From Methylobacterium durans (GTDB lineage Bacteria; Pseudomonadota; Alphaproteobacteria; Rhizobiales; Beijerinckiaceae): a stretch of 64,000 nt of DNA. The position numbers and the translations under genes were made by a program. The first letter of the stretch is position 1. Each line of letters begins with the position of its first letter. A model generated the notes under the pieces. The model did no database searches and was not told the origin of the DNA. It saw only the letters and a list, made by a program, of their open reading frames with translations. Location: contig NZ_CP029550.1 of the NCBI RefSeq assembly GCF_003173715.1, positions 3,121,001 to 3,185,000 of the forward strand, given 5' to 3'. Shown here one piece after another: positions 1-64,000 of the stretch.

Positions 1-98
1 CACTGGCGAGCTTCCTCGTCTCCGAGGAGGCGGCCTGGATCACCGGACAGATCATCGGCGCCGATGGCGGGCGGGCGATGCTGCGCACCAAGGGCTGA
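1..98 (+). CDS. Short-chain dehydrogenase/reductase, C-terminal end (partial)
   Basis: Only the last 31 codons are in the window (frame from base 3, stop TGA at 96-98). The visible tail LASFLVSEEAAWITGQ followed by IIGADGGRAM matches the end of classical SDR oxidoreductases, where the segment after the last helix carries an ITGQ-(x)n-DGG signature that closes the Rossmann fold. Catalytic Tyr/Lys and the cofactor glycine motif lie off the window, so substrate and cofactor cannot be judged. The gene ends five bases before the possible GTG start of the photolyase gene, suggesting co-transcription. Confidence 0.75.
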   Translation, partial: LASFLVSEEAAWITGQIIGADGGRAMLRTKG

Positions 99-173
99 GC
101 CGGTGGCGGGGGAAGCGCGCACCGCGCGCCGCGCATTCTGCGCTTCGTCCTCGGCGACCAGCTCCACCGGCGG

Positions 174-1700
174 GTGAGTTCGCTGACCGACCTCGACCCG
201 GACCGCGACGTGGTCCTGATCGTCGAGGTCGAGGCCGAGGCGACCTATGTTCGCCACCACAAGCAGAAGATCGCGTTCCTGTTCTCGGCGATGCGCCATT
301 TCGCGGCCGAACTCGCGGCCGAAGGGATCGCGGTCGATTACGTCCGCCTCGACGATGCGGGCAACACCGGCAGCTTCACGGGTGAGCTCGAACGCGCGGT
401 CGCCCGCCACAGGCCCGATCGGGTGGTGGTGACCGAGCCCGGCGAGTGGCGCGTCCTCGCAATGATGCGGGGCTGGCGGGACGATCTTCCCATCCCCGTC
501 GAGATCCGCGACGACAACCGATTCCTCTGCCCGCGGGCGGAATTCGCGGCCTGGGCCGGGGACAGGCGCAGCCTGCGCATGGAGACCTTTTACCAGGGCA
601 TGCGCCGCCGCACCGGCCTCCTGATGGAGGGGCCTGAGCCGGTCGGGGGCCAGTGGAACTTCGACGCCGACAATCGCAGGCGCCTGCCGAAGGGCCACGT
701 CCCGCCGCGCCGCCCCGGCTTCGCGCCGGACGCGATCACCCGAGAGGTGATCGACCTCGTGGCCGCGCGCTTCCCCGAGCATTTCGGCGACCTCGACGGC
801 TTCGCCTGGCCGGTGACGCGGTCGGACGCCCTTCAGGCGCTCAAGCACTTCGTCGCCGAGTGCCTGCCGACCTTCGGCGACTATCAGGACGCGATGCAGG
901 CGGGCGCTCCTTTCCTCTACCACGCGCTGCTGGCGCCGGCCCTCAATGCCGGCCTCCTCACGCCCGAGGAGGTCTGCCGCGCGGCCGAGCGGGCATTTCG
1001 CGCCGGCGACGTGCCGCTGAACTGCGCGGAGGGGTTCATCCGCCAGATCCTCGGCTGGCGGGAATACGTGCGCGGCCTCTACTGGGCGCGGATGCCGGAC
1101 TACGCCCGCACCAACGCGCTTGCCGCCACGCGCGACCTGCCCTGGTTCTACTGGTCGGGCGACACGCCGATGAACTGCCTCGCGCAGGTCGTCCGGGACA
1201 CGCGGGCGAACGCCTACGCCCACCACATCCAGCGCCTGATGGTGACGGGCAACTTCGCCCTGATCGCCGGGATCGCGCCGGCGCAGGTCGAGGAATGGTA
1301 CCTGATCGTCTTCGCCGACGCCTTCGAGTGGGTGGAACTGCCGAACGTCCACGGCATGGTGCTGTGGGCGGACGGGGGCGTGATGGGCTCTAAGCCCTAC
1401 GCGGCCTCGGGCGCCTACATCGACCGGATGTCGGATTATTGCGGGCCCTGCGCCTACGACGTGAAGCGGAAGGCCGGCCCCCGGGCCTGCCCGTTCAACT
1501 ACCTCTACTGGCACTTCCTGATGGAGAACGCGGAGCGTCTCGCGGGCAACCCGCGCCTCGCCATGCCCTACCGGACGCTGGCGAAGATGGGGGACCGGCG
1601 CCGGGCCGAGATCGCGGCGGATTCCGCCCGCTTCCTGTCCGGTCTCGCGGCGGAGCCGCCGCCGCCGGAGGGCCAGCTCGAACTCGGGTTCGGCGGCTAG
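174..1700 (+). CDS. FeS-containing cryptochrome/photolyase-related protein (PhrB type)
   Basis: The 508-residue product resembles the iron-sulfur bacterial cryptochrome/(6-4) photolyase group (PhrB/CryB), flavoproteins that repair UV photoproducts in DNA. The C-terminal half holds FAD-domain segments (LPWFYWSG, HHIQRLMVTGNFAL, EWVELPNVHGMV) and a cysteine cluster (CGPCAYDV then ACPFNYLYWHF) plus an earlier NCAEGF cysteine, as expected for the 4Fe-4S ligands. GTG at 174 is the first usual start in this frame, but it is too late: codons 138-173 in the same frame encode LRFVLGDQLHRR, the conserved N-terminal beta strand of the family. The true start is probably GTG at 103, restored if one G is missing from the G5 run at 108-112. 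ATT 135 or CTG 138 are weaker alternatives. Confidence 0.85.
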   Translation: MSSLTDLDPDRDVVLIVEVEAEATYVRHHKQKIAFLFSAMRHFAAELAAEGIAVDYVRLDDAGNTGSFTGELERAVARHRPDRVVVTEPGEWRVLAMMRGWRDDLPIPVEIRDDNRFLCPRAEFAAWAGDRRSLRMETFYQGMRRRTGLLMEGPEPVGGQWNFDADNRRRLPKGHVPPRRPGFAPDAITREVIDLVAARFPEHFGDLDGFAWPVTRSDALQALKHFVAECLPTFGDYQDAMQAGAPFLYHALLAPALNAGLLTPEEVCRAAERAFRAGDVPLNCAEGFIRQILGWREYVRGLYWARMPDYARTNALAATRDLPWFYWSGDTPMNCLAQVVRDTRANAYAHHIQRLMVTGNFALIAGIAPAQVEEWYLIVFADAFEWVELPNVHGMVLWADGGVMGSKPYAASGAYIDRMSDYCGPCAYDVKRKAGPRACPFNYLYWHFLMENAERLAGNPRLAMPYRTLAKMGDRRRAEIAADSARFLSGLAAEPPPPEGQLELGFGG

Positions 1701-1707
1701 CGCCGGC

Positions 1708-2436
1708 TTATTGCAGGTTCATCCAGAAGGTCAGCGAGAGGTAGGGGCTCGGGGCCGACCGCCCGCTCTCGAACTGCACACCGGCCGAGACCCGCATGTT
1801 GTAGCGCCAGAGCGGAACGTCGGTGGCGTGGAGGCCGAGATTCGCTTTGCCGTAGCCCGACCGGTCCGCGTAGAGGCTCGCCTCCGGGCCGAGAAAGGCG
1901 CCCCAGAGGCGGTAGCCGACGGCGAGGCGGCTCCACAGGTCGCCCCGGGCCGAGCCGAGGATCAGGGTGCCGTTGACGAGGGTGTCCGCGGTTGGGTGAG
2001 CCCAGATCTCGCCCTGCAGGCGCAGGCCGAAGCGCGCGGGCAGGAGGCCGATGCCGCCTCCGTCCATCAGCGCCTCGAGCGCGGCCTCGGGCCCCGAGTA
2101 GAGTGCAACGATGCCCCGATCGCCCGCCCATTGGTAGCCCGCGAGCGTCGAGGCCGAGGCGGTGTAGCGGGCGAGGCGCGCGACGAAGATCCGCGTCCCG
2201 CAGGCGCAGACGAGCGTCTCGAATCGGCGTCCGAAGCCGCCGCTCGCCAGGATCACGACGCCCGAGCCGCCGTGCCGGTCGAGATTGACCTTCACCCCGT
2301 TCGCCGCGAAGGAGGAGGGCGCCGCGTCGAGGCTGCCGAACACGACCGTACCGAGCGGGTAGCTCTCGCCGCGCGCGGGCTCGGCGGCGAGGAGAAGCGC
2401 GGCGGCGTATGCGGCAGACAGATGACGCCGTGTCAC
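1708..2436 (-). CDS. BcsS-like outer-membrane protein (cellulose biosynthesis BcsS family)
   Basis: The 242-residue protein starts at GTG 2436 with a cleavable signal peptide (MTRRHLSAAYAAALLLAAEPARG). The mature part alternates short polar and hydrophobic strands and ends in an aromatic-terminated strand (PYLSLTFWMNLQ), typical of an outer-membrane beta barrel. Overall length and features such as the W-GDRG and YRLWGAFLGPEASLY segments resemble the BcsS family common in Methylobacterium and relatives, linked by name to cellulose synthesis. No bcs synthase gene is in the window, so a role in polysaccharide export is only an inference. It is convergent with the photolyase gene, seven bases apart. 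Confidence 0.65.
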   Translation of the reverse strand: MTRRHLSAAYAAALLLAAEPARGESYPLGTVVFGSLDAAPSSFAANGVKVNLDRHGGSGVVILASGGFGRRFETLVCACGTRIFVARLARYTASASTLAGYQWAGDRGIVALYSGPEAALEALMDGGGIGLLPARFGLRLQGEIWAHPTADTLVNGTLILGSARGDLWSRLAVGYRLWGAFLGPEASLYADRSGYGKANLGLHATDVPLWRYNMRVSAGVQFESGRSAPSPYLSLTFWMNLQ

Positions 2437-2771
2437 CGGAGACTCGCACCGATCGAATTCGGATCAGTGTAGTCTTGCGCGCCTCGATTTCGCCAGAGAT
2501 GCGACGCATTTCATGGGCAGGGACGAGGAATTATTTCTGGTTGTTTCAAGTGGGCGGCAGATCATCCGGTCGACATGATTGAAGAGAACCTGAAGTCGGA
2601 TTTTTCCGGCGTCGATAACTTCAGCGACGCGTTCTCCGACGAGGATGCACGGGTTTCCGCACGTTCTGCGGGCACCGCCGAGGCGGTTCCGCCAGGTGCG
2701 CTGGCGCGCTTGGCGCATGAACCGAACTCGGCTAGAGCCGCGCCCGGGACAGCAGCCAGCGGCCGAACCCC
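2437..2771. other. Intergenic region between bcsS-like and exoD-like genes
   Basis: This 335-base divergent spacer holds short open frames on both strands but none has family-like composition or a convincing ribosome site. The part from about 2490 to 2640 is less GC-rich than its surroundings (for example GATTGAAGAGAACC, TCGATAACTTCAG), which fits promoters for the two divergent genes. No clear -35/-10 pair or operator was recognised. Confidence 0.4.
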
Positions 2772-3374
2772 TTGTATTCCGGTGCCCGAACTTCCGACGT
2801 CCTCACCGTGCTCGCGAGCCAGGAGGGGGAAAGGCTGACCGTCGGCGACATCGTCGCCGTGCTGCGGGACCGCGCCTTCGCGCTGCTCGTCGTCATCCTG
2901 GGCCTGCCGAACTGCCTGCCGATGCCGCCGCCGATCCCGCTGATCTGCGGTCTGCTGCTGCTCCTCGTGGCGGTGCAGATCGCCGCCGGCATGTCGGCGC
3001 CCTGGCTGCCGCGGGCGCTGCTCGGCCGCTCCATCGCGCGCAGCGACGTGGAGCGGGCCGTCAACCGCGCCGTGCCCCTGCTGCGGCGGCTGGAGCGCTG
3101 GTCGCGCCCGCGCATGGCCGTGTTCGAGACCGCGATCGGCATGCGCGGGATGGGGCTGATCCTGCTGACGCTGGCGATGGCGCTGATCGTCGCCGCGCCC
3201 GTGGTCGGGCAGATCCCGCTCGGGCTCGCGGTCTGCCTCGTCGGGCTCGGGCTCGTGGAGCGGGACGGGATCGTCGTCCTCGTCGGGCTCGGCATCGGCA
3301 CGCTCGGCGTCGCGCTGAATGCCGGCTTCGTCTACGCGATCGTCTCCGGCATCATGAGCCTGTTCAGCCTCTAA
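2772..3374 (+). CDS. ExoD-like exopolysaccharide synthesis protein
   Basis: The product (200 residues, TTG start) is an integral membrane protein with about four hydrophobic segments. Its layout matches the ExoD family: an N-terminal LTVGDIVAVLRDRAFALLVVIL segment (shown here in pieces: LTVGDIV, DRAFALLVVIL), a short helical pair with LPNCLPMPPPIPLICG, a charged loop (RSIARSDVERAVNR) and a C-terminal hydrophobic pair. ExoD was first linked to exopolysaccharide production and alkali tolerance in Rhizobium; its biochemical role is not settled. TTG at 2772 gives the expected family N-terminus. The downstream neighbour would be znuB, ten bases away and convergent, if the IS630 element were absent. 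Confidence 0.8.
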   Translation: MYSGARTSDVLTVLASQEGERLTVGDIVAVLRDRAFALLVVILGLPNCLPMPPPIPLICGLLLLLVAVQIAAGMSAPWLPRALLGRSIARSDVERAVNRAVPLLRRLERWSRPRMAVFETAIGMRGMGLILLTLAMALIVAAPVVGQIPLGLAVCLVGLGLVERDGIVVLVGLGIGTLGVALNAGFVYAIVSGIMSLFSL

Positions 3375-3383
3375 AGGGCGTCT

Positions 3384-4548
3384 TATACCAATCGGTGGTG
3401 ATCATAACTGATAGGCCCAGTCACGCAGGCCGATGGACATGATCTTCCAAGGCTGGTCGATGAACCGGTTCCAGACCTGACAGCACTGCTCGACAATGTC
3501 CTCGTAGGACGAGAAGACGCGGTCGCCGAGCCAGTTGTCGCGCAGGAACTGCCAGACATTCTCGACCGGGTTGAGTTCCGGGGCGCAGGCTGGCAGCGGC
3601 AGCAGGGTGATGTTGGCGGGCACGACGAGGTCGTGGGCGACGTGCCAGCCCGCCCCATCGAGGATCAGCACGGCGTGGGCGCCTTCCTCGACGCTGCAGC
3701 TGATCTCCCTGAGGTGCTCGTTCATCGCCGCGGTATCGCATCTCGGCATGATGAGGCCGGCACCCTTGCCCTTCTCGGGACAGATCGCTCCGAAGATGTA
3801 GGCGTGGGCCGTACGTTGGTCCTTGGGCGCCGAGGGCCGGCTGCCGCGGCGCGCCCAGCGGCGGGGCAGCGTGTTCTTCTGGCCGACCCGAGCCTCGTCT
3901 GACCACCACACCTCGATGGCCGCGCCAGCCGGCAGCCGGGCTCGGATCGCCCTCACCTCGGCTGGCAAGTTTTTTTGAAGGCTGCCAGTGCGGCCGGGTC
4001 CTGCTCATGATGGCGCGGGCGTGCCGACAGCTTGCGGAAGCCGAGTTGTTTCACCGTGCGGCCCACCGTGCTCTCGTCCAGGCTCACGCCGAAGCTGGCG
4101 TAGATCCAGGCGGCGAGATCCTTCAGCCGCCAGCGCACCACGCCGTGTCGATCCGGGTCCGGCCCGCTCTCGACGATCTGCGCCAGCGCTTGACGCTGCG
4201 CATCGCTCAACTTGGCTGGGTTGCCCGGGGCCTTGCGGTTGATCAGCCCGGCCGGGCCAGCTGCGTTGAAGGCGAGCACCCAATCGCGCACCGTCTGCAA
4301 CCCTACCACCCCGATCCGAGCCGCATCCGTGCGGCTGCCGCCCTCGTAGATCTCGGCCAGCGCCAGCAGCCGGCGGCTCTGGCCCGCGTCTCGGCTGGCC
4401 TTGGCCAGACGTCGAAGATCGTCGGCGTTGAAATCCTCACGCAGAGCAACCGCAGCGGACATGGCAAACCCTCCCGGTTTGCCTCATCGAACCAGATCCG
4501 CCGCCGATACGAAACCTCGTGAGTCGCTATCACCGTCGACCGGTATTA
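3384..4548 (-). mobile_element. IS630-family insertion sequence, apparently intact
   Basis: An element of about 1.16 kb lies between exoD-like and znuB genes. Its ends are imperfect inverted repeats: left end TATACCAATCGGTGGTGAT, right end read inward AATACCGGTCGACGGTGAT. TA dinucleotides sit at both borders (3384-3385 and 4547-4548), as expected for the TA target duplication of IS630/Tc1-type transposition. It carries one transposase gene in two overlapping frames joined by a run of seven A residues. Removing one TA and the element rejoins the flanks into a compact convergent gene pair. Border positions are accurate to a base or two. Confidence 0.85.
3402..4462 (-). CDS. IS630 family transposase (programmed frameshift, two frames)
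   Basis: The upstream frame (4462 to 3953, 169 residues) carries the N-terminal helix-turn-helix DNA-binding part (for example SRTDAARIGVVGLQTVRDWV and the second domain RWRLKDLAAWI). The downstream frame (up to 3402) carries the DDE nuclease. The three catalytic acids are visible as WWSDEARVG, LILDGAGWH and PELNPVENVWQ. The frames overlap at CAAAAAAAC (minus strand, complement of the T7 at about 3967-3974). A -1 shift there turns AAFKKTCQPR-stop into AAFKKNLPAEVRAIRA, giving one fused transposase, the usual IS630 expression mode. The DDE residues are intact, so the copy could be active. Confidence 0.88.
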
Positions 4549-5412
4549 CGCCTCCAGGTGGCGCGGGCGCACGAGGCGGTAGACGAGTCCGCCGCGCGGT
4601 CCGACCATCATCGAGACGAGGTAGAGGGCCCCCGCCGCCAGCACGATGGCGGGGCCGGTGGGCAGGTCGGCGTGGTAGGACAGGCTGAGGCCGACGACGC
4701 TCGCCAGCACCGCGACCAGCATCGAGACCGGGATCAGGCCGCTGAGGTCGGAGGCCCAGAAGCGGGCGGTGACGGCGGGCAGGAGCATCAGGCCGACCGC
4801 GAGCAGCGTCCCGAGCGCCTGGAAGCCGCCGACGAGGTTCATCACCACGAGGCCGAGGAAGGCGAGGTGGACCGGGCCTCCGGCGCGGCTCACGGTGCGC
4901 AGGAAGAGCGGGTCGACGCATTCCATCACCAGGGGCCGGTAGAGGGCGGCGAGCACCAGGAGCGTCACGGTGGCGATGCCGCCGAGGAGGAGCAGGGCCG
5001 GGTCGTCGAGGGCCAGCACCGTGCCGAACAGGATGTGCAGGAGGTCGATCTGAGAGCCCCGCAGGGAGACGAGGAGGACACCGGCGGCGAGCGAGATGAG
5101 GTAGAAGGCGGCGAGGCTCGCATCCTCCTTCAGCACCGTCGAGCGTGTGACGAGGCCGGCGAGCAGCGCCACCGCGAGGCCGGCCGCGAGGCCGCCGAGG
5201 GTCATCGCCGGCAGCGACAGGCCGGCGACGAGGAAGCCGGCCGCGGCGCCCGGCAGGATGGCGTGGCTCATCGCCTCGCTCATCAGGCTCATCCGGCGCA
5301 GCATCAGGAAGACGCCGATCGGTGGGGCCGAGAGCGAGAGCGCGAGGCAGCCCGCCAGCGCCCGGCGCATGAAGCCGAACTCGAGGAACGGGCCGAGGAC
5401 GAGGTCGATCAC
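4546..5412 (-). CDS. znuB: Zinc/metal ABC transporter permease ZnuB
   Basis: A 288-residue polytopic protein of the ABC-3 permease family, with eight or so hydrophobic helices and the family segment LMSEAMSHAILPG near residue 44. It would form the membrane channel for zinc import together with ZnuC and a periplasmic binding protein not found here. The start overlaps the end of znuC by four bases (ATGA), so translation is coupled. Its TAA stop lies on the TA target copy of the IS630 element; the third base comes from the element, and the rejoined pre-insertion sequence would also read TAA. Confidence 0.88.
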   Translation of the reverse strand: MIDLVLGPFLEFGFMRRALAGCLALSLSAPPIGVFLMLRRMSLMSEAMSHAILPGAAAGFLVAGLSLPAMTLGGLAAGLAVALLAGLVTRSTVLKEDASLAAFYLISLAAGVLLVSLRGSQIDLLHILFGTVLALDDPALLLLGGIATVTLLVLAALYRPLVMECVDPLFLRTVSRAGGPVHLAFLGLVVMNLVGGFQALGTLLAVGLMLLPAVTARFWASDLSGLIPVSMLVAVLASVVGLSLSYHADLPTGPAIVLAAGALYLVSMMVGPRGGLVYRLVRPRHLEA

Positions 5413-6335
5413 GAGGCGCTCCGGTGGCGGTGGCGCGCGTGATCGTGCTCCGGCGCGCCGCCGGGATGGTCGTGAGCGATCACGGCGCGGACATCGCCGC
5501 GTTGATCGCGATCATGCCCGTTCGCGTGTTCGTGCGCGTGTTCGTGCGCGTGATCGTGACCATGCGCGTGATCGTGTTCGTGCGCGCTCGCATGGCTGCG
5601 GGCGCAGATGGCGGCGTTCTCGTCCCAGGCCTCCGAGAGGCGGGTCGCGCGGGCGAGGTTTCCGGGCGTGAGCACGGCGGCGGTCGGCCCCCAGGCCACG
5701 GGCTCGCGGGCGAGCAGCAGCGTCGTGGGGAAGTGGGCGCGCACCTGCCCGAGGTCGTGCAGCGCGGCGACGATCGTCCGCCCCTGGCGGTGCCAGCCCC
5801 GGATCAGGCCGACGAGATCCTCGGTGGTGCGCGCATCGACGCCGGTGAAGGGCTCGTCGAGCAGGATGATGCCGGCATCCTGCAGGATGAGGCGGGCGAA
5901 CAGGGCCCGCTGGAACTGCCCGCCCGACAGCGTGCCGATCGCCCGGTCCTCGAAACCGTCGAGGCCGACCGCGGCGAGGGCGGCGCGCACCTCGCCCCGG
6001 GCCCGCTTCAGGCTGGCCCAGGGCCCGAGCCGGCGCCACAGGCCCATGCTGGCGAGGTCGAGGACGCTCAAGGGGAAGCTGCGGTCGATCTCGTCCGCCT
6101 GCGGCAGGTAGGCGATGGCGCCGCGGTCGCGCTCGATCCGCCCGTCGAGGCTCGCGATCTCGCCGACGATGCCCTTCAGGAGCGTCGACTTGCCGGCCCC
6201 GTTCGGCCCGACGAGGGCGAGGAGGTCGCCCCGCGGGATCGTGCCGTCGAGGTGATGCACGGCCGGGTGCCGGTCGTAGCCGAGGGTCAGCCCGTCGAAG
6301 GCGACGGCGCCGGGCCCGCTCACCGGAGCGCCCAC
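5409..6335 (-). CDS. znuC: Zinc/metal ABC transporter ATP-binding protein ZnuC
   Basis: The 308-residue ATPase has Walker A GPNGAGKST, ABC signature LSGGQFQRALFAR, Walker B IILLDEPFTGVD and the switch His in AALHDLGQVRAHF. It powers metal import with ZnuB. An unusual C-terminal extension of about 70 residues is rich in His and Asp (repeats of HDHAH, HEHAH and similar), suggesting metal storage or sensing on the cytoplasmic side. The gene is translationally coupled to znuB and faces away from zur. GTG at 6335 is used; GTG at 6323 is an alternative. Confidence 0.88.
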   Translation of the reverse strand: MGAPVSGPGAVAFDGLTLGYDRHPAVHHLDGTIPRGDLLALVGPNGAGKSTLLKGIVGEIASLDGRIERDRGAIAYLPQADEIDRSFPLSVLDLASMGLWRRLGPWASLKRARGEVRAALAAVGLDGFEDRAIGTLSGGQFQRALFARLILQDAGIILLDEPFTGVDARTTEDLVGLIRGWHRQGRTIVAALHDLGQVRAHFPTTLLLAREPVAWGPTAAVLTPGNLARATRLSEAWDENAAICARSHASAHEHDHAHGHDHAHEHAHEHANGHDRDQRGDVRAVIAHDHPGGAPEHDHARHRHRSAS

Positions 6336-6481
6336 AGGATCACGCCCCAGAGCCCGCCCGCGCAGGCGGCCGCGAGCGCGAGCCGGAGGCCGAGCCCGGC
6401 GCGGAACAGCGAGGCGCGCGGCAGCGACAGGTGGGACGAGGCCGAGCGGGACGGGGGTTGGGGCCGGTCGGTGCGGGTCAC
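6320..6481 (-). CDS. Small putative membrane protein upstream of znuC
   Basis: A possible 53-residue protein starting at GTG 6481 and overlapping the start of znuC by 16 bases. It has a basic, Ser/Pro-rich N-terminus and one C-terminal hydrophobic helix (LGLRLALAAACAGGLWGVIL) ending in ALR. The frame stays open further upstream to 6616, but that longer start lies inside the candidate Zur operator, so the shorter start is preferred. No family recognised. It would be the first gene of the zinc-uptake transcript if real. Confidence 0.4.
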   Translation of the reverse strand: MTRTDRPQPPSRSASSHLSLPRASLFRAGLGLRLALAAACAGGLWGVILWALR

Positions 6482-6600
6482 GTCGGGGTCGGTTCCGGGG
6501 CGCGGCGACGGGCGCCGGGGGCGGGCGTCCCGCTCGCCGGCTCGCCGGTTCGCGCGATGGACGAATTGCCGGGATCGGGCCGGAGCCCTATAGTCCCGGC

Positions 6601-6615
6601 TGATACACTGTAACA
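6601..6615. promoter_or_regulatory. Candidate Zur operator in the znuCB/zur divergent region
   Basis: TGATACACTGTAACA is a 15-bp near-perfect inverted repeat (half sites TGATACA and TGTTACA around a central base). It resembles the alphaproteobacterial Zur box type GTTATA-ATAAC more than any Fur box. It lies 29 bases upstream of the zur start and about 120 bases upstream of the znuC side, where a zinc-responsive repressor could control both directions. Site recognition is by eye only. Confidence 0.6.
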
Positions 6616-6643
6616 CCCTCGGAGTTCAATCGGGACGGGCGCC

Positions 6644-7159
6644 GTGACGGAGCACAGCCATCAGCACGGGGCCGGGCACGGCGGATCGCACGGCGAGTCG
6701 GGCTGCTGCGGCGGCGCGGACGTGGTGGAGCGGGCCGAGCGCCTCTGCCGCGAGCGCGACCTGCAATTCACGCGGCTGCGCCGGGAGGTGCTGCAGGCGG
6801 TGGCCGAGGCCGGGCGCCCGCTCGGCGCCTACGACATCGCCGAGCGCCTGAGCGGGGGCGGCCGGCGCGTCGCCGCGGTCTCGGTCTACCGCGCCCTCGA
6901 CTTCCTGACCGAGCACGACCTCGTCCACCGCATCGCGAGCCGCAACGCCTTCGTCCCCTGCGCCCACACCCACGGCGAGGGGGCGGGTCTCGTCTTCATG
7001 ATCTGCCGCAGCTGCGGCGGCATCGACGAGACCACCTCGCCCGAGATCGAGGACCAGCTCGGGCGCACCCTGGCGCGGGCCGGCTTCCGCCCGGCGAGCC
7101 GCATTCTCGAAGTCGAGGGCGAGTGCGAGGCCTGCCTGCAGCGCGAGGCTATGGCGTAG
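6644..7159 (+). CDS. zur: Fur-family transcriptional regulator, likely Zur (zinc uptake)
   Basis: 171 residues, GTG start. The N-terminus is unusual: a His/Gly/Cys-rich leader (HSHQHGAGHGG, ESGCCGG) before the winged helix (residues about 30-105, including LQFTRLRREVLQ and VSVYRALDFL). The dimerisation part holds the regulatory ligand segment (RNAFVPCAHTHGEG) and two CxxC pairs (CRSCGG and CEACLQ) for structural zinc. Divergence from znuC-znuB with a shared palindrome supports Zur rather than Fur or Mur. The His-rich leader could act as an extra metal-binding arm; this is an inference. Confidence 0.88.
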   Translation: MTEHSHQHGAGHGGSHGESGCCGGADVVERAERLCRERDLQFTRLRREVLQAVAEAGRPLGAYDIAERLSGGGRRVAAVSVYRALDFLTEHDLVHRIASRNAFVPCAHTHGEGAGLVFMICRSCGGIDETTSPEIEDQLGRTLARAGFRPASRILEVEGECEACLQREAMA

Positions 7160-7603
7160 GACGGAGCCCGTCTCCGCCGACGCGCTCCCCTGATCTCCAC
7201 CTTTCGTTCGGGGCCTCGCCGGAGAGGCGCGTCCGCACCCGGAATCCGATCGGTCGCGGAGAGGCAGGCGCGCGGCCGATCCCTGAGATGAACCCGGCGC
7301 GCCGGCCTCGCTGACGGGCTCGTGCCGCGTCCCGTAGCCGTCCGACGCCCGGTCGAGGCTCGCGAGACGCGCGATCCGCCCTCTCCCCCCTCGGCGCATC
7401 CGAGCCCGCAAGCCAGCCCCGGGAGCGAGTGTGATGCCGCTCACAGTTTCAGGCCGCGCGCTGCTTTAAACACATCATCGCTGGGTGAATGAATGTGTTT
7501 GTTCAGCTGAAGCAAGCAGCGGGCGCACTGAGCATTCAATCTGCACTCGAACCAGTTCTCAATCATCCGGGCTTTGGGCCAACACAATCGAAGGAAACAT
7601 ACC
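7160..7603. other. Intergenic region upstream of the RTX gene
   Basis: A 444-base non-coding stretch. The first 280 bases are GC-rich and featureless apart from short palindromes. From about 7435 the composition drops sharply in GC, and an inverted repeat AAACACAT (7468-7475) / ATGTGTTT (7493-7500) and a palindrome TTCAGCTGAA (7502-7511) appear. The last part gives GAAGGAAACATACC before the ATG at 7604, a good ribosome site. The AT-rich part is likely the RTX promoter and leader. Confidence 0.5.
7468..7500. promoter_or_regulatory. Inverted repeat in the RTX gene upstream region (possible operator)
   Basis: Perfect 8-bp arms AAACACAT and ATGTGTTT are separated by 17 bases, about 104 bases before the RTX start codon and next to the palindrome TTCAGCTGAA. 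The centre-to-centre distance of the arms (25 bp) is compatible with a dimeric regulator or a short RNA hairpin. No known regulator motif was matched. Confidence 0.35.
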
Positions 7604-8755
7604 ATGGCTGTTATCACGGGCACGAATGCTTCTGAGGTCCTCACCGGTACCCAGTTCGCCGATCAGATCGACGCCAAGGGCGGCAACGACACGGTCAATG
7701 GCGGCGCCGGCAACGACGTCATCAAGGGTGGCGCCGGCAACGACGTGCTGAACGGCGGCGCCGGGAACGACACCATCCGCGGCGAAGGCGGCAACGACAC
7801 GATCAACGGCGACGCCGGCAATGACACGCTCTACGGCGGGGCGGGCAAGGACACCATCCACGGCGGCGCCGGCAACGACGTCATCCGCGGCGGTGACGGC
7901 AACGACAGCCTGCACGGCCAGGCCGGCGACGACGTCGTCTACGGCGGCAAGGGCGACGACCTGATCGGCGGCGGACCCGGAAACGACAAGCTCTACGGCG
8001 GGGACGGCAACGACACGATCAACGGCGGGCCCGGCAACGACAAGATGTACGGCGGTGACGGCAACGACAAGCTCAACGGCGGTGACGGCAACGACGAAAT
8101 GCACGGCGGCAAGGGCAACGACGTCCTCGACGGCGGCAATGGCAACGACAAGATGTACGGCGGTGACGGCAACGACACCCTCACCGGCGGCAAGGGCGAC
8201 GATTACCTCGACGGCGGCGCCGGCAACGACAAGCTCTACGGCGGCGACGGCAACGACGAGATCCACGGCGGAAAGGGCAACGACTACATCGACGGCGGCG
8301 CCGGCAATGACAAGCTGTTCGGCGGTGACGGCAACGACACCATCTACGGCGGCGCCGGGAACGACGTCATCCAGGGCAACGGCGGAAGCGACCACCTCTA
8401 CGGCGGCGCGGGCAACGACACCGTCAAGGGCGGGTCGGGCAACGACGTCATCTCGGGTGGCTCGGGCGCCGATCACCTCTACGGCGGTGGCGGGTCGGAC
8501 ACCTACTACTTCGGCAAGACCGATGCCGGGGACGCCCACCAGGGCAAGGCCGACACGATCCACGACTTCTCGTCCAACGACACGATCAAGATGGAAGGCC
8601 ATTACGACTACGCCGCCGGCGGGAACGCGGCGGTGGGCCAGTACAGCGTGACGGGCAGCGGCTCCGAGTGGACCGTGTCCTTCCACGGGGCCGACGGGTA
8701 CCACGACATCCACGTCGATGGTGCGGATCCGACCGGGCACATCGCCTTCGTCTGA
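7604..8755 (+). CDS. RTX-type calcium-binding protein, probably secreted by a type I system
   Basis: The 383-residue product begins [16 protein letters not shown] and is almost entirely GGxGxDxxx nonapeptides: about 31 consecutive copies between residues 24 and 305 that would form a Ca2+-loaded beta roll. The last 75 residues ([20 protein letters not shown] and beyond) match the usual RTX tail with a hydrophobic C-terminus (GHIAFV), the place of the uncleaved type I secretion signal. There is no enzymatic domain and no N-terminal signal peptide. ATG 7604 follows GAAGGAAACATACC, so it is preferred over TTG 7574. No type I exporter genes are adjacent. A surface or matrix role is plausible but unproven. 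Confidence 0.85.
7675..8511 (+). repeat. 27-bp tandem coding repeats (RTX nonapeptides)
   Basis: About 31 degenerate 27-bp units with core GGCAACGAC encode the RTX nonapeptides. The units are well conserved at the DNA level (recurrent GGCGGTGACGGCAACGACA), which favours repeat-number change by slippage or recombination. The complementary strand also stays open through the repeats, an artefact of their period and composition. Confidence 0.85.
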
Positions 8756-8782
8756 TCGCTGCGGCTCGAACCGAGAGGAGGG

Positions 8783-8810
8783 GCTCGCCGGGGAAACCCG
8801 GCGGGCCTTT
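8783..8810 (+). terminator. Probable intrinsic terminator of the RTX gene
   Basis: A stem CGCCGGG / CCCGGCG with GAAA loop lies 30 bases after the RTX stop codon and is followed by GGCCTTTCG, a short T-run. It fits a rho-independent terminator on the plus strand, with a weaker U-tract than the ideal. Confidence 0.6.
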
Positions 8811-8882
8811 CGCCGTCCCGGGTGGGCAGGGCGCGCCCCGGCCCGGTTGCGGCCGGCGGACGGCGTGATTAGGCTCCGGCCG

Positions 8883-9251
8883 ATGCGGCTCCTTCGCGCC
8901 CTGGCCCACCTCCTTCTCGCGCTCGCGCTGACGACGGCCTCCGTGGCTCAGGCGCGGGTCGTCAGCGTCGTGCCGGGCGCGACGCAGGAACGCCCGGACC
9001 ACCATCACGCCGCGACGGGCGAGGCCGCACAGGCCGCCCACCATCACGGCGGCCCGGCGAGCCGGAGCCCGGTGCACACGCGGGACGGCTGCCAGACGGC
9101 GTGCTGCTTCGCGGCCGCGCAGCTGCCGGCGCGCGCGCCGGAGGCCGGTGCCGCCGTCCGCTTCCGCGCCGTCCGCTACGTCGACGCCGCACATCCCGTG
9201 TCGGGCCGGGCCGACGCGCCCGATCCTGGAATCCCGAAGCCAGCGGCCTGA
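8883..9251 (+). CDS. Hypothetical exported His/Cys-containing protein
   Basis: 122 residues from ATG 8883 with a clear signal peptide (MRLLRALAHLLLALALTTAS, cleavage near AQA). The mature part holds His clusters (DHHHAA, AHHHGG) and a cysteine motif GCQTACCF. These features suggest periplasmic metal binding, and the next gene encodes a DUF305 protein, a family often found with copper handling. No family could be assigned. Between it and the DUF305 gene lies a GC hairpin (CCCGCTC / GAGCGGG around 9278-9296). Confidence 0.6.
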   Translation: MRLLRALAHLLLALALTTASVAQARVVSVVPGATQERPDHHHAATGEAAQAAHHHGGPASRSPVHTRDGCQTACCFAAAQLPARAPEAGAAVRFRAVRYVDAAHPVSGRADAPDPGIPKPAA

Positions 9252-9324
9252 ACGCCGGCTGCGACGCAGCCGCGCAGCCCGCTCACGCGAGCGGGGCCGC
9301 ACTTCGCCATTTCAGGAGAGAACC

Positions 9325-9984
9325 ATGCACCCCATCCCGGGCCGTCGCCTCGCGACGCGTATCGTCACGTCCCCATGCCTTCTCGTTCCGGCCCTTGCGG
9401 CCGGATTGAGCCTCATCCCGCTCCGCGACGCCTCGGCCCGGCACGGCGGCCATCGCGGCCACCCGGAGCACGCCGCGACGGTGCCGCAGGCCAAGCCGGC
9501 CTCGGCCAGACAGGTCTCCACCAAGACGGCTCCGGCCGGAGGGCGCCGGTCGGGCGCCGCGCACCACGGCGCGCACGGCGCCTCCGCCTCGGACGGGCCG
9601 GCGGTGTCCGAGTTCAAGGCCGCCCATGCCGGCATGATGCGCGGCATGGCCCTGCCGTACACGGGCGACCCGGATGCGGATTTCCGCATCCAGATGATCC
9701 CGCATCACCAGGGCGCCATCGACATGGCGCGCGTCGCGATGCGCCATGCCAAGGACCCCTGGACGCGCCAGCTCGCCGAGGCGGTGATCGTGGAGCAGCA
9801 GCGCGAGATCGCCGAGATGCAGGCCTGGCTTGCCCGGCGCGGCGCCCCGGTGCCGCAGGGCGGGCAGCCGACCCACATCGTGGGGGCCGATTCCTACCGG
9901 AGCGTCGCGGAGGAGCCCGGGACACGGGACGAGGCGCGCGGGCAATCCTGGGCCCCGGGCGGGGGCGTGCCTGCCTCGCGCTAG
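9325..9984 (+). CDS. DUF305 domain protein (exported, ferritin-like fold)
   Basis: 219 residues from ATG 9325, preceded by AGGAGAG. A long N-terminal signal (to about LRDASA) and a low-complexity His/Ala linker (HGGHRGHPEHA, AAHHGAHGA) precede the DUF305 domain (about residues 100-190). The hallmark MIPHHQGAIDMARVA, a second motif around MAKDP-like AKDPWTRQLAEAVI, and QQREIAEMQAWL are all present. DUF305 proteins are periplasmic helical bundles, often beside copper-resistance genes; the His pair in MIPHHQGA is the usual putative metal site. The cleaved protein ends in a polar tail. Function is not established for the family. Confidence 0.85.
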   Translation: MHPIPGRRLATRIVTSPCLLVPALAAGLSLIPLRDASARHGGHRGHPEHAATVPQAKPASARQVSTKTAPAGGRRSGAAHHGAHGASASDGPAVSEFKAAHAGMMRGMALPYTGDPDADFRIQMIPHHQGAIDMARVAMRHAKDPWTRQLAEAVIVEQQREIAEMQAWLARRGAPVPQGGQPTHIVGADSYRSVAEEPGTRDEARGQSWAPGGGVPASR

Positions 9985-10102
9985 TGGGCAAGATCCGACG
10001 CGGGGTCCCCATACGGACGATGCGCTGCCGGTGGACGGCGGCCAATGCACATCGGAATGCGCTGGGATCGGCAGGCAGGGTTCTGCCTGATAGGCTCGGG
10101 GC

Positions 10103-11164
10103 ATGAAGCATCTGCACGCACACCTGTGGCCGGGCGTACCGCTGGCCCTGGTGTCTGCCGTCCTGTTCGGGGCTTCGGCTCCCTTCGCCAAACTGCTGCT
10201 CGGCGCGATGCCGCCGCAACTCCTCGCCGGGCTGCTCTACCTCGGTGCGGGCCTCGGACTGGCAGCCGTACATGGCGGTCGGGCCGCTCTCCGCATCCCA
10301 GCCCCGGAGGCCCCTCTTCGCCGCCACGATCTGCCGTGGCTGGCGGCGGTGGTGCTCTTCGGCGGCTTGGTCGGGCCGCTTCTGCTCATGCTGGGGCTGT
10401 CGCGCACCTCCGCCGCCTCCGGGTCGCTGCTGCTCAACCTCGAAGGGCTGGCGACGATGCTCATCGCCTGGGTGGTGCTTCGCGAGAACGTCGACCGGCG
10501 ACTGCTCCTCGGCGCGTTCGCCATCCTCGTAGGCGCGGCCGTGCTGTCGTGGCATGGAGGGGGCGTGCGCCTCGATGCGGGCGCAGCCCTGATCGCCGCC
10601 GCCTGTCTGGCCTGGGGCATCGACAACAACCTGACGCGCAAGCTGTCCTCGGCCGACCCGGTGGTCACAGCCACGATCAAGGGGTTGGCGGCGGGCAGCG
10701 TCAACGTCGCCCTGGCCCTGCTGCTGGGCGCGGCCGTGCCGCCTGCGGCGACGATCGGGGCGGCGGCCGTGGTCGGCTTCCTCGGGGTCGGGGTGAGCCT
10801 CGTCCTGTTCATGCTGGCGCTGCGCCACCTCGGCGCGGCACGCACCGGGGCCTATTTCTCACTCGCGCCGTTCATCGGCGCGGTGATCGCCGTCGCGCTC
10901 CTGCGCGAGCCGGTGACGATGCAGCTTGTCGTGGCCGGTCTGCTGATGGGGCTGGGCCTGTGGCTGCATCTCGCGGAGCGGCACGAGCATGAGCACGTCC
11001 ACGAGGTCATGGAGCACGAGCACGTCCATGTGCATGACGAGCACCATCGACATCATCACGACGGGCCGGTGACGGAGCCGCATTCGCACCGTCACCGGCA
11101 CGAGCCGCTGAGGCACACCCACCCGCACTACCCCGACCTGCACCACCAGCACGGTCACACCTGA
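10103..11164 (+). CDS. EamA/DMT-family transporter with His-rich C-terminal tail
   Basis: The 353-residue protein shows ten hydrophobic segments in two EamA repeats (first repeat from LALVSAVLFGASAPFAKLLL, second from ALIAAACLAWGIDNNLTRKL), the drug/metabolite transporter architecture. After the last helix a tail of about 60 residues is very rich in His (EHEHVHEV, HVHDEHHRHHHD, HSHRHRHE). Such tails usually bind Zn, Co or Ni, so a metal-linked transport role is possible, but standard EamA substrates are metabolites. A 7-bp hairpin (CAGGCAG / CTGCCTG, 10072-10089) lies just ahead of the start codon. Confidence 0.8.
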   Translation: MKHLHAHLWPGVPLALVSAVLFGASAPFAKLLLGAMPPQLLAGLLYLGAGLGLAAVHGGRAALRIPAPEAPLRRHDLPWLAAVVLFGGLVGPLLLMLGLSRTSAASGSLLLNLEGLATMLIAWVVLRENVDRRLLLGAFAILVGAAVLSWHGGGVRLDAGAALIAAACLAWGIDNNLTRKLSSADPVVTATIKGLAAGSVNVALALLLGAAVPPAATIGAAAVVGFLGVGVSLVLFMLALRHLGAARTGAYFSLAPFIGAVIAVALLREPVTMQLVVAGLLMGLGLWLHLAERHEHEHVHEVMEHEHVHVHDEHHRHHHDGPVTEPHSHRHRHEPLRHTHPHYPDLHHQHGHT

Positions 11165-11257
11165 AGGCTCGGCCGTTCTGTTCGGAATGGCTGCAACAGT
11201 TCGGGAGCGGTTCCTCGCCACCGGGTACCAAGCGTCAGGTTTCGACCACTCGGCCGG

Positions 11258-12790
11258 TCAGAACGCGTTCCGGTAGGCGCGGGGCGAGATGACCGTCTGG
11301 ACGATGATCTGCATGTCGAACCAGATCGACCAATTGTCGATGTAGTGGAGGTCGTGCGCGACGCGCCGCTCCATGTCGAGGTCGGTCAGCGTCTCGCCGC
11401 GCAGGCCGTTGACCTGCGCCCAGCCCGTGATGCCGGGCTTCACGTTGTGGCGCCGCGCGTAGAGCGCGATCCGCCGCTCGAAGCTGCGGTCGTGCGCGAG
11501 GGCGTGCGGGCGGGGCCCGACGAGGGACATTTCGCCCAGCACCACGTTGAAGAGCTGAGGCAATTCGTCGATGTTCGAGCGGCGCAGCACGGCGCCGACG
11601 CGGGTGATACGGGAATCGTTGCGCGACGCCTGCCGGAACCGTGCATTCTCCTCCACCTTCATGCTGCGGAACTTGAAGACGTCGAAGGGCTGCTGGTTGA
11701 AGCCGTAGCGGCGCTGGCGGAAGAAGACCGGACCGGGGCTGTCGAGCTTGATCAGCACCGCGACCGCCGCCATCAGGGGCGCCAGCAGCACGAGGGCGGT
11801 CAGCGACAGAGCGAGGTCGAAGGCGCGCTTCAGCAGCACCTCGCCGACATTGAGCGGGCGCCGCCCGATATTGATCCCCGAGAGCCGGCCGACGCGGGCG
11901 ATCTCGAGGTCGGGGAAGCGGTCGAGCACCGAGCCGGGCCGCAGGTGCAGCGCCGCCGGCACCCGCAGGAAGGCGTCGATGCAGCGCTCCACCTCGGCGT
12001 TGTCGGCCCAGGGCACGAGGATGAAGACGTCGTCGGGCCGCAGGAAGCGCACCACCGAGACGGCGAGGTCGAGATCCTCCGAGAGCTGGGCCTGCCGCCC
12101 GGCCTCGTCCGCGTGCGGATCGACCCGGCGCAGGTAGCTCGTGCCGATCACGCGCAGGCCCAGCGCCTCCGCGTCGTTGCTGGCGTAGAACCGGGCAATG
12201 TCCTCCTCGAAGCCGACGAGGTGCACCCGGCTCACAGAGGCCGAGGCCGGGGTGATGCCCCGGCGCACCAGGGCGATCATCATGGCCCGCACGCTCAGCA
12301 TCGCCGGCAGGCCGAGCACGAACAGGGTGACGGCGACGACGCGGGAGAAGTCGGTGGTGGTCTTGGTGGCGAAGCCGAACACCAGCACGACCGACCACGC
12401 GACGAGCCAGAGCGTCGCGGCGCGGCGCAGGTGCGGGCGCCGCGCCAGCGAGGTCTCGATGCTGTATTCCTCGCGCACGAGGTTGGTGAGCAGGACGATG
12501 AGGGCGACGAGGCCCGCGATGCGCAGGCTGCGGATCTCGGAGCCCGGAATTAGCGTGCCCGCCTGGGCGTAATAGTAGGTGGCCTCGATCGCGAGGGCGA
12601 GGCCGCAGATCGTGAGGACGTCGGCGACCGCGACGGTGGCCGAGATGCCGAGGCGGAAGGCGGCCCGGCTCCGCTTGGGCAAGAGAGCCGCCCAGACGTT
12701 CCGGCGCCGTCCGCCGGGCGAGCGGATGCTCTGATACGTCTCGGGAAGGCGATCCTGAAACATCGGGCGCACTGTTCCGTCCTGAGCCAC
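11258..12790 (-). CDS. Exopolysaccharide polyprenyl glycosylphosphotransferase (WcaJ/ExoY type)
   Basis: 510 residues. The N-terminal half has four or five transmembrane segments and a CoA-binding-like region (VHLVGFEEDIARF). The C-terminal catalytic domain belongs to the bacterial sugar transferase family: KFRSMKVEEN, RITRVGAVLRRSNIDELPQ, MSLVGPRPH and GITGWAQVNGLRG. It would transfer a sugar-1-phosphate (often glucose or galactose) to undecaprenyl phosphate at the inner membrane to start exopolysaccharide repeat synthesis. It stands alone here, convergent with the EamA gene, with no polymerase or flippase genes nearby. Confidence 0.88.
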   Translation of the reverse strand: MAQDGTVRPMFQDRLPETYQSIRSPGGRRRNVWAALLPKRSRAAFRLGISATVAVADVLTICGLALAIEATYYYAQAGTLIPGSEIRSLRIAGLVALIVLLTNLVREEYSIETSLARRPHLRRAATLWLVAWSVVLVFGFATKTTTDFSRVVAVTLFVLGLPAMLSVRAMMIALVRRGITPASASVSRVHLVGFEEDIARFYASNDAEALGLRVIGTSYLRRVDPHADEAGRQAQLSEDLDLAVSVVRFLRPDDVFILVPWADNAEVERCIDAFLRVPAALHLRPGSVLDRFPDLEIARVGRLSGINIGRRPLNVGEVLLKRAFDLALSLTALVLLAPLMAAVAVLIKLDSPGPVFFRQRRYGFNQQPFDVFKFRSMKVEENARFRQASRNDSRITRVGAVLRRSNIDELPQLFNVVLGEMSLVGPRPHALAHDRSFERRIALYARRHNVKPGITGWAQVNGLRGETLTDLDMERRVAHDLHYIDNWSIWFDMQIIVQTVISPRAYRNAF

Positions 12791-12987
12791 GCTCTGTCCC
12801 GGACCGATACGGATCTCCGCTCAGTCCGGTTTCGCGAGGAGATCCGAGCAACGTTCGGACCTCGCGCCATCCCGGCGGCATCGATTGCGCCCAACTCTTT
12901 ATCGCTCTTACGGGTTGCGCGCCCGCCGCGCAATGCACACGCGGGCGCGGCCCCGTCCCCCGTGACCCGGCTCGGATGCGGGCCCGC

Positions 12988-13323
12988 TCAGGCGGCGTCG
13001 GCCTTGCCGGGGCGGGCGACCGTCTGGATCGTCTCGAAGCCCTCGAATTGCGGGTGCCCGAGATAGAGCGGCTTCGTCGTCGGGACCCGGCTGTGCGCCT
13101 TGCGGAACTGCTCCGAGCGCGTCCAGGCCTCGAAATCGGCCCGCGAGCGCCAGATCGTGTGCGAGGCGTAGAGGACATGGTCCTCGTGCTCGGGCCCGCG
13201 CAGGAGCTGGAACTCGACGAAGCCCGCCATCTCGCCGAGGTGGCTGTCGCGCCCGAGCCAGACCTGCTCGAATTCCTGCGTCGCGTCCTTGACCACCTTG
13301 AAGCGGTTCATGGCGATGAACAT
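12988..13323 (-). CDS. Antibiotic biosynthesis monooxygenase-fold protein, IsdG/HmoA-type haem monooxygenase
   Basis: The 111-residue product has the dimeric alpha/beta-barrel (ABM) layout: strand MFIAMNRFKV, central GFVEFQLLRG, LYASHTIWRS, then FEAWTRSEQFRKAHS. The IsdG-type catalytic triad can be placed as Asn6, Trp67 and His77, at the same spacing as in staphylococcal IsdG, which supports haem degradation with iron release rather than an antibiotic role. It is monocistronic. Activity is inferred from residues only. Confidence 0.78.
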   Translation of the reverse strand: MFIAMNRFKVVKDATQEFEQVWLGRDSHLGEMAGFVEFQLLRGPEHEDHVLYASHTIWRSRADFEAWTRSEQFRKAHSRVPTTKPLYLGHPQFEGFETIQTVARPGKADAA

Positions 13324-13773
13324 GCGAAGGTCTCCTGTCGTCTGCGCGTCTCGTTGCCGGCGTCATGGGGCCGCGGGCTCCGGCCGCCGGGTGGCCGGAC
13401 CCTATCCTCTGTCCGGGATCTCGCGAAGTCCGACGCATCGCCGCGACTGCGTGAATTCCGCATCACTCATGCGGCTCAGCAGTTCTCGCACCTGAAAAGG
13501 CTTGGCCGTGCCGGGCCCCGACTTGCATTCGGACCGGGCTTCGTGGTCAAGTTGTTGCGGGGGCAACCTTCGTGCGAGCCGTGATCCGCCGTGACCGTCA
13601 CGTGTCCGTGATCAGGACGGGCCGGCGAGCGCCGAGAGTGAACCGTCGCCGGTTTCTCGCGGCCGCCGCGATTCCGCGGACTCGGGTCCGGGAAGGCCAC
13701 CCCAAGATTCGAGCGCGTCCCGCCGGCGGTCCGGCGGCGGGCGGGCGATCAGGAAGAAGGACCGCGTTGAACG
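13324..13773. other. Intergenic region between the haem monooxygenase-like and XRE genes
   Basis: A 450-base divergent spacer with no convincing gene. It holds promoters for both flanking genes, and AGGAAGAAGG (13750-13759) could be the ribosome site for the XRE gene. A short palindrome GCCGCGGGC region (about 13366) and GTGACCGTCACG (about 13590-13601) were noted; the latter is a perfect inverted repeat of 10 bases (GTGACGGTCAC on the other strand) that could be an operator. No RNA gene recognised. Confidence 0.4.
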
Positions 13774-14178
13774 ATGATGCCTAAGCAGACCACCGACGTG
13801 GACCGGCTTGTCGGTCTCCGCATCACGGCGTTGCGCAAGGCCCGCGGCATGAGCCAGACGGCGCTGGGCACCGCGGTGGGCGTGACCTTCCAGCAGGTCC
13901 AGAAATACGAGAAGGGCCAGAACCGCGTCGGTGCGGGCCGCCTGCGCGAGATCGCCCGCCTGCTGGAGGTGCCGGTCTCCGCCTTCTTCGAGGAAAGCGA
14001 TGCCGCCGGCCGGCCCCAGGAGGACGTGTTCGGCTTCCTGAGCGCCCACGGCGCGATCGAGGTGCTGCGCGCCTACGCCGCGATCCAGGACGATCAGCTG
14101 CGCCGCGACATCCTCGCCATCGTCCGCACGGCCTCCCGCCTCGGCCAGGGCACGCCGCCCGTCGACGGCACGGCCTGA
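13774..14178 (+). CDS. XRE-family helix-turn-helix transcriptional regulator
   Basis: 134 residues. The N-terminal HTH (residues 12-68) is canonical: RITALRKARGMSQTALGTAV, then TFQQVQKYEKGQNRVGAGRLREIARLL. The C-terminal part (HGAIEVLRAYAAIQDDQLRRDILAIVR) resembles the dimerisation helix of the small alphaproteobacterial regulators related to PraR and SinR-like proteins. ATG 13774 is immediately followed by another ATG at 13777; either could serve. Targets unknown; it sits beside, not within, the cobalamin genes. Confidence 0.82.
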   Translation: MMPKQTTDVDRLVGLRITALRKARGMSQTALGTAVGVTFQQVQKYEKGQNRVGAGRLREIARLLEVPVSAFFEESDAAGRPQEDVFGFLSAHGAIEVLRAYAAIQDDQLRRDILAIVRTASRLGQGTPPVDGTA

Positions 14179-14211
14179 GCCGTCCGCCCGGACGCGACCA
14201 GCGAGGTCGCG

Positions 14212-14237
14212 GCCCTCACCCGATCGGGGGAGAGGGC
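14212..14237. repeat. Fragment of the composite palindromic repeat at the cobB 3' end
   Basis: CCCTCACCCGATCGGGGGAG followed by AGGGCG corresponds to one outer arm of the longer repeat seen at 18.7, 24.3 and 55.9 kb. On the minus strand it encodes the last residues of CobB (APSPPIG) and provides its TGA stop in the CGGGTGAGGG segment. Confidence 0.6.
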
Positions 14238-15556
14238 GCCTCGCGGCTCCCGATCAGGTGGAAGAAGCTGCCGGTGACGTGGCCGAGCCGGTGCCCGGCC
14301 AAGCCGAGCGGCCTGCCCTCGGCGTCGGTGACGTCGGCCAGCGCGATGCTCGCGTCGGGGGCCTCCGTCAGCTCGCTCGCGTAGTGGAACTCGTGGCCGA
14401 CGAGGCAGGTCCCGGCCGGTCCGAGGATCCCGTCCGCGCGCAGGCGCGCCACCCGGTAGCCGAGATGAAGCCGGCGCGCCCGGTAGGAGGTCGCGACCGG
14501 CAGGAGCCCCGCCATGGCGTGGGTCTCGCCGGCGGCGTCCTCCAGGCTCTCGCCCAGCACCATGTAGCCGCCGCACTCGCCGTGGACGGGCTTGCCCGTC
14601 GCGAACCGGCGCAGGCCGTCGCGGAAGCGCGTCGCCGCGGCGAGGCGGCCGGCGTGGAGCTCCGGGTAGCCGCCGGGCAGCCAGCAGGCGTCGCAGCGCT
14701 CCGGCGGCGCCTCGTCGGCGAGCGGCGAGAAGGGCACGATCTCGGCGCCCATCGCCCGCCAGCCCGCCGCCATGTGCGGGTAGAGGAAGGTGAAGGCCTC
14801 GTCCGAGGCGACGGCGACCCGCTGCCCCGGCGGGCGCGGCAGCGCGCCCGCGCGGCCGGACGGCCCGGCTCCGCCCGCGAGCGCGCGGATCGCCTCGAGG
14901 TCGAGCCCGGCTTCCGCGAGGTCGGCGAGACGGTCGAGCCGGGCGTCGAGATCCTGGGTCTCCCGCGCCTGGACGAGGCCGAGATGGCGCTCGGGCAGGA
15001 CGAGGCTCGCGTCGCGGGCGAGGGCGCCGAGCACCGGCATGCCGATCCGGGCGAGGCCCGCCTCGACGAGGCGGCGGTGGCGCGGGCTCGCGACCTTGTT
15101 CAGCACCACGCCCGCGACCCGCACCCGCGCGTCGTAGCGGGCGCAGCCGAGCGCCACCGCGGCGGCCGATTGCGCGGCGCCCGAGACGTCGAGGACGAGG
15201 AGGACGGGCCAGCCGTAGCGGGCGGCGATGTCGGCGTTGGCGCCGGTGCGGCCCTCGCCCGCCACGATCCCGTCGAACAGGCCCATCGAGCCCTCGGCGA
15301 TCACGAGGTCGGCGCCCGCCGTGGCGAGGTGCCCGACCGCGTCGAGGAGGCGATCCTCCATCGCGAAGCTGTCGAGGTTGAAGCTCGGATGGCCGGTCGC
15401 GGCCTGGTGGAAGGCCGGGTCGATGTAGTCCGGCCCGCATTTCGCGCCGCGCACCGCCACGCCGCGCCGGGCCAGCGCCCGCATCAGCGCGAGGGTGACC
15501 GTGGTCTTGCCCGAGCCCGAGCGCGGGGCCGCGACGAGGAGGCCGGGGGCGCTCAT
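14216..15556 (-). CDS. cobB: Cobyrinate a,c-diamide synthase CobB (hydrogenobyrinic acid a,c-diamide synthase)
   Basis: 446 residues. It amidates the a and c side chains of hydrogenobyrinic acid using glutamine and ATP, after the ring-modification steps. The N-terminal ATPase domain shows [15 protein letters not shown] and the [11 protein letters not shown] segment; the C-terminal class I amidotransferase domain shows the nucleophile in [11 protein letters not shown] and a late His in [10 protein letters not shown]. The start ATG 15556 overlaps the cobM stop by four bases. The last seven residues and the stop derive from a palindromic repeat fragment, so the C-terminus may differ from that of relatives. 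Confidence 0.92.
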
Positions 15557-16329
15557 GCGGGCGGCCGGCCCGCGCCGGTCGGGCGGAAGCGGCGGTCGTA
15601 GTCGCTTGCGTAGAGGGCGCTCTCGCGGAAATCGCGCGCCGCGAGCGCCGGCCCGACGAGGATCAGGGCGGTGCGCTCCAGCCCCGCCTCGGCGACCGCC
15701 TGGGTGAGGGTGGCGAGGCGGCCGGTGATCACGCGCTCGTCGGGCCAGGTGGCGCGGAACACCACCGCGGCGGGGCAATCCGGCCCGTAGAAGGGGGTCA
15801 GCTCGGTGACGACCTGCTCGGTGACGTGGATCGAGAGGTGGAGCGCGAGCGTCGCCCCCGTCGCCGCGAAGGCCGCGAGCGTCTCGCGCTCCGGCATGGC
15901 GCTGGCGCGGCCTGAGGTCCGGGTCAGGACGACGGACTGCGCGAGGCCCGGCACCGTGAGTTCCCGCCGGAGCAGGGCGGCGGCGGCGGCGAAGGCGGGC
16001 ACGCCCGGCGTCACCGTGTAGGGGATGCCGGCCGCGTCGAGGCGGCGCGTCTGCTCGGCGAGCGCGCTCCAGATCGAGAGGTCGCCGGAATGCAGCCGGG
16101 CGACGTCCTGCCCGGCCGCGTGGGCGCGGGCGCACTCGGCGACGATGGCGTCGAGATCGAGGGGGGCGCTGTCGACGATGCGGGCGCCGGGCGGGCACCA
16201 GCGCAGGATTTCGGGCGCGACGAGCGAGCCCGCGTAGAGGCAGACGGGGCAGGCGGCGATGAGATCGCGCCCGCGCACCGTGATGAGGTCGGCGGCGCCG
16301 GGGCCGGCGCCGATGAAATGGACGGTCAT
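15553..16329 (-). CDS. cobM: Precorrin-4 C11-methyltransferase CobM
   Basis: 258 residues of the tetrapyrrole methylase superfamily. It methylates C11 of precorrin-4 with S-adenosylmethionine to give precorrin-5. Motifs: [20 protein letters not shown] at the N-terminus, [26 protein letters not shown] and [16 protein letters not shown] 16329 follows the cobE stop by 13 bases, and the 3' end overlaps cobB, placing it in the cobL-cobE-cobM-cobB run. Confidence 0.93.
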
Positions 16330-16342
16330 GTGAATCGGACGG

Positions 16343-16744
16343 TCATGCGGATGGGCTCGGGGCGGCGAGCGCGCAGGTGGCCCCGGCGCTGGCAATGCGA
16401 GGGAGAACGAGGCGGGAGGCGGGTCCCGCCGCCGCGAGCGCCGCGGCTTCCGCGAGCGAGCCGACGCCGCGCACGCGTTCGATGCGGGCCGAGCGCGTGA
16501 TCACCCGGGTATCCGCGGCCGCCAGGGCTTCCGGCGTCACCGGCGTCGGCGCGAGGGCGAAGGCGCGCGCCGCCTCGCGGAGGGCCGGCTCGCCCGCCCG
16601 GTCGTCGGCGGTGGCGATGGCGGCGAGGCGCGGTGCCTGCGCCCCGGACGCGTCGAGGGCGCGGCGCAGGAGGGCGACGATCTCGGCGGAATCCGTTCCG
16701 CGGCGAAAGCCGATGCCGGCGACGAGGGGAGGGGGCCCGCTCAC
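16343..16744 (-). CDS. cobE: Cobalamin biosynthesis protein CobE (CbiG C-terminal domain-like)
   Basis: 133 residues with the CobE/CbiG-C pattern: [40 protein letters not shown], and a C-terminal [17 protein letters not shown]. CobE is needed in the aerobic pathway, but its exact reaction is not settled. GTG at 16744 overlaps the cobL stop as GTGA, the same junction type used for cobJ and dnaE2 here, so it is preferred to ATG 16762. Co-transcribed with cobL and cobM. Confidence 0.85.
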
Positions 16745-17985
16745 GGCTTCGTCCAGACCCATTGAGTGACCGGCATGGCCGCGCGCCAGCCGTGCATCCC
16801 GCCGACCGGGTCGGCGCGGGCGACCGAGAGGCGCCGCAGGGCGCCACCCCATTCGCCGAAGGCGGCGAGCAGCGCGGCCTCGCCTTCGAGGGTCACGGCG
16901 TTGGCCACGAGCCGTCCGCCCGGCGGCAGGGCGGCGGCCGCGCGGGTCAGCAAGCCCGGCTCCGAGACGCCGCCGCCGACGAAGATCGCGTCCGGCGCCG
17001 GCAACCCGTCGAGGGCGGTGGGCGCGGCCCCTTCCACCACCGCGAGGTCCGGCACGCCGAGCGCCTCCGCGTTGCGGCGGATGCGGGCGGCGCGATCGGG
17101 GCGGGTCTCGACGGCGATCGCCCGCATGGCGGGATGGCGCAGCATCCACTCGATAGCGACGGAGCCGGCGCCGCCGCCGATATCCCAGAGCCGTTCGCCG
17201 AGATGGGGCCGGAGCGCCGAGAGCGTCACGGCGCGGATCTCGGCCTTGGTGAGCTGCCCGTCATTCTCGAAGAGCGCATCGTCGAGGCCGGTCGCGAGCG
17301 GCAGCAGCCGGGCGTCCGGGCCCGCCACCACCTCGATCGCGAGGGTGTTGAGCGGGTCGATCCCCGCGAGGCCGAAGCCCTCGGCCGCGCCGCTGCGGAT
17401 CCGCTCGCGCCCGCCGCCCATCGCTTCCAGCACCGTCAGGCGCGAGGCGCCGAGCCCGCGCTCGGCCATCACGGCCGCGACGCGGCCCGGCGTCGTCTCG
17501 TCCCAGGACAGGACGAGGAGGCGCGCCCCCGGCTGGAGGTGGGGCAGGATGCGCGTCAGGGCGCGGCCGTGCAGCGTCAGGCAGGCGCATTCGGCGAGCG
17601 GCCAGCCGAGGCGGGCGCAGGCGAGGCTGAAGGCGGATGCTTGCGGAAACGCCCGGATTTCTTCCGGCGGCACGAGGCGCGCGATCTCGGCGCCGATGCC
17701 GAAATGGAACGGGTCGCCGGTGGCGAGGATGCAGGTCGGCTCGCCCCGCCGCGCCAGGATCGCGTCGTAGGCCCCCGCGAAGGGGCTCGGCCAGGTTTGC
17801 GCCTCGGCGGAGAGCGGAGCGGCAAGCGCCAGGTGGCGCCGGCCGCCATAGACCACGCGAGCCGAATCGAGGGCGGCGCTCGCGGCCGGAGAGAGCCCGG
17901 CACGGCCGTCCTCGCCGATCCCGACGATCGACAGCCACGGCTTTCGGCTCGACTCCGGCCCGGGCCTATCGGAGAAGGCTGCCAT
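16741..17985 (-). CDS. cobL: Precorrin-6Y C5,15-methyltransferase (decarboxylating) CobL
   Basis: 414 residues in two fused enzymes. The N-terminal CbiE-like methylase (PWLSIVGIGEDGRAGLSPAA, ILATGDPFHFGIGAEIA) and the C-terminal CbiT-like Rossmann methyltransferase (RLWDIGGGAGSVAIEWMLR, DAIFVGGGVSEPGLL) together methylate C5 and C15 and decarboxylate the C12 acetate. The ATG at 17985-17983 overlaps the cobK start codon on the opposite strand by two bases (CATG). A later start is unlikely because no usual codon precedes the conserved WLSIVGIG. Confidence 0.93.
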   Translation of the reverse strand: MAAFSDRPGPESSRKPWLSIVGIGEDGRAGLSPAASAALDSARVVYGGRRHLALAAPLSAEAQTWPSPFAGAYDAILARRGEPTCILATGDPFHFGIGAEIARLVPPEEIRAFPQASAFSLACARLGWPLAECACLTLHGRALTRILPHLQPGARLLVLSWDETTPGRVAAVMAERGLGASRLTVLEAMGGGRERIRSGAAEGFGLAGIDPLNTLAIEVVAGPDARLLPLATGLDDALFENDGQLTKAEIRAVTLSALRPHLGERLWDIGGGAGSVAIEWMLRHPAMRAIAVETRPDRAARIRRNAEALGVPDLAVVEGAAPTALDGLPAPDAIFVGGGVSEPGLLTRAAAALPPGGRLVANAVTLEGEAALLAAFGEWGGALRRLSVARADPVGGMHGWRAAMPVTQWVWTKP

Positions 17986-18718
17986 GCGCATCCTCATCCT
18001 CGGTGGCACCGGCGAGGCGAGCGCCCTGGTGCGGGGCCTCGCCGGATCCGGCCACGCGGTCACCCTGTCGCTCGCCGGCCGCACCGCCGCTCCGAAGCCG
18101 GAGCCGGTGCCAACCCGGACCGGCGGGTTCGGCGGCGCGGAGGGGCTCGCCCGCTACCTGACGGAGAACGCCGTCGACCGGCTCGTCGACGCGACCCACC
18201 CCTTCGCCGCGCGGATCTCCCGCAACGCCGCGGCGGCCGCGGCGCTGGCCGGGGTCCCCCTGCTCGCGATCCGGCGTCCGGCCTGGGAGCGGCAGGCGGC
18301 CGACGATTGGCGCGAGGTCGAGAGCGTGCTCGAGGCGGTGGCGGCCCTCGGCGAGGCGCCCCTGCGCGCCTTCCTCACGGTCGGTCGCCAGGAACTCGCC
18401 GCCTTCGCGGCGGCGCCCCAGCACGATTACGTGGTCCGCGCGATCGAGCCGGTGGTCGACATCCTGCCGGTGCCGCACCTGACGGCGATCGCCGCGCGCG
18501 GGCCCTTCGACGCATCCGCCGAGGCCGAATTCCTGCGCCGCTCCGGCATCGACGTGCTGGTGAGCAAGAATTCGGGCGGGGACGCCACCTACGGCAAGAT
18601 CGCCGCGGCGCGCGACCTCGGCATCCCGGTGGTGATGGTCCGCCGCCCGGACAAGCCCGACGTGCCGGCGGTGGCGGAGGCCGAGGCGGCGCTGACGGCG
18701 CTTCTCGGCGACGCGTGA
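17984..18718 (+). CDS. cobK: Precorrin-6A reductase CobK
   Basis: 244 residues. It reduces precorrin-6A to precorrin-6B with NADPH. The N-terminal MRILILGGTGEASALVRGLA is the nucleotide-binding motif, followed by DRLVDATHPFAARISRNAA and a C-terminal LVSKNSGGDATYGKI-AARDLGIPVVMV region typical of the family. The ATG overlaps the divergent cobL ATG, so there is no 5' untranslated leader between them beyond each other's coding sequence. Its 3' side faces cobJ across a palindromic repeat. Confidence 0.92.
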   Translation: MRILILGGTGEASALVRGLAGSGHAVTLSLAGRTAAPKPEPVPTRTGGFGGAEGLARYLTENAVDRLVDATHPFAARISRNAAAAAALAGVPLLAIRRPAWERQAADDWREVESVLEAVAALGEAPLRAFLTVGRQELAAFAAAPQHDYVVRAIEPVVDILPVPHLTAIAARGPFDASAEAEFLRRSGIDVLVSKNSGGDATYGKIAAARDLGIPVVMVRRPDKPDVPAVAEAEAALTALLGDA

Positions 18719-18727
18719 GGCGCGCCT

Positions 18728-18846
18728 CACCTCTCCCGCTCGGGAGAGGTCGAGTCCGCGGCACGCGGACCGGGTGAGGGGGGCGACCTCTCCGGAGGGA
18801 CCTGCATCCCTCACCCGAGCCCTCTCTCGAACGGGAGAGGGCGCGC
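18728..18846. repeat. Composite palindromic repeat between cobK and cobJ (copy 1)
   Basis: Architecture: outer palindrome ACCTCTCCCGCTCGGGAGAG (18729-18750 with two more bases), a central hairpin (GGGTGAGGG ... ACCTCTCCGGAGGGACCT ... CCCTCACCC), and a second outer palindrome CCTCTCTCGAACGGGAGAGG (18821-18840). The same order occurs at 24.29 and 55.90 kb inside genes. Here it fills the gap between two convergent genes and could act as a bidirectional terminator. Confidence 0.85.
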
Positions 18847-18870
18847 GTCGCGGTTCCTGCCGGAATCGCA

Positions 18871-19635
18871 TCACCGCCCCGCCGGCACGCTGCGCGGCGT
18901 GTAGAGGAAAGGGCGCTCGCCCGGCCCACGGGGGATCAGGCGCGTGCCCGAGGCGCCGATGATCACGAGCGTCGCCATGTCGGCCGGCGCCTGCCGGGCC
19001 TCTTCCAGCGTCATCACGCGCAGCGCCTCGTCCGGCCGCGTCACCGCGCGGGCGAAGGCGACGGGCGTGGTGGCATCGCGGATCTCCAGGGCGAGGCCGA
19101 GCGCGGCGCCGAGCTGCCAGGGCCTCGCCGAAGAGATCGGGTTGTAGAGGGCGACGACGAGGTCGGCCCGCAGCACCGCTTCGAGGCGCGCGGTCACGAC
19201 CTCCCAGGGCTTCAGGTTGTCCGAGAGCGACAGGGCGCAGAAATCCCCGCCCATCGGCGCGCCGAGGCGGGCGGCGGCGGCGAGCATCGCCGTGATGCCG
19301 GGCTCGACCGTGATGGAGAGGCTCCGCCAGGCCGGGTCGCCGTGCTCGACCGCCTCGAACACGGCTGCCGCCATCGCGAAGACGCCGGGATCACCCCCCG
19401 ACACGATCGCGACGTGCCGCCCTTCCGAGGCCAGCGTCAGCGCGTGGCGGGCGCGGTCCACCTCGACGCGGTTGTCGCTCGGGTGGCGGGTCAGGCCCGG
19501 CCGCTCGGGCACGCGGGCGACGTAGGGGATGTAGCCGATCAGGTCCGTCGCCCGGTCCAGGGCGGCGGTGGCGGCAGGGGTGACGAGGCTCCGATCTCCG
19601 GGTCCGAGGCCGACGATCGCGACGCTGCCGCTCAC
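18871..19635 (-). CDS. cobJ: Precorrin-3B C17-methyltransferase CobJ
   Basis: 254 residues, tetrapyrrole methylase family. It methylates C17 of precorrin-3B and drives ring contraction to precorrin-4. Motifs: VAIVGLGPGDRSLVTP, ATDLIGYIPYVARV, HVAIVSGGDPGVFAMA, VEPGITAMLAAAARLGAP, LVVALYNPISSARPWQ. The GTG start at 19635 overlaps the cobI stop (GTGA). It is the last gene of the cbtB-to-cobJ run. Confidence 0.94.
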   Translation of the reverse strand: MSGSVAIVGLGPGDRSLVTPAATAALDRATDLIGYIPYVARVPERPGLTRHPSDNRVEVDRARHALTLASEGRHVAIVSGGDPGVFAMAAAVFEAVEHGDPAWRSLSITVEPGITAMLAAAARLGAPMGGDFCALSLSDNLKPWEVVTARLEAVLRADLVVALYNPISSARPWQLGAALGLALEIRDATTPVAFARAVTRPDEALRVMTLEEARQAPADMATLVIIGASGTRLIPRGPGERPFLYTPRSVPAGR

Positions 19636-20417
19636 GGCCGCCGGCCCTCGCCGGGAACGAGGACCATCGAGAAGTAGGGCGCCTCGTCGTCGGGCTTCCC
19701 CGCGAGGGGGATCACCTTCTCGCCCGCCATGGTGCCGCGCTCGACATAGACCGCCCGGTCGAGGAGGCCGGCCTCGGACAGGGCCGCGCGCACCTTCGGC
19801 AGGTGGCGGCCGAGCTTCATCACCACCGCCGCGTCGGTGCCGCGCAGGCGCTCGGCCAGCGCCGCGTGCGGCAGGGTCGCGGGCAGCACGGTGAGCACGT
19901 CGTCGCCCCAGGTGATCGGCGTGCCGGCTCGGGTCCAGCAGCCGGACATGCCAGTCACGCCCGGCACCACCTCGACGGGGAAGCGGTCCTTCAGGCGCCG
20001 CCACAGGTGCATGAAGGAGCCGTAGAAGAACGGGTCGCCCTCGGACAGGATCGCCACGTCGCGGCCTGCGCCAAGATGGTCGGCGAGCCGGGCGGCCGCG
20101 TCGTCGTAGAAGCCCGCCAGCGCCGAGACGTAGGTGGCGTCGTCGGGGGCGAGCTCCGTCGTGTAGGGGTAGACGAGGGGGAATTCGCGGGCCGGATCGC
20201 GCAGCACCGCGTCCGCGATGGTGCGGGCGTTGCCGCGGCGGCCCTTCTTGCAGAAATGGACGAGGATGGGCGCCCTCTCCAGCACGCGCACGGCGCGCAC
20301 CGTCAGGTAGTCCGGGTCGCCCGGACCCATGCCGACGCCGAAGAGGGTGCCGGTCGTCACCACGGCCGGCGCCTCGGGGGCGGGCTCGTCGGCGAACAGG
20401 CTCTCGCGCGCGTCCAT
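19632..20417 (-). CDS. cobI: Precorrin-2 C20-methyltransferase CobI
   Basis: 261 residues, tetrapyrrole methylase family. It adds a methyl to C20 of precorrin-2. After a 20-residue Ala/Pro/Glu-rich leader come GTLFGVGMGPGDPDYLTVRA, ILVHFCKKGRRGNART, VAILSEGDPFFYGSFMHL and VEVVPGVTGMSGC. ATG 20417 overlaps the cobH stop as TGATG, so translation is coupled on both sides. Confidence 0.94.
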   Translation of the reverse strand: MDARESLFADEPAPEAPAVVTTGTLFGVGMGPGDPDYLTVRAVRVLERAPILVHFCKKGRRGNARTIADAVLRDPAREFPLVYPYTTELAPDDATYVSALAGFYDDAAARLADHLGAGRDVAILSEGDPFFYGSFMHLWRRLKDRFPVEVVPGVTGMSGCWTRAGTPITWGDDVLTVLPATLPHAALAERLRGTDAAVVMKLGRHLPKVRAALSEAGLLDRAVYVERGTMAGEKVIPLAGKPDDEAPYFSMVLVPGEGRRP

Positions 20418-21049
20418 CACTCGACCTCGCTGGCGAGGGCGTTCACCGCCGCTGCCGTCATGGCGCTGCCGCCGCGGCGGCCATGCACGACCACGAAGGG
20501 CACACGCCCGTCCCGGGCCAGCGCCTCCTTCGACTCGGCGGCGCCGACGAAGCCGACCGGGATGCCGATCACCGCGGCCGGGGGTTCCACCCCCTCGTCG
20601 AGCAGTTCGAGCAGCCGGAACAGGGATGTCGGCGCGTTGCCGACCGCGACGACGCTGCCGGGCAGGTGCTCGCGCCACAATTCCATGGCGGCGGCCGAGC
20701 GGGTGGTGCCGGCCGCCGCGGCGAGGCCCGGCACGCGCGGGTCGCCGAGGGTGCAGATCACCGGGTTGCCCGCGGGCAGCCGGGCGCGGGTGACGCCGTC
20801 GGCGACCATGCGCACGTCGCACAGGATCGGGGCGCCGGCCTTGAGCGCTGCCTCGCCGGCGGCCGCGAAATCCGCCGACATCTCCACGTCGGCGGGCAGG
20901 TCGGTCATGCCGCAGGCGTGGATCATGCGCACGACGACGCGCTCGGCCGCGCCGGCAAAGCGGACGAGGTCGGCCTCGGCGCGGATCATCGCGAAGGAGC
21001 GGGCGTAGATGGCCTGCCCGTCGCGCAGGTAGTCGAGGCGCGAACTCAT
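20417..21049 (-). CDS. cobH: Precorrin-8X methylmutase CobH
   Basis: 210 residues. It moves the C11 methyl to C12 to give hydrogenobyrinic acid. The catalytic His is in [20 protein letters not shown], and the family segments [28 protein letters not shown] and [17 protein letters not shown] are all present. It follows cobG across a short degenerate tandem repeat. Confidence 0.94.
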
Positions 21050-21103
21050 CGGTCGAAACTCATCGGTCGGAATTTATGGGTCGGACTTTATGGGTCGGGT
21101 GTC
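21048..21103. repeat. Degenerate short tandem repeat at the cobG-cobH junction
   Basis: Four near copies of a unit of about 15-16 bases, read as CATCGGTCGAAACT, CATCGGTCGGAATTT, ATGGGTCGGACTTT and ATGGGTCGGGTG, run through the cobG-cobH junction. The array spans the cobH start, the spacer and the last codons of cobG. It may have grown by slippage and slightly separated two genes that are otherwise tightly packed. Confidence 0.6.
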
Positions 21104-22417
21104 GAAGGCGCGGTGGAGGGTTTCTGTGGAATCCGCCCTCCTTACGCGTTCGAGCGCCGCCTCGAAAGTCAGTTGCGTCGCCGGCTCATCGCCGGGGCCG
21201 CCGTCGAGGACGACGCCGTAGCGGCCGTCATGCCCGGCGAGGGTGAGGTCCGCGGGGGCGGGTCGGGCGCAGCCCTTGGCGCAGCCGGAGACATGGGCGG
21301 TAAGTCCCCGCGCCGCGAAGGGCTGGAAAGCCTCCGCGAGCCGGGCGGCGTCGACCTGCGTCGGCGTCGAGCCGGAGGCGCAGGCCGGTGCGCCGGGGCA
21401 GGCGGCGACCGCCCGGCGCGGATCCTCGGGCGCGACGACGAAGCCGGCGGCGGCAAGGTCCGCCAGGGCAGATTCGGCGGAGGCGGGGGCGGTGGCGGGG
21501 AGCACGAAGCCGCGGGTTGAGGACAGGCGGATCTCGGTGGCGCCGAGGGTTGCGGCGATCCGCGTGAGCGCGTCGAGGGCGTCCGCATCGCAGCGGCCGA
21601 AGGGCGCCTCGACGGCGAGGATGGTGAGAGAAGGGGACAGGACGTGAAGGCCCGCCGGGGGCGGCATTCCGCGCTGCCCGGCCCAGGCACCGTTCGGCGC
21701 GACGGACCCCCTCTCCCGTTCGGGAGAGGTGAGGCGCGCCGCGGCGCGGGTGAGGGCGTGGCGCTCGTCCTGGCCGAGGTCGCGCACCCTGCGTCGGCCC
21801 GTTCGGGCGAAGGCGTCGAGGAGAGCCGCGACCGTCCCGGCCACCTCCGCCTCGGCGACCTCGCCGATCCGATCCGGCCCGTCCTCGGCCGCGAGGGCCA
21901 GTGCGACGCGGCCGGCTTCGGCCGCCCGCAGGACGATGTCGGCCTCGGCCTCCCCCGGCCCGAAGCAGCCGCCGCCGTACAGGCTCACCAGGGTCTTGGC
22001 CGGCACGCCGGGGATCGCGAGCCCCGCCGCCTCGACGGCGCGCGCCAGCGCCGGCACGTCGATGCGCTCCGCCGGGTCGAGGCCGGCGAGCGGGCTCGCC
22101 AGCGTCAGCCGCTGCGGACCGCCGTCGTGGCGCGCGTCGCCGAGGCCGGCGGCGTCGAGGAAGGCCGCGAGGGGGCCGCGGGTCTCCTCCGTCACGCCGC
22201 GGACCTGGAGGTTCGCGCGGGCCGTCACGTCGATATGGCCGTTGCCGAAGCGGCGGGCGGCCTCGGCGAGGTCTTTCGCCTGCGCGAGGCTCAGGACACC
22301 GCTCGCCGGGTGGATGCGGGCGAGGAGGCCGTCCCCGGTCGGCATCGGCCGGGCGAGGCCGGGGCACCAGCCGCGGCGGGAGGGGAGGGCGGGGAGGACG
22401 CGCCGGGCAACGCTCAT
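21074..22417 (-). CDS. cobG: Precorrin-3B synthase CobG
   Basis: 447 residues related to nitrite/sulfite reductases. It is an oxygen-dependent FeS enzyme that hydroxylates C20 of precorrin-3A, marking the aerobic pathway. Ligand cysteines are visible as CPGAPACASGSTPTQ and VSGCAKGCARP. Between about residues 229 and 262 the protein carries a low-homology stretch beginning LTSPERERGS that is encoded by half of the palindromic repeat. The start overlaps the cobN end by four bases. Confidence 0.9.
   Translation of the reverse strand: MSVARRVLPALPSRRGWCPGLARPMPTGDGLLARIHPASGVLSLAQAKDLAEAARRFGNGHIDVTARANLQVRGVTEETRGPLAAFLDAAGLGDARHDGGPQRLTLASPLAGLDPAERIDVPALARAVEAAGLAIPGVPAKTLVSLYGGGCFGPGEAEADIVLRAAEAGRVALALAAEDGPDRIGEVAEAEVAGTVAALLDAFARTGRRRVRDLGQDERHALTRAAARLTSPERERGSVAPNGAWAGQRGMPPPAGLHVLSPSLTILAVEAPFGRCDADALDALTRIAATLGATEIRLSSTRGFVLPATAPASAESALADLAAAGFVVAPEDPRRAVAACPGAPACASGSTPTQVDAARLAEAFQPFAARGLTAHVSGCAKGCARPAPADLTLAGHDGRYGVVLDGGPGDEPATQLTFEAALERVRRADSTETLHRAFDTRPIKSDP
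21706..21757. repeat. Half copy of the composite palindromic repeat inside cobG (copy 2)
   Basis: CCTCTCCCGTTCGGGAGAGG at 21710-21729 is followed by GTGAGGCGCGCCGCGGCGCG and GGTGAGGGCG. It matches the left outer arm and start of the central arm of the full repeat. It lies in frame within cobG and encodes a segment containing SPERERG. Confidence 0.75.
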
Positions 22418-25400
22418 TCGGCGGCCTCCGGCCTCAGCGCGTCGGGCGGCATCGCGTTACGGCGGCTCACCCAGAGCCCGCGGCGGCGCGCCTCCTCGAA
22501 CCGCTCCAGGATCGCCCGCGTCGCCGCGGGGTTTGCCGCCGCGATCCGCTCGAAGGTCTCGGGGTCGGCGATCCAGGCGCCGTAGAGATGGTCGAGGTCG
22601 CCGCCGCGCACCGCGTCGGTCGTGGCCGCGAGCACGAACAGGGCGTCGATCCCCTGCGCCAGTTCCTGCACGCCCCGGTAGCCGTGGCGGAGCTGGGCGG
22701 CGATCCAGCGCGGATTGGCGAGGCGCCCGCGGATCAGGCGGGCCACGTCCTCGCGGGCGGTGCGGGCCTTGGGCGCCTCGGGGTCGGCGACGTCGAGGCT
22801 GTAGAGGGCGGGCCGCGCGCCGGACGCCTCGGCGGCGGCCGCGAAGCCGCCCATCGCGTCCGCGCCCGCGTCCCCGTCGAGGAGGTCGCGCTCGGCGACG
22901 TCGAAGGCGTGGACGTAGGCGTCGGCCCGCGCCACGCGCTCGGCGAAGCTCGCATCCGCGCCCTCCGCGTCGCCGTAGGCGTGCGAGGACGCCGCGAGGT
23001 AGGCGGCGGCGAGATCGGCCCGGGTCTCCCAGGCGTCTTCGAGGGCGGTGCCGGCCGCGCCGGCCCCGTAGCGGCCGGGGGCCGCCCCGAAGACGCGGGA
23101 AGGCGCCTCGCCGCGGCGGCGGGCGGCCGCGAGCGGGTTCTCCGCATCCTCTTCCTCGTCGCGGGCGGCCACCGCGCGGGCGGCGCGGTCGAGGAGCGCC
23201 AGCGTCTCGGGAAAGGTGTCGCGGAAGGCGCCGGAGACGCGCAGCGTCACGTCGATGCGCGGCCGGTCGAGCAGGGCGAGCGGCAGCACCTCGAAGCCGG
23301 TGACGCGGGTGGTGGCGTTGTCCCAGACCGGGCGGACGCCCATCAGCGCCAGGGCGTGGGCGACGTCCTCGCCGCCGGTGCGCAGGGTCGGCGAGGCCCA
23401 GAGGTCCATGACGATGCGGGCCGGGTACTCGCCTTCGTCCTGCAGGTAGCGGCGCACCACGGCCTCGGCCGCCCTGGCGCCGAGGGTCGCGGCGGCCCGG
23501 GTGGGCAGGGCGCGGGGGTCGAGGGTGGTGAGGTTGCGCCCCGTCGGCAGCACGTCGGTGCGGCCGCGCGCTGGCGAGCCGGCGGGGCCCGGCGGTACGA
23601 AGCGGCTGTCGAGGGCGGCCAGAAGACCGTCCCGCTCGGCGTCCGCACAGGCGCGGCGCGCCGGATCGGCGTCGGCGGGCGCGCGGCCGAAGACGTGGAA
23701 CCCGTCGCGGAAGGCGGTCTCGGCGAGGTCGCAGAGATGTGCGTCGAGGGCGGTGAGCGCGTCCTCCATCGGCGCGTTGGCCGCGATCCCGGCCCCTCAA
23801 GGAGGCCCGCCGCCGCGGCGTCGTCCAGGATCGCCCGCGCGATGAGGGCGGCGCGGCGGGGATCGAGGACGCTGGCCGAGGAATATTCCTCCACGAGCTC
23901 GCGCAGGCGCGCCGCCTCGGGCGAGAGCTCCGCCCGCTCCACGCGCGGTGTCAGGTGGCCGAGGGCGATGCCGCCGAGGCGCCGCTTCAGCGGCGCGGCC
24001 TCGCCCGGATCGTCCACGATGAACGGGTAGATCACGGGCAGCGCGCCGATTGCGAGCGCCGGCCAGCACGTGGGCGAGAGCGCGACGGCCTTGCCGGGCA
24101 GCCACTCGGTGGTGCCGTGCGTGCCGAGATGGATCAGCGCGTCGAAGCGGGCTCGCAGGCCGAGATGGAAGGCGAGGTAGGCGTGGGTCGGCGGCGCGTC
24201 GGGGTCGTGATAGCCGGCCTTGCGGTCCTCGCCCCGGCCGCGATCCGGCTGGAGGAAGATCGCGAGGGTGCCGGCCGCCCGGCGCGACGCGCCCCCTCTC
24301 CCATCCGGGAGAGGGTCGGGGTGAGGGGGACAGGTCTCTCCGGATAGGTCGCACTCCTCACCCGGTCCGCGTCCCGCGCACTCGACCGCTCCCGAACGGG
24401 AGAGGGGACCGGAGATCGACCGGAAGCGGAAGGCGTCGTCTGTCAGCGCGGGGTCGCTCTCCGGCGGCCCCCAGTGGGCGTTCAGGACGTCGCGCGCCTC
24501 TGCCGGCAGGGTCGCGAGCCACGCCCGGTAATCGTCGAGCGGCACCGCGAACCCGACGTCGCCCTCGGTCAGGGCCCGCATCAGGGCGTCCCCCTCCGGC
24601 ATCGGGCCCAGGGCGTAGCCGGCCTCCGCCAGATCCGCCGCGATGGCGCGGGCGCTCGCCTCCGTATCGAGGCCCACCGCGAAGCCCGCCCGGCCGCCGC
24701 GGGCGGGATAGTCCGAGAGCACCATCGCGAGACGCCGCGCGTGGCGCGGCGTTCGCGCGAGGCGGATCCAGGCCGCGGCCCGGTCGGCCAAGGCCGCGAT
24801 GCCCTCCGGATCGGGGATCGCGCGGCGCTCGGCGTAGCCCTCGACCTCGGGCGATTCCTCCTTGAACGAGATCGGAAAGCCGGAGAGCCGCCCGTCGAAT
24901 TCGGGCAGAGCCACCTGCATGGCGAGGTCGGCCGCGTTCAGGCCGCGCGCCGAGGCGGCCCACGCGGCGCGGGGGCTGCCGACCGTGACGGCCTGGAGGA
25001 CCGGGCAATCGGCCGCATCGAGCGGGAAGGCCGCGTCCTCCCGCGCCGAGAAGGCAGTGGCCGCCACCACGATGTCGGGGCGGCGGGCGGCGACGAGCGC
25101 CCGCAGCGGCTCCAGGGCCGCCGGATCCTTGAGGCTCGACACAGCGACGATGGCGCTTCCGATGCCCCGCATCCGGAGCGCTGCCGTGAACGCCGCGACC
25201 GGGGCCGTGTCGCCGCCGAGCACGGCGGAGCGGTAGACGAGGACGAGCGCCAGCGGCGCCCCGGCCGCGGCGAGGGCCGTCTCGACGGAGACCGGACCGC
25301 AGCCGGGGCACCACGCGAAGCCCCGCGGCAACGGCTCCGGCGGCTCGACCGCGACGGGCTCGCCGATCTCGGCCGCGAGCCGCCCGAGCATCCGGCGCAG

Positions 25401-25844
25401 GTTCTGCGGACCGCCCGCCCGGAAATAGGCGTCGAGCTCGGCCGCGAGGCCCGGCACCGTGGAGTAGGAATCGAGGCGCGGGTCCGGCCGGTCGTCGCCG
25501 GGCAGCACCGCGAGCTTGACCCCGTGGGCACGGGCCGCCGCGTGGGCCCGCTCCACGCCGTAGCGCCAGTAATCGAGGCCGCCGAGGCAGCGGATCACCA
25601 CGATCCTGGCGCGGGCGATCACGCCGTCGACGTAGAGATCCACCGACATCGGGTGCCGCAGGCGCGCGAGCTTGGCGAGCCGCAGCGAGGGCAGGCCGGG
25701 CTCGCCCGCCGCGTGGGCGGCCGCGACGCCCGCGAGGTCGGAATCGGTGAAGGAGAGGAAGACGATGTCGCCCGGCGCCTGCCCGAGATCGACCGCCGCC
25801 TCGCCCTCGTCGAGGGAGACCGTATCGATGCGGACGAGGTGCAT
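22414..25844 (-). pseudogene. cobN: Cobaltochelatase subunit CobN, frameshifted as read
   Basis: CobN is the large subunit of the ATP-dependent aerobic cobaltochelatase that inserts Co2+ into hydrogenobyrinic acid a,c-diamide with CobS and CobT (not in this window). The frame from 25844 runs through typical sequence (MHLVRIDTVSLDEGEAAVDL, IVVIRCLGGLDYWRYGVE, DALIHLGTHGTTEWLPGK) to LLEG and then loses homology. The adjacent frame resumes with GIAANAP-MEDALTALDAHLC and continues to 22414. One extra G in the run at 23793-23796 would give a continuous protein of about 1,143 residues. A palindromic repeat inserts about 40 residues near 24.35 kb. Given similar single-base defects elsewhere, the gene is probably intact in the organism. 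Confidence 0.85.
24293..24408. repeat. Composite palindromic repeat inside cobN (copy 3)
   Basis: The outer palindrome CCTCTCCCATCCGGGAGAGG (24295-24314), the central arm (GGGTGAGGGGGACAGGTCT ... AGGTCGCACTCCTCACCC) and the second outer arm CTCCCGAACGGGAGAGGGG (24389-24407) repeat the order seen in copies 1 and 4. It is read through in frame on the minus strand, giving a peptide that includes GEECDLSGE, inserted between DAFRFRS and GTLAIFLQPDRGRGEDRK. Confidence 0.85.
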
Positions 25845-25855
25845 GGCGCCTTATA

Positions 25856-26890
25856 TCATCCCGCCAGCGCCGCCGCGACGGCGTCCCGGTCGAACCCCTT
25901 GAGGCCGATCACGACGAGGCGGCCGTCGCGGGATTCGGACGCGCGCCAGGGCCGGTCGAAATGGTGCGCGACGCGCCGTCCGACGCCCTGCACGACGAGG
26001 CGCATCGGCTTGCCCTCGATCTCGGCGAAGCCCTTGATGCGGAGCACGCCCGCCGTCTCGGCGGCCCGCTCGACGCGCGCGGCGAGGTCGGTCGGACTCG
26101 CGGCGGCGCGGACCGGCAGGGCCACCGTCTCGAAATCGTCGTGGTCGTGGTCCTCACCCTCGCCGTGGTGGGAGGGTCGGGCGTCGAGGTCGTCCTCGGC
26201 GGCCGCGTTGAGGCCGAGGAGCACCCGCGCGTCGATCGCGCCATGCGAGGTCTCCACCACCTTCACGGCCCGCGGCAGCTGGCGCTCGACCTCGGCGCGG
26301 ACGCTTGCCCGCTCGGCCTCGCCGAGGAGGTCCGCCTTGTTCAGCACCACGAGGTCGGCGCAGAGGAGCTGGTCCTCGAACACCTCCTCCAGCGGGTTCT
26401 CGTGCTCGACGCTCGCATCGGCCGCGCGCTGGGCGGCGAGCGCGTCCGGATCCTCCGCGAAGGCGCCGGAGGCCACCGCCGGGCCGTCGACCACCGCGAC
26501 GACGCCGTCGACCGTCACTCGCGAGCGGATCGCCGGCCACTGGAAGGCCTGGACGAGGGGCTTCGGCAGGGCGAGGCCCGAAGTCTCGATCAGGATGTGC
26601 TCCGGCGGGTCCGCCCGTTCCAGGAGGGTATTGAGGGCCGGCACGAAATCGTCGGCGACGGTGCAGCAGATGCAGCCGTTCGGCAATTCGACGATCGCGT
26701 CCTCGCTGCAGCCGGGGACGCCGCAGGCGGCGAGGAACGAACCGTCGAAGCCGACATCGCCGAACTCGTTGACGAGGATGGCGAGGCGGCGGCCGCCCGC
26801 ATGCTCCATCACGTGGCGCACGAGGGTCGTCTTGCCGGCGCCGAGGAAGCCGGTGACGATGGTGCAGGGAATCTTCTCGACGATGCTCAT
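25856..26890 (-). CDS. cobW: CobW-type G3E GTPase, cobalamin biosynthesis-linked metallochaperone
   Basis: 344 residues. Motifs: GFLGAGKTTL (P-loop), the metal-binding GCICCTVADDF, LVLNKADLLGE-type guanine-binding LNKADL, then a His/Asp-rich loop HHGEGEDHDHDD and the CobW C-terminal domain (GVLRIKGFAEIEGKPM). CobW is thought to deliver cobalt to the chelatase; the position directly upstream of cobN supports this. ATG 26890 begins the conserved MSIVEKIPCTIVTGF. Confidence 0.93.
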   Translation of the reverse strand: MSIVEKIPCTIVTGFLGAGKTTLVRHVMEHAGGRRLAILVNEFGDVGFDGSFLAACGVPGCSEDAIVELPNGCICCTVADDFVPALNTLLERADPPEHILIETSGLALPKPLVQAFQWPAIRSRVTVDGVVAVVDGPAVASGAFAEDPDALAAQRAADASVEHENPLEEVFEDQLLCADLVVLNKADLLGEAERASVRAEVERQLPRAVKVVETSHGAIDARVLLGLNAAAEDDLDARPSHHGEGEDHDHDDFETVALPVRAAASPTDLAARVERAAETAGVLRIKGFAEIEGKPMRLVVQGVGRRVAHHFDRPWRASESRDGRLVVIGLKGFDRDAVAAALAG

Positions 26891-26919
26891 GGGGGCACTC
26901 GTGATGGCGGGGCGCCCGC

Positions 26920-27303
26920 TTAGGCGGAGGCGCGGGGCGGGATGCGGGCGATCACGCCCTTGCGGAAGGCTTCCGGCCGCGCCCGCCAGGGCACGAGGCC
27001 GTCGGCGGTGCCGGCGTAGAGCCGGATGCCCTCGATGATCGTGGGCGCGGATGCCTCGGGGTCGAGGTCGCCGTAGACGTAGGTCCAGCGGTCGGCGCCC
27101 GCGACCGCCACCGTGCACGGGCGCTTGCAGACCGAGAGGCACTCGACCGGCTCGACGCGCAGCCCCGGCACGGGCGTCTCGGCGAGCGCCTTCTCGATGG
27201 AGGCGAGGAGGCGCGCCCCGGCGCGCGGGCCATCCCCGTCCCCCTCGGCGCGGCAGGTGGTGCAGACGTAGAGCACCACAGGTTCGGGCTGGCCCTCAGG
27301 CAT
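26920..27303 (-). CDS. DUF1636 protein (thioredoxin-like ferredoxin fold), cobalamin-linked
   Basis: 127 residues. VLYVCTTCRAEGDG at the start and VECLSVCKRPCTVAV in the middle provide the cysteine pattern of a small 2Fe-2S thioredoxin-like ferredoxin. The C-terminal part (GLVPWRARPEAFRKGVIARIPP) is typical of DUF1636 proteins, which recur in B12 loci. Its first eight bases overlap the cbtA end. The reaction is unknown; electron supply or cobalt handling are guesses from context. Confidence 0.82.
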   Translation of the reverse strand: MPEGQPEPVVLYVCTTCRAEGDGDGPRAGARLLASIEKALAETPVPGLRVEPVECLSVCKRPCTVAVAGADRWTYVYGDLDPEASAPTIIEGIRLYAGTADGLVPWRARPEAFRKGVIARIPPRASA

Positions 27304-28057
27304 GGGCCGGCGCCTCTGCCGCGCGCCCGAACACCTGCCAGGCCCAGCCGAAGGCGAGCCCGATCACCGCCCAGAACACGAAGGCGATGCCCAGCGAGCG
27401 GGCGGCAAATTGCGCGGCGAGGAGGGCGGGCACGGCCGAATTCCCCTCGGGCGGCACCGGGGCGCCGGCGAGGTGCGGCGCCACGATGAGCACGAGCCCG
27501 CCGAGGATGGTGACGGCCGCCCGCCGGATCAGGATTAGGTAGAGGCCCATCGCGGTCGCTGCGGCGGTCATCAGCCACCATGCCTGGCGCGTGGCGAGGG
27601 GCGCCGCCTCGCTGCCCGGCAGCTCCGGCGGCAGGCCGAGGGCGGGGGCGAGCGCGACCGCGGCGAAGCCCGCGAGCCCGAAGGCGAGCGCCCGCTCCGG
27701 CGTCGGCGCGCGGCCGCAGGCGAGCATCACGGCGCCGAGGAGGAGCGCGTAGCCGATGCCGCCGATCAGCGTCGCGAGGCCAGTGAAGGCCATGCGCGGC
27801 AGGCCGGGGCCGGGCTGCCACTCCGCGCCAGGCCCAGTGTTGCCGTGGTCGTGACCTTGGGCAGGCGCCTGGCCCTGCGCCGGCGCGTGGGCCAGGACGA
27901 TGGGCAGGCGAGTCTCGTCCGCATCGAGGGCGGCGTGCGTCTCGTAGCGCTCGGCCGCGATGATGAGCGGCGAGGTGAGGGCGAGCTGCAGGCCCGTCGC
28001 GACGACGGCCGCGAGGAAGCCGGCGACGAGGGCCGCCGACAGGAGCCGGATGATCAT
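27296..28057 (-). CDS. cbtA: Cobalt transporter subunit CbtA
   Basis: 253 residues with five to six hydrophobic helices. The N-terminus LLSAALVAGFLAAVVATGLQ leads into a His-containing periplasmic loop (QGHDHGN), and the helices carry FTGLATLIGGIGYALLLGAV and AFVFWAVIGLAFGWAW. CbtA with CbtB is a predicted cobalt uptake system regulated by B12 riboswitches. Position downstream of cbtB and the riboswitch fits exactly. Confidence 0.88.
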   Translation of the reverse strand: MIIRLLSAALVAGFLAAVVATGLQLALTSPLIIAAERYETHAALDADETRLPIVLAHAPAQGQAPAQGHDHGNTGPGAEWQPGPGLPRMAFTGLATLIGGIGYALLLGAVMLACGRAPTPERALAFGLAGFAAVALAPALGLPPELPGSEAAPLATRQAWWLMTAAATAMGLYLILIRRAAVTILGGLVLIVAPHLAGAPVPPEGNSAVPALLAAQFAARSLGIAFVFWAVIGLAFGWAWQVFGRAAEAPAHA

Positions 28058-28085
28058 GGGATCTCTGCGGGCTGCGGCAGAGCGG

Positions 28086-28268
28086 TCAGTGGCAGGGGAA
28101 GTTCTGCGTGTGCCGGAAATCGTGCGCCGCGTTGTGCAGCGCCGAGGCCGGCGCGAAGCCCGCGAGGAAGACGAGGCCGAGCCCCAGCAGGGCGGCGATC
28201 GCGATGGCGGCGGCGCCCTCGCTCGCGCGGGTGCCGGTGGTGCCGAGGGTCTGGACGTTCGTCGTCAT
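28086..28268 (-). CDS. cbtB: Cobalt transporter subunit CbtB
   Basis: A 60-residue protein with one transmembrane helix (AAAIAIAALLGLGLVFLAGF) and the C-terminal HNAAHDFRHTQNFPCH, whose His residues are the likely cobalt site and identify CbtB. It is the first gene after the cobalamin riboswitch, 50 bases from the aptamer. Confidence 0.92.
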   Translation of the reverse strand: MTTNVQTLGTTGTRASEGAAAIAIAALLGLGLVFLAGFAPASALHNAAHDFRHTQNFPCH

Positions 28269-28318
28269 CGGGTCAGGTCTCCGGCCGCCCCGCCGGCGGC
28301 GTTCGAGGATAGCGGGGG

Positions 28319-28488
28319 ACGGCAGGTCTCCTGGCTCGCGGATCCTCGCGCCTGCCGCCTTCCCGGAGATCCGGTGGCGTGGTGGCAGGAGCTAGCCGCT
28401 CACAGTTGCGGGGGCAGCCGCGGAATCGGAGCCCGAGCCCCTCACCGCATTCCCTTTTCACCCCGTCGCCGGGGCACCGTCTCACCGG
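28319..28488 (-). promoter_or_regulatory. Cobalamin (B12/AdoCbl) riboswitch upstream of cbtB
   Basis: Read on the minus strand the region gives GGGTGAAAAGGGAATGCGGT, CGGCTGCCCCCGCAACTGTG, GGGAAGGCGG and AGCCAGGAGACCTGCC (B12 box, 28321-28336), in the order and spacing of the cobalamin aptamer. Between the box and cbtB a GC-rich hairpin (CCGCCGGCGG region, about 28285-28300) precedes GGAGACCTGACCCGATG, so B12 could repress by hiding the ribosome site. It would control the cbtB-cbtA-DUF1636-cobW-cobN-G-H-I-J run. No binding data are implied. Confidence 0.93.
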
Positions 28489-28606
28489 CTTCTAGCCTGT
28501 CGCGCGGGCCGGCACAACGCGGGCCGCACCCCGAGTCCCGCGATTCTTTGATCGAAGGCGAAGGCGATCTTTGACCGGAGGGCTGCGCTTGGGGCAAAGG
28601 AGCCCG

Positions 28607-29137
28607 ATGCTTCAGGCCGCCCCCCGCATGACCCTGGTGCTCGGCGGCGCGCGCTCGGGCAAGAGCGCCCACGCGGAGGCGCTGGTCGAGACCTCCCCGG
28701 CGCCCTGGACCTACCTCGCCACCGCGCAGGCCTGGGACGACGAGATGCGGGAGCGCATCGCCCTCCACCGCGCCCGCCGGGGAGAGGGCTGGGTGACGCG
28801 GGACGTGCCGACGGAACTCGCCGCCGCGATCCGGGAGGTGCGCGGCCCCGTCCTCGTCGATTGCCTGACGCTCTGGCTCACCAACCTGATGCTGGGCGGG
28901 GCCGATCTCGCGGCCGCGTCCGAGGATCTCGCCTCGGCCTGCGCGGATGCGGCCGGCCCGCTCGTCCTCGTCTCGAACGAGGTCGGGCTCGGCATCGTGC
29001 CCGACAACGCCCTGGCCCGCGCGTTCCGCGACGCGGCCGGACGGCTCCACCAGCGCCTCGCGCGGGAGGCCGACCGGGTCGTGTTCCTGGTGGCCGGGCT
29101 GCCGATGGTCGTCAAACCCGCTGGAGGACACGCATGA
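28607..29137 (+). CDS. cobU: Adenosylcobinamide kinase/adenosylcobinamide-phosphate guanylyltransferase CobU (CobP)
   Basis: 176 residues. It phosphorylates adenosylcobinamide and then transfers GMP. P-loop: LVLGGARSGKSAHAEAL; the guanylylated His lies in IALHRARRGEGW; also LVDCLTLWLTNLML and LVSNEVGLGIVPDN. ATG 28607 is preceded by AAAGGAG at good spacing, better than TTG 28571. The 3' end overlaps cobO by four bases. It is divergent from the riboswitch-controlled run. Confidence 0.93.
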   Translation: MLQAAPRMTLVLGGARSGKSAHAEALVETSPAPWTYLATAQAWDDEMRERIALHRARRGEGWVTRDVPTELAAAIREVRGPVLVDCLTLWLTNLMLGGADLAAASEDLASACADAAGPLVLVSNEVGLGIVPDNALARAFRDAAGRLHQRLAREADRVVFLVAGLPMVVKPAGGHA

Positions 29138-29736
29138 GCGACGAGGACGCGCGCCACCGCGAGAAGATGCGGAAGCGCAAGGCGGCGCAGGATGCCGAGG
29201 TCGCCTCGAAGACCGTCGAGAAGGGCCTCCTCATCGTCAACACCGGCCCCGGCAAGGGCAAGACGACGGCCGCGCTCGGGCTCGTGCTGCGGGCGCTGGG
29301 GCGCGGCTGGCGGGTCGGCGTGGTGCAGTTCATCAAGGGGGCCTGGGACACGGGCGAGAAGCGGGCGCTGGAGGCTTTCGGCGACCGGGTCGCCTGGCAC
29401 GCGCTGGGCGAGGGCTTCACCTGGGAGACGCAGGACAAGGCCCGCGATATCGCCGCCTGCGCGCGGGCCTGGGCGACGGCGCAGTCCCTGATGGCGGATC
29501 CGACGATCCGCCTCCTCGTCCTCGACGAGATGAACATCGCGCTCCGCTACGACTACCTCGACATCGACGCGGTGGTGGCCGTGCTGCGGGCGCGCCGCCC
29601 GGACCTGCACGTGGTGGTGACCGGCCGCAACGCGAAGCCCGCGCTGATCGAGGCGGCCGACCTCGTGACCGAGATGGGCAACGTGAAGCACCATTTCTCG
29701 GCGGGCGTGAAGGCGCAGGAGGGGATCGAGTTCTGA
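29134..29736 (+). CDS. cobO: Cob(I)yrinic acid a,c-diamide adenosyltransferase CobO
   Basis: 200 residues of the CobA/CobO ATP:corrinoid adenosyltransferase family. It transfers adenosyl from ATP to Co(I). Motifs: [20 protein letters not shown] (P-loop), [28 protein letters not shown] and [20 protein letters not shown]. The N-terminal lid ([17 protein letters not shown]) is basic. It is coupled to cobU (ATGA) and followed 34 bases later by cobQ. Confidence 0.94.
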
Positions 29737-29770
29737 TGAGCCCGCCTCGTCCCGGCGCTCGGATCCGCCC

Positions 29771-31225
29771 ATGACCCGCGCCATCATGATCCAGGGCACG
29801 GGCTCGGATGTCGGCAAGTCGCTGATCGTGGCCGGGCTCGCCCGCGCCTTCGCGCAGCGGGGCCTGCGCGTGCGCCCGTTCAAGCCGCAGAACATGTCGA
29901 ACAACGCCGCCGTCACGGCCGATGGCGGCGAGATCGGGCGGGCGCAGGCGCTGCAGGCGCGGGCGGCCGGCGTCCCGCCCTCGGTCCACATGAATCCAGT
30001 CCTCCTGAAGCCCCAGAGCGAGGTCGGCTCGCAGGTCGTGGTGCAGGGGCGCATGGTCGGCACCGCCAAGGCGCGCGACTACCAGGGCTGGAAGCCGCGC
30101 CTTCTCGCCTCGGTGCTCGAGAGCTTCGCGCACCTGCGGGCAGAGGCCGATCTCGTCGTCGTCGAGGGGGCGGGCTCGGCCTCCGAGGTGAATCTGCGGG
30201 CCGGCGACATCGCCAATATGGGCTTTGCGCGCGCGACCGATACGCCGGTGATCCTCCTCGGCGACATCGACCGGGGCGGCGTCATCGCGAGCCTCGTCGG
30301 CACGAAGGCCGTGCTCGACCCGGCCGACGCCGCGATGGTGCGCGGCTTCCTCGTCAACCGCTTCCGCGGCGACTCCAGCCTGTTCGCGGACGGGATGCGG
30401 ATCATCGCCGAGCGCACGGGCTGGGAGAGCCTCGGCCTCGTGCCGCACTTCCCCGACGCCGCCCGCCTGCCCGCCGAGGACGTGCTCGGCCTGAGGGGAT
30501 CCGAGGCGGGGCCGGGCGCGCGCGTCGTCGCGGTGCCAGTCCTGTCCCGGATCGCCAATTTCGACGATCTCGACCCGCTCCGCGCCGAGCCCGGAATCGC
30601 CGTGGTGCTGGTCCGGCCGGGCGAGGCGATCCCCGGCAACGCCGACCTCGTGCTGCTGCCGGGCTCGAAGACGACGATCGACGACCTCGCCGATCTTCGC
30701 GCGCAGGGCTGGGACGTCGACATCCGGGCGCATCTGCGCCGGGGCGGGCGCGTGCTCGGCCTCTGCGGCGGCTACCAGATGCTCGGCCGCAGGATCAGCG
30801 ACCCGCACGGCATCGAGGGCGAGGCGCGCTCCGTGCCCGGCCTCGGTCTCCTCGACGTCGAGACGGTGATGACGCCCCTGAAGCGCCTGGAGGCGGTGAC
30901 GGGCGAGAGCCTGTCCGACGCAGTGCCGTTCGCCGGCTACGAGATGCATATCGGCGATACCGCAGGACCCGACGCCGCGCGCCCGCTCCTGCGCCTCGCC
31001 GACGGGAGGACGGACGGGGCCGTCTCGGCGGATGGGCGCGTGGCGGGGACCTACGTGCACGGGCTCTTCGCCGACGACCGGCAGCGGGCGGCGTGGCTCG
31101 CGCGCCTCGGCGCCGCGGCGAGCGGCGCGGCGTACGAGGCCGGCATCGAGGCGGTGCTCGATGGCCTCGCCCGCCACATCGAGGCGCACGTGGATTGCGA
31201 CCGGCTCCTCGCGCTGGCCGGATGA
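29771..31225 (+). CDS. cobQ: Cobyric acid synthase CobQ
   Basis: 484 residues. It adds four amides to adenosylcobyrinic acid a,c-diamide with glutamine and ATP. N-terminal ATPase: [19 protein letters not shown] and [17 protein letters not shown]-terminal amidotransferase: [15 protein letters not shown] with the nucleophilic Cys and a late His in [13 protein letters not shown]. Length matches the family. It follows cobO and is convergent with cobD. Confidence 0.95.
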
Positions 31226-31232
31226 TCGCCCC

Positions 31233-32225
31233 TCAGCCCGCGAGAAGCGTCGCGAGGATGGCCGCCAGCCCGAACAGCAGGGCGCAGGCCGCGCGGTAGA
31301 TCCGGATCGCCCGCTCGATGTCCTCGGGTCCCGCCTCGGCGCGGCCGTCGCCCATCCAGGAATCCGTCACGCGCTCGCCCCCGTAGACCCTTGGCCCCGC
31401 GAGACGCAGGCCCAGCGCCCCGGCCATCGCGGCTTCCGGCCAGCCGGCGTTCGGCGAGCGGTGCCGCCCGGCATCGCGCCGCACGGCCGTCCAGGCGCCG
31501 CGGGCCGAGGCGCCCTTCGTCAGGCGCGCCGCCGCCACGATGAGGAGCGCGGTCAGGCGCGAGGCCGGCAGGTTGATCAGGTCGTCGAAACGGGCCGCGG
31601 CCCAGCCGAACGCGGCGTGGCGGGGCGTGCGGTGCCCGATCATGCTGTCGGCGGTGTTGGCGGCCTTGTAGAGGAGGCCGCCGGGCAGCCCGCCGAGCCC
31701 GATCCAGAAGGCCGGCGCCACGATCCCGTCCGAAAAGTTCTCGGCGAGGCTCTCGATCGCGGCCCGGCACACGGCCGCCTCGTCGAGGGTCTCGGGGTCG
31801 CGCCCGACGATCATCGAGACGGCGCGGCGCCCGCCGGGCAGCCCCTCCCGCCGGAGCGCGGCGGCGACGCGGATCACGTGCTGGTCGAGGCTTCTCTGCG
31901 CCGGAAGCGTCGCGCACAGGAGCGCGGCGAGGACGAGCCCGAGTACCGGGCCGCCGAGCCCGGCGAGCGCCGTCAGGGCGAGCCCGCTGCCGACCGCTGC
32001 GGCAAGGAGAATGAGGAGGGCGAGCACGCCCTTGAGGCGCCGCGTGCCGGGCTCGCCCCGGTTCAGCCCCCGGTCGAGCGCCGCGATCAGTCGGCCGATC
32101 CAGGTGACAGGGTGGCCGAGCGCCCTGTAGAGCGCGTCCGGATAGCCGGCCGCGGCCTCGATCAAGAGGGCGAGGGCGAGGATGATGAGCGTATCGGGCG
32201 GATGGGCGAGGACGGTCCAGGACAT
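31233..32225 (-). CDS. cobD: Adenosylcobinamide-phosphate synthase CobD (CbiB)
   Basis: 330 residues, four to five transmembrane helices. It joins adenosylcobyric acid to the aminopropanol arm. Family segments: GHPVTWIGRLIAALDRGLNR, AVSMIVGRDPETLDEAAVCR, ESLAENFSDGIVAPAFW, YKAANTADSMIGHR and SPNAGWPEAAMAGALG. ATG 32225 is divergent from cobC, 33 bases apart, so the two arm-attachment genes share a short promoter region. The open frame upstream of this start is antisense to cobC and is not used. Confidence 0.94.
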   Translation of the reverse strand: MSWTVLAHPPDTLIILALALLIEAAAGYPDALYRALGHPVTWIGRLIAALDRGLNRGEPGTRRLKGVLALLILLAAAVGSGLALTALAGLGGPVLGLVLAALLCATLPAQRSLDQHVIRVAAALRREGLPGGRRAVSMIVGRDPETLDEAAVCRAAIESLAENFSDGIVAPAFWIGLGGLPGGLLYKAANTADSMIGHRTPRHAAFGWAAARFDDLINLPASRLTALLIVAAARLTKGASARGAWTAVRRDAGRHRSPNAGWPEAAMAGALGLRLAGPRVYGGERVTDSWMGDGRAEAGPEDIERAIRIYRAACALLFGLAAILATLLAG

Positions 32226-32258
32226 CGGGTCTCGGCAGGGAAGGCCGGCGCGCCGGTA

Positions 32259-33230
32259 ATGAGCCACGGCGGCGACCTCGACGCCGCGCGCAGGCTGTTC
32301 CCGGATGCGCCCGAGCCTTGGATCGATCTCTCGACGGGGATCAACCCGGTCCCCTATCCCTGTCCGCCGCTGGAGGCCAGCCTGTTCCGGCGCCTGCCCG
32401 CGCCCGGCGACCTCGCGGCGCTGCGGGCGACCGCCGCCGCGGCCTACGGCGCCGATCCGGCGGGAATCGTGCCGGCGCCCGGCACGCAGATCCTGATCGA
32501 GATCCTGCCGCGGCTCCTGCCGCCGACGCGGGTGGCGGTGATCTCGCCGACCTATGCCGAGCACGAGGCCGCCTGGGCGCGCGGCGGCCACGCCGTCGTG
32601 GGCGTGCCCGATCTCGCCGCGATCGGCGAGGCGGCGGTGGCCGTCATCGTCAACCCGAACAATCCGGACGGGCGCGTCTTCCCCGCGGCCGCGCTGCGGG
32701 AGCTGGCGGAGCGCCTGCGCGCGCGGGGCGGCCTCATCGTCACGGATGAAGCCTTCGCCGACCTGGAGCCCGTCGAGAGCCTCTGCCCCTTCGCGGGGCC
32801 CGGCCTCGTGGTGCTGCGCTCGTTCGGCAAGACCTACGGGCTCGCCGGCATCCGACTCGGCTTCGCGGTCGCGGAGCCCGTCTTCGCGGCGCGGATCGCC
32901 GCCGCCCTCGGGCCCTGGGCGGTCTCCGGGCCGGCGCTGGCCATCGGGCGCGTTGCCCTCGCCGATGCCGGCTGGCGGGGGGAGGCGGCCCTGGCGCGCC
33001 GGGCGGACGCGGATCGTCTCGACCGGATGATCGCCCGCGGCGGCGGCCGGGTCGTCGGTGGCACCGCCCTGTTCCGCACCGCCGATTTCGAGGACGGCCC
33101 CGGCCTGTTCCGGCGCCTCGGCGAGGCCGGGATCTACGTGCGCCGGTTCGAGGCGGCACCGAGCCGCCTGCGCTTCGGCTTGCCGCCGGACAAGGGGGCG
33201 TGGTGCCGGCTCTCGCGGATCCTCAGGTAG
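32259..33230 (+). CDS. cobC: L-threonine-O-3-phosphate decarboxylase CobC (PLP aminotransferase-like)
   Basis: 323 residues of the class I/II aminotransferase fold. It makes (R)-1-amino-2-propanol phosphate for the lower arm. Motifs: PWIDLSTGINPVPYP, AAYGADPAGIVPAPGTQI, VNPNNPDGR, LIVTDEAFADLEP and the PLP lysine in LRSFGKTYGLAGIRLGF. ATG 32259 precedes MSHGGDLDAARRLF, a typical CobC start. The 3' end overlaps the MFS gene stop by eight bases, tail to tail. Confidence 0.92.
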   Translation: MSHGGDLDAARRLFPDAPEPWIDLSTGINPVPYPCPPLEASLFRRLPAPGDLAALRATAAAAYGADPAGIVPAPGTQILIEILPRLLPPTRVAVISPTYAEHEAAWARGGHAVVGVPDLAAIGEAAVAVIVNPNNPDGRVFPAAALRELAERLRARGGLIVTDEAFADLEPVESLCPFAGPGLVVLRSFGKTYGLAGIRLGFAVAEPVFAARIAAALGPWAVSGPALAIGRVALADAGWRGEAALARRADADRLDRMIARGGGRVVGGTALFRTADFEDGPGLFRRLGEAGIYVRRFEAAPSRLRFGLPPDKGAWCRLSRILR

Positions 33231-34475
33231 CCCGCGGCCGGTGCCGGTCGAGCACGGCGACGAGGAGGGCGAGGCCGGCGAGGACGATCCCCACCGTGCA
33301 GACCCCCGGCCAGCCGGCGGCGAGGAAGGCCCGCGAGCCCGCATAGGCCCCGAGCGCCCCGAACACGAACATCGCGGTGAACAGCACGGTGTTGATCCGC
33401 CCCCGGCGCCGGGCACCAGCGCGTAGGCCCGGGTCTGGTTCGCGATCAGTGCCCCGTTCAGGCCGATATCGATGAGCAGCACGCCGGCCGCGACGCCGAC
33501 GAGCGACCTGCCGCCCCAGAGCCACAGCACGGCGAAGGCCGCGAGGACGCAGGCGCTGCCCGCCACCACGACGGGCCGCGCCCCGCGCCGGTCCGTGAAG
33601 CGCCCCGACATCGGCGCGATGAGCGCGCCCGCGACGCCGATCACCCCGAACAATCCGGCGCCGGCCGCCGTCAGGTCGAAGGGCGGCGCCTCGACGAGAA
33701 GGGCGAGGGTCGCCCAGAAGGCGTTGAAGCTCGCGAAGAGCAGCGCCTGCGACAGGGTCGCGGTGCGCAGGGTCGGCTGGGTGCGCACGAGGTAGAGGAT
33801 CGAGAGCATCAGCGCCCGGTAGCGCAGGGGCTTCGTCTTCGGCGTCCTCGGCAGGGTCGCGGCCGCGATTCCCGCCATGGCGAGCGCCACGCCCGCCGCC
33901 GCGACGAACACCGCCCGCCAGCCGAACTCGGCACCGAACAGCCCGCTCGCCGTGCGCGCGAGCAGGATGCCGGTGAGGAGCCCGGTCATCACCTGCCCGA
34001 CGATGCGCCCGCGGCTCGCGTCGGGCGCGAGCTCGGCCGCGAAGGGCACGGCCTGCTGCGCGGCCGATGCGAGGAAGCCGATCAGGAGGCTCGCCAGCGC
34101 CAGGACGGGGAGGTTCGGTGCCGCGCCGGCGAGCAGCAGGGCGAGGCTCAGCGCCGCGAGCTGACCCATGATCAGGCTGCGCCGGGGCAGGCTGTCGCCC
34201 AGCGGCACGAGCCCGAGGATGCCGAGCCCGTAGCCGACCAGGCAGGCGGTCGGGATCCAGATGGCCGCCCGCGCCCCGAATTCCGAGACGAGGAGGGCGA
34301 GGAGGGGCTGGTTGTAATAGATGTTGGCGACCGCGCCCCCTGCGATCAGGGTGAGGCCGAGGCGGGCGCGGGTCGTGAGATGCGGTGTCAGCAAGGGCAG
34401 GTCTGGGGTGTGGGGCAGGGAGGCCCAACGCCGTAGGCCGGCCGGGCCGCCGCTGGCAACCGCCCCGGCCGGCAT
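33223..34475 (-). pseudogene. MFS transporter, frameshifted as read
   Basis: The frame from ATG 34475 encodes eleven or so helices of a major facilitator (LTLIAGGAVANIYYNQPLLA, FLASAAQQAVPFAAELAPD, MSGRFTDRRGARPVVVAG), resembling YnfM-type or related exporters. At LVPGA the frame drifts into low-complexity sequence, while the neighbouring frame gives RINTVLFTAMFVFGALGAYA and ends HRPRAT at 33223. One extra base in the G5 run (C5 on plus strand, 33400-33404) restores a protein of about 417 residues. Substrate unknown. Probably a consensus error rather than a decayed gene. Confidence 0.8.
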
Positions 34476-34696
34476 CGCCTCCCGCCACTCGCGAAACGGT
34501 GAGAAGGGTCCGGCCCTTCCATCACGCTCCCTTCACCACCATATCACAATCGTTGCGGCAGAAGGACTTATGCTCTGCTGCCGCGCTGGGTGCCCTTGGA
34601 AACGCGACCGTTTCGGGCTCTCATTTCGGGTGCGACGGTCACGATGTGCTGATTCGCGCCCACGACAGGCTTTCGCCGGACAACAGGGAGTTCCGT

Positions 34697-34900
34697 ATGC
34701 CGAACTACCGCGTCAGTTTCGCCAAGCAGATCCTGGGGGTGCCCTTCACCGTCGGCTCCGTGGAGATCGCCCGGGCGCGCGATCCGGAGCGGGCGCGCCG
34801 CGCCGCCGAATTGCGCTTCGCGCGCCAGCACGGGGTCGAGGATTGGCGCGAGCGGGCCGATCGCTGCGAGATCGCTGCGGCCGAAACGCAACGCGCCTGA
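34697..34900 (+). CDS. Small conserved-looking hypothetical protein (67 residues)
   Basis: ATG 34697 follows ACAGGGAGTTCCGT, giving a ribosome site. The product starts MPNYRVSFAKQILGVPFTVG and continues with charged helical sequence (SVEIARARDPERARRAAELRFA). Composition and codon use look coding, and no other frame is better here. No domain recognised. The upstream 150 bases are less GC-rich and may hold its promoter. Confidence 0.6.
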   Translation: MPNYRVSFAKQILGVPFTVGSVEIARARDPERARRAAELRFARQHGVEDWRERADRCEIAAAETQRA

Positions 34901-35044
34901 GCCCGGCCGCCGGAGAGGCCCTGGGCCGCGTCCCGGCCCCTGGCCCTCTCGGCGTACCCGGCCTAGAACGAGGCCGCTGGCGGCCGGTCCCTCCGGGCGG
35001 CCGCACATCGTGACAGCGGGTGGCGACGGAGCGAACGGCGTTTC

Positions 35045-36454
35045 ATGGCGGCGACCTCTTTCTTCGGCGACCTGCTCCAGACGATCAGCGACCGTGGCCG
35101 CGACCTCATCAGCTTCGGACGGGGCGACATCGCCGCGAAGGCGAGCGCCCCCGAACTCGTCAAGCTCTGCGAGGATCTGATCTCCCGCCGCGGCGAGGCG
35201 TCCGGCGTGGCGCTCGCCCGCCTCATCCTCGACCGCTACGCGAGCTTCGCGAAGCCCGAGCGCCTCGCCTTCCTGCGCCTCATCGCCCAGGAATTCGATG
35301 CGGACCACGCCGCGGTCGACGCGGCGATCGCCTCCTACCGGGCCGACCCGACCCGCGCCCGCCTCGGGCGCCTGCACGAGGCGGCCGAGCCGCGCAGCCA
35401 GGAGCTGATCCGCCGCCTCAACCTCGCCCGTGACGGCACGCGGGCCCTCGTGCGCATGCGCGAGGACCTGATGGACCTGCGCGCGGCCCTGCGCGCCGAG
35501 GAAGGGGCGGATGCGGACCTGATCGATGCGGCCGACAGCCTCGATTGCGATTTCGAGCACCTGTTCGCCTCCTGGTTCAACCGGGGCTTCCTGGTGCTGC
35601 GCCACATCGACTGGACGACGCCCGCCCACATCCTGGAGAAGATCATCCGCTACGAGGCGGTGCACGAGATCCAGGGCTGGGACGACCTGCGCCGCCGGAT
35701 CGAGCCCTCCGACCGGCGCTGCTTCGCCTTCTTCCACCCGGCTCTCGTCGACGAGCCGCTGATCTTCGTCGAGGTGGCGCTGACCGGCGGCATCGCCGCC
35801 GCGATCGCCCCGATCCTCGCCAACGAGCGCGACCTCCTGCCTATGCGCGCGGCCACGACGGCGGTGTTCTACTCGATCTCGAACTGCCAGCGGGGTCTGG
35901 CCGGCGTCACCTTCGGCAATTTCCTGATCAAGCAGGTGGTGGAGGACCTCGCCCGCGAGATCCCCTCGCTCAAGACCTTCGTCACCCTCTCGCCGGTGCC
36001 GGGCTTCGCCCGCTGGCTCGACCGGGAGCGGCGCGCCGACGCGTCGCAGGGCCTGACGAAGGAGGATATCGAGGCCCTGCGCCTCCTCGAACGGTCGGAC
36101 TGGCAGAGCGACAAGGCGACCTGCGAGGCGGTGCGCAAGGCGATGCTGCCCGCGGCCGCCGCCTATTTCCTGCGCGCCAAGAACGACCGGGGCCGGCCCC
36201 TCGACCCGGTCGCCCGCTTCCATCTCGGCAACGGGGCGCGGCTGGAGCGGCTCAATTTCCTCGGCGACACCTCGCCGAAGGGCGTGAAGCAATCCTACGG
36301 GCTGATGGTGAACTACCTCTACGACCTCTCGGCCATCGAGAAGAACCACGAGACCTACGCCAATCTCGGCACGGTGGCGGCCTCCGGCACGGTGAGCCGG
36401 GAATTGCGCGCGAACCTGCCGCCCCCGCGCGCAGTGGCGCTCGCCGACGCCTGA
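35045..36454 (+). CDS. Malonyl-CoA decarboxylase
   Basis: 469 residues matching full-length MCD. It converts malonyl-CoA to acetyl-CoA and CO2. The N-terminal helical part (SGVALARLILDRYASF) is followed by the GNAT-like catalytic domain: HIDWTTPAHILEKIIRYEAV, VHEIQGWDDLRRRI, CFAFFHPALVDEPLIFVEVA, VFYSISNCQRGLAGVTFGNF and VARFHLGNGARLERLNFLGD, with the catalytic Ser and His in these segments. It lies 103 bases upstream of the malonyl-CoA synthetase gene, so the pair converts malonate to acetyl-CoA. Confidence 0.94.
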   Translation: MAATSFFGDLLQTISDRGRDLISFGRGDIAAKASAPELVKLCEDLISRRGEASGVALARLILDRYASFAKPERLAFLRLIAQEFDADHAAVDAAIASYRADPTRARLGRLHEAAEPRSQELIRRLNLARDGTRALVRMREDLMDLRAALRAEEGADADLIDAADSLDCDFEHLFASWFNRGFLVLRHIDWTTPAHILEKIIRYEAVHEIQGWDDLRRRIEPSDRRCFAFFHPALVDEPLIFVEVALTGGIAAAIAPILANERDLLPMRAATTAVFYSISNCQRGLAGVTFGNFLIKQVVEDLAREIPSLKTFVTLSPVPGFARWLDRERRADASQGLTKEDIEALRLLERSDWQSDKATCEAVRKAMLPAAAAYFLRAKNDRGRPLDPVARFHLGNGARLERLNFLGDTSPKGVKQSYGLMVNYLYDLSAIEKNHETYANLGTVAASGTVSRELRANLPPPRAVALADA

Positions 36455-36467
36455 GGCGGGCGGCTTT

Positions 36468-36500
36468 CCTCCCCGCGGGGGAGGGGAGGCGCCTGCGGGG
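36468..36500. repeat. Short GC palindromic repeat between malonate genes
   Basis: CCTCCCCGCGGGGGAGGGG forms a hairpin between the decarboxylase and synthetase genes. Similar CCTCCCC/GGGGAGG elements lie at 46.17-46.27 and 63.89-63.96 kb, making this a dispersed intergenic family different from the CTCTCCCG repeats. Confidence 0.55.
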
Positions 36501-36557
36501 ACCTTCTTCCCGGTCGGCACTCCCCAAGAATTCGCGCGATGTGCTAGGCACGCGCGC

Positions 36558-38078
36558 ATGACGAACCACCTCTTCGATCTCGTGCGGTCGGGCCTGCCCG
36601 CCGATCCCGCGGCCAAGACCTTCATCGAGTCGCCGGACGGCGCGGTGCTCAGCTACGCCGATCTCCTCGCGCGCTCCGCGGCCTACGCGAACGCGCTGAC
36701 GGAACTCGGCGTGAAGGTCGGCGACCGGGTCGCCGTGCAGGTCGACAAGAGCCCCGAGGTGATCTTCCTCTATCTCGGCGCGGTGCGGGCCGGCGCCGTC
36801 TTCCTGCCGCTCAACACCGCCTATACGGGCGCGGAGATCGCGTATTTCCTGTCGGATGCCGAGCCGGCTCTGTTCGTCTGCGACCCGGGCAAGCGCGAGG
36901 CGCTCGAATCCGTCGCGGAGAAGGCCGGCGTCGCGGCGCTCCGCACCCTGGGCGGCGATGGGCGCGGCAGCATGGCGGAGGCGGCGGATGCCGCGGCCCC
37001 CGACTTCGCCGACGTGGCGCGCGGCCCCGACGATCTCGCGGCGATCCTCTACACCTCGGGCACGACCGGGCGCTCGAAGGGCGCCATGCTGACCCATGAG
37101 AACCTCGCCTCGAACACCCGGACCCTCGTCGACCTCTGGCGCTTCACGGCTGAGGACGTGCTGATCCACGCGCTGCCCGTCTTCCACACCCACGGCCTGT
37201 TCGTGGCGACGAACATCGTGCTCGCCACCGGCGGCACCATGCTGTTCCTGCCCCGGCTCGACGCGAAGCGGATCCTGGAGCTGATGCCGCGGGCGAGCGC
37301 GATGATGGGCGTGCCGACCTTCTACACCCGCCTCCTCAGGGAGCCCGGCCTCACGCGGGAGGTCGCAGCGCCGATGCGCCTCTTCATCTCGGGCTCGGCG
37401 CCGCTCCTCGCCGAGACGCACCGGGAGTGGCAGGCCCGCACCGGCCACGCCATCCTCGAGCGCTACGGCATGACCGAGACCAACATGAGCACCTCGAACC
37501 CCTACGAGGGGCGGCGCATCGCCGGCACGGTGGGCTTTCCCCTGCCGGACGTTGCGCTCCGGGTGGTCGACCCGGAGACCGGCGCCCATCTGCCTGACGG
37601 CGAGGTCGGCATGATCGAGGTCCGGGGCCCGAACGTGTTCAAGGGCTACTGGCGCATGCCCGAGAAGACCGCCGCCGAGTTCCGGGCGGACGGGTTCTTC
37701 ATCACGGGCGATCTCGGCAAGGTCGATGCGGACGGCTACGTCCACATCGTCGGCCGCGGCAAGGACCTCATCATCTCGGGCGGCTTCAACGTCTATCCGA
37801 AGGAGATCGAGACCGAGATCGACGCGATCCCGGGCATCGTCGAATCCGCGGTGATCGGCCTGCCCCACGCCGATTTCGGCGAGGGCGTCACGGCCGTCGT
37901 GGTGGCGGGCGAGGGCGCGCCCGACGAGGCGGCCGTGCTCGCCCAGCTCGAGGGGCGGCTCGCCAAGTTCAAGCTGCCCAAGCGCGTGCTCTTCGCGGAC
38001 GAGCTGCCGCGCAACGCCATGGGCAAGGTGCAGAAGAACGTGCTCCGCGAGACCCATGCACAGCTTTATCGGCCGTGA
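36558..38078 (+). CDS. matB: Malonyl-CoA synthetase MatB
   Basis: 506 residues, ANL superfamily. It activates malonate with ATP and CoA. The P-loop is LYTSGTTGRSKGAMLTHENL; others are FHTHGLFVATNIVL, ERYGMTETNMSTSNPYEG, YWRMPEKTAAEFRADGFF, TGDLGKVDADGYVHIVGRGK and the catalytic Lys in LPRNAMGKVQKNVLR. The malonate-type motif around RLFISGSAPLLAETHREW matches MatB proteins. Together with malonyl-CoA decarboxylase upstream it forms a malonate catabolism pair. Confidence 0.92.
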   Translation: MTNHLFDLVRSGLPADPAAKTFIESPDGAVLSYADLLARSAAYANALTELGVKVGDRVAVQVDKSPEVIFLYLGAVRAGAVFLPLNTAYTGAEIAYFLSDAEPALFVCDPGKREALESVAEKAGVAALRTLGGDGRGSMAEAADAAAPDFADVARGPDDLAAILYTSGTTGRSKGAMLTHENLASNTRTLVDLWRFTAEDVLIHALPVFHTHGLFVATNIVLATGGTMLFLPRLDAKRILELMPRASAMMGVPTFYTRLLREPGLTREVAAPMRLFISGSAPLLAETHREWQARTGHAILERYGMTETNMSTSNPYEGRRIAGTVGFPLPDVALRVVDPETGAHLPDGEVGMIEVRGPNVFKGYWRMPEKTAAEFRADGFFITGDLGKVDADGYVHIVGRGKDLIISGGFNVYPKEIETEIDAIPGIVESAVIGLPHADFGEGVTAVVVAGEGAPDEAAVLAQLEGRLAKFKLPKRVLFADELPRNAMGKVQKNVLRETHAQLYRP

Positions 38079-38179
38079 TCGCCGTTAGGACTGTATGCTG
38101 AGGGGAACGGCGCACCTGCGCTGACGTTCTTGGCTCCGTGCGCGGGGTCCCGTGCAAGCCTTTCGAGTGCCGTCCCCGC

Positions 38180-39337
38180 ATGACAGCGTCGCCGCTCCGC
38201 CCGCCCGACCCGCCCGAGACCGGCGCGGGCGGATCGATCCTGTGGACGCTCCTCGTCGGCACGGCGCTGATCGCGCTCGCCGCCGCGCCGAAGGGCCGGC
38301 GGGTTCCCGCGGCGTCCGGGCCGGACCCCGTCCGCGCCGGCGACGGCGGCGCCCGCTCCTACACCGGCCGCTCGGCCGAGCTCGTCGGCGCGACCCAACC
38401 CGAGCGCGGCCGCAAGGCCCGCAATCCCACCGAGATCACGGGGGCCGGCTGGAATGACATCGCGGTCCGCGTCTACCTCGAGTTCAACAAGGATCGCGTC
38501 CTGTCGGTGGCCGCAGGCGTCACCTTCTACTCGCTGCTCTCCCTGTTCCCGGCGATCGCCGCCCTCGTCACCTGCTACGGGCTGTTCGCGGACGTGCGCG
38601 TGATCAACGAGCACCTCGCGAGCCTGCAGGGCGTGCTGCCGCAGGGCGCCATCGAGGTCGTGGGCGATCAGGTCAAGCGCATCGCCTCGAAGGGGGGCGG
38701 CGCCCTCGGCGTGACCTTCTTCACCAGCCTCCTGATCTCGCTGTGGAGCGCCAACGCCGCCATGAAGGCGATGTTCGACGCCCTCAACGTCGTCTACGAG
38801 GAGGACGAGAAGCGCTCCTTCGTGATGCTGAACCTGCGCTCGCTGGCCTTCACGGGCGGCGCGCTCCTGTTCATCATCTTCGCGCTGGCCTCGATCGTCG
38901 TCCTGCCGGTCATCTTCGCCTTCGTCGGGATCAGCGACGCGGCGTGGTTCATCGCGCTCCTGCGATGGCCCGCGCTCCTCGTCGTGCTGCTCGCCGGCCT
39001 CTCCGTGCTCTACCGCTACGGGCCGAGCCGCGAGGAGGCGCGCTGGCGCTGGGTCGGCACCGGCAGCGTCGTGGCCTGCATCCTCTGGCTCGTCGCCTCG
39101 CTGCTCTTCTCGTGGTACGTGACGAACTTCGGCAATTACAACGAGACGTACGGGTCGCTCGGGGCGGTCATCGGCTTCATGACCTGGATCTGGATCTCGG
39201 CGACGATCGTGCTGCTCGGCGGCGAGATCAACGCCGAGATGGAGCACCAGACGGTCCGGGACACGACCACGGGCCCGGAACTGCCGCTCGGCGCCCGCGA
39301 GGCGCGGATGGCGGATTCGGTGGGGGCAGCGGCCTGA
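38180..39337 (+). CDS. YihY/virulence factor BrkB family membrane protein
   Basis: 385 residues from ATG 38180. After an N-terminal helix and a charged linker the YihY domain (about residues 95-360) holds six helices: RVLSVAAGVTFYSLLSLFPA, GVTFFTSLLISLWSANAAMK, ALLFIIFALASIVVLPVIFA, and GAVIGFMTWIWISATIVLLGGEIN. The WNDIAVRVYLEFNKDRVLSV start of the domain is typical. The family was once called ribonuclease BN in error; function is unknown. The earlier GTG at 38138 is less likely. Confidence 0.85.
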   Translation: MTASPLRPPDPPETGAGGSILWTLLVGTALIALAAAPKGRRVPAASGPDPVRAGDGGARSYTGRSAELVGATQPERGRKARNPTEITGAGWNDIAVRVYLEFNKDRVLSVAAGVTFYSLLSLFPAIAALVTCYGLFADVRVINEHLASLQGVLPQGAIEVVGDQVKRIASKGGGALGVTFFTSLLISLWSANAAMKAMFDALNVVYEEDEKRSFVMLNLRSLAFTGGALLFIIFALASIVVLPVIFAFVGISDAAWFIALLRWPALLVVLLAGLSVLYRYGPSREEARWRWVGTGSVVACILWLVASLLFSWYVTNFGNYNETYGSLGAVIGFMTWIWISATIVLLGGEINAEMEHQTVRDTTTGPELPLGAREARMADSVGAAA

Positions 39338-39406
39338 CGCCGCCTCCCGGCCGGGCCGGGGCCGCACCATATCGGGCCTGACCCCCGAGACCATCAGGAG
39401 GACATC

Positions 39407-39835
39407 ATGGCCGATCCCATCGCGGACGCTCCCGAGACCCGCTCCGAGGCCGAGTGGCGCGCCGCGCTGACGCCCGAGCAGTACCGGGTGCTGCGCGAGC
39501 ACGGCACCGAGCGCGCCGGCACGAGCTGCCTGCTCGCCGAGAAGCGGCCCGGCACCTTCGCCTGCGCAGGCTGCGGCACGCCGCTCTTCGTCACCGGCAC
39601 CAAGTTCGAGTCCGGCACCGGCTGGCCGAGCTTCTTCGAGCCGCTGCCCGACGCGGTCGAGACCCAGACCGACCGCAGCCACTGGATGGTGCGCACCGAG
39701 GCTCACTGTGCCCGCTGCAAGGGCCATCTCGGCCACGTCTTCAACGACGGACCGCCCCCCACGGGCCTGCGCTACTGCATGAACGGGGCGGCCCTGACGT
39801 TCGAGCCGGCGGCCGGCGGCGCGACATCCCTTTGA
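39407..39835 (+). CDS. msrB: Peptide-methionine (R)-S-oxide reductase MsrB
   Basis: 142 residues. It reduces methionine-R-sulfoxide in proteins. The catalytic Cys is in [11 protein letters not shown] and the zinc ligands are two CxxC pairs (CAGCG and CARCKG). The family core [14 protein letters not shown] and [10 protein letters not shown] is complete. ATG 39407 follows AGGAGGACATC, a strong ribosome site. Monocistronic. Confidence 0.95.
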
Positions 39836-40097
39836 TGGGGAAAGGTTTCGTACGGTAGATGTCGGTCGGCCCGTGGTCTTGATTTCGGCGCCTTTTTCCT
39901 TAGTCCCTGGTGAACCCAAAACCGACATGTCTCGTGAGACCGAGGAATAGGCGGGGCGGGGCGAAGATCCTCGGACCCTGCGGCAAAGCTGTTGGCGAGG
40001 CAACCGAAAGTTTTCGCGCCAAGCCCCGGCCCTCCGGGACACGACGGTACGAGCGTCCACCCGTCGCCGGCGGGTGGCGAATGTGCGGAGGCTGAGT

Positions 40098-41041
40098 ATG
40101 AGTGTCGTTCGGCGGTTTCTCGTGGCACCGTCCCTGGTGCGTCTGATCCGCAAGGAACGCGGCGGATCCCGCATCACCGAGGGCTATTTCGCCCCCAGAC
40201 CGGCCGCACCTCCTTCGTGCGCGTCGACGGGCAGCAATGCCACCTGATCCTCGTCACGACGGGCCAGGACGGCGCCCCCAGCGAGGAGCGCACGGATGTG
40301 CCGCGCGCCCACGGCGACGCCCTCCTCGACGTCTGCACCGGCAAGGCCGCCTACGACCGCACCACCCTCAACGTGAACGGTCGCGAGGTCCGGATCGACC
40401 GCTACGTCAGCCCCGGCAGCCTCGACCTGATCAGCGTCGCCTTCGACAGCGAGAACGAGGCCAACGGCTTCGTCGCCCCGGTCTGGTTCGGCCGGGAGGT
40501 CTCGCAGGACGGGGCCTACGAGCGGCACACGGTGGCGCTGCAAGGCCCGCCGCAGGCCGGCGAGGTCAGCATCAACAACGCCGCCCTCGACGCCGTGCTC
40601 GACCTGATCGAGCCCCGCTTCGGCTTCGGCCGCTACAACGCCCCGAAGGCCGCGGAGGGCCGCCCCGCCGAGGGAAAGTCCGGTGAGGAGGACGGCGTGG
40701 TGAACGCGCTGCGCCGTATCGCCGGCACCGGCGCTCCGGCCGCCGCCGCCGTGCCCGCCGCCGTTGTGCCCGCCGCAGCCGCCGTCGTGGCGCCCGCGCC
40801 CGAGGCGCGCGAGCCGGAGCCGGCCCCCGAGGCCGAGCCGCAGGCCGTGGCGTCCGAGGAGCCCGAGACCGCGCAGGGCGATGCCCGGATCGACGACGTC
40901 ATCGAGAGCTTGTCGGCCGCTCTCGGCGCGGCGATCCACCAGCCGCATGAGGCGCAGAACGAGGCGTCCCGCGAGGACGATTCCGCCTCCGCCTTCGAGC
41001 GCTGGACCGTGCGGCCCCGGCGGACCCAGCAGCAGAACTGA
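40098..41041 (+). pseudogene. CYTH-like domain protein with Ala-rich tail, frameshifted as read
   Basis: From ATG 40098 the frame gives MSVVRRFLVAPSLVRLIRKE and SRITEGYFAP, then breaks. The next frame continues QTGRTSFVRVDGQQCHLILV, DRTTLNVNGREVRIDRYVSP and FVAPVWFGREVSQDGAYERH, in the order of CYTH (triphosphate tunnel) domains. One extra C in the C5 run at 40192-40196 restores GYFAPQTGRTSFVRV and a protein of about 314 residues. The ExExK start motif of active CYTH enzymes is absent (MSVVRRFLV instead), so catalysis is doubtful. The C-terminal 110 residues are Ala/Pro/Glu-rich and low in complexity. Confidence 0.65.
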
Positions 41042-41071
41042 GGACTCGCGCCGCCGGGCGACCGGCGGCGC

Positions 41072-41500
41072 TCAGTTCCGGACCAGGACCCGCGCGCCGC
41101 CGTAGATCTGCGTGAGGCGGTAGAGCGTGCGGGCATTGGCCGGACTCAGGCGGACGCAGCCGTGGCTTGCGCGGCGTCCGAGATGGCCCACCGCGTAGGT
41201 GCCGTGGATGGCGTAGCCGCCGCGGAAGAACATCGCGTGCGGCATCGGCGAGCCGTGATACTTGCGCGAGCGCCACATCGGCGCCATCAGCCCGACCCGA
41301 TAGCTCCCGTTCGGCGTGACGAAGCCGCGCCGCGCGGTCGAGACCGGCCAGTCGTAGGCGAGCATCCCGTCCACGTAGACCCGCATACGCTGGCTCGACT
41401 GATCGATGCGGGCGACGATCCCGGCAGCCGCCGGCCCGCCCGTCCCCACGAGGACGAGAGCCGCGAGAGCGGCGTTCCGCAGGATTGGCAGGATCGACAC
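41072..41500 (-). CDS. L,D-transpeptidase (YkuD family), exported
   Basis: 142 residues from GTG 41500, with a signal peptide (MSILPILRNAALAALVLVGT, cleavage near AAAG). The YkuD domain shows MRVYVDGMLAYDWPVSTARR, GYAIHGTYAVGHLG and the catalytic SHGCVRLSPANA (His and Cys). It would form 3-3 cross-links or attach proteins to peptidoglycan in the periplasm. A longer frame starts at 41572 but adds only basic low-complexity residues before the signal peptide. Confidence 0.9.
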   Translation of the reverse strand: MSILPILRNAALAALVLVGTGGPAAAGIVARIDQSSQRMRVYVDGMLAYDWPVSTARRGFVTPNGSYRVGLMAPMWRSRKYHGSPMPHAMFFRGGYAIHGTYAVGHLGRRASHGCVRLSPANARTLYRLTQIYGGARVLVRN

Positions 41501-41731
41501 GGCTCGGCTCGTCGGCTCGCGGCGGCCGGATCCCTGCCGCGCCGATCGAGAATGGGACTGTCCCCCGACCATTGGGAAGATCGTCTTCGCCCGGATCGAC
41601 AGATTTTGTAACGTCCGGACCGGGCTGGACTACCGAGTGCGAGTTGAGCGCCCAGCGCAACTTCGCTAGCGTCTCGGAAAATCGATAACGATCAGGAAGG
41701 GCGCCGCCCGCGGCGCGCACGGGTGAGGGAC

Positions 41732-43126
41732 ATGGCCCAGGCGACGACCTCCGCTGCACCGACGACGGCTGCGCCCGCAACCGCGGGCGAGCCCTGGTAC
41801 AAGGTCCTCTACATCCAGGTCCTGATCGCGATCGCTCTCGGCATCGCGGTGGGCTATTTCTACCCGGAATTCGGCAAGTCGCTGAAGTGGCTCGGCGACG
41901 CCTTCGTGGCGCTGATCAAGATGATGATCGCGCCGATCATCTTCTGCACCATCGTCCACGGCATCGCCTCGATCGGAGACCTGAAGAAGGTCGGCCGCGT
42001 CGGCCTGAAGGCCCTGATCTACTTCGAGGTGGTCTCGACCATCGCGCTCCTGATCGGCGTCCTCGTCGGCGAGGTCATCCGGCCCGGCGCCGACTTCCAT
42101 GCCGACCCCTCGAAGCTCGACGCCAGCAAGGTCGCGACCTACGCGAGCAAGGCGGCGGCCGATTCGACCGTCGCCCACATCATGGCGCTGATCCCGAAGA
42201 GCTTCTTCGACGCCTTCGCTACCGGCGACCTGCTGCAGGTGCTGCTGATCTCGATCCTCACCGGCGTCGTCGTCACCGGCATGGGCGCGCGGGCGGAGGG
42301 CATCTCCCACGCCATCGACACGGCCGGCCAGGTCTTCTTCCGGATCATCGGCCTGATCGTGAAGCTCGCGCCGCTCGGCGCCTTCGGCGCCATGGCCTTC
42401 ACCATCGGCGAGTACGGCATCCAGAAGGTCGTCGACCTCGCCTGGCTCGTCGGCACCTTCTACGTCACGGCTCTCCTCTTCGTGATCGTGGTGCTCGGCG
42501 GCATCGCGCGGTTCGCCGGCTTCTCGATCTTCCGCTTCCTCGCCTACATCAAGGACGAGTTGCTCATCGTGCTCGGCACCTCGTCCTCCGAGACCGTGCT
42601 GCCCCACATGATGACGAAGATGCGCCGCCTCGGCTGCTCGGATTCCGTCGTCGGCCTCGTCATCCCGACCGGCTACTCGTTCAACCTCGACGGCACCAAC
42701 ATCTACATGACGCTGGCGACGCTGTTCCTGGCGCAGGCCGTCGGCGCGGACCTCTCGTTCGGCCAGTACGCGACGATCATCGTCGTGGCGATGCTGACCT
42801 CGAAGGGGGCCTCGGGCGTGACGGGGGCAGGCTTCATCACGCTCGCCGCGACGCTGGCAGCGATCCCGAACAACCCGGTGCCGGTCGCCGCGATGACCCT
42901 GGTTCTCGGCATCGACAAGTTCATGTCGGAGTGCCGGGCGCTCACGAACCTCATCGGCAACGGCGTCGCCTGCGTCGTCGTCAGCCGCTGGGAGGGCGAA
43001 CTCGACGCCGACAAGCTCCGGGAGGTGATGGCGCATCCGGTCTCGATCGGGACCCACATCTCCGACGAGTCGCCCGAGCCGATGGACACGAGCGAGCACG
43101 CCCCGAAGGTCGCCGCCGCGCAGTAG
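41732..43126 (+). CDS. dctA: C4-dicarboxylate:cation symporter DctA
   Basis: 464 residues of the DAACS family. It imports succinate, malate and fumarate. Motifs: [57 protein letters not shown] (re-entrant serine-rich loop), [17 protein letters not shown] and [22 protein letters not shown] 41732 is preceded by GGGTGAGGGAC; GTG 41723 is an alternative. The ROK kinase gene starts six bases after it. No dctBD genes are nearby. Confidence 0.93.
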
Positions 43127-43132
43127 GCCCGC

Positions 43133-44047
43133 ATGAGCGCGGAGCCCTTCCGCCTCGGCATCGATCTCGGCGGCACCAAGATCGCGGGCATCGTTCTCGA
43201 CCGTGCCGGTCGGACGCGAGCCGAGAGCCGGATGCCCGCGCCGCGGGGCGACTACGCGGCGACGGTCCGGGCGGTCGCGGGCCTCGTCCACCGCCTGGAG
43301 ACTGAGGCGGACGGCCCCTGCAGCATCGGCATCGGCATGCCCGGCGCCGTCTCGGCCCGCACGGGTCTCATCAAGAACGCGAACTCGACCTGGCTCAACG
43401 GCCGGCCCTTCGCGGCCGACCTCGTCGCCGCTCTGGGGCGCCCGGTCCGGGTCGAGAACGACGCCAATTGCCTCGCCGTCTCGGAGGCGGTCGACGGCGC
43501 GGGCGCCGGCGCGGAGGTCGTCTGGGCCATCATCCTGGGCACCGGGGTCGGCTCCGGCCTCGCGATCCGGGGGCGGGTGCTCTCGGGGCGCGACCGCATC
43601 GCCGGGGAATGGGGGCACAACCCCCTCCCGGCGCCTCGCGACGACGAGCGGCCGGGCCCTGCCTGCTATTGCGGCCGGCACGGCTGCATCGAGACCTTCC
43701 TGTCCGGGCCGGGGCTCGCCGCCGACCACGCCCGCCGCACCGGCGAGGCGCTGACCGGCGAGGGCGTCGTCGCGGCGTTGCGCGCGGGCGATGCGGGAGC
43801 GCAGGCCACCTTCGCCGCCTATCTCGATCGGTTGGGGCGGTCGGTCGCCCACGTCGTCAACATCCTCGACCCCGACATCATCGTCATCGGCGGCGGCCTC
43901 TCGCGGGTGCCGGAACTGCTCGCCCGCCTGCCGGCGGCGACCGCGCCGCACGTCTTCTCCGACGCTTTCGACACGCCGATCCACCCGAGCCTGCACGGGG
44001 ACGCCTCGGGGGTGCGGGGCGCGGCCTGGCTCTGGAACGCGCCGTGA
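43133..44047 (+). CDS. ROK-family sugar kinase (fructokinase/N-acetylglucosamine kinase type)
   Basis: 304 residues. The ATP-binding LGIDLGGTKIAGIVLD, MPGAVSARTGLIKNANSTWLN, the catalytic Asp in VENDANCLAVSEAVDGAG, and the zinc motif GEWGHNPLP with CYCGRHGCIETFLSG mark a ROK kinase close to Mak/NagK. DIIVIGGGLSRVPELL closes the fold. It is in tandem with dctA (six-base gap), though the metabolic link is not obvious. Substrate cannot be fixed from the sequence. Confidence 0.88.
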   Translation: MSAEPFRLGIDLGGTKIAGIVLDRAGRTRAESRMPAPRGDYAATVRAVAGLVHRLETEADGPCSIGIGMPGAVSARTGLIKNANSTWLNGRPFAADLVAALGRPVRVENDANCLAVSEAVDGAGAGAEVVWAIILGTGVGSGLAIRGRVLSGRDRIAGEWGHNPLPAPRDDERPGPACYCGRHGCIETFLSGPGLAADHARRTGEALTGEGVVAALRAGDAGAQATFAAYLDRLGRSVAHVVNILDPDIIVIGGGLSRVPELLARLPAATAPHVFSDAFDTPIHPSLHGDASGVRGAAWLWNAP

Positions 44048-44138
44048 CCGGCCTCGCGAGACGCCATCGGGAACGGCGCTTGCGGACAGCCGACGGAAAC
44101 GGGCCTCGCGATTAATCCTTGCCAACGCTGCTCAGCGC

Positions 44139-44158
44139 ACATAAAGATATCTTTATGT
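44139..44158. promoter_or_regulatory. Perfect 20-bp palindrome over the regulator start codon (candidate methionine/SAH operator)
   Basis: ACATAAAGATATCTTTATGT is self-complementary over all 20 bases and stands out in this GC-rich sequence. The ATG of the ArsR-methyltransferase gene (44155-44157) is part of the right arm. Its TAAAG/CTTTA core resembles sites reported for ArsR-family S-adenosylhomocysteine/S-adenosylmethionine regulators (SahR/SamR). It is likely an autoregulatory operator that also controls metF and perhaps metH. Motif similarity is from memory. Confidence 0.75.
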
Positions 44159-45171
44159 CTAACGAGCGCACCATCGCGGCAGCTCCGGTCCCCTTCGCGG
44201 ACGCCCTCGGCGTCCTGCGGGCGGCGGCCGAGGAGACGCGCCTGCGCATCCTGGCGCTCCTGTCCGAGGGCGAACTCTCGGTCTCGGACCTCACCGACAT
44301 CCTCGGCCAGTCGCAGCCGCGCATCTCGCGCCACCTCAAGCTCCTCGTCGAGGCGGGGCTGATCGAGCGGCACCGTGAGGGGGCCTGGGCCTTCTTCCGC
44401 CTGTGCGAGACCTCCGCCGGCCTCGTCGATCCACTGATCGCCGGGCTCGACCGGGAGGCGCCCCCGCTCTCGGAGGATCAGGCCCGCCGCGAGGCGGTGC
44501 GGGCGCAACGCGCCGAGGCCGCGCAGAGCTTCTTCGCGCGGCTCGCCCCGAAATGGGACCAGCTTCGCTCGCTCCACGTGCCGGAGGCCACCGTCGAGGC
44601 GGCGGTGCTCGACGTGCTGGGCCCGCGCCCGATCCAGAGCCTGATCGACCTCGGCACCGGCACGGGCCGGATGCTCGGCCTCCTCGCCCCGCGGGCGGGC
44701 CGCGCCACCGGCCTCGACTCGAGCCACGCCATGCTCTCGGTCGCGCGGGCGAACCTGGAGCGGACGGGCCTGTCGCGGGTCGATCTGCGCCAGGGCGACA
44801 TCCACGCGCCGCCGTTCGGCCGCGCCAGCTTCGACCTCGTCATCGTCCATCAGGTGTTGCATTACCTCGACGACCCGGCCCGGGCGCTGCGGGAGGCGGC
44901 CCGCCTCGTCGCGCCGGGGGGGCGCCTCCTGGTGGTCGATTTCGCGCCCCACGATCTCGAATTCCTGCGCGAATCGCAGGCCCATCGCCGCCTCGGCTTC
45001 GCCGCCGAGCAGGTCTCCGGCTGGCTCGCCGAGGCCGGGCTCGACGCCGTCGAGACCCGCGACCTCGCCCCGACCGCGCTGGCCGCGCACCAACTCACCG
45101 TCACCCTCTGGCTCGCCGAGGAGCGCCGGGCGGCGCTCGACGGGCTCGCCGACGACCGGGCGGTCGCCTGA
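44155..45171 (+). CDS. ArsR-family regulator fused to a SAM-dependent methyltransferase domain (SahR-like)
   Basis: 338 residues. The N-terminal winged helix (about 14-90: ALGVLRAAAEETRLRILALL, SVSDLTDILGQSQPRISRHL) is ArsR-like and lacks the usual metal-binding cysteines. The C-terminal domain is a class I methyltransferase: SLIDLGTGTGRMLGLLAPRA, LRQGDIHAPPFGRASFDLVI and LREAARLVAPGGRLLVVDF. Placement before metF suggests it senses SAM or SAH to control methionine-cycle genes. The start codon is inside the palindromic operator, so a leader is nearly absent. Whether the methyltransferase domain is catalytic or only binds ligand is open. Confidence 0.88.
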   Translation: MSNERTIAAAPVPFADALGVLRAAAEETRLRILALLSEGELSVSDLTDILGQSQPRISRHLKLLVEAGLIERHREGAWAFFRLCETSAGLVDPLIAGLDREAPPLSEDQARREAVRAQRAEAAQSFFARLAPKWDQLRSLHVPEATVEAAVLDVLGPRPIQSLIDLGTGTGRMLGLLAPRAGRATGLDSSHAMLSVARANLERTGLSRVDLRQGDIHAPPFGRASFDLVIVHQVLHYLDDPARALREAARLVAPGGRLLVVDFAPHDLEFLRESQAHRRLGFAAEQVSGWLAEAGLDAVETRDLAPTALAAHQLTVTLWLAEERRAALDGLADDRAVA

Positions 45172-45235
45172 CCGCCCCAAGAGAGATCGGGCGCCGCCTC
45201 AGGGCGGGCCGACAGGACAACACGAGAGGATTGCC

Positions 45236-46153
45236 ATGCCAGCCTCCACCTACCGCGCGAGCCGCGAGGGCTGCCGCCCGATCCGGGTCTCCTTCGAGTT
45301 CTTCCCGCCGAAGACCGAGGAGATGGAGCGGACGCTCTGGTCCTCGATCGAGCGCCTCGCCCCGCTCCACCCGAGCTTCGTGTCGGTGACCTACGGCGCC
45401 GGCGGCTCGACCCGCGAGCGCACCCACAACACGGTCGCCCGCATGGTGCGCGAGACGAGCCTGAAGCCAGCCGCCCACCTCACCTGCGTCAACGCGACCA
45501 AGGACGAGGTGGACGAGGTGGTGCGCTCCTACTGGGATGTCGGCGTGCGCCACATCGTGGCGCTCCGCGGCGACCCGGCCGAGGGCGTCGGCACGGCCTA
45601 CGCGCCCCATCCCGGCGGCTACCAGCACACCTGCGACCTCGTGGCGGGCATCAAGCGCATCGGCGACTTCCAGGTCTCGGTCTCGGGCTACCCGGAGAAG
45701 CACCCCGAGGCCGCCTCGCTCGATGCCGACATCGACGCATTGAAGGCGAAGGTCGATGCAGGCGCGGACCGCGCCATCACGCAGTTCTTCTTCGAGAACG
45801 ACGTGTACCTGCGCTACGTCGACCGGGTGCGGGCGCGCGGCATCGACATCCCGATCGTGCCGGGCATCCTGCCGGTGCAGAACTTCAAGCAGGCCGCGAA
45901 CTTCGCCCGCCGCACGGGCGCCTCGGTGCCGGAATGGCTCGCCCACCGTTTCGAGGGGCTCGACGACGACGTGGACACCCGCCGCCTGATCGCGGGCGCG
46001 GTGGCTGCCGAGCAGGTGCTCGACCTCGTGGACCGCGGCATCCACGACTTCCACTTCTACTCGATGAACCGCGCCGACCTCGTCTACGCCATCTGCCACC
46101 TGCTGGGCCTGCGGGCCGAGCGCCCGGTGGCGGCGGAGCGCGCGGCGGCTTAA
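45236..46153 (+). CDS. metF: 5,10-methylenetetrahydrofolate reductase MetF
   Basis: 305 residues, FAD TIM barrel. It reduces methylene-THF to methyl-THF, the donor for MetH. Motifs: RVSFEFFPPKTEEMERTLW, FVSVTYGAGGSTRERT, AAHLTCVNATKDEVDE, HIVALRGDPAEGVG, ADRAITQFFFENDVYLRYVD and IVPGILPVQNFKQ. ATG 45236 follows GAGAGGATTGCC. It lies 64 bases after the regulator gene and upstream of metH, a coherent methionine block. Confidence 0.95.
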   Translation: MPASTYRASREGCRPIRVSFEFFPPKTEEMERTLWSSIERLAPLHPSFVSVTYGAGGSTRERTHNTVARMVRETSLKPAAHLTCVNATKDEVDEVVRSYWDVGVRHIVALRGDPAEGVGTAYAPHPGGYQHTCDLVAGIKRIGDFQVSVSGYPEKHPEAASLDADIDALKAKVDAGADRAITQFFFENDVYLRYVDRVRARGIDIPIVPGILPVQNFKQAANFARRTGASVPEWLAHRFEGLDDDVDTRRLIAGAVAAEQVLDLVDRGIHDFHFYSMNRADLVYAICHLLGLRAERPVAAERAAA

Positions 46154-46167
46154 AGCCCGCAACATTC

Positions 46168-46275
46168 GTTCCGCCCCTTGTGGGGAGGAGCCGGAGGTGA
46201 GGGTGGTGCCGCGTATGGCGCGGCGGTGCCGTGTGCACGACCCGCGCCTCTAACCCTCCCCGCAAGGGGGAGGTG
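46168..46275. repeat. GC palindromic repeat between metF and metH
   Basis: CCCTTGTGGGGAGGAGCCGG at the left and CCCTCCCCGCAAGGGGGAGG at the right form outer complementary arms about 100 bases apart, with an inner GC-rich inverted repeat (GCCGCGTATGGCGCGGCGGT). This resembles common alphaproteobacterial intergenic mosaic repeats. Its position inside the metF-metH interval might affect read-through or RNA stability. Confidence 0.6.
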
Positions 46276-46309
46276 AGTACCCGCACGAGATGACAGCCCG
46301 AGAGACCCG

Positions 46310-50062
<3,753 letters not shown>

Positions 50063-50176
50063 GTGCATGTGCGCTCGGTGCGCACGGGATAGGTGCGCAC
50101 GGGTGCGGCGTGTGGCCGGCCTGCGCTTGACCGCGCCCACGGCCCCGCTTCAATGCGCGGGCGAAGCGGGTGCGGG

Positions 50177-50623
50177 ATGGCGATGACAGGCTTGCGGCTC
50201 ATACCGGTTCTCGCCCTCGGCCTGTCGGTCGCGGGCTGCACCGGCTTCTCCTACATCTCGAAGACCTATGTGAGCCTGACGCCCCAGGTCGTCACGATCG
50301 GCTGCAACGATCCCTACGAGGTCTACGACCAGCGCCAGCAACGCCGGATGTTGATCGTCTCGAACGCCCTGCGGGAGGTGGCGGGCTGCGGCATCGGCGA
50401 CCGCTACGCCGGGCGCGACCCCGCAGCGACCCGCACCGAGCGCTTCCGCCTCGCGGCCCGCACCTACCTCGACGAGACCGTGCGGGAGGATTGCCGCATC
50501 ACCGGCGAGACCATCTTCACGGACCTGCAGACCGAGTTCGCCTACACCTGCGCGGGCCCGGTCGAGCCCCGCGGCACCCGGGTGCCGCGCCTGCCCGGCC
50601 GCCACGACGTCGGCGTGCGCTGA
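50177..50623 (+). CDS. Putative lipoprotein, hypothetical
   Basis: 148 residues from ATG 50177. The N-terminus MAMTGLRLIPVLALGLSVAG with Cys in LSVAGCTGFSY is a lipobox, so the mature protein should be lipid-anchored. The remainder has four further Cys residues (IGCNDP, AGCGIGD, EDCRIT, YTCAGP) that could form two disulfides in the periplasm. No domain recognised. Just upstream the sequence GGTGCGCACGGG is repeated (about 50075-50102). Confidence 0.65.
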   Translation: MAMTGLRLIPVLALGLSVAGCTGFSYISKTYVSLTPQVVTIGCNDPYEVYDQRQQRRMLIVSNALREVAGCGIGDRYAGRDPAATRTERFRLAARTYLDETVREDCRITGETIFTDLQTEFAYTCAGPVEPRGTRVPRLPGRHDVGVR

Positions 50624-50628
50624 GCGTC

Positions 50629-50859
50629 CTATTCCCCGCTCGGCGGGTGCGGGAAGGTCCGCTCCATCGCGTCGCCGGCGGCGGCCATGAGCGCCCGGGC
50701 GAGGTTGCGCGCCTCGCCCCGGTCGAGATCTAGGATGGCGGTCAGAGGCCGGCCGTCGAGGTCGTTCAGGCCGAATTCGAGGCGGACCCCGTCCTCGGCC
50801 GCAGCCACCGACAAGCTCCAATCCCGGCTTCTGTCGCGGCTCCTCTCTGATCCGTTCAT
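50629..50859 (-). CDS. Small hypothetical protein
   Basis: 76 residues from ATG 50859. The N-terminus is Arg/Ser-rich, followed by a beta-like segment VRLEFGLNDLDGRPLTAILD and a helix ARNLARALMAAAGDAMER. Coding character is plausible because the plus-strand alternatives are low in complexity. It ends five bases from the convergent lipoprotein gene. No family recognised. Confidence 0.5.
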   Translation of the reverse strand: MNGSERSRDRSRDWSLSVAAAEDGVRLEFGLNDLDGRPLTAILDLDRGEARNLARALMAAAGDAMERTFPHPPSGE

Positions 50860-51050
50860 CGGCGGCGCGCCTCTTGGCCCACCGGGCCTGCCGGTGCCCG
50901 CCCTGCATGGCGCATCGCGCGCGGCCTGACCAGCGCCATCGGCGGCCGGCCGGAGCGGGCCGTCCCAAAATCGCATGGCTCGTCCGATTGACGCCCCGGC
51001 CGGCCCGGTGTTTCTGCGCCCTCGTCACAGACACGAGGGAATGTCACGCG

Positions 51051-51590
51051 ATGTCCGAGATCTGGTTCCGCACGGGCGAGGCGACGGTGCTCGCCGCCGA
51101 AGGTCAGTACACGGACGCGATGCCCGAGGTGCTGATCGGCTCCACCCGCGGGCCGGCGGGGCAGGCCTTCGCCAACATGATGGGGCAGGTGCAGGGCCAC
51201 ACCCGCATGTTCGTGGTGCGCGACCTCAACCAACTCGTGCGCCCGGCCACGATGATGACCACCAAGGCCACGATCCACACGGCCGAGTACGTCGAGCTCC
51301 TCGGCGGGGTGGTGCAGGCGGCCACGGGCGACGCCATCGTCGATTGCATCATCGAGGGCGTCCTGCCGAAGGACGGGCTCGACGAACTCTGCATGATCAT
51401 CATGATCTGGCTCGACCCGCGTTGCGCCGACGACCCGAACCTCGACCGCAAGGACCTCTATCGGACGAATTACGAGGCGACGAAGCTCGCCATCTCCCGC
51501 GCGCTCAAGGGCGAGCCCACGGTCGAGGAGCTGATCGCCAACCGGAAGACGGTGAAGCACTACGCTCTGGAAGACGTGATCGAGTATTGA
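51051..51590 (+). CDS. Formaldehyde-activating enzyme (Fae) paralogue, catalytic His replaced
   Basis: 179 residues. The Fae fold is recognisable: GEATVLAAEG, VLIGSTRGPAGQAFANMMGQ, RPATMMTTKATIHTAEYVEL, QAATGDAIVDCIIEGVLPKD and NYEATKLAISRALKGEPTVE. True Fae condenses formaldehyde with tetrahydromethanopterin and uses a His in the AHIDL motif before the IIGPRGSPA loop. Here the aligned segment reads AMPEVLIGSTRGPA, so Met takes the His position. It may be a Fae3-like paralogue with an altered or regulatory role. ATG 51051 lies ten bases after GAGGGA. No other methylotrophy genes are adjacent. Confidence 0.85.
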   Translation: MSEIWFRTGEATVLAAEGQYTDAMPEVLIGSTRGPAGQAFANMMGQVQGHTRMFVVRDLNQLVRPATMMTTKATIHTAEYVELLGGVVQAATGDAIVDCIIEGVLPKDGLDELCMIIMIWLDPRCADDPNLDRKDLYRTNYEATKLAISRALKGEPTVEELIANRKTVKHYALEDVIEY

Positions 51591-51664
51591 GCGGGGCTCA
51601 GCGCGCCCGCAGCAGGGAGGTGCGGGCGTAGACCTGCCGGCGCCGTCGACAGGTCAAGAATTCC

Positions 51665-52102
51665 TCACCCCCGCGGGATGCGGCCCACCGAGCAGAGGGT
51701 GCGGATCGAGCCGGCGCTGTCGGTGTAGCAGCTCGCCGACCAGCCGTTCTGCTGGATGAAGGACTTGCGGCGCTCGGCGAGGGAGGCCTGGTAGGCCTTG
51801 GCCAGGATCGCCTGCACGGAGGCGGGCGACTCGCCGACGAGGAGCTGCGAGGCGATCGAGAGATCCTGGAAGAAGGCCGCCGACGGCGTCGGGTCGCCGG
51901 AGCTCGCCTGGACGATGGGCTCGGCCCGGCAGGTGAGATCGATCTTGATGCTGCCCGGCACCTTGATGTCGATGCTCGGCCCCGAGCGGCGCCCGACCTT
52001 GCCGCCGGTCGCCGCGGCGATCTGCTGGGCGAGCCCGTCGCATTCGTCGGCATAGGCCGAGAGGGGCGCGAGGAGGAGCAGGGCGAGCGCGAGTCGAAGC
52101 AT
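51665..52102 (-). CDS. Hypothetical exported protein
   Basis: 145 residues with a signal peptide (MLRLALALLLLAPLSAYA). The mature part has Cys residues in DECDGLAQQI, DLTCRAEP, SASCYTDS and RTLCSVGR that could pair as two disulfides, and a helical segment SPASVQAILAKAYQASLAER. The domain is unknown; it resembles small periplasmic proteins common in this order. Located between fae-like and dnaE2 with no clear link. Confidence 0.6.
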   Translation of the reverse strand: MLRLALALLLLAPLSAYADECDGLAQQIAAATGGKVGRRSGPSIDIKVPGSIKIDLTCRAEPIVQASSGDPTPSAAFFQDLSIASQLLVGESPASVQAILAKAYQASLAERRKSFIQQNGWSASCYTDSAGSIRTLCSVGRIPRG

Positions 52103-52148
52103 GGCGGCACTCTACGCGGGCGCCGCCGCTTGTCGAGGTATCGCCTCC

Positions 52149-55100
52149 TCAGTGGAAATCCCGGCTGCGGTAGACCCGGCGGTCGAGGGGCGCGCCGAAA
52201 TCGTTGGTTTCGGGCGGCAGCCGCATCCCACCCTCGCGCAGGAGCCGCAGCTCCTCCGTGAGGTCGCGGAAGCGCTCGGCGATCACGTGCACCACCTTGT
52301 GCTCGCCCGAGCCCTCCCGCTGCACGCGGCCGCGCACGGCGAGGAAGCGGGCGGTCATCGCCGCGCGCCGGTTCGCCTCGAAGACCTTTCGCCAGACGAT
52401 CACGTTGGCGATGCCGGTCTCGTCCTCGAGCGTGAGGAAGACCACGCCCTTGGCCGTGCCTGGCCGCTGGCGTGTGAGGACAAGGCCCGCCACCGTGACC
52501 CGGCTGTTTAAGGGCAGCGCCTCGTCGAGATGGTCGCGGGCGGGGATCGCGCCGATCCGGGCGAGCCGCTCGCGGAAGAAGGCGATCGGGTGGCCCTTCA
52601 GCGAGAGGCCCGTCGCCGCGTAATCCTCCGCCACCTGCTCGCTCGGGGCGAGGGCGGGCAGCGCCACGGACGGCTCGTGCCGGAACAGGCCGTCATCGGC
52701 GTGGAAGGCGAAGAGGGGGAGCGGCGTCTCGAGGAGATGGGCCCGCCGGTCCGGCCCCGCCTCGGCCGCGGCCTTCGCGGCCCGGCGGGCGGCGGTGCCT
52801 TCCAGCGTGCGCACCATCCAGAGGGCGGCGCGCCGGTCGAGGTCGAGGGAGCGGAAGGCGTCGGCCTCGGCGAGCCGCTCCAGGGCGTTGCGGGGCAGCG
52901 CGAGGGCTGCCTGCAGGCCCTCGATGCTGGCGTAGCCGTTGCCGCGCGCCGCCACCAGCCGGCGCATCGCTGCCTCGGGCAGGCCGCTCACCTGCCGCAA
53001 GCCGATGCGCACGGCGAGCCGGCGCGGCCCGCCGGGGGGCGGCGGCTCGGAGGCCGGCTCCAAGGTGCAGTCCCAGTCGCTCGCGTTCACGTCCGGGCCC
53101 CGCACCTCGACGCCGTGGGCGCGGGCATCGCGCACGAGCTGGGCCGGCTGGTAGAAGCCCATCGGCTGCGCGTTGAGGATCGCGGCCAGGAAGACGTCCG
53201 GGTGGCGGCACTTCATCCAGGCCGATGCGTAGACGAGGAGGGCGAAGCTCGCCGCGTGGCTCTCGGGGAAGCCGTAGGTGGAGAAGCCCCGGATCTGCGC
53301 GAAGCAGCGCTCGGCGAAGTCCCGCGGGTAGCCGCGGCCCGTCATGCCGCCCACGAACTTCTCCTCGAAGGCGCCGATCGTGCCGACGTGCCGGAAGGTC
53401 GCCATGGCCCGGCGCAGGCCGTCGGCTTCCGCCGGGGTGAAGCCCGCCGCCGTGATGGCGATCTGCATGGCGTGCTCTTGGAAGAGTGGCACGCCGTAGG
53501 TCTTGTGCAGGACCGCGTGCAACTCGTCCGCCGGCCCGTGGGCCGGGTGGGGGGCAGGGTAGGTGACGGGCTCGGTCCCGGCGCGGCGACGCAGGTAGGG
53601 GTGAACCATGTCCCCCTGGATCGGGCCGGGCCGCACGATCGCGACCTGCACCACGAGATCGTAGAATTCCCTGGGCTTCAGGCGCGGCAGCATCGACATC
53701 TGCGCCCGGCTCTCGACCTGGAACACGCCGACGGAATCGGCCCGCGACAGCATGGTGTAGACGCTCCCGTCCTCCTGCGGCAGGTCGGCGAGCGTCGGGT
53801 AGGCGTGGCCGTAATCCCGCTCCAGGAAGGCGAGGCCGCGCTTCAGGCAGGAGAGCATGCCGAGCGCCAGCACGTCGACCTTCATCAGGTCGAGCACGTC
53901 GATGTCGTCCTTGTCCCACTCGATGAAGGTGCGATCGGGCATGGCGGCGTTGCAGACCGGCACCGTCTCGTCGAGGCGCCCGCGGGTCAGCACGAAGCCG
54001 CCGACGTGCTGCGAGAGGTGGCGGGGGAAGCCGATCAGCGCGACCGCGAGGTCGACCGCCCGCCGGATCGCGGGGTTCCCCGGGTCGAGCCCGGCCTCCG
54101 CGACGTGGCTGTCCGGCAGGTCCTTGCCCCAGGAGCCCCAGACCGTCTCGGAGAGGGCGGCGGTGATGTCCTCGGTCAGCCCCAGCACCTTGCCGACCTC
54201 GCGGATCGCCGAGCGCGGCCGGTAGTGGATCACCGTGGAGCAGATCGCGGCGCGCTCGCGGCCATACTTGCCGTAGAGGTACTGGATCACCTCCTCGCGG
54301 CGCTCGTGCTCGAAATCGACGTCGATGTCGGGGGGCTCGTCCCGGTTCTCGGAGATGAAGCGGGCGAACAGCAGCCGGTGCTTGGCCGGATCGACCGCGG
54401 TGATGCCGAGGCAGTAGCAGACGGCGGAATTCGCCGCCGAGCCGCGTCCCTGGCAGAGGATGCCCCGGTCGCGGGCGAATTCCACGAGGTCGAACAGGGT
54501 GAGGAAGTAGCGGGCATAGCCCATCGTCGCGATGAGGCGCAGTTCCTCCCGCAAGGTCGCCTCGACGGTCTCCGGGACGCCCTCGGGGAAGCGCCAGAGC
54601 GCTCGCTCGAAGGTCTTCTCCTCCAGGTAGCCTTGCGCCGTCCGGCCCGGCGGCACCGGCTCGTCGGGGTATTCGTAGGTCAGCTGGCCGAGGGAGAAAT
54701 CGCAGGCCTCCACGATCTCGAGTGTGCGCGCCAGCGCCTGCGGATGGTCGGCGAAGAGCCGGGCCATCTCGGGCCCCGGCTTCAGGTGGCGCTCGGCGTT
54801 GGCCTCCAGCCGGTAGCCGGCCTCGGTGATCCGGCAGCCCTCGCGGATGCAGGTCACCACGTCCTGGAGCGGGCGCCGTTCCGGATGGTGGTAGAGCGCG
54901 TCCGAGACCGCGACGAGGGGCGCGCCGAGCCGTTCGCCGAGTTCGGCCAGGAGCCCGAGACGGGCCCGCTCGTCGCCGCGCCGGGCATGAGCGCCGCCGA
55001 GATAGGTCCGGCCGGGCGCCGCGGCGGCGAGCGCCTCAAGATGGGCGGCGAAGCCCTTGCCCGGCGTGAGGCGCCGCCCGGGCGGCATCGCGATGAAGAT

Positions 55101-55496
55101 CTGGCCCTCGGCCGCCTCCAGCATCTCGGTGAAACCGAACCGGCATTCGCCCTTGCGCGCGCGCCGGTTGCCGGCCGAGAGTAGCCGGCAGAGCCGGCCG
55201 TAGGCCGCCCGGTCCATCGGGTAGGTGATCGCCTCGAAGCCCTCCTCGCTGACGAGGCGGACCCCCGGCAGGAAGCGGATCTTCCACCGCTCCGGCTCGT
55301 CCGGGTCCCGCGGTGTCGCGGGCTTCACCCGGGCGGTCGCATGGGCCCGCACCAGCCCCGACACCGTGTTGCGGTCGGCGATGCCGATGGCCGCGAGCCC
55401 GTAGGCCATCGCCTGCTCCACGTATTCCTGCGGGTGCGAGGCGCCGCGCAGGAAAGAGAAGTTCGTGGAAACGGCGAGTTCAGCGTAGGCGCTCAC
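52149..55496 (-). CDS. dnaE2: Error-prone DNA polymerase DnaE2 (ImuC)
   Basis: 1,115 residues of the C-family polymerase. PHP domain: [20 protein letters not shown]; palm acids in [19 protein letters not shown] and [20 protein letters not shown]; HhH and OB regions near the C-terminus ([20 protein letters not shown]). The short, tau-interaction-free tail is typical of DnaE2 rather than DnaE1. It carries out damage-induced mutagenic synthesis with ImuA and ImuB. The GTG start at 55496 overlaps the imuB stop (GTGA), so it is translated with imuB. Confidence 0.95.
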
Positions 55497-57241
55497 GCGA
55501 ACAGCCCGTGCACGAACCAGCCCGCCGGCTCGCCGGGGGCGTGGGCGCCGTCCCGGTAGAGCCAGAACCGGCGCCCGGATTCGCACTCGACCACGTAGTA
55601 GTCGCGCGTCCTGTCCGGGCCGGTCTTGCCGGGACTCCGCCACCATTCGGGCGCGATCCGCTCCGGCCCCTCCGCGTGGGCGACCCGGTGCAACCGCCGC
55701 CGCCAGCGGAACCGCTCCGGCGGTCCTTCCGGCGCCAGCGCGATCACCTCCTCGGCCGCTTCGCTGCGCTCGAACAGGACGAGGGGGCGCGGGCGCAGGC
55801 CCTCCTCCGGGCCGGGCCAGTGCAGGATGACGCGGGTAACGGGCTCGGGATCCCCATGCCCGCCCGAGCGCGGTGGAAGGATGGATCGGACGGCGCGCCG
55901 CGCCCCCTCTCCCGTTCGGGAGAGGGTCGGGGTGAGGGGTGCGACCTCTCCGGAAAGGTCGCACCCCTCACCCGGTGCGCTGGCGCGCACGCGCCCTCTC
56001 CCGAACGGGAGAGGTGTCCCGCGTGCCATCACCCCTCCCCAGGGCACCAGTACGTCCGCCCGCTCCGGGAGGTGGCTCTCGCGCGCCTCCAGGCGGATCA
56101 CCCGGCGGCCGAGGCGCTGGCCGAGGGCGTCGGCGAGGCGGGCGAGTGCGGTGGTCTCCGGCTCGGCGAGACGCGCGAGAGCACCTTGTCGGGCCGGCAT
56201 CGCGCCCGTGCCCGTCACGTCGAGGCGCACGGTCTCGAAGCCGAAGCCCGCGTCGAGCTCGGGCCCGAGCCGCTCAAGGCGCAGGCGCAGCAGGCGGCCG
56301 ACATGCTCCGGGCAGCGGGTCGGCTCGGCGAGGCCGAGATCGAGACGGCGCACGGCATCGTCGACCCGGTGCAGGCTGAGGCGCAGGGCGCAGGCCCCGA
56401 GCCCGTCCGCCGCGAGACGCGGCGCGATCTCCCCCATCAGCCGCTGCGCGGTCACGACGATCGTCTCCTGCCGGCCGATCGGTTCGAGGAAGCCGCGGGC
56501 CGCGCCGTAGCTGACCGCCTCGCCGAGGGGGGCGAGGGGCTCGGGGCGCAAGCCCAGCGCCTGGTCGAGCCGGGTGATCAGCGCCTCCCCGAAGCGGCGG
56601 GCGAGCGGCGCGCGGGCCGCGTCCGCCAGGGCCCCGATCCGGCGCAGGCCGAGGCGCTTCAGCGCCGCCACCGTCTCCGGTTCGAGCCGCAGCGCCTCGA
56701 CGGGCAGCGCCCGCAGGGAAACGGCATTCGCCCCCGGCGCCACGACGGTGCCGTCCCGCCCGTGGCGGGCCAGCGCGAAGGCGGCGCCGGGCGTGTCGGC
56801 GAGCGCGAGGCGGGCAGGAATCCCGTGGGCGGCGAGGCGGCCGGCGATGTCGGCCATCAGCCCCGCCTCGCCGCCGAGGAGGTGGCTCGCCCCCGCCACG
56901 TCGAGGAACAGGCCCTCGCCCCCCTCCGCCGCCCCGAAGGCAGCGACGAGGGGCGTGTAGCGCTGTGCCCAGAGGCAGAGCCGGACGAGGGCGGCGGCGT
57001 CGGCCTCCGGATCGGCCGGGTGGACCTTGAGCGGCGTGCCGATCCGGGCCTGCACGCGGCCGAGCGGCTCGCCTGGGCGCAGGCCGAGCGCGTGGGCGCG
57101 GGCATCGACCGCCGTCAGGCGCAGGCCCCCGGATCCCAGGGCTGCGACGGCCATTGGCAGCCCGTCGTCAGGCTCCCGCAAGGCGCGCCGCAGGCGGGTG
57201 ACCGGCCAGTGCGTCAGGCAGACCGAAACGATGCGCGGCAT
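55493..57241 (-). CDS. imuB: Y-family polymerase-like protein ImuB, with palindromic repeat insertion
   Basis: 582 residues. The fold follows Y-family polymerases ([40 protein letters not shown]), but the catalytic acidic motif at the N-terminus is missing, as in all ImuB proteins. ImuB acts as a scaffold linking the beta clamp, ImuA and DnaE2. Residues of about 418-460 ([10 protein letters not shown] to TGEGARRA) are encoded by the palindromic repeat and are probably an exposed, unstructured insert before the C-terminal domain. The first 74 bases overlap imuA. Confidence 0.92.
55903..56014. repeat. Composite palindromic repeat inside imuB (copy 4, best preserved)
   Basis: Outer palindrome CCTCTCCCGTTCGGGAGAGG (55906-55925), a central hairpin with an 18-bp perfect stem GGGTGAGGGGTGCGACCT (55930-55947) / AGGTCGCACCCCTCACCC (55956-55973) and loop CTCCGGAA, and a second outer palindrome CCTCTCCCGAACGGGAGAGG (55995-56014). 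It is read in frame by imuB. Confidence 0.9.
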
Positions 57242-57980
57242 GATCCCACTCCAACAGCCACGTGCCCGGCCGCCCGTTGCGGCAGCGGTCGAGATGCGCC
57301 CGCCAGCGCGGGCCGGCGAGGCAGCCGAAGCGGTCCCGGGCCGCCCCGCCCGCGGCGATCCGCCAACGGGTCGCCGCGCCGTTCGGCGCCTCGGCGCGGG
57401 CCGGGCGCAGGATCAGGAGGAGGGGCCCCGCGGCCTCGGCGGCGAGTTGCAGGCGCCGCCCCTGCTTCAGGGACAGGCCGTCCCCGACGAACCCGGCGAG
57501 CGCCGGCAGGCTGCCCGCCCGCAGAGCCTCCTCCAAGGCGAGGTAGACCTCCGCGTCGCTGCCCGCCTCCAGGAGGAGGACGCGGCCCGGATCGAGCCCG
57601 AGCCCGGCGAGCCCGTGCCCGTAGGGCGTCGGATGGCCGGGGGCGACGACGAGGAGGGCTTCGCCCGCTGCCCGGTCGAGGCGGCGGGCGAGAAGGGCGA
57701 GGCCGAAGCCGAGGGCGCAGGGCTCGTCGCCCTCGGCCATCGGGGCGATCTCGTGGGCGCGGCCGAGGCGCAGGCCCCCGCCGGGAAGATGCGCGTCGAC
57801 CGGTCCCACGCCGAAGGGCAGGACGGCGGAGCCGTGCCGATCCGGCTCCGATCCGGCCGTCGCGATCCCGCGCAGGGCCGCGCGGGCCGCGGCGTGGCGG
57901 GTGGCTCTGTCGGGCGGCTCGGCCTCCGGAGCGCCGTCGGCGCGCGCGTCTCCGTCCGGTTCCTCATGCGACCGCTCCAT
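57168..57980 (-). CDS. imuA: ImuA, RecA/SulA-like mutasome subunit
   Basis: 270 residues from ATG 57980. The core is RecA-like but degenerate: LPFGVGPVDAHLPGGGLRLG, HEIAPMAEGDEPCALGFGL, LLVVAPGHPTPYGHGLAGLG and PLLLILRPARAEAPNGAATR. ImuA activates the ImuB-DnaE2 polymerase during SOS-induced mutagenesis. The open frame extends upstream to 58181, but the SOS box at 58014-58028 and the family length favour 57980. It overlaps imuB by 74 bases. Confidence 0.9.
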   Translation of the reverse strand: MERSHEEPDGDARADGAPEAEPPDRATRHAAARAALRGIATAGSEPDRHGSAVLPFGVGPVDAHLPGGGLRLGRAHEIAPMAEGDEPCALGFGLALLARRLDRAAGEALLVVAPGHPTPYGHGLAGLGLDPGRVLLLEAGSDAEVYLALEEALRAGSLPALAGFVGDGLSLKQGRRLQLAAEAAGPLLLILRPARAEAPNGAATRWRIAAGGAARDRFGCLAGPRWRAHLDRCRNGRPGTWLLEWDHAAHRFGLPDALAGHPPAARLAGA

Positions 57981-58013
57981 CCTGCACCGGCTCCGACTGT
58001 GCGGCCACGATAA

Positions 58014-58028
58014 GAACAAAACAGGAAC
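58014..58028 (-). promoter_or_regulatory. LexA (SOS) box upstream of imuA-imuB-dnaE2
   Basis: GAACAAAACAGGAAC on the plus strand reads GTTCCTGTTTTGTTC on the coding strand, an exact alphaproteobacterial GTTC-N7-GTTC LexA site. It lies 33 bases upstream of the imuA start, consistent with SOS control of the mutasome. Confidence 0.9.
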
Positions 58029-58085
58029 AATCTCAACCGGTTTCCGACGCCTCACGATTTTCCGTGCACCCCCATGGCTTTGGCC

Positions 58086-58111
58086 TGTGGAGAGGTGTGG
58101 ACGGCTGTGGA
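58086..58111. promoter_or_regulatory. Three TGTGGA repeats at 10-bp spacing upstream of the collagen-like gene
   Basis: TGTGGA begins at 58086, 58096 and 58106. The third copy extends to TGTGGATTA, one base from the DnaA-box complement TGTGGATAA. The exact 10-bp phasing would place proteins on one face of the helix. It sits between the SOS box and the collagen-like gene. Confidence 0.4.
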
Positions 58112-58230
58112 TTAGCGGGGACTCGGGATGCGGCCGGAGGCCCCGGAGACAGGGTTGACCCCGCCGCTCGGGGGGCGGCAATGTCCCCCGCCCGCCCGAA
58201 CGGGGTGCGGATCACTCGGGGGGAACGTCC

Positions 58231-59130
58231 ATGCGCATCGCTCGCGTCGCCACGGCCCTGGCGGGCCTGCTTCCGCTTGCCTGCACGCCGCCCGTCCTCG
58301 CCCAGCCGCTGGATCAGCCGGCGACGCAGGCCGCGCCCGCCACGCCCGCCCGCCCGGCGCGCGCCGCCCGTCGACCCCAGGCGCCGAGCCAGCCCATCAT
58401 GGTCTACGACGCCCGCATCGAGGCGGGGGACCTGCGCATCTCCGGCTCCGTGCGCAAGGGCGGCGCCGTGGTGGTGATGGACGACGACATCTCGGTGATG
58501 GCCGACCGGCGCGGCCGCTTCGTCTTCCGGCTGCCCTATCGTCCGGCGACCTGCGTGGCGACCCTCAAGGCGGAGGAGGACGAGCGCGAGGTGGTGGTGG
58601 CCAATTGCGCCCCCGAAGGCCCGGCGGGTCCCCAGGGCGAGCCCGGCCCGACGGGGCCGCAGGGCATGGCGGGGCTGCAGGGGCCCGCCGGCCCGCAGGG
58701 CGAAGCTGGCGCGAAAGGCGAGACGGGCCCCAAGGGCGAGGCCGGTCCCAAGGGCGAGGCCGGTCCCAAGGGAGAGGCCGGTCCCAAGGGCGAGACGGGT
58801 GCGCGCGGAGAGGCCGGTCCCACGGGCGAGGCGGGCCTGCGCGGAGAGCCCGGCGCCCAGGGCGCGCCCGGCCAGCCGGGTCCCCGCGGCGAACCGGGGG
58901 CCGCGGCCTCGACGGCCAGCACCTCCGCCCCCGCGCCGTTCCGGACGGTGCGCACGGAATCCTGTTCGCCCGAGGGCTGCAAGCTCGCCTGCGAGGCGGG
59001 CGAGGTCTTCGTCTCGGCCTATTGCCTGAAGGGCGGCAACCCGGTCTTCACGCCGATCGCCGGGGGCACGGCGAGCGCTGCCTGCCCGTCCGACGCCGCC
59101 GGCATGGTCGGCTTCTGCGCGCGGTTGTGA
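58231..59130 (+). CDS. Exported collagen-like (GXY repeat) protein
   Basis: 299 residues from ATG 58231. A signal peptide ([20 protein letters not shown], cleavage near VLAQ) and an N-terminal domain of about 105 residues ([20 protein letters not shown]) precede roughly 31 Gly-X-Y triplets (about 131-224) rich in Pro, Glu and Lys, including repeated GPKGEA units suited to a stable triple helix. The C-terminal part (about 236-299) has six Cys residues ([34 protein letters not shown]), perhaps a disulfide-bonded trimer-forming head. Such proteins are usually surface-exposed. No anchoring motif is evident. Confidence 0.85.
58617..58910 (+). repeat. Short tandem repeats coding for the collagen-like GXY region
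   Basis: Nine-base to 18-base units such as GGCGAGGCCGGTCCCAAG recur in tandem (for example 58737-58800). They encode GPKGEA triplets and are nearly identical at DNA level, so copy number may vary between strains. Confidence 0.75.
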
Positions 59131-59133
59131 GGT

Positions 59134-60350
59134 TCACGCCGCCCGCAGCCAGTCGAGCATCCCGGTCGCCGCCGCCCGCCCGCTCGCGAAGGCGCCCTGC
59201 AGGAGGTAGCCGCCGGTCGGAGCCTCCCAGTCGAGCATCTCGCCGGCCACGAACAGGCCGGGCCGGGCTCGCAGCATGAAGCCCGGATCGAGGGCGGAGG
59301 CCTCGACGCCGCCGGCCGTCGAGATCGCCTGCTCGACCGGCCGCATCGCGGTGAGCCGCAGGGGGCAGCCTTGATCAGCGCGGCAAGGTCCGGCGCAGCC
59401 GCGGGCAGGGCGGGGCCGGCCGCCTCCCGCAGCAATCCGGCCGCGACGGGCGCGAGTCCCGCCGCTTTGCGCAGGCGCGTCGCCGTGGATTGCCCAGGCC
59501 TTCCCGCCCCGAGGCGGGCGGCGAGGGCCACTTCGGTCAGGTCCGGCCGCAGGTCGAGGACGAGGCGGGCCTCGCCCCGCGCCCGGATCGCCTCCCGCAG
59601 GACCCGCGACAGGGCGTAGACGGCCCCGCCCTCGATGCCCTCGGCCGTGATCACGGCCTCCCCCCGCACCGTCTCGCCCTCGGCGCGGAGGGCGACGCGC
59701 TTCAGGGGCTCGCCCGCGAAACGCTCCCGGAACAGTTTGGACCACGCCACCGAGAAGCCCGCATTGGCCGGCCGCAATTCCGAGACCGGCACGCCGAGCC
59801 CTTCGAGGAGCGGCACCCAGGCCCCGTCCGAGCCGAGGCGCGGCCAGCTCGCCCCGCCGAGCGCCAGCAGGGCGGCGCGCGGGCGCAGGGTGAGAGGCCC
59901 CTCCGGCGCCTCGAAGGCGAGGCCGCCGTCCAACAGGCCCACCAGCCGGTGCCGGGTCCGGATCGTCACGCCGAGGCGGCCGAGCCGGGCGAGCCACGCC
60001 CGCAGCAGCGGCGAGGCCTTGAAGCTTTTCGGAAACACACGCCCGCTCGATCCGACGAAGGTCGGCTCGCCGAGCCCCTCGCACCATGCCCGGAGGGAAT
60101 CGGGCGGGAAGGTCCCGATCGCTTGCCCGAGACTGCCGGGCGGATGGTAGCGGGCCAGGAAGGCGGGCAGCGGCTCGCTGTGGGTGAGGTTGAGCCCGCC
60201 GCGCCCCGCGATCAGGAGCTTGCGCCCGACCGAGGGCATCCGGTCGAGGACCGTGACGGCGTGCCCGGCCTCCGCCAGAACCTCCGCCGCCGCGAGCCCC
60301 GCCGGCCCGCCGCCGACGATCACGAGTGTCTGATCCGCACGGGTGTCCAT
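59134..60350 (-). pseudogene. BaiN/HI0933-type NAD(P)/FAD-dependent oxidoreductase, frameshifted as read
   Basis: From ATG 60350 the frame encodes a Rossmann FAD-binding start ([20 protein letters not shown]), [18 protein letters not shown] and the insert domain ([20 protein letters not shown]). After LIKAAP it loses homology, while the adjacent frame gives [20 protein letters not shown] and [20 protein letters not shown], the conserved C-terminal FAD part. One extra base in the G5 run at 59361-59365 (C5 on the coding strand) joins them into about 405 residues. The family's substrates are mostly unknown. Likely intact in the organism. Confidence 0.82.
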
Positions 60351-60511
60351 GCGATGGGGAAGGGGCCGGGGAGGCGGCGCTGTCAACTGCTATCCGTCCC
60401 CAGAGCGCTGAATGGGCGGTCGAGCCGTTGCCACCGCCGCCCTTGACTCACCCCTGCCCCGTCCCCAACTCGCCAGGATCGGCTGCGGGCCCCTCTGACG
60501 GGACGCATTCT

Positions 60512-60562
60512 TGATGCTTCCGTGATGTCGGAGCCGATGCTCTCCCTCAAGAAGCATCACGG
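60512..60562 (+). promoter_or_regulatory. Alternative-pairing leader upstream of terC (possible RNA switch)
   Basis: The segment 60551-60562 (GAAGCATCACGG) can pair in two exclusive ways: its 5' part GAAGCATCA with TGATGCTTC (60512-60520), or its 3' part CATCACGG with CCGTGATG (60520-60527). Both stems are perfect (9 and 8 bp) and end within ten bases of the terC start codon at 60572. TerC/Alx genes are often under riboswitch control, but the known yybP-ykoY sequence pattern was not recognised here. Confidence 0.45.
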
Positions 60563-60571
60563 GTCCGGCGG

Positions 60572-61609
60572 ATGGTCGATTTCCTGTACATCGTGTGGCT
60601 CGGCAAGCCGGTCTGGGTATGGCTCGGCTTCCACGCCCTGATCCTCGGGCTGCTCGCCTTCGACCTCGGCCTCCTCCACCGCGACAAGAACCACGAGATC
60701 GGCGTCAAGGAGAGCCTCGGGCTCACCGCCTTCTACCTCACCCTCGGCCTGATCTTCGGCGGCTGGGTCTGGTGGTATTTCGGCCCACAGGCGGGCCAGG
60801 AATACGTGGCCGGCCTCGTCGTCGAGAAGTCGCTGTCGATGGACAACGTCTTCGTGATCGCGGTCATCCTGTCGGCGCTCGGCATCCCGCGCGCCGCCCA
60901 GCACCGGGTGCTGGTCTGGGGTATCCTCGCCGCGATCCTGCTGCGGGGCCTGATGATCGGGCTCGGCGCCGCCCTCGTCCACCAGGCGGCCTGGGTGCTC
61001 TCGCTGTTTGCCGCCTTCCTGATCTATGCCGGCCTCAAGATGCTCCTCTCGAAGGAGGAGGACGAGGGCGACGTCCAGGACAACGCCGCCGTGCGCTGGC
61101 TGCGCAAGCGGCTGCGCATCACGCCCGAATTGCACGGCCAGCGCTTCGTGGTGCGGCAGCCTCACCCGCAGAGCGGCAAGCCGGTCCTGTGGCTCACCCC
61201 GCTCGCCCTCGCCCTCGTCCTCGTCAACGGCGCCGACGTGATCTTCGCCGTCGACAGCGTGCCGGCGATCTTCGCCATCACCACCGACACCTTCGTGGTC
61301 TACACCTCGAACATCTTCGCGATCCTGGGGCTGCGCGCCCTCTACTTCGCGCTCGCCGCGATGGTGGAGCGCTTCGCCTACCTGAAGACCGCGCTCGCCT
61401 TCATCCTGATCTTCATCGGCGCCAAGATCGTCGTGGCCGACACGTTCGAGCTGGTCGATGTCCCGCCGTGGGTATCGCTCGTCGTGACCCTGGTGCTGCT
61501 CTTCGCCGGCATCGCCTACAGCCTCTGGCGCACCCGCGGCGAGGCGAAGGCGGAGGCGAACGAGGCGGAAGCGATCGAACGCGAGGCGCAGATGCACGGC
61601 CGGGCCTGA
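60572..61609 (+). CDS. TerC-family membrane protein (Alx-like metal/redox-linked transporter)
   Basis: 345 residues with eight or nine helices. Family motifs: LILGLLAFDLGLLHRDKNHE, VVEKSLSMDNVFVIAVILSA and VLVNGADVIFAVDSVPAIFA with the conserved intramembrane Asp and Asn residues, and VVYTSNIFAILGLRALYF. Alx/TerC proteins export Mn2+ or assist metalation of exported proteins. The C-terminal tail is Glu/Ala-rich. ATG 60572 lies in GGCGGATGG with only a weak ribosome site, just after the hairpin region. Confidence 0.88.
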   Translation: MVDFLYIVWLGKPVWVWLGFHALILGLLAFDLGLLHRDKNHEIGVKESLGLTAFYLTLGLIFGGWVWWYFGPQAGQEYVAGLVVEKSLSMDNVFVIAVILSALGIPRAAQHRVLVWGILAAILLRGLMIGLGAALVHQAAWVLSLFAAFLIYAGLKMLLSKEEDEGDVQDNAAVRWLRKRLRITPELHGQRFVVRQPHPQSGKPVLWLTPLALALVLVNGADVIFAVDSVPAIFAITTDTFVVYTSNIFAILGLRALYFALAAMVERFAYLKTALAFILIFIGAKIVVADTFELVDVPPWVSLVVTLVLLFAGIAYSLWRTRGEAKAEANEAEAIEREAQMHGRA

Positions 61610-61644
61610 CGGCGGGCCGGGGCGCGAGGAGCCGGGATCCGCCC

Positions 61645-62358
61645 TCAATCGCCGCGTCGATAGAGCCCCGAGAAGCTCACGTTCATGCCGCCGCAGGCGC
61701 TGTTGCTCTCCACGGCCAGGATCGGCGGCAGCAGGCGCATCCGGACGCTGCAGGAGAATTCCTCCGCGTCGTAGGCGCCGATCACGCCCTGCTCCCCGTC
61801 CGTGAACACCAGGGCCGATCCTTCCGGCCGGATCGTGACCGAGAAGGAGCCCATGTTGACGGCGCCGCGCCTGACCCGGTCGGGGTCCTGCGCACCGTAG
61901 GTGGCATCGCCCTCCACCGTCAGGGACTGGCCGGAGCGCCGGATCGCGATGGTCTGCTCGGGCCCGCTCGTCCAGCGGCCGGTCCAGGCATCGAGATCCG
62001 GTGCCGCCGCCGGCGACTCCGTGAGCGCGGCGCGCGGCAGCCAGCCGGAGCGCGTCGCGCCCTTGGCGCCGAGATAGGTCGCGCAGGCGAAGGCCCCGCT
62101 CGTCCCGCTCACCACCACCGGATTGCCAGCCACCAGATAGGCTCTCTCCCGGCAGGCGGGCGCCAGGCTCGGGCAGGCCGCATCCGCCTCGCCGGATTTG
62201 AGGAAGTTGACCCGGTCCGGCCCCGTCACGGTCGCGAGAGAAAGGGGCTTTGCAAGATCGATCCGGACCGCGCACTCCGTCGCCCAGGCCGGGGTGGTGA
62301 GAAGCAGGGCGGCCGTGCACAGGGTGGCGCTACGGGCTGACCCGGGTCTCGACGGCAT
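61645..62358 (-). CDS. Hypothetical exported protein with SH3-like segment
   Basis: 237 residues. A signal peptide (ARSATLCTAALLLTTPAWAT) is followed by a Cys-containing region (LAPACRERAYLVAGNPVVVS, FACATYLGAKGATRSGWLPR), reminiscent of a small SH3-like or calcium-binding-free beta domain, and a C-terminal region like lipocalin-type small-ligand folds (WTGRWTSGPEQTIAIRRSGQ). No catalytic motif seen. It lies next to cell-wall genes, and a periplasmic role is likely. Confidence 0.6.
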   Translation of the reverse strand: MPSRPGSARSATLCTAALLLTTPAWATECAVRIDLAKPLSLATVTGPDRVNFLKSGEADAACPSLAPACRERAYLVAGNPVVVSGTSGAFACATYLGAKGATRSGWLPRAALTESPAAAPDLDAWTGRWTSGPEQTIAIRRSGQSLTVEGDATYGAQDPDRVRRGAVNMGSFSVTIRPEGSALVFTDGEQGVIGAYDAEEFSCSVRMRLLPPILAVESNSACGGMNVSFSGLYRRGD

Positions 62359-62404
62359 GGACGATCTCCCCCTTCGAGGCCGCTGCGGGCCGCGTGCCTC
62401 GCCG

Positions 62405-63157
62405 TCAGCCCGGCAGGGCGGCGATGAGATCGCGCAGGGTCGTGATTGTCGAGGCGTCGGCGACGCCGTCCACGCGCGCCTGCCGGAAATGGCGCTGGAA
62501 GGCGGTCACGACCGCGTGGGTGCGGGTGTCGAACCGGCCCGTCACGGGCAGGTCGTAGCCGTAGAGGCCGAGCATCGCCTGCAGCGCCTCGATCGGCTGG
62601 CCCGCATCGCCCCGGGCGAAGAAGCGCCCGTCCCGGATCGGCGCCGCCGGCACGTGGTGGCCGAGGCCGGCGCGGGCGAGCCGGTCCCAGGGGAAGACCT
62701 CGCCCGGATCCTCCTTGCGCTCCGGCGCAACGTCCGAGTGGGCGAGCACGCGCTCGGGCGGGATGCGCCAGCGCGCGGCGATGTCGCGCCCCAGCGCGAT
62801 CACCGTCTCGATCTGCGCGTCCGGATAGGGCGGCAGCCCGCCGACATGGCCCGGATGGGCGATCTCGATGCCGATGGAGCGCGAGTTGATGTCGCGCTCG
62901 CCCTTCCAGGCGCCGGCGCCCGCGTGCCAGGCGCGGCGGCCTTCCGGCACCATCTGCACCGCGCGCCCGCCCTCGAACACGAAGTAATGGGCCGAGACCT
63001 CCGCCACCGGGTTCGCGAGGCGCTGCAGCGCCTCGTGCGCCGTCTCCATGCCTGTGTAATGCAGGATCAGCAGGTCGGGCGGCGGGCCCTGCCGCGCGCC
63101 GTGGTTCGGCGAGGGCACGACGGCCGTCGCGACCGGGCTCTCGGGGGCGGCGCTCAC
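62405..63157 (-). CDS. N-acetylmuramoyl-L-alanine amidase, AmpD/AmiD type with peptidoglycan-binding domain
   Basis: 250 residues. The amidase_2 domain (about 25-165) shows LILHYTGMETAHEALQRL with the first zinc His, RSIGIEIAHPGHVGG and VLAHSDVAPERKEDPGEVFP with further zinc ligands. A C-terminal peptidoglycan-binding helix bundle follows (PIEALQAMLGLYGYDLPVTG, TRTHAVVTAFQRHFRQARVD). There is no signal peptide, which favours cytoplasmic recycling of anhydro-muropeptides (AmpD). It overlaps the upstream DnaJ-like gene by four bases. Confidence 0.9.
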   Translation of the reverse strand: MSAAPESPVATAVVPSPNHGARQGPPPDLLILHYTGMETAHEALQRLANPVAEVSAHYFVFEGGRAVQMVPEGRRAWHAGAGAWKGERDINSRSIGIEIAHPGHVGGLPPYPDAQIETVIALGRDIAARWRIPPERVLAHSDVAPERKEDPGEVFPWDRLARAGLGHHVPAAPIRDGRFFARGDAGQPIEALQAMLGLYGYDLPVTGRFDTRTHAVVTAFQRHFRQARVDGVADASTITTLRDLIAALPG

Positions 63158-63879
63158 CGCAGGCCCCGCTCGGCCGCAATCCGGTCGTAGGCGGCGTTGA
63201 TGGCGGCGAGCCGGCGGTCGGCGATTGCCACCGCCTCGGGCGGCAGGCCGCGGGCGATGGCCCGGTCCGGGTGGGATTCGGCCACCAGCTTGCGGTGGCG
63301 TGCCTTCACCGCGGCATCGTCCGCGGCCGCGTCGAGGCCGAGGACGAGATAGGCGTCGCCCGCGAGCGTCACGTGGCGCGCCTCGATGCGCCGGAACTCG
63401 GCCTCGCCGAGGCCGAAGATCTCGGCCACCGACCGCAGGTAGCGCTCCTCCGCCTCGTGCAGGGCGCCGTCCGCCTTGGCGATGTGGAACAGGCCGTCGA
63501 GCACGTCCTCAAGCAGCGCCGGCTCCTCGCGGAAGGCGGTGGCCATCTGCCGGGCATAGGCTTCGAAGCCGCTCGTCGTCGCCTTGGCGAGGTCGAACAG
63601 ACGCTCGACGCCCGCCCGCGCCTCGGGGGCGACCTGCACGACCTTGCCGAAGGCCTCCACCTCGGAGGGCGTCACCACCCCGTCCGACTTCGCCATCTTG
63701 GCGGCGAGCGCCACGAGGCCCGTGGTGAAGACGACGTCGCGGGGCGTCGCGCCGAACAGCGCGCCCTCCCGGTCGACGAGGAAGTGGCCGGCGACGCCCC
63801 CGATCAGCGCGCCGAGCGGCCCGCCGATCGCCATGCCGAGCCCGACGCCGCCGAGCTTGCCCCAGATCCCCGAACTCAT
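63154..63879 (-). CDS. TerB-DnaJ domain protein (DjlA-like co-chaperone)
   Basis: 241 residues. A short N-terminal Gly-rich hydrophobic segment (LGGVGLGMAIGGPLGALIGG) may insert in the membrane. A TerB-like helical domain (about 50-150: KMAKSDGVVTPSEVEAFGKV, GLFHIAKADGALHEAEERYL) and a C-terminal J domain (about 175-241) with the essential HPD in LVAESHPDRAIARG follow. This is the DjlA architecture, a co-chaperone for DnaK at the membrane. The 3' end is coupled to the amidase gene. Confidence 0.88.
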   Translation of the reverse strand: MSSGIWGKLGGVGLGMAIGGPLGALIGGVAGHFLVDREGALFGATPRDVVFTTGLVALAAKMAKSDGVVTPSEVEAFGKVVQVAPEARAGVERLFDLAKATTSGFEAYARQMATAFREEPALLEDVLDGLFHIAKADGALHEAEERYLRSVAEIFGLGEAEFRRIEARHVTLAGDAYLVLGLDAAADDAAVKARHRKLVAESHPDRAIARGLPPEAVAIADRRLAAINAAYDRIAAERGLR

Positions 63880-63886
63880 CGGCGAC

Positions 63887-63962
63887 CCCGCGGGGGAGGG
63901 GAGGGGGCTCTGGGGAGACGGTCGGGCGGGATCATCGGGAGGGGAGGGGGTCCGGATGCGGC
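63887..63962. repeat. GC-rich CCTCCCC-type repeat at the window end
   Basis: Tandem G-rich strings (GCGGGGGAGGGGAGGGGG, GGGAGGGGAGGGGGTCC) upstream of the DnaJ-like gene resemble the repeats at 36.47 and 46.17 kb. It may be part of a longer mosaic repeat continuing outside the window. Confidence 0.45.
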
Positions 63963-64000
63963 GTCGCCGGGAGGGGGCCGGCGCTCGGGTGGCGCACGGG

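Follow-up and report, generated by a model that had tools for sequence, protein, structure and literature searches.

In the BIME/REPIN and MITE classes of repeats, inverted outer units surround a centre, copy numbers are high and the units fold into hairpins. Palindromic repeats have also been reported within protein-coding genes. As far as the available text of the sources goes, Rickettsia palindromic elements (RPEs) are palindromic repeats of 100-150 bp that occur in intergenic DNA as well as, in frame, inside conserved genes, different groups lie near each other in orthologues, and insertion hotspots have been considered (PMC2229807, PMC10969869, PMC3767692). According to the accessible part of PMC10969869, nearly half of the first reported RPEs lay in ORFs. 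The GTAG/CGTC REPs, as described in the available portion of PMC3733652, are found in frame inside genes, many of them for replication and repair and including those for DnaE2 and DNA ligase, and recB carries different REPs at about the same site in two Xanthomonas species. The TM_ECO/BoxC motif of E. coli, 37 nt long, is given as always intergenic in the accessible sections of PMC4666352, which also describe inverted motif pairs. For Methylobacterium, the available part of a 2009 account of two genomes (PMC2680597) reports one MITE of about 400 bp and mentions no repeat like the one described here.

We analyzed a stretch of 64,000 nucleotides (the window) from the Methylobacterium durans genome (assembly GCF_003173715.1, contig NZ_CP029550.1, positions 3,121,001 to 3,185,000 of the forward strand). 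Window positions 55901-56017, inside the gene imuB, represent one copy of a composite palindrome that is about 110 bp long and dispersed in the genome, referred to here as the EL family. The original prediction had placed a composite palindrome in frame in imuB, with two outer 20-bp palindromes and an 18-bp central stem, and this was borne out at the same place; the order of outer units and centre was also correct, and a fourth part, the side hairpin, had been missed. The features of the locus, with genes in the M. durans genome called by our own codon score rather than taken from annotation, are as follows.

55493..57241, - strand: imuB, 582 aa, with the element at residues 409-447
57168..58181, - strand: imuA-like gene adjoining imuB (NF033429, 60 bits, under the curated cut-off of 150)
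52149..55500, - strand: dnaE2 (error-prone DNA polymerase), directly downstream of imuB; upper border approximate
55901..56017, + strand: whole composite element (model positions 3-119 of 122, 112.8 bits, E 8.1e-33, with an nhmmer family profile built from 43 genomic EL copies, the imuB copy among them)
55905..55938, + strand: exact match to the TM_ECO/BoxC intrastrand-triplex motif, consensus CCCTCNCCC-N3-6-GGGNGAGGG-N3-GGGNGAGGG
55906..55925, + strand: left outer palindrome CCTCTCCCGTTCGGGAGAGG
55930..55973, + strand: central hairpin with an 18-bp perfect stem, 55930-55947 pairing with 55956-55973 (inverted-repeat search and fold)
55975..55990, + strand: side hairpin GTGCGC-TGGC-GCGCAC, 6 bp, between the centre and the right outer unit
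55995..56014, + strand: right outer palindrome CCTCTCCCGAACGGGAGAGG

The imuB reading frame passes through the element without a stop, so the insert would be translated as extra linker, probably a flexible or disordered peptide. It encodes 39 residues, fewer than the roughly 42 predicted, in a linker that lies ahead of the C-terminal domain, as had been foreseen; the DUF6504 match covers ImuB residues 499-577, past the insert. The N-terminal part of ImuB gave weak matches to DNA polymerase IV, below their cut-offs, and the ORF at 52149-55964 matched PRK05672 (dnaE2) from residue 157 onward with 1359 bits. An ImuB-type protein match was obtained in 107 of the 111 genus genomes, a count in which imuB is not separated from more distant relatives.

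Each outer unit is 20 bp long, with a 9-bp stem and a 2-nt loop, and the left unit is the reverse complement of the right. The inverted arms of the copy (28 nt, 89% complementary), which amount to terminal inverted repeats, are paired in the predicted fold. The 117-nt segment, as single-stranded DNA, folds at -62.6 kcal/mol compared to a shuffled mean of -27 (z -13.8; 0 of 200 shuffles equal), in a predicted structure of one long outer stem bearing the central and side hairpins. The transcript strand of the element gave -103 kcal/mol (z -13) on folding. By its match to the consensus, the TM_ECO/BoxC part is a candidate for an intrastrand triplex.

Clear covariation amongst 58 distinct copies is confined to the side hairpin, where C-G is exchanged for G-C at two of the six pairs, with both sides changed in 16 and 14 copies. 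These double changes fit preservation of the fold and hairpin-templated correction alike. Compensation in the central hairpin was also considered and is unsupported, with six inner pairs unpaired in 10 to 32 of the 58 copies. Over the whole structure, pairs changed on both sides were fewer than in shuffles (5 vs 8.2) and the covariation score was higher (0.087 vs 0.074). The central arms were observed to be of two types, TGCGACC or TACAGGT on the left with their complements on the right (alignment columns 41-68), in mixed combinations, and many EL copies are consequently mosaics with a poorly paired centre. A search of Rfam returned ten hits at E up to 1, all under the gathering score (the best, to a microRNA family, at 30 of 60 bits), which were treated as chance matches to hairpins.

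The M. durans genome is a single contig of 6,788,375 bp, in which the outer palindrome was found at 187 sites with at most one mismatch, compared to 0 and 2 on the two strands for a reversed-pattern control; it is therefore far from a single occurrence. A sample of about 1.1 Mb of the 6.79-Mb genome, picked partly around known copies and not by coding status, and containing 1000 N and a few overlapping pieces, yielded 77 near-full EL profile matches, which include a few weak or overlapping ones (e.g., 2259614 and 3110149). With a pattern that differed slightly, the same sample gave 136 palindrome sites, and 122 of these belong to copies that match the profile at more than 70 positions. One whole 620-kb stretch held 21 near-full EL matches, 59 EL copies were alignable, and BLAST with the imuB copy gave at least 85 matches, both strands counted, from the 40 of 198 candidates that were scored. 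Exact TM_ECO/BoxC matches numbered 48 genome-wide and 0 in a reversed control; 40 of these matches fell in the 1.1-Mb sample, all within near-full EL copies, which corresponds to about half of the 77. Additionally, 11 of 60 sampled genomes of the bacterial family had an exact TM_ECO/BoxC match, and at least 67 of the 111 genus genomes had an EL BLAST match at E 1e-8 with eight candidates scored per genome. EL had no match in phage records and was present in 4 of 72,556 plasmid records (3 from Methylobacterium and 1 from Azospirillum).

The location of EL copies relative to genes was evaluated with 150 bp on each side of a copy and codon statistics from 176 long ORFs of the M. durans genome. 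Of the 77 EL copies, 3 lay in a frame without stops and had coding-like sequence on either side, compared to 1838 of 3957 random sites (46%; binomial p 7e-17). This test misses genes with a weak codon signal, given that no more than 46% of random sites passed although most of the genome should be coding, and the 3 of 77 is therefore a minimum. The hosts of the three passing copies are imuB, an ATP-dependent DNA ligase and cobN, and all three read the same strand of EL, with GPGEECDLSGE as one reading of the centre. Copies at 18.73 and 24.29 kb of the window, which the original prediction had listed, were confirmed by profile match and alignment as EL members with the same order of parts. Besides imuB, the 24.29-kb copy and the ligase and cobG sites listed here lie inside genes.

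18726..18845, - strand: intergenic full EL copy between a precorrin-6A reductase gene (17984-18718, + strand) and a cobJ-like gene (18871-20004, - strand)
21710..21729, + strand: solo outer palindrome in frame in cobG (21074-22417, - strand), peptide LTSPERERGS
24289..24408, + strand: full copy in frame inside the N-terminal cobN ORF (23343-25844, - strand)
G000:C1:1949862-1949977 (M. durans genome): copy in a 617-aa cisplatin-damage-response ATP-dependent DNA ligase (TIGR04120, 844 bits)

The solo palindrome in cobG was the only one of 14 other palindrome sites to pass the coding test. Copy lengths are spread evenly modulo 3 (25, 27 and 25 copies per class, n=77), indicating that EL is not built to keep the frame. 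Frames through EL are often open in this GC-rich genome: within the 77 copies, 268 of 462 were, compared to 218 (sd 11) in shuffles, an excess that could reflect mild selection for openness or merely palindromic composition. The cobN gene (window 22414-25844, - strand) is split by a frameshift near 23,800, with PRK12321 positions 1-646 matched by the N-terminal ORF and 653-1097 by the following one; the split may be an assembly error, a pseudogene or a real frameshift. It makes cobN a weaker example of a working gene that tolerates the insertion.

Comparison with related species revealed that the imuB insertion is lineage-specific. It is common to this strain and M. segetis (L021/L022), whose ImuB proteins are 93% identical, and no EL match was found in the imuB linkers of M. 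planeticum (L030) or M. soli (L023). The linker measures 86 residues with the insert, and 33 in M. planeticum and 66 in M. soli. An EL match was present in 5 of 36 distinct imuB linkers, so most of the ImuB orthologues examined do not share the segment, and only the M. segetis one is plainly the same insertion. Aligning imuB, as had been proposed for defining the insertion borders, thus established the lineage-specific presence and placed the border only roughly, since relatives without the insert are too diverged. M. oxalidis has an EL copy in the same imuB linker, at a contig end, and more distant species carry a different palindrome family there. Most simply, EL would have entered the linker in the ancestor that this strain shares with M. 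segetis.

Between these two, the insert differs at 14 of 117 nt, with equal length and a frame open in both. The pN/pS ratio was 0.41 for the insert, 0.18 for the ImuB core and 0.48 for the C-terminal part, on small counts (7 and 7 changes). The insert thus changes faster than the core at the amino-acid level, as weak constraint would predict; the inserted peptide may still be under some constraint, 0.41 being below 1 and near the C-terminal value. In M. segetis, besides the full imuB on contig 97, residues 473-582 recur at 95% identity at the end of contig 57 (L107), either as a duplicate or as an assembly overlap. In M. oxalidis, both imuB (L060, L106) and the ligase gene (L202, L203) are cut by contig ends within the repeat, suggesting that draft genomes will hide or break such genes.

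The linkers of the three host genes were compared across the genus for three families, tested by profile or by single sequences: EL, P2 (172 bp) and P3 (104 bp, related to EL). The loci comprised 36 for imuB (89, minus 37 outside the anchors and 16 duplicates), 47 of 50 for the ligase and all 30 for cobN. At 20 bits or more, EL, P2 or P3 matched 12 of 36 imuB linkers, 25 of 47 ligase linkers and 9 of 30 cobN linkers (46 of 113 in total), compared to 0 of 113 flanking coding stretches upstream and 0 of 113 downstream (Fisher p 6e-26), these stretches being up to 900 bp and shorter where the locus ended. The remaining 67 linkers were short, or long without a match to the three families. A check independent of family gave the same direction, with an inverted repeat of at least 12 (one mismatch allowed) in 56 of the 90 linkers that are at least 60 nt long, and in 15 of 360 length-matched pieces of the same genes. 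The parsed linkers are in frame despite widely varying length, an open frame having been a condition of the parsing.

P2 and P3 are themselves dispersed, with at least 61, 80 and 81 matches for P2 and at least 48, 88 and 90 for P3 in three genomes each (up to 40 candidates scored per genome, both strands counted). In the M. durans genome, P2 had no match in the same search, again with up to 40 candidates scored, and the P3 query gave at least 47 weaker matches (best E 4.9e-18) because P3 is related to EL; the EL profile also matches P3 linkers. None of 21 P3 copies in genome G052 passed the coding test, for which the codon scores were trained on the M. durans genome. Several of the P3 copies in that genome (L250-L269) have common left and right flanks outside the 104-bp unit, e.g. 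cggcattcacacatctcgcggg and ccggtgcgcctcccgcccgc, which suggests that the unit is a larger mosaic.

By parsimony on FastTree trees built from the conserved parts, the minimum number of changes in linker class was 13 for imuB, 21 for the ligase and 7 for cobN, and 7, 11 and 2, respectively, when only short and long linkers were distinguished; these are minima on single-gene trees with some weakly supported nodes. By eye, further repeat-like peptides were observed in the cobN linkers L225, L230, L231, L234, L235, L228 and L237 (e.g., PHPEVAERSGALEGG...APQDEVGG and SLRAQRSNPGDVSASE...), which may be other translated palindrome families. A long linker with a palindrome-like peptide, GPLSRKERGPVAGPLP, was likewise seen by eye in the ImuB of a Beijerinckiaceae genome bin (L062), and the phenomenon may therefore extend outside Methylobacterium.

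Full and solo forms were found at the same sites, as called by eye and from partial profile matches below 20 bits. In the ligase gene, L170 is full and L200 solo, and L185 is full and L180 solo; in imuB, L026 is full and L049 solo; and in cobN, L243 is full and L241 and L242 are solo. Within genes, the two forms differ by 72-90 nt, which are whole codons. The intergenic 18.73-kb copy is full in this strain (G000) and in M. segetis (G046), a solo palindrome in G032, and an apparent remnant in G034 and G047. These pairs are most simply read as loss of the segment that separates the near-identical outer palindromes, and gain also fits. When the 18.73-kb copy (18726-18845) was set beside its M. 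segetis counterpart (L270:1106-1310), the centre seemed flipped and the arm types exchanged between flanks about 91% identical, which suggests inversion at the inner arms.

Mobility driven by a RAYT transposase is unsupported, as a whole-genome search with PF01797 (Y1_Tnp) gave 0 matches at E 0.001; with this model, matches were obtained in 5 of 14 control genomes. Among 70 EL and 21 P3 copies, whose ends are fuzzy, no k-mer pair was conspicuous as a target-site duplication, no GTAG/CGTC terminal tag was seen by eye in the 59-copy EL consensus, and no autonomous partner of EL was identified.

Altogether, these observations are best accounted for by a non-autonomous, selfish structured repeat of the BIME/MITE type, founded on the TM_ECO/BoxC motif and tolerated in flexible linkers, a reading to which we assign a probability of roughly 0.8. 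EL copies landing in genes would probably be lost in most cases and persist where a linker tolerates added residues, so that the same linkers in imuB, the ligase and cobN would be filled repeatedly by the abundant palindrome family of each lineage. At any one site, copies would turn over between full and solo forms. Spread by way of folded single strands during replication or repair is a guess. A bolder extension, which we regard as unlikely, is that the three linkers are true landing pads, refilled by the active palindrome family of each lineage, where in-frame full/solo switching shifts the length by 24-30 residues at once. Selfish hairpins would then continually supply the mutagenesis and repair machinery with variation in linker length, and their spread through repair synthesis itself could explain an over-representation of repair genes.

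Several other explanations were weighed against the tolerated-repeat reading. The insert could be a functional protein feature, such as a selected linker length or a mutasome contact site, that is palindrome-encoded by chance. Despite the 14 nucleotide differences, this strain and M. segetis both have an open frame and the same insert length, which agrees with such a role, as does the pN/pS of the insert, and the parsed linkers remain in frame as their length varies, an open frame having been required; staying in frame, however, is needed for any insertion in a working gene. Moreover, orthologues do without the insert or have other families or frames in its place, the outer palindrome reads LPFGRG, LSRxGE or PSPVRER depending on the host, and 74 of the 77 EL copies failed the coding test, all of which makes a functional protein feature improbable. 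We are similarly doubtful that the element serves as a regulatory RNA or DNA element of the imuA-imuB-dnaE2 message (i.e., an RNase target or an attenuator) whose translation is incidental. The strong fold of the transcript strand, the dnaE2 match that starts directly past imuB and the compensatory side-hairpin pairs among copies would suit such a role, and the available text of PMC2229807 reports that palindromic repeats can affect neighbouring mRNAs, but the element is not conserved in the imuB of relatives, EL also lies beside unrelated genes such as the cobalamin cluster, and no Rfam family reached its gathering score.

A chance palindrome or an assembly artefact is considered refuted because the insertion is shared with M. 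segetis, which was assembled separately. Palindromic repeats do break assemblies, as the M. oxalidis imuB and ligase genes that end at contig ends inside the repeat illustrate; the M. durans genome, however, is a single contig, the fold of the element stands at z -13.8 and 59 copies can be aligned.

The element brings coding palindromic repeats to a GC-rich genus for which many species have been sequenced. The filled, solo and empty states of one linker can be compared side by side there, so that the long-standing question of tolerated junk versus protein raw material becomes testable. The host genes, namely the imuB-dnaE2 mutasome and the damage-response ligase, have simple phenotypes. Additionally, BoxC/TM, a widespread motif with an unexplained spread, is placed inside genes, where its movement leaves a readable record.

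With regard to known systems, and within the available text of the sources cited, the kinship that can be recognized by sequence is with TM_ECO/BoxC (PMC4666352), whose consensus the left part of EL fits exactly. In EL, unlike in E. coli, the motif belongs to a 110-bp composite that also has a central hairpin and a side hairpin, and three EL copies lie inside genes, the other 74 having failed the coding test, whereas the E. coli motif is intergenic. EL resembles RPEs (PMC2229807, PMC10969869, PMC3767692) as a many-copy palindromic repeat of RPE-type length in frame within conserved genes (imuB, ligase, cobN), and it differs in its Methylobacterium host and in that at least 3 of 77 copies, rather than nearly half, are in genes. 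The comparison with Rickettsia palindromic elements made in the original prediction therefore holds as an analogy, by features and not by sequence. Like the GTAG/CGTC REPs (PMC3733652), EL is in frame inside repair genes; unlike these REPs, with their unit of 20-40 bp, it is a 110-bp composite in which no tag was seen and for which no Y1 transposase domain was found. With the BIME/REPIN and MITE classes, EL shares inverted outer units around a centre, many copies, some of them in tandem, and hairpin folding, and it differs in that no Y1 transposase, target-site duplication or autonomous partner was found. The open-licence literature, judged by titles and the starts of abstracts, yielded no description of the EL family. 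Palindromes inside repair genes were thus already known, and it is the EL family itself and the recurrent replacement at the same linkers by several families that appear to be new.
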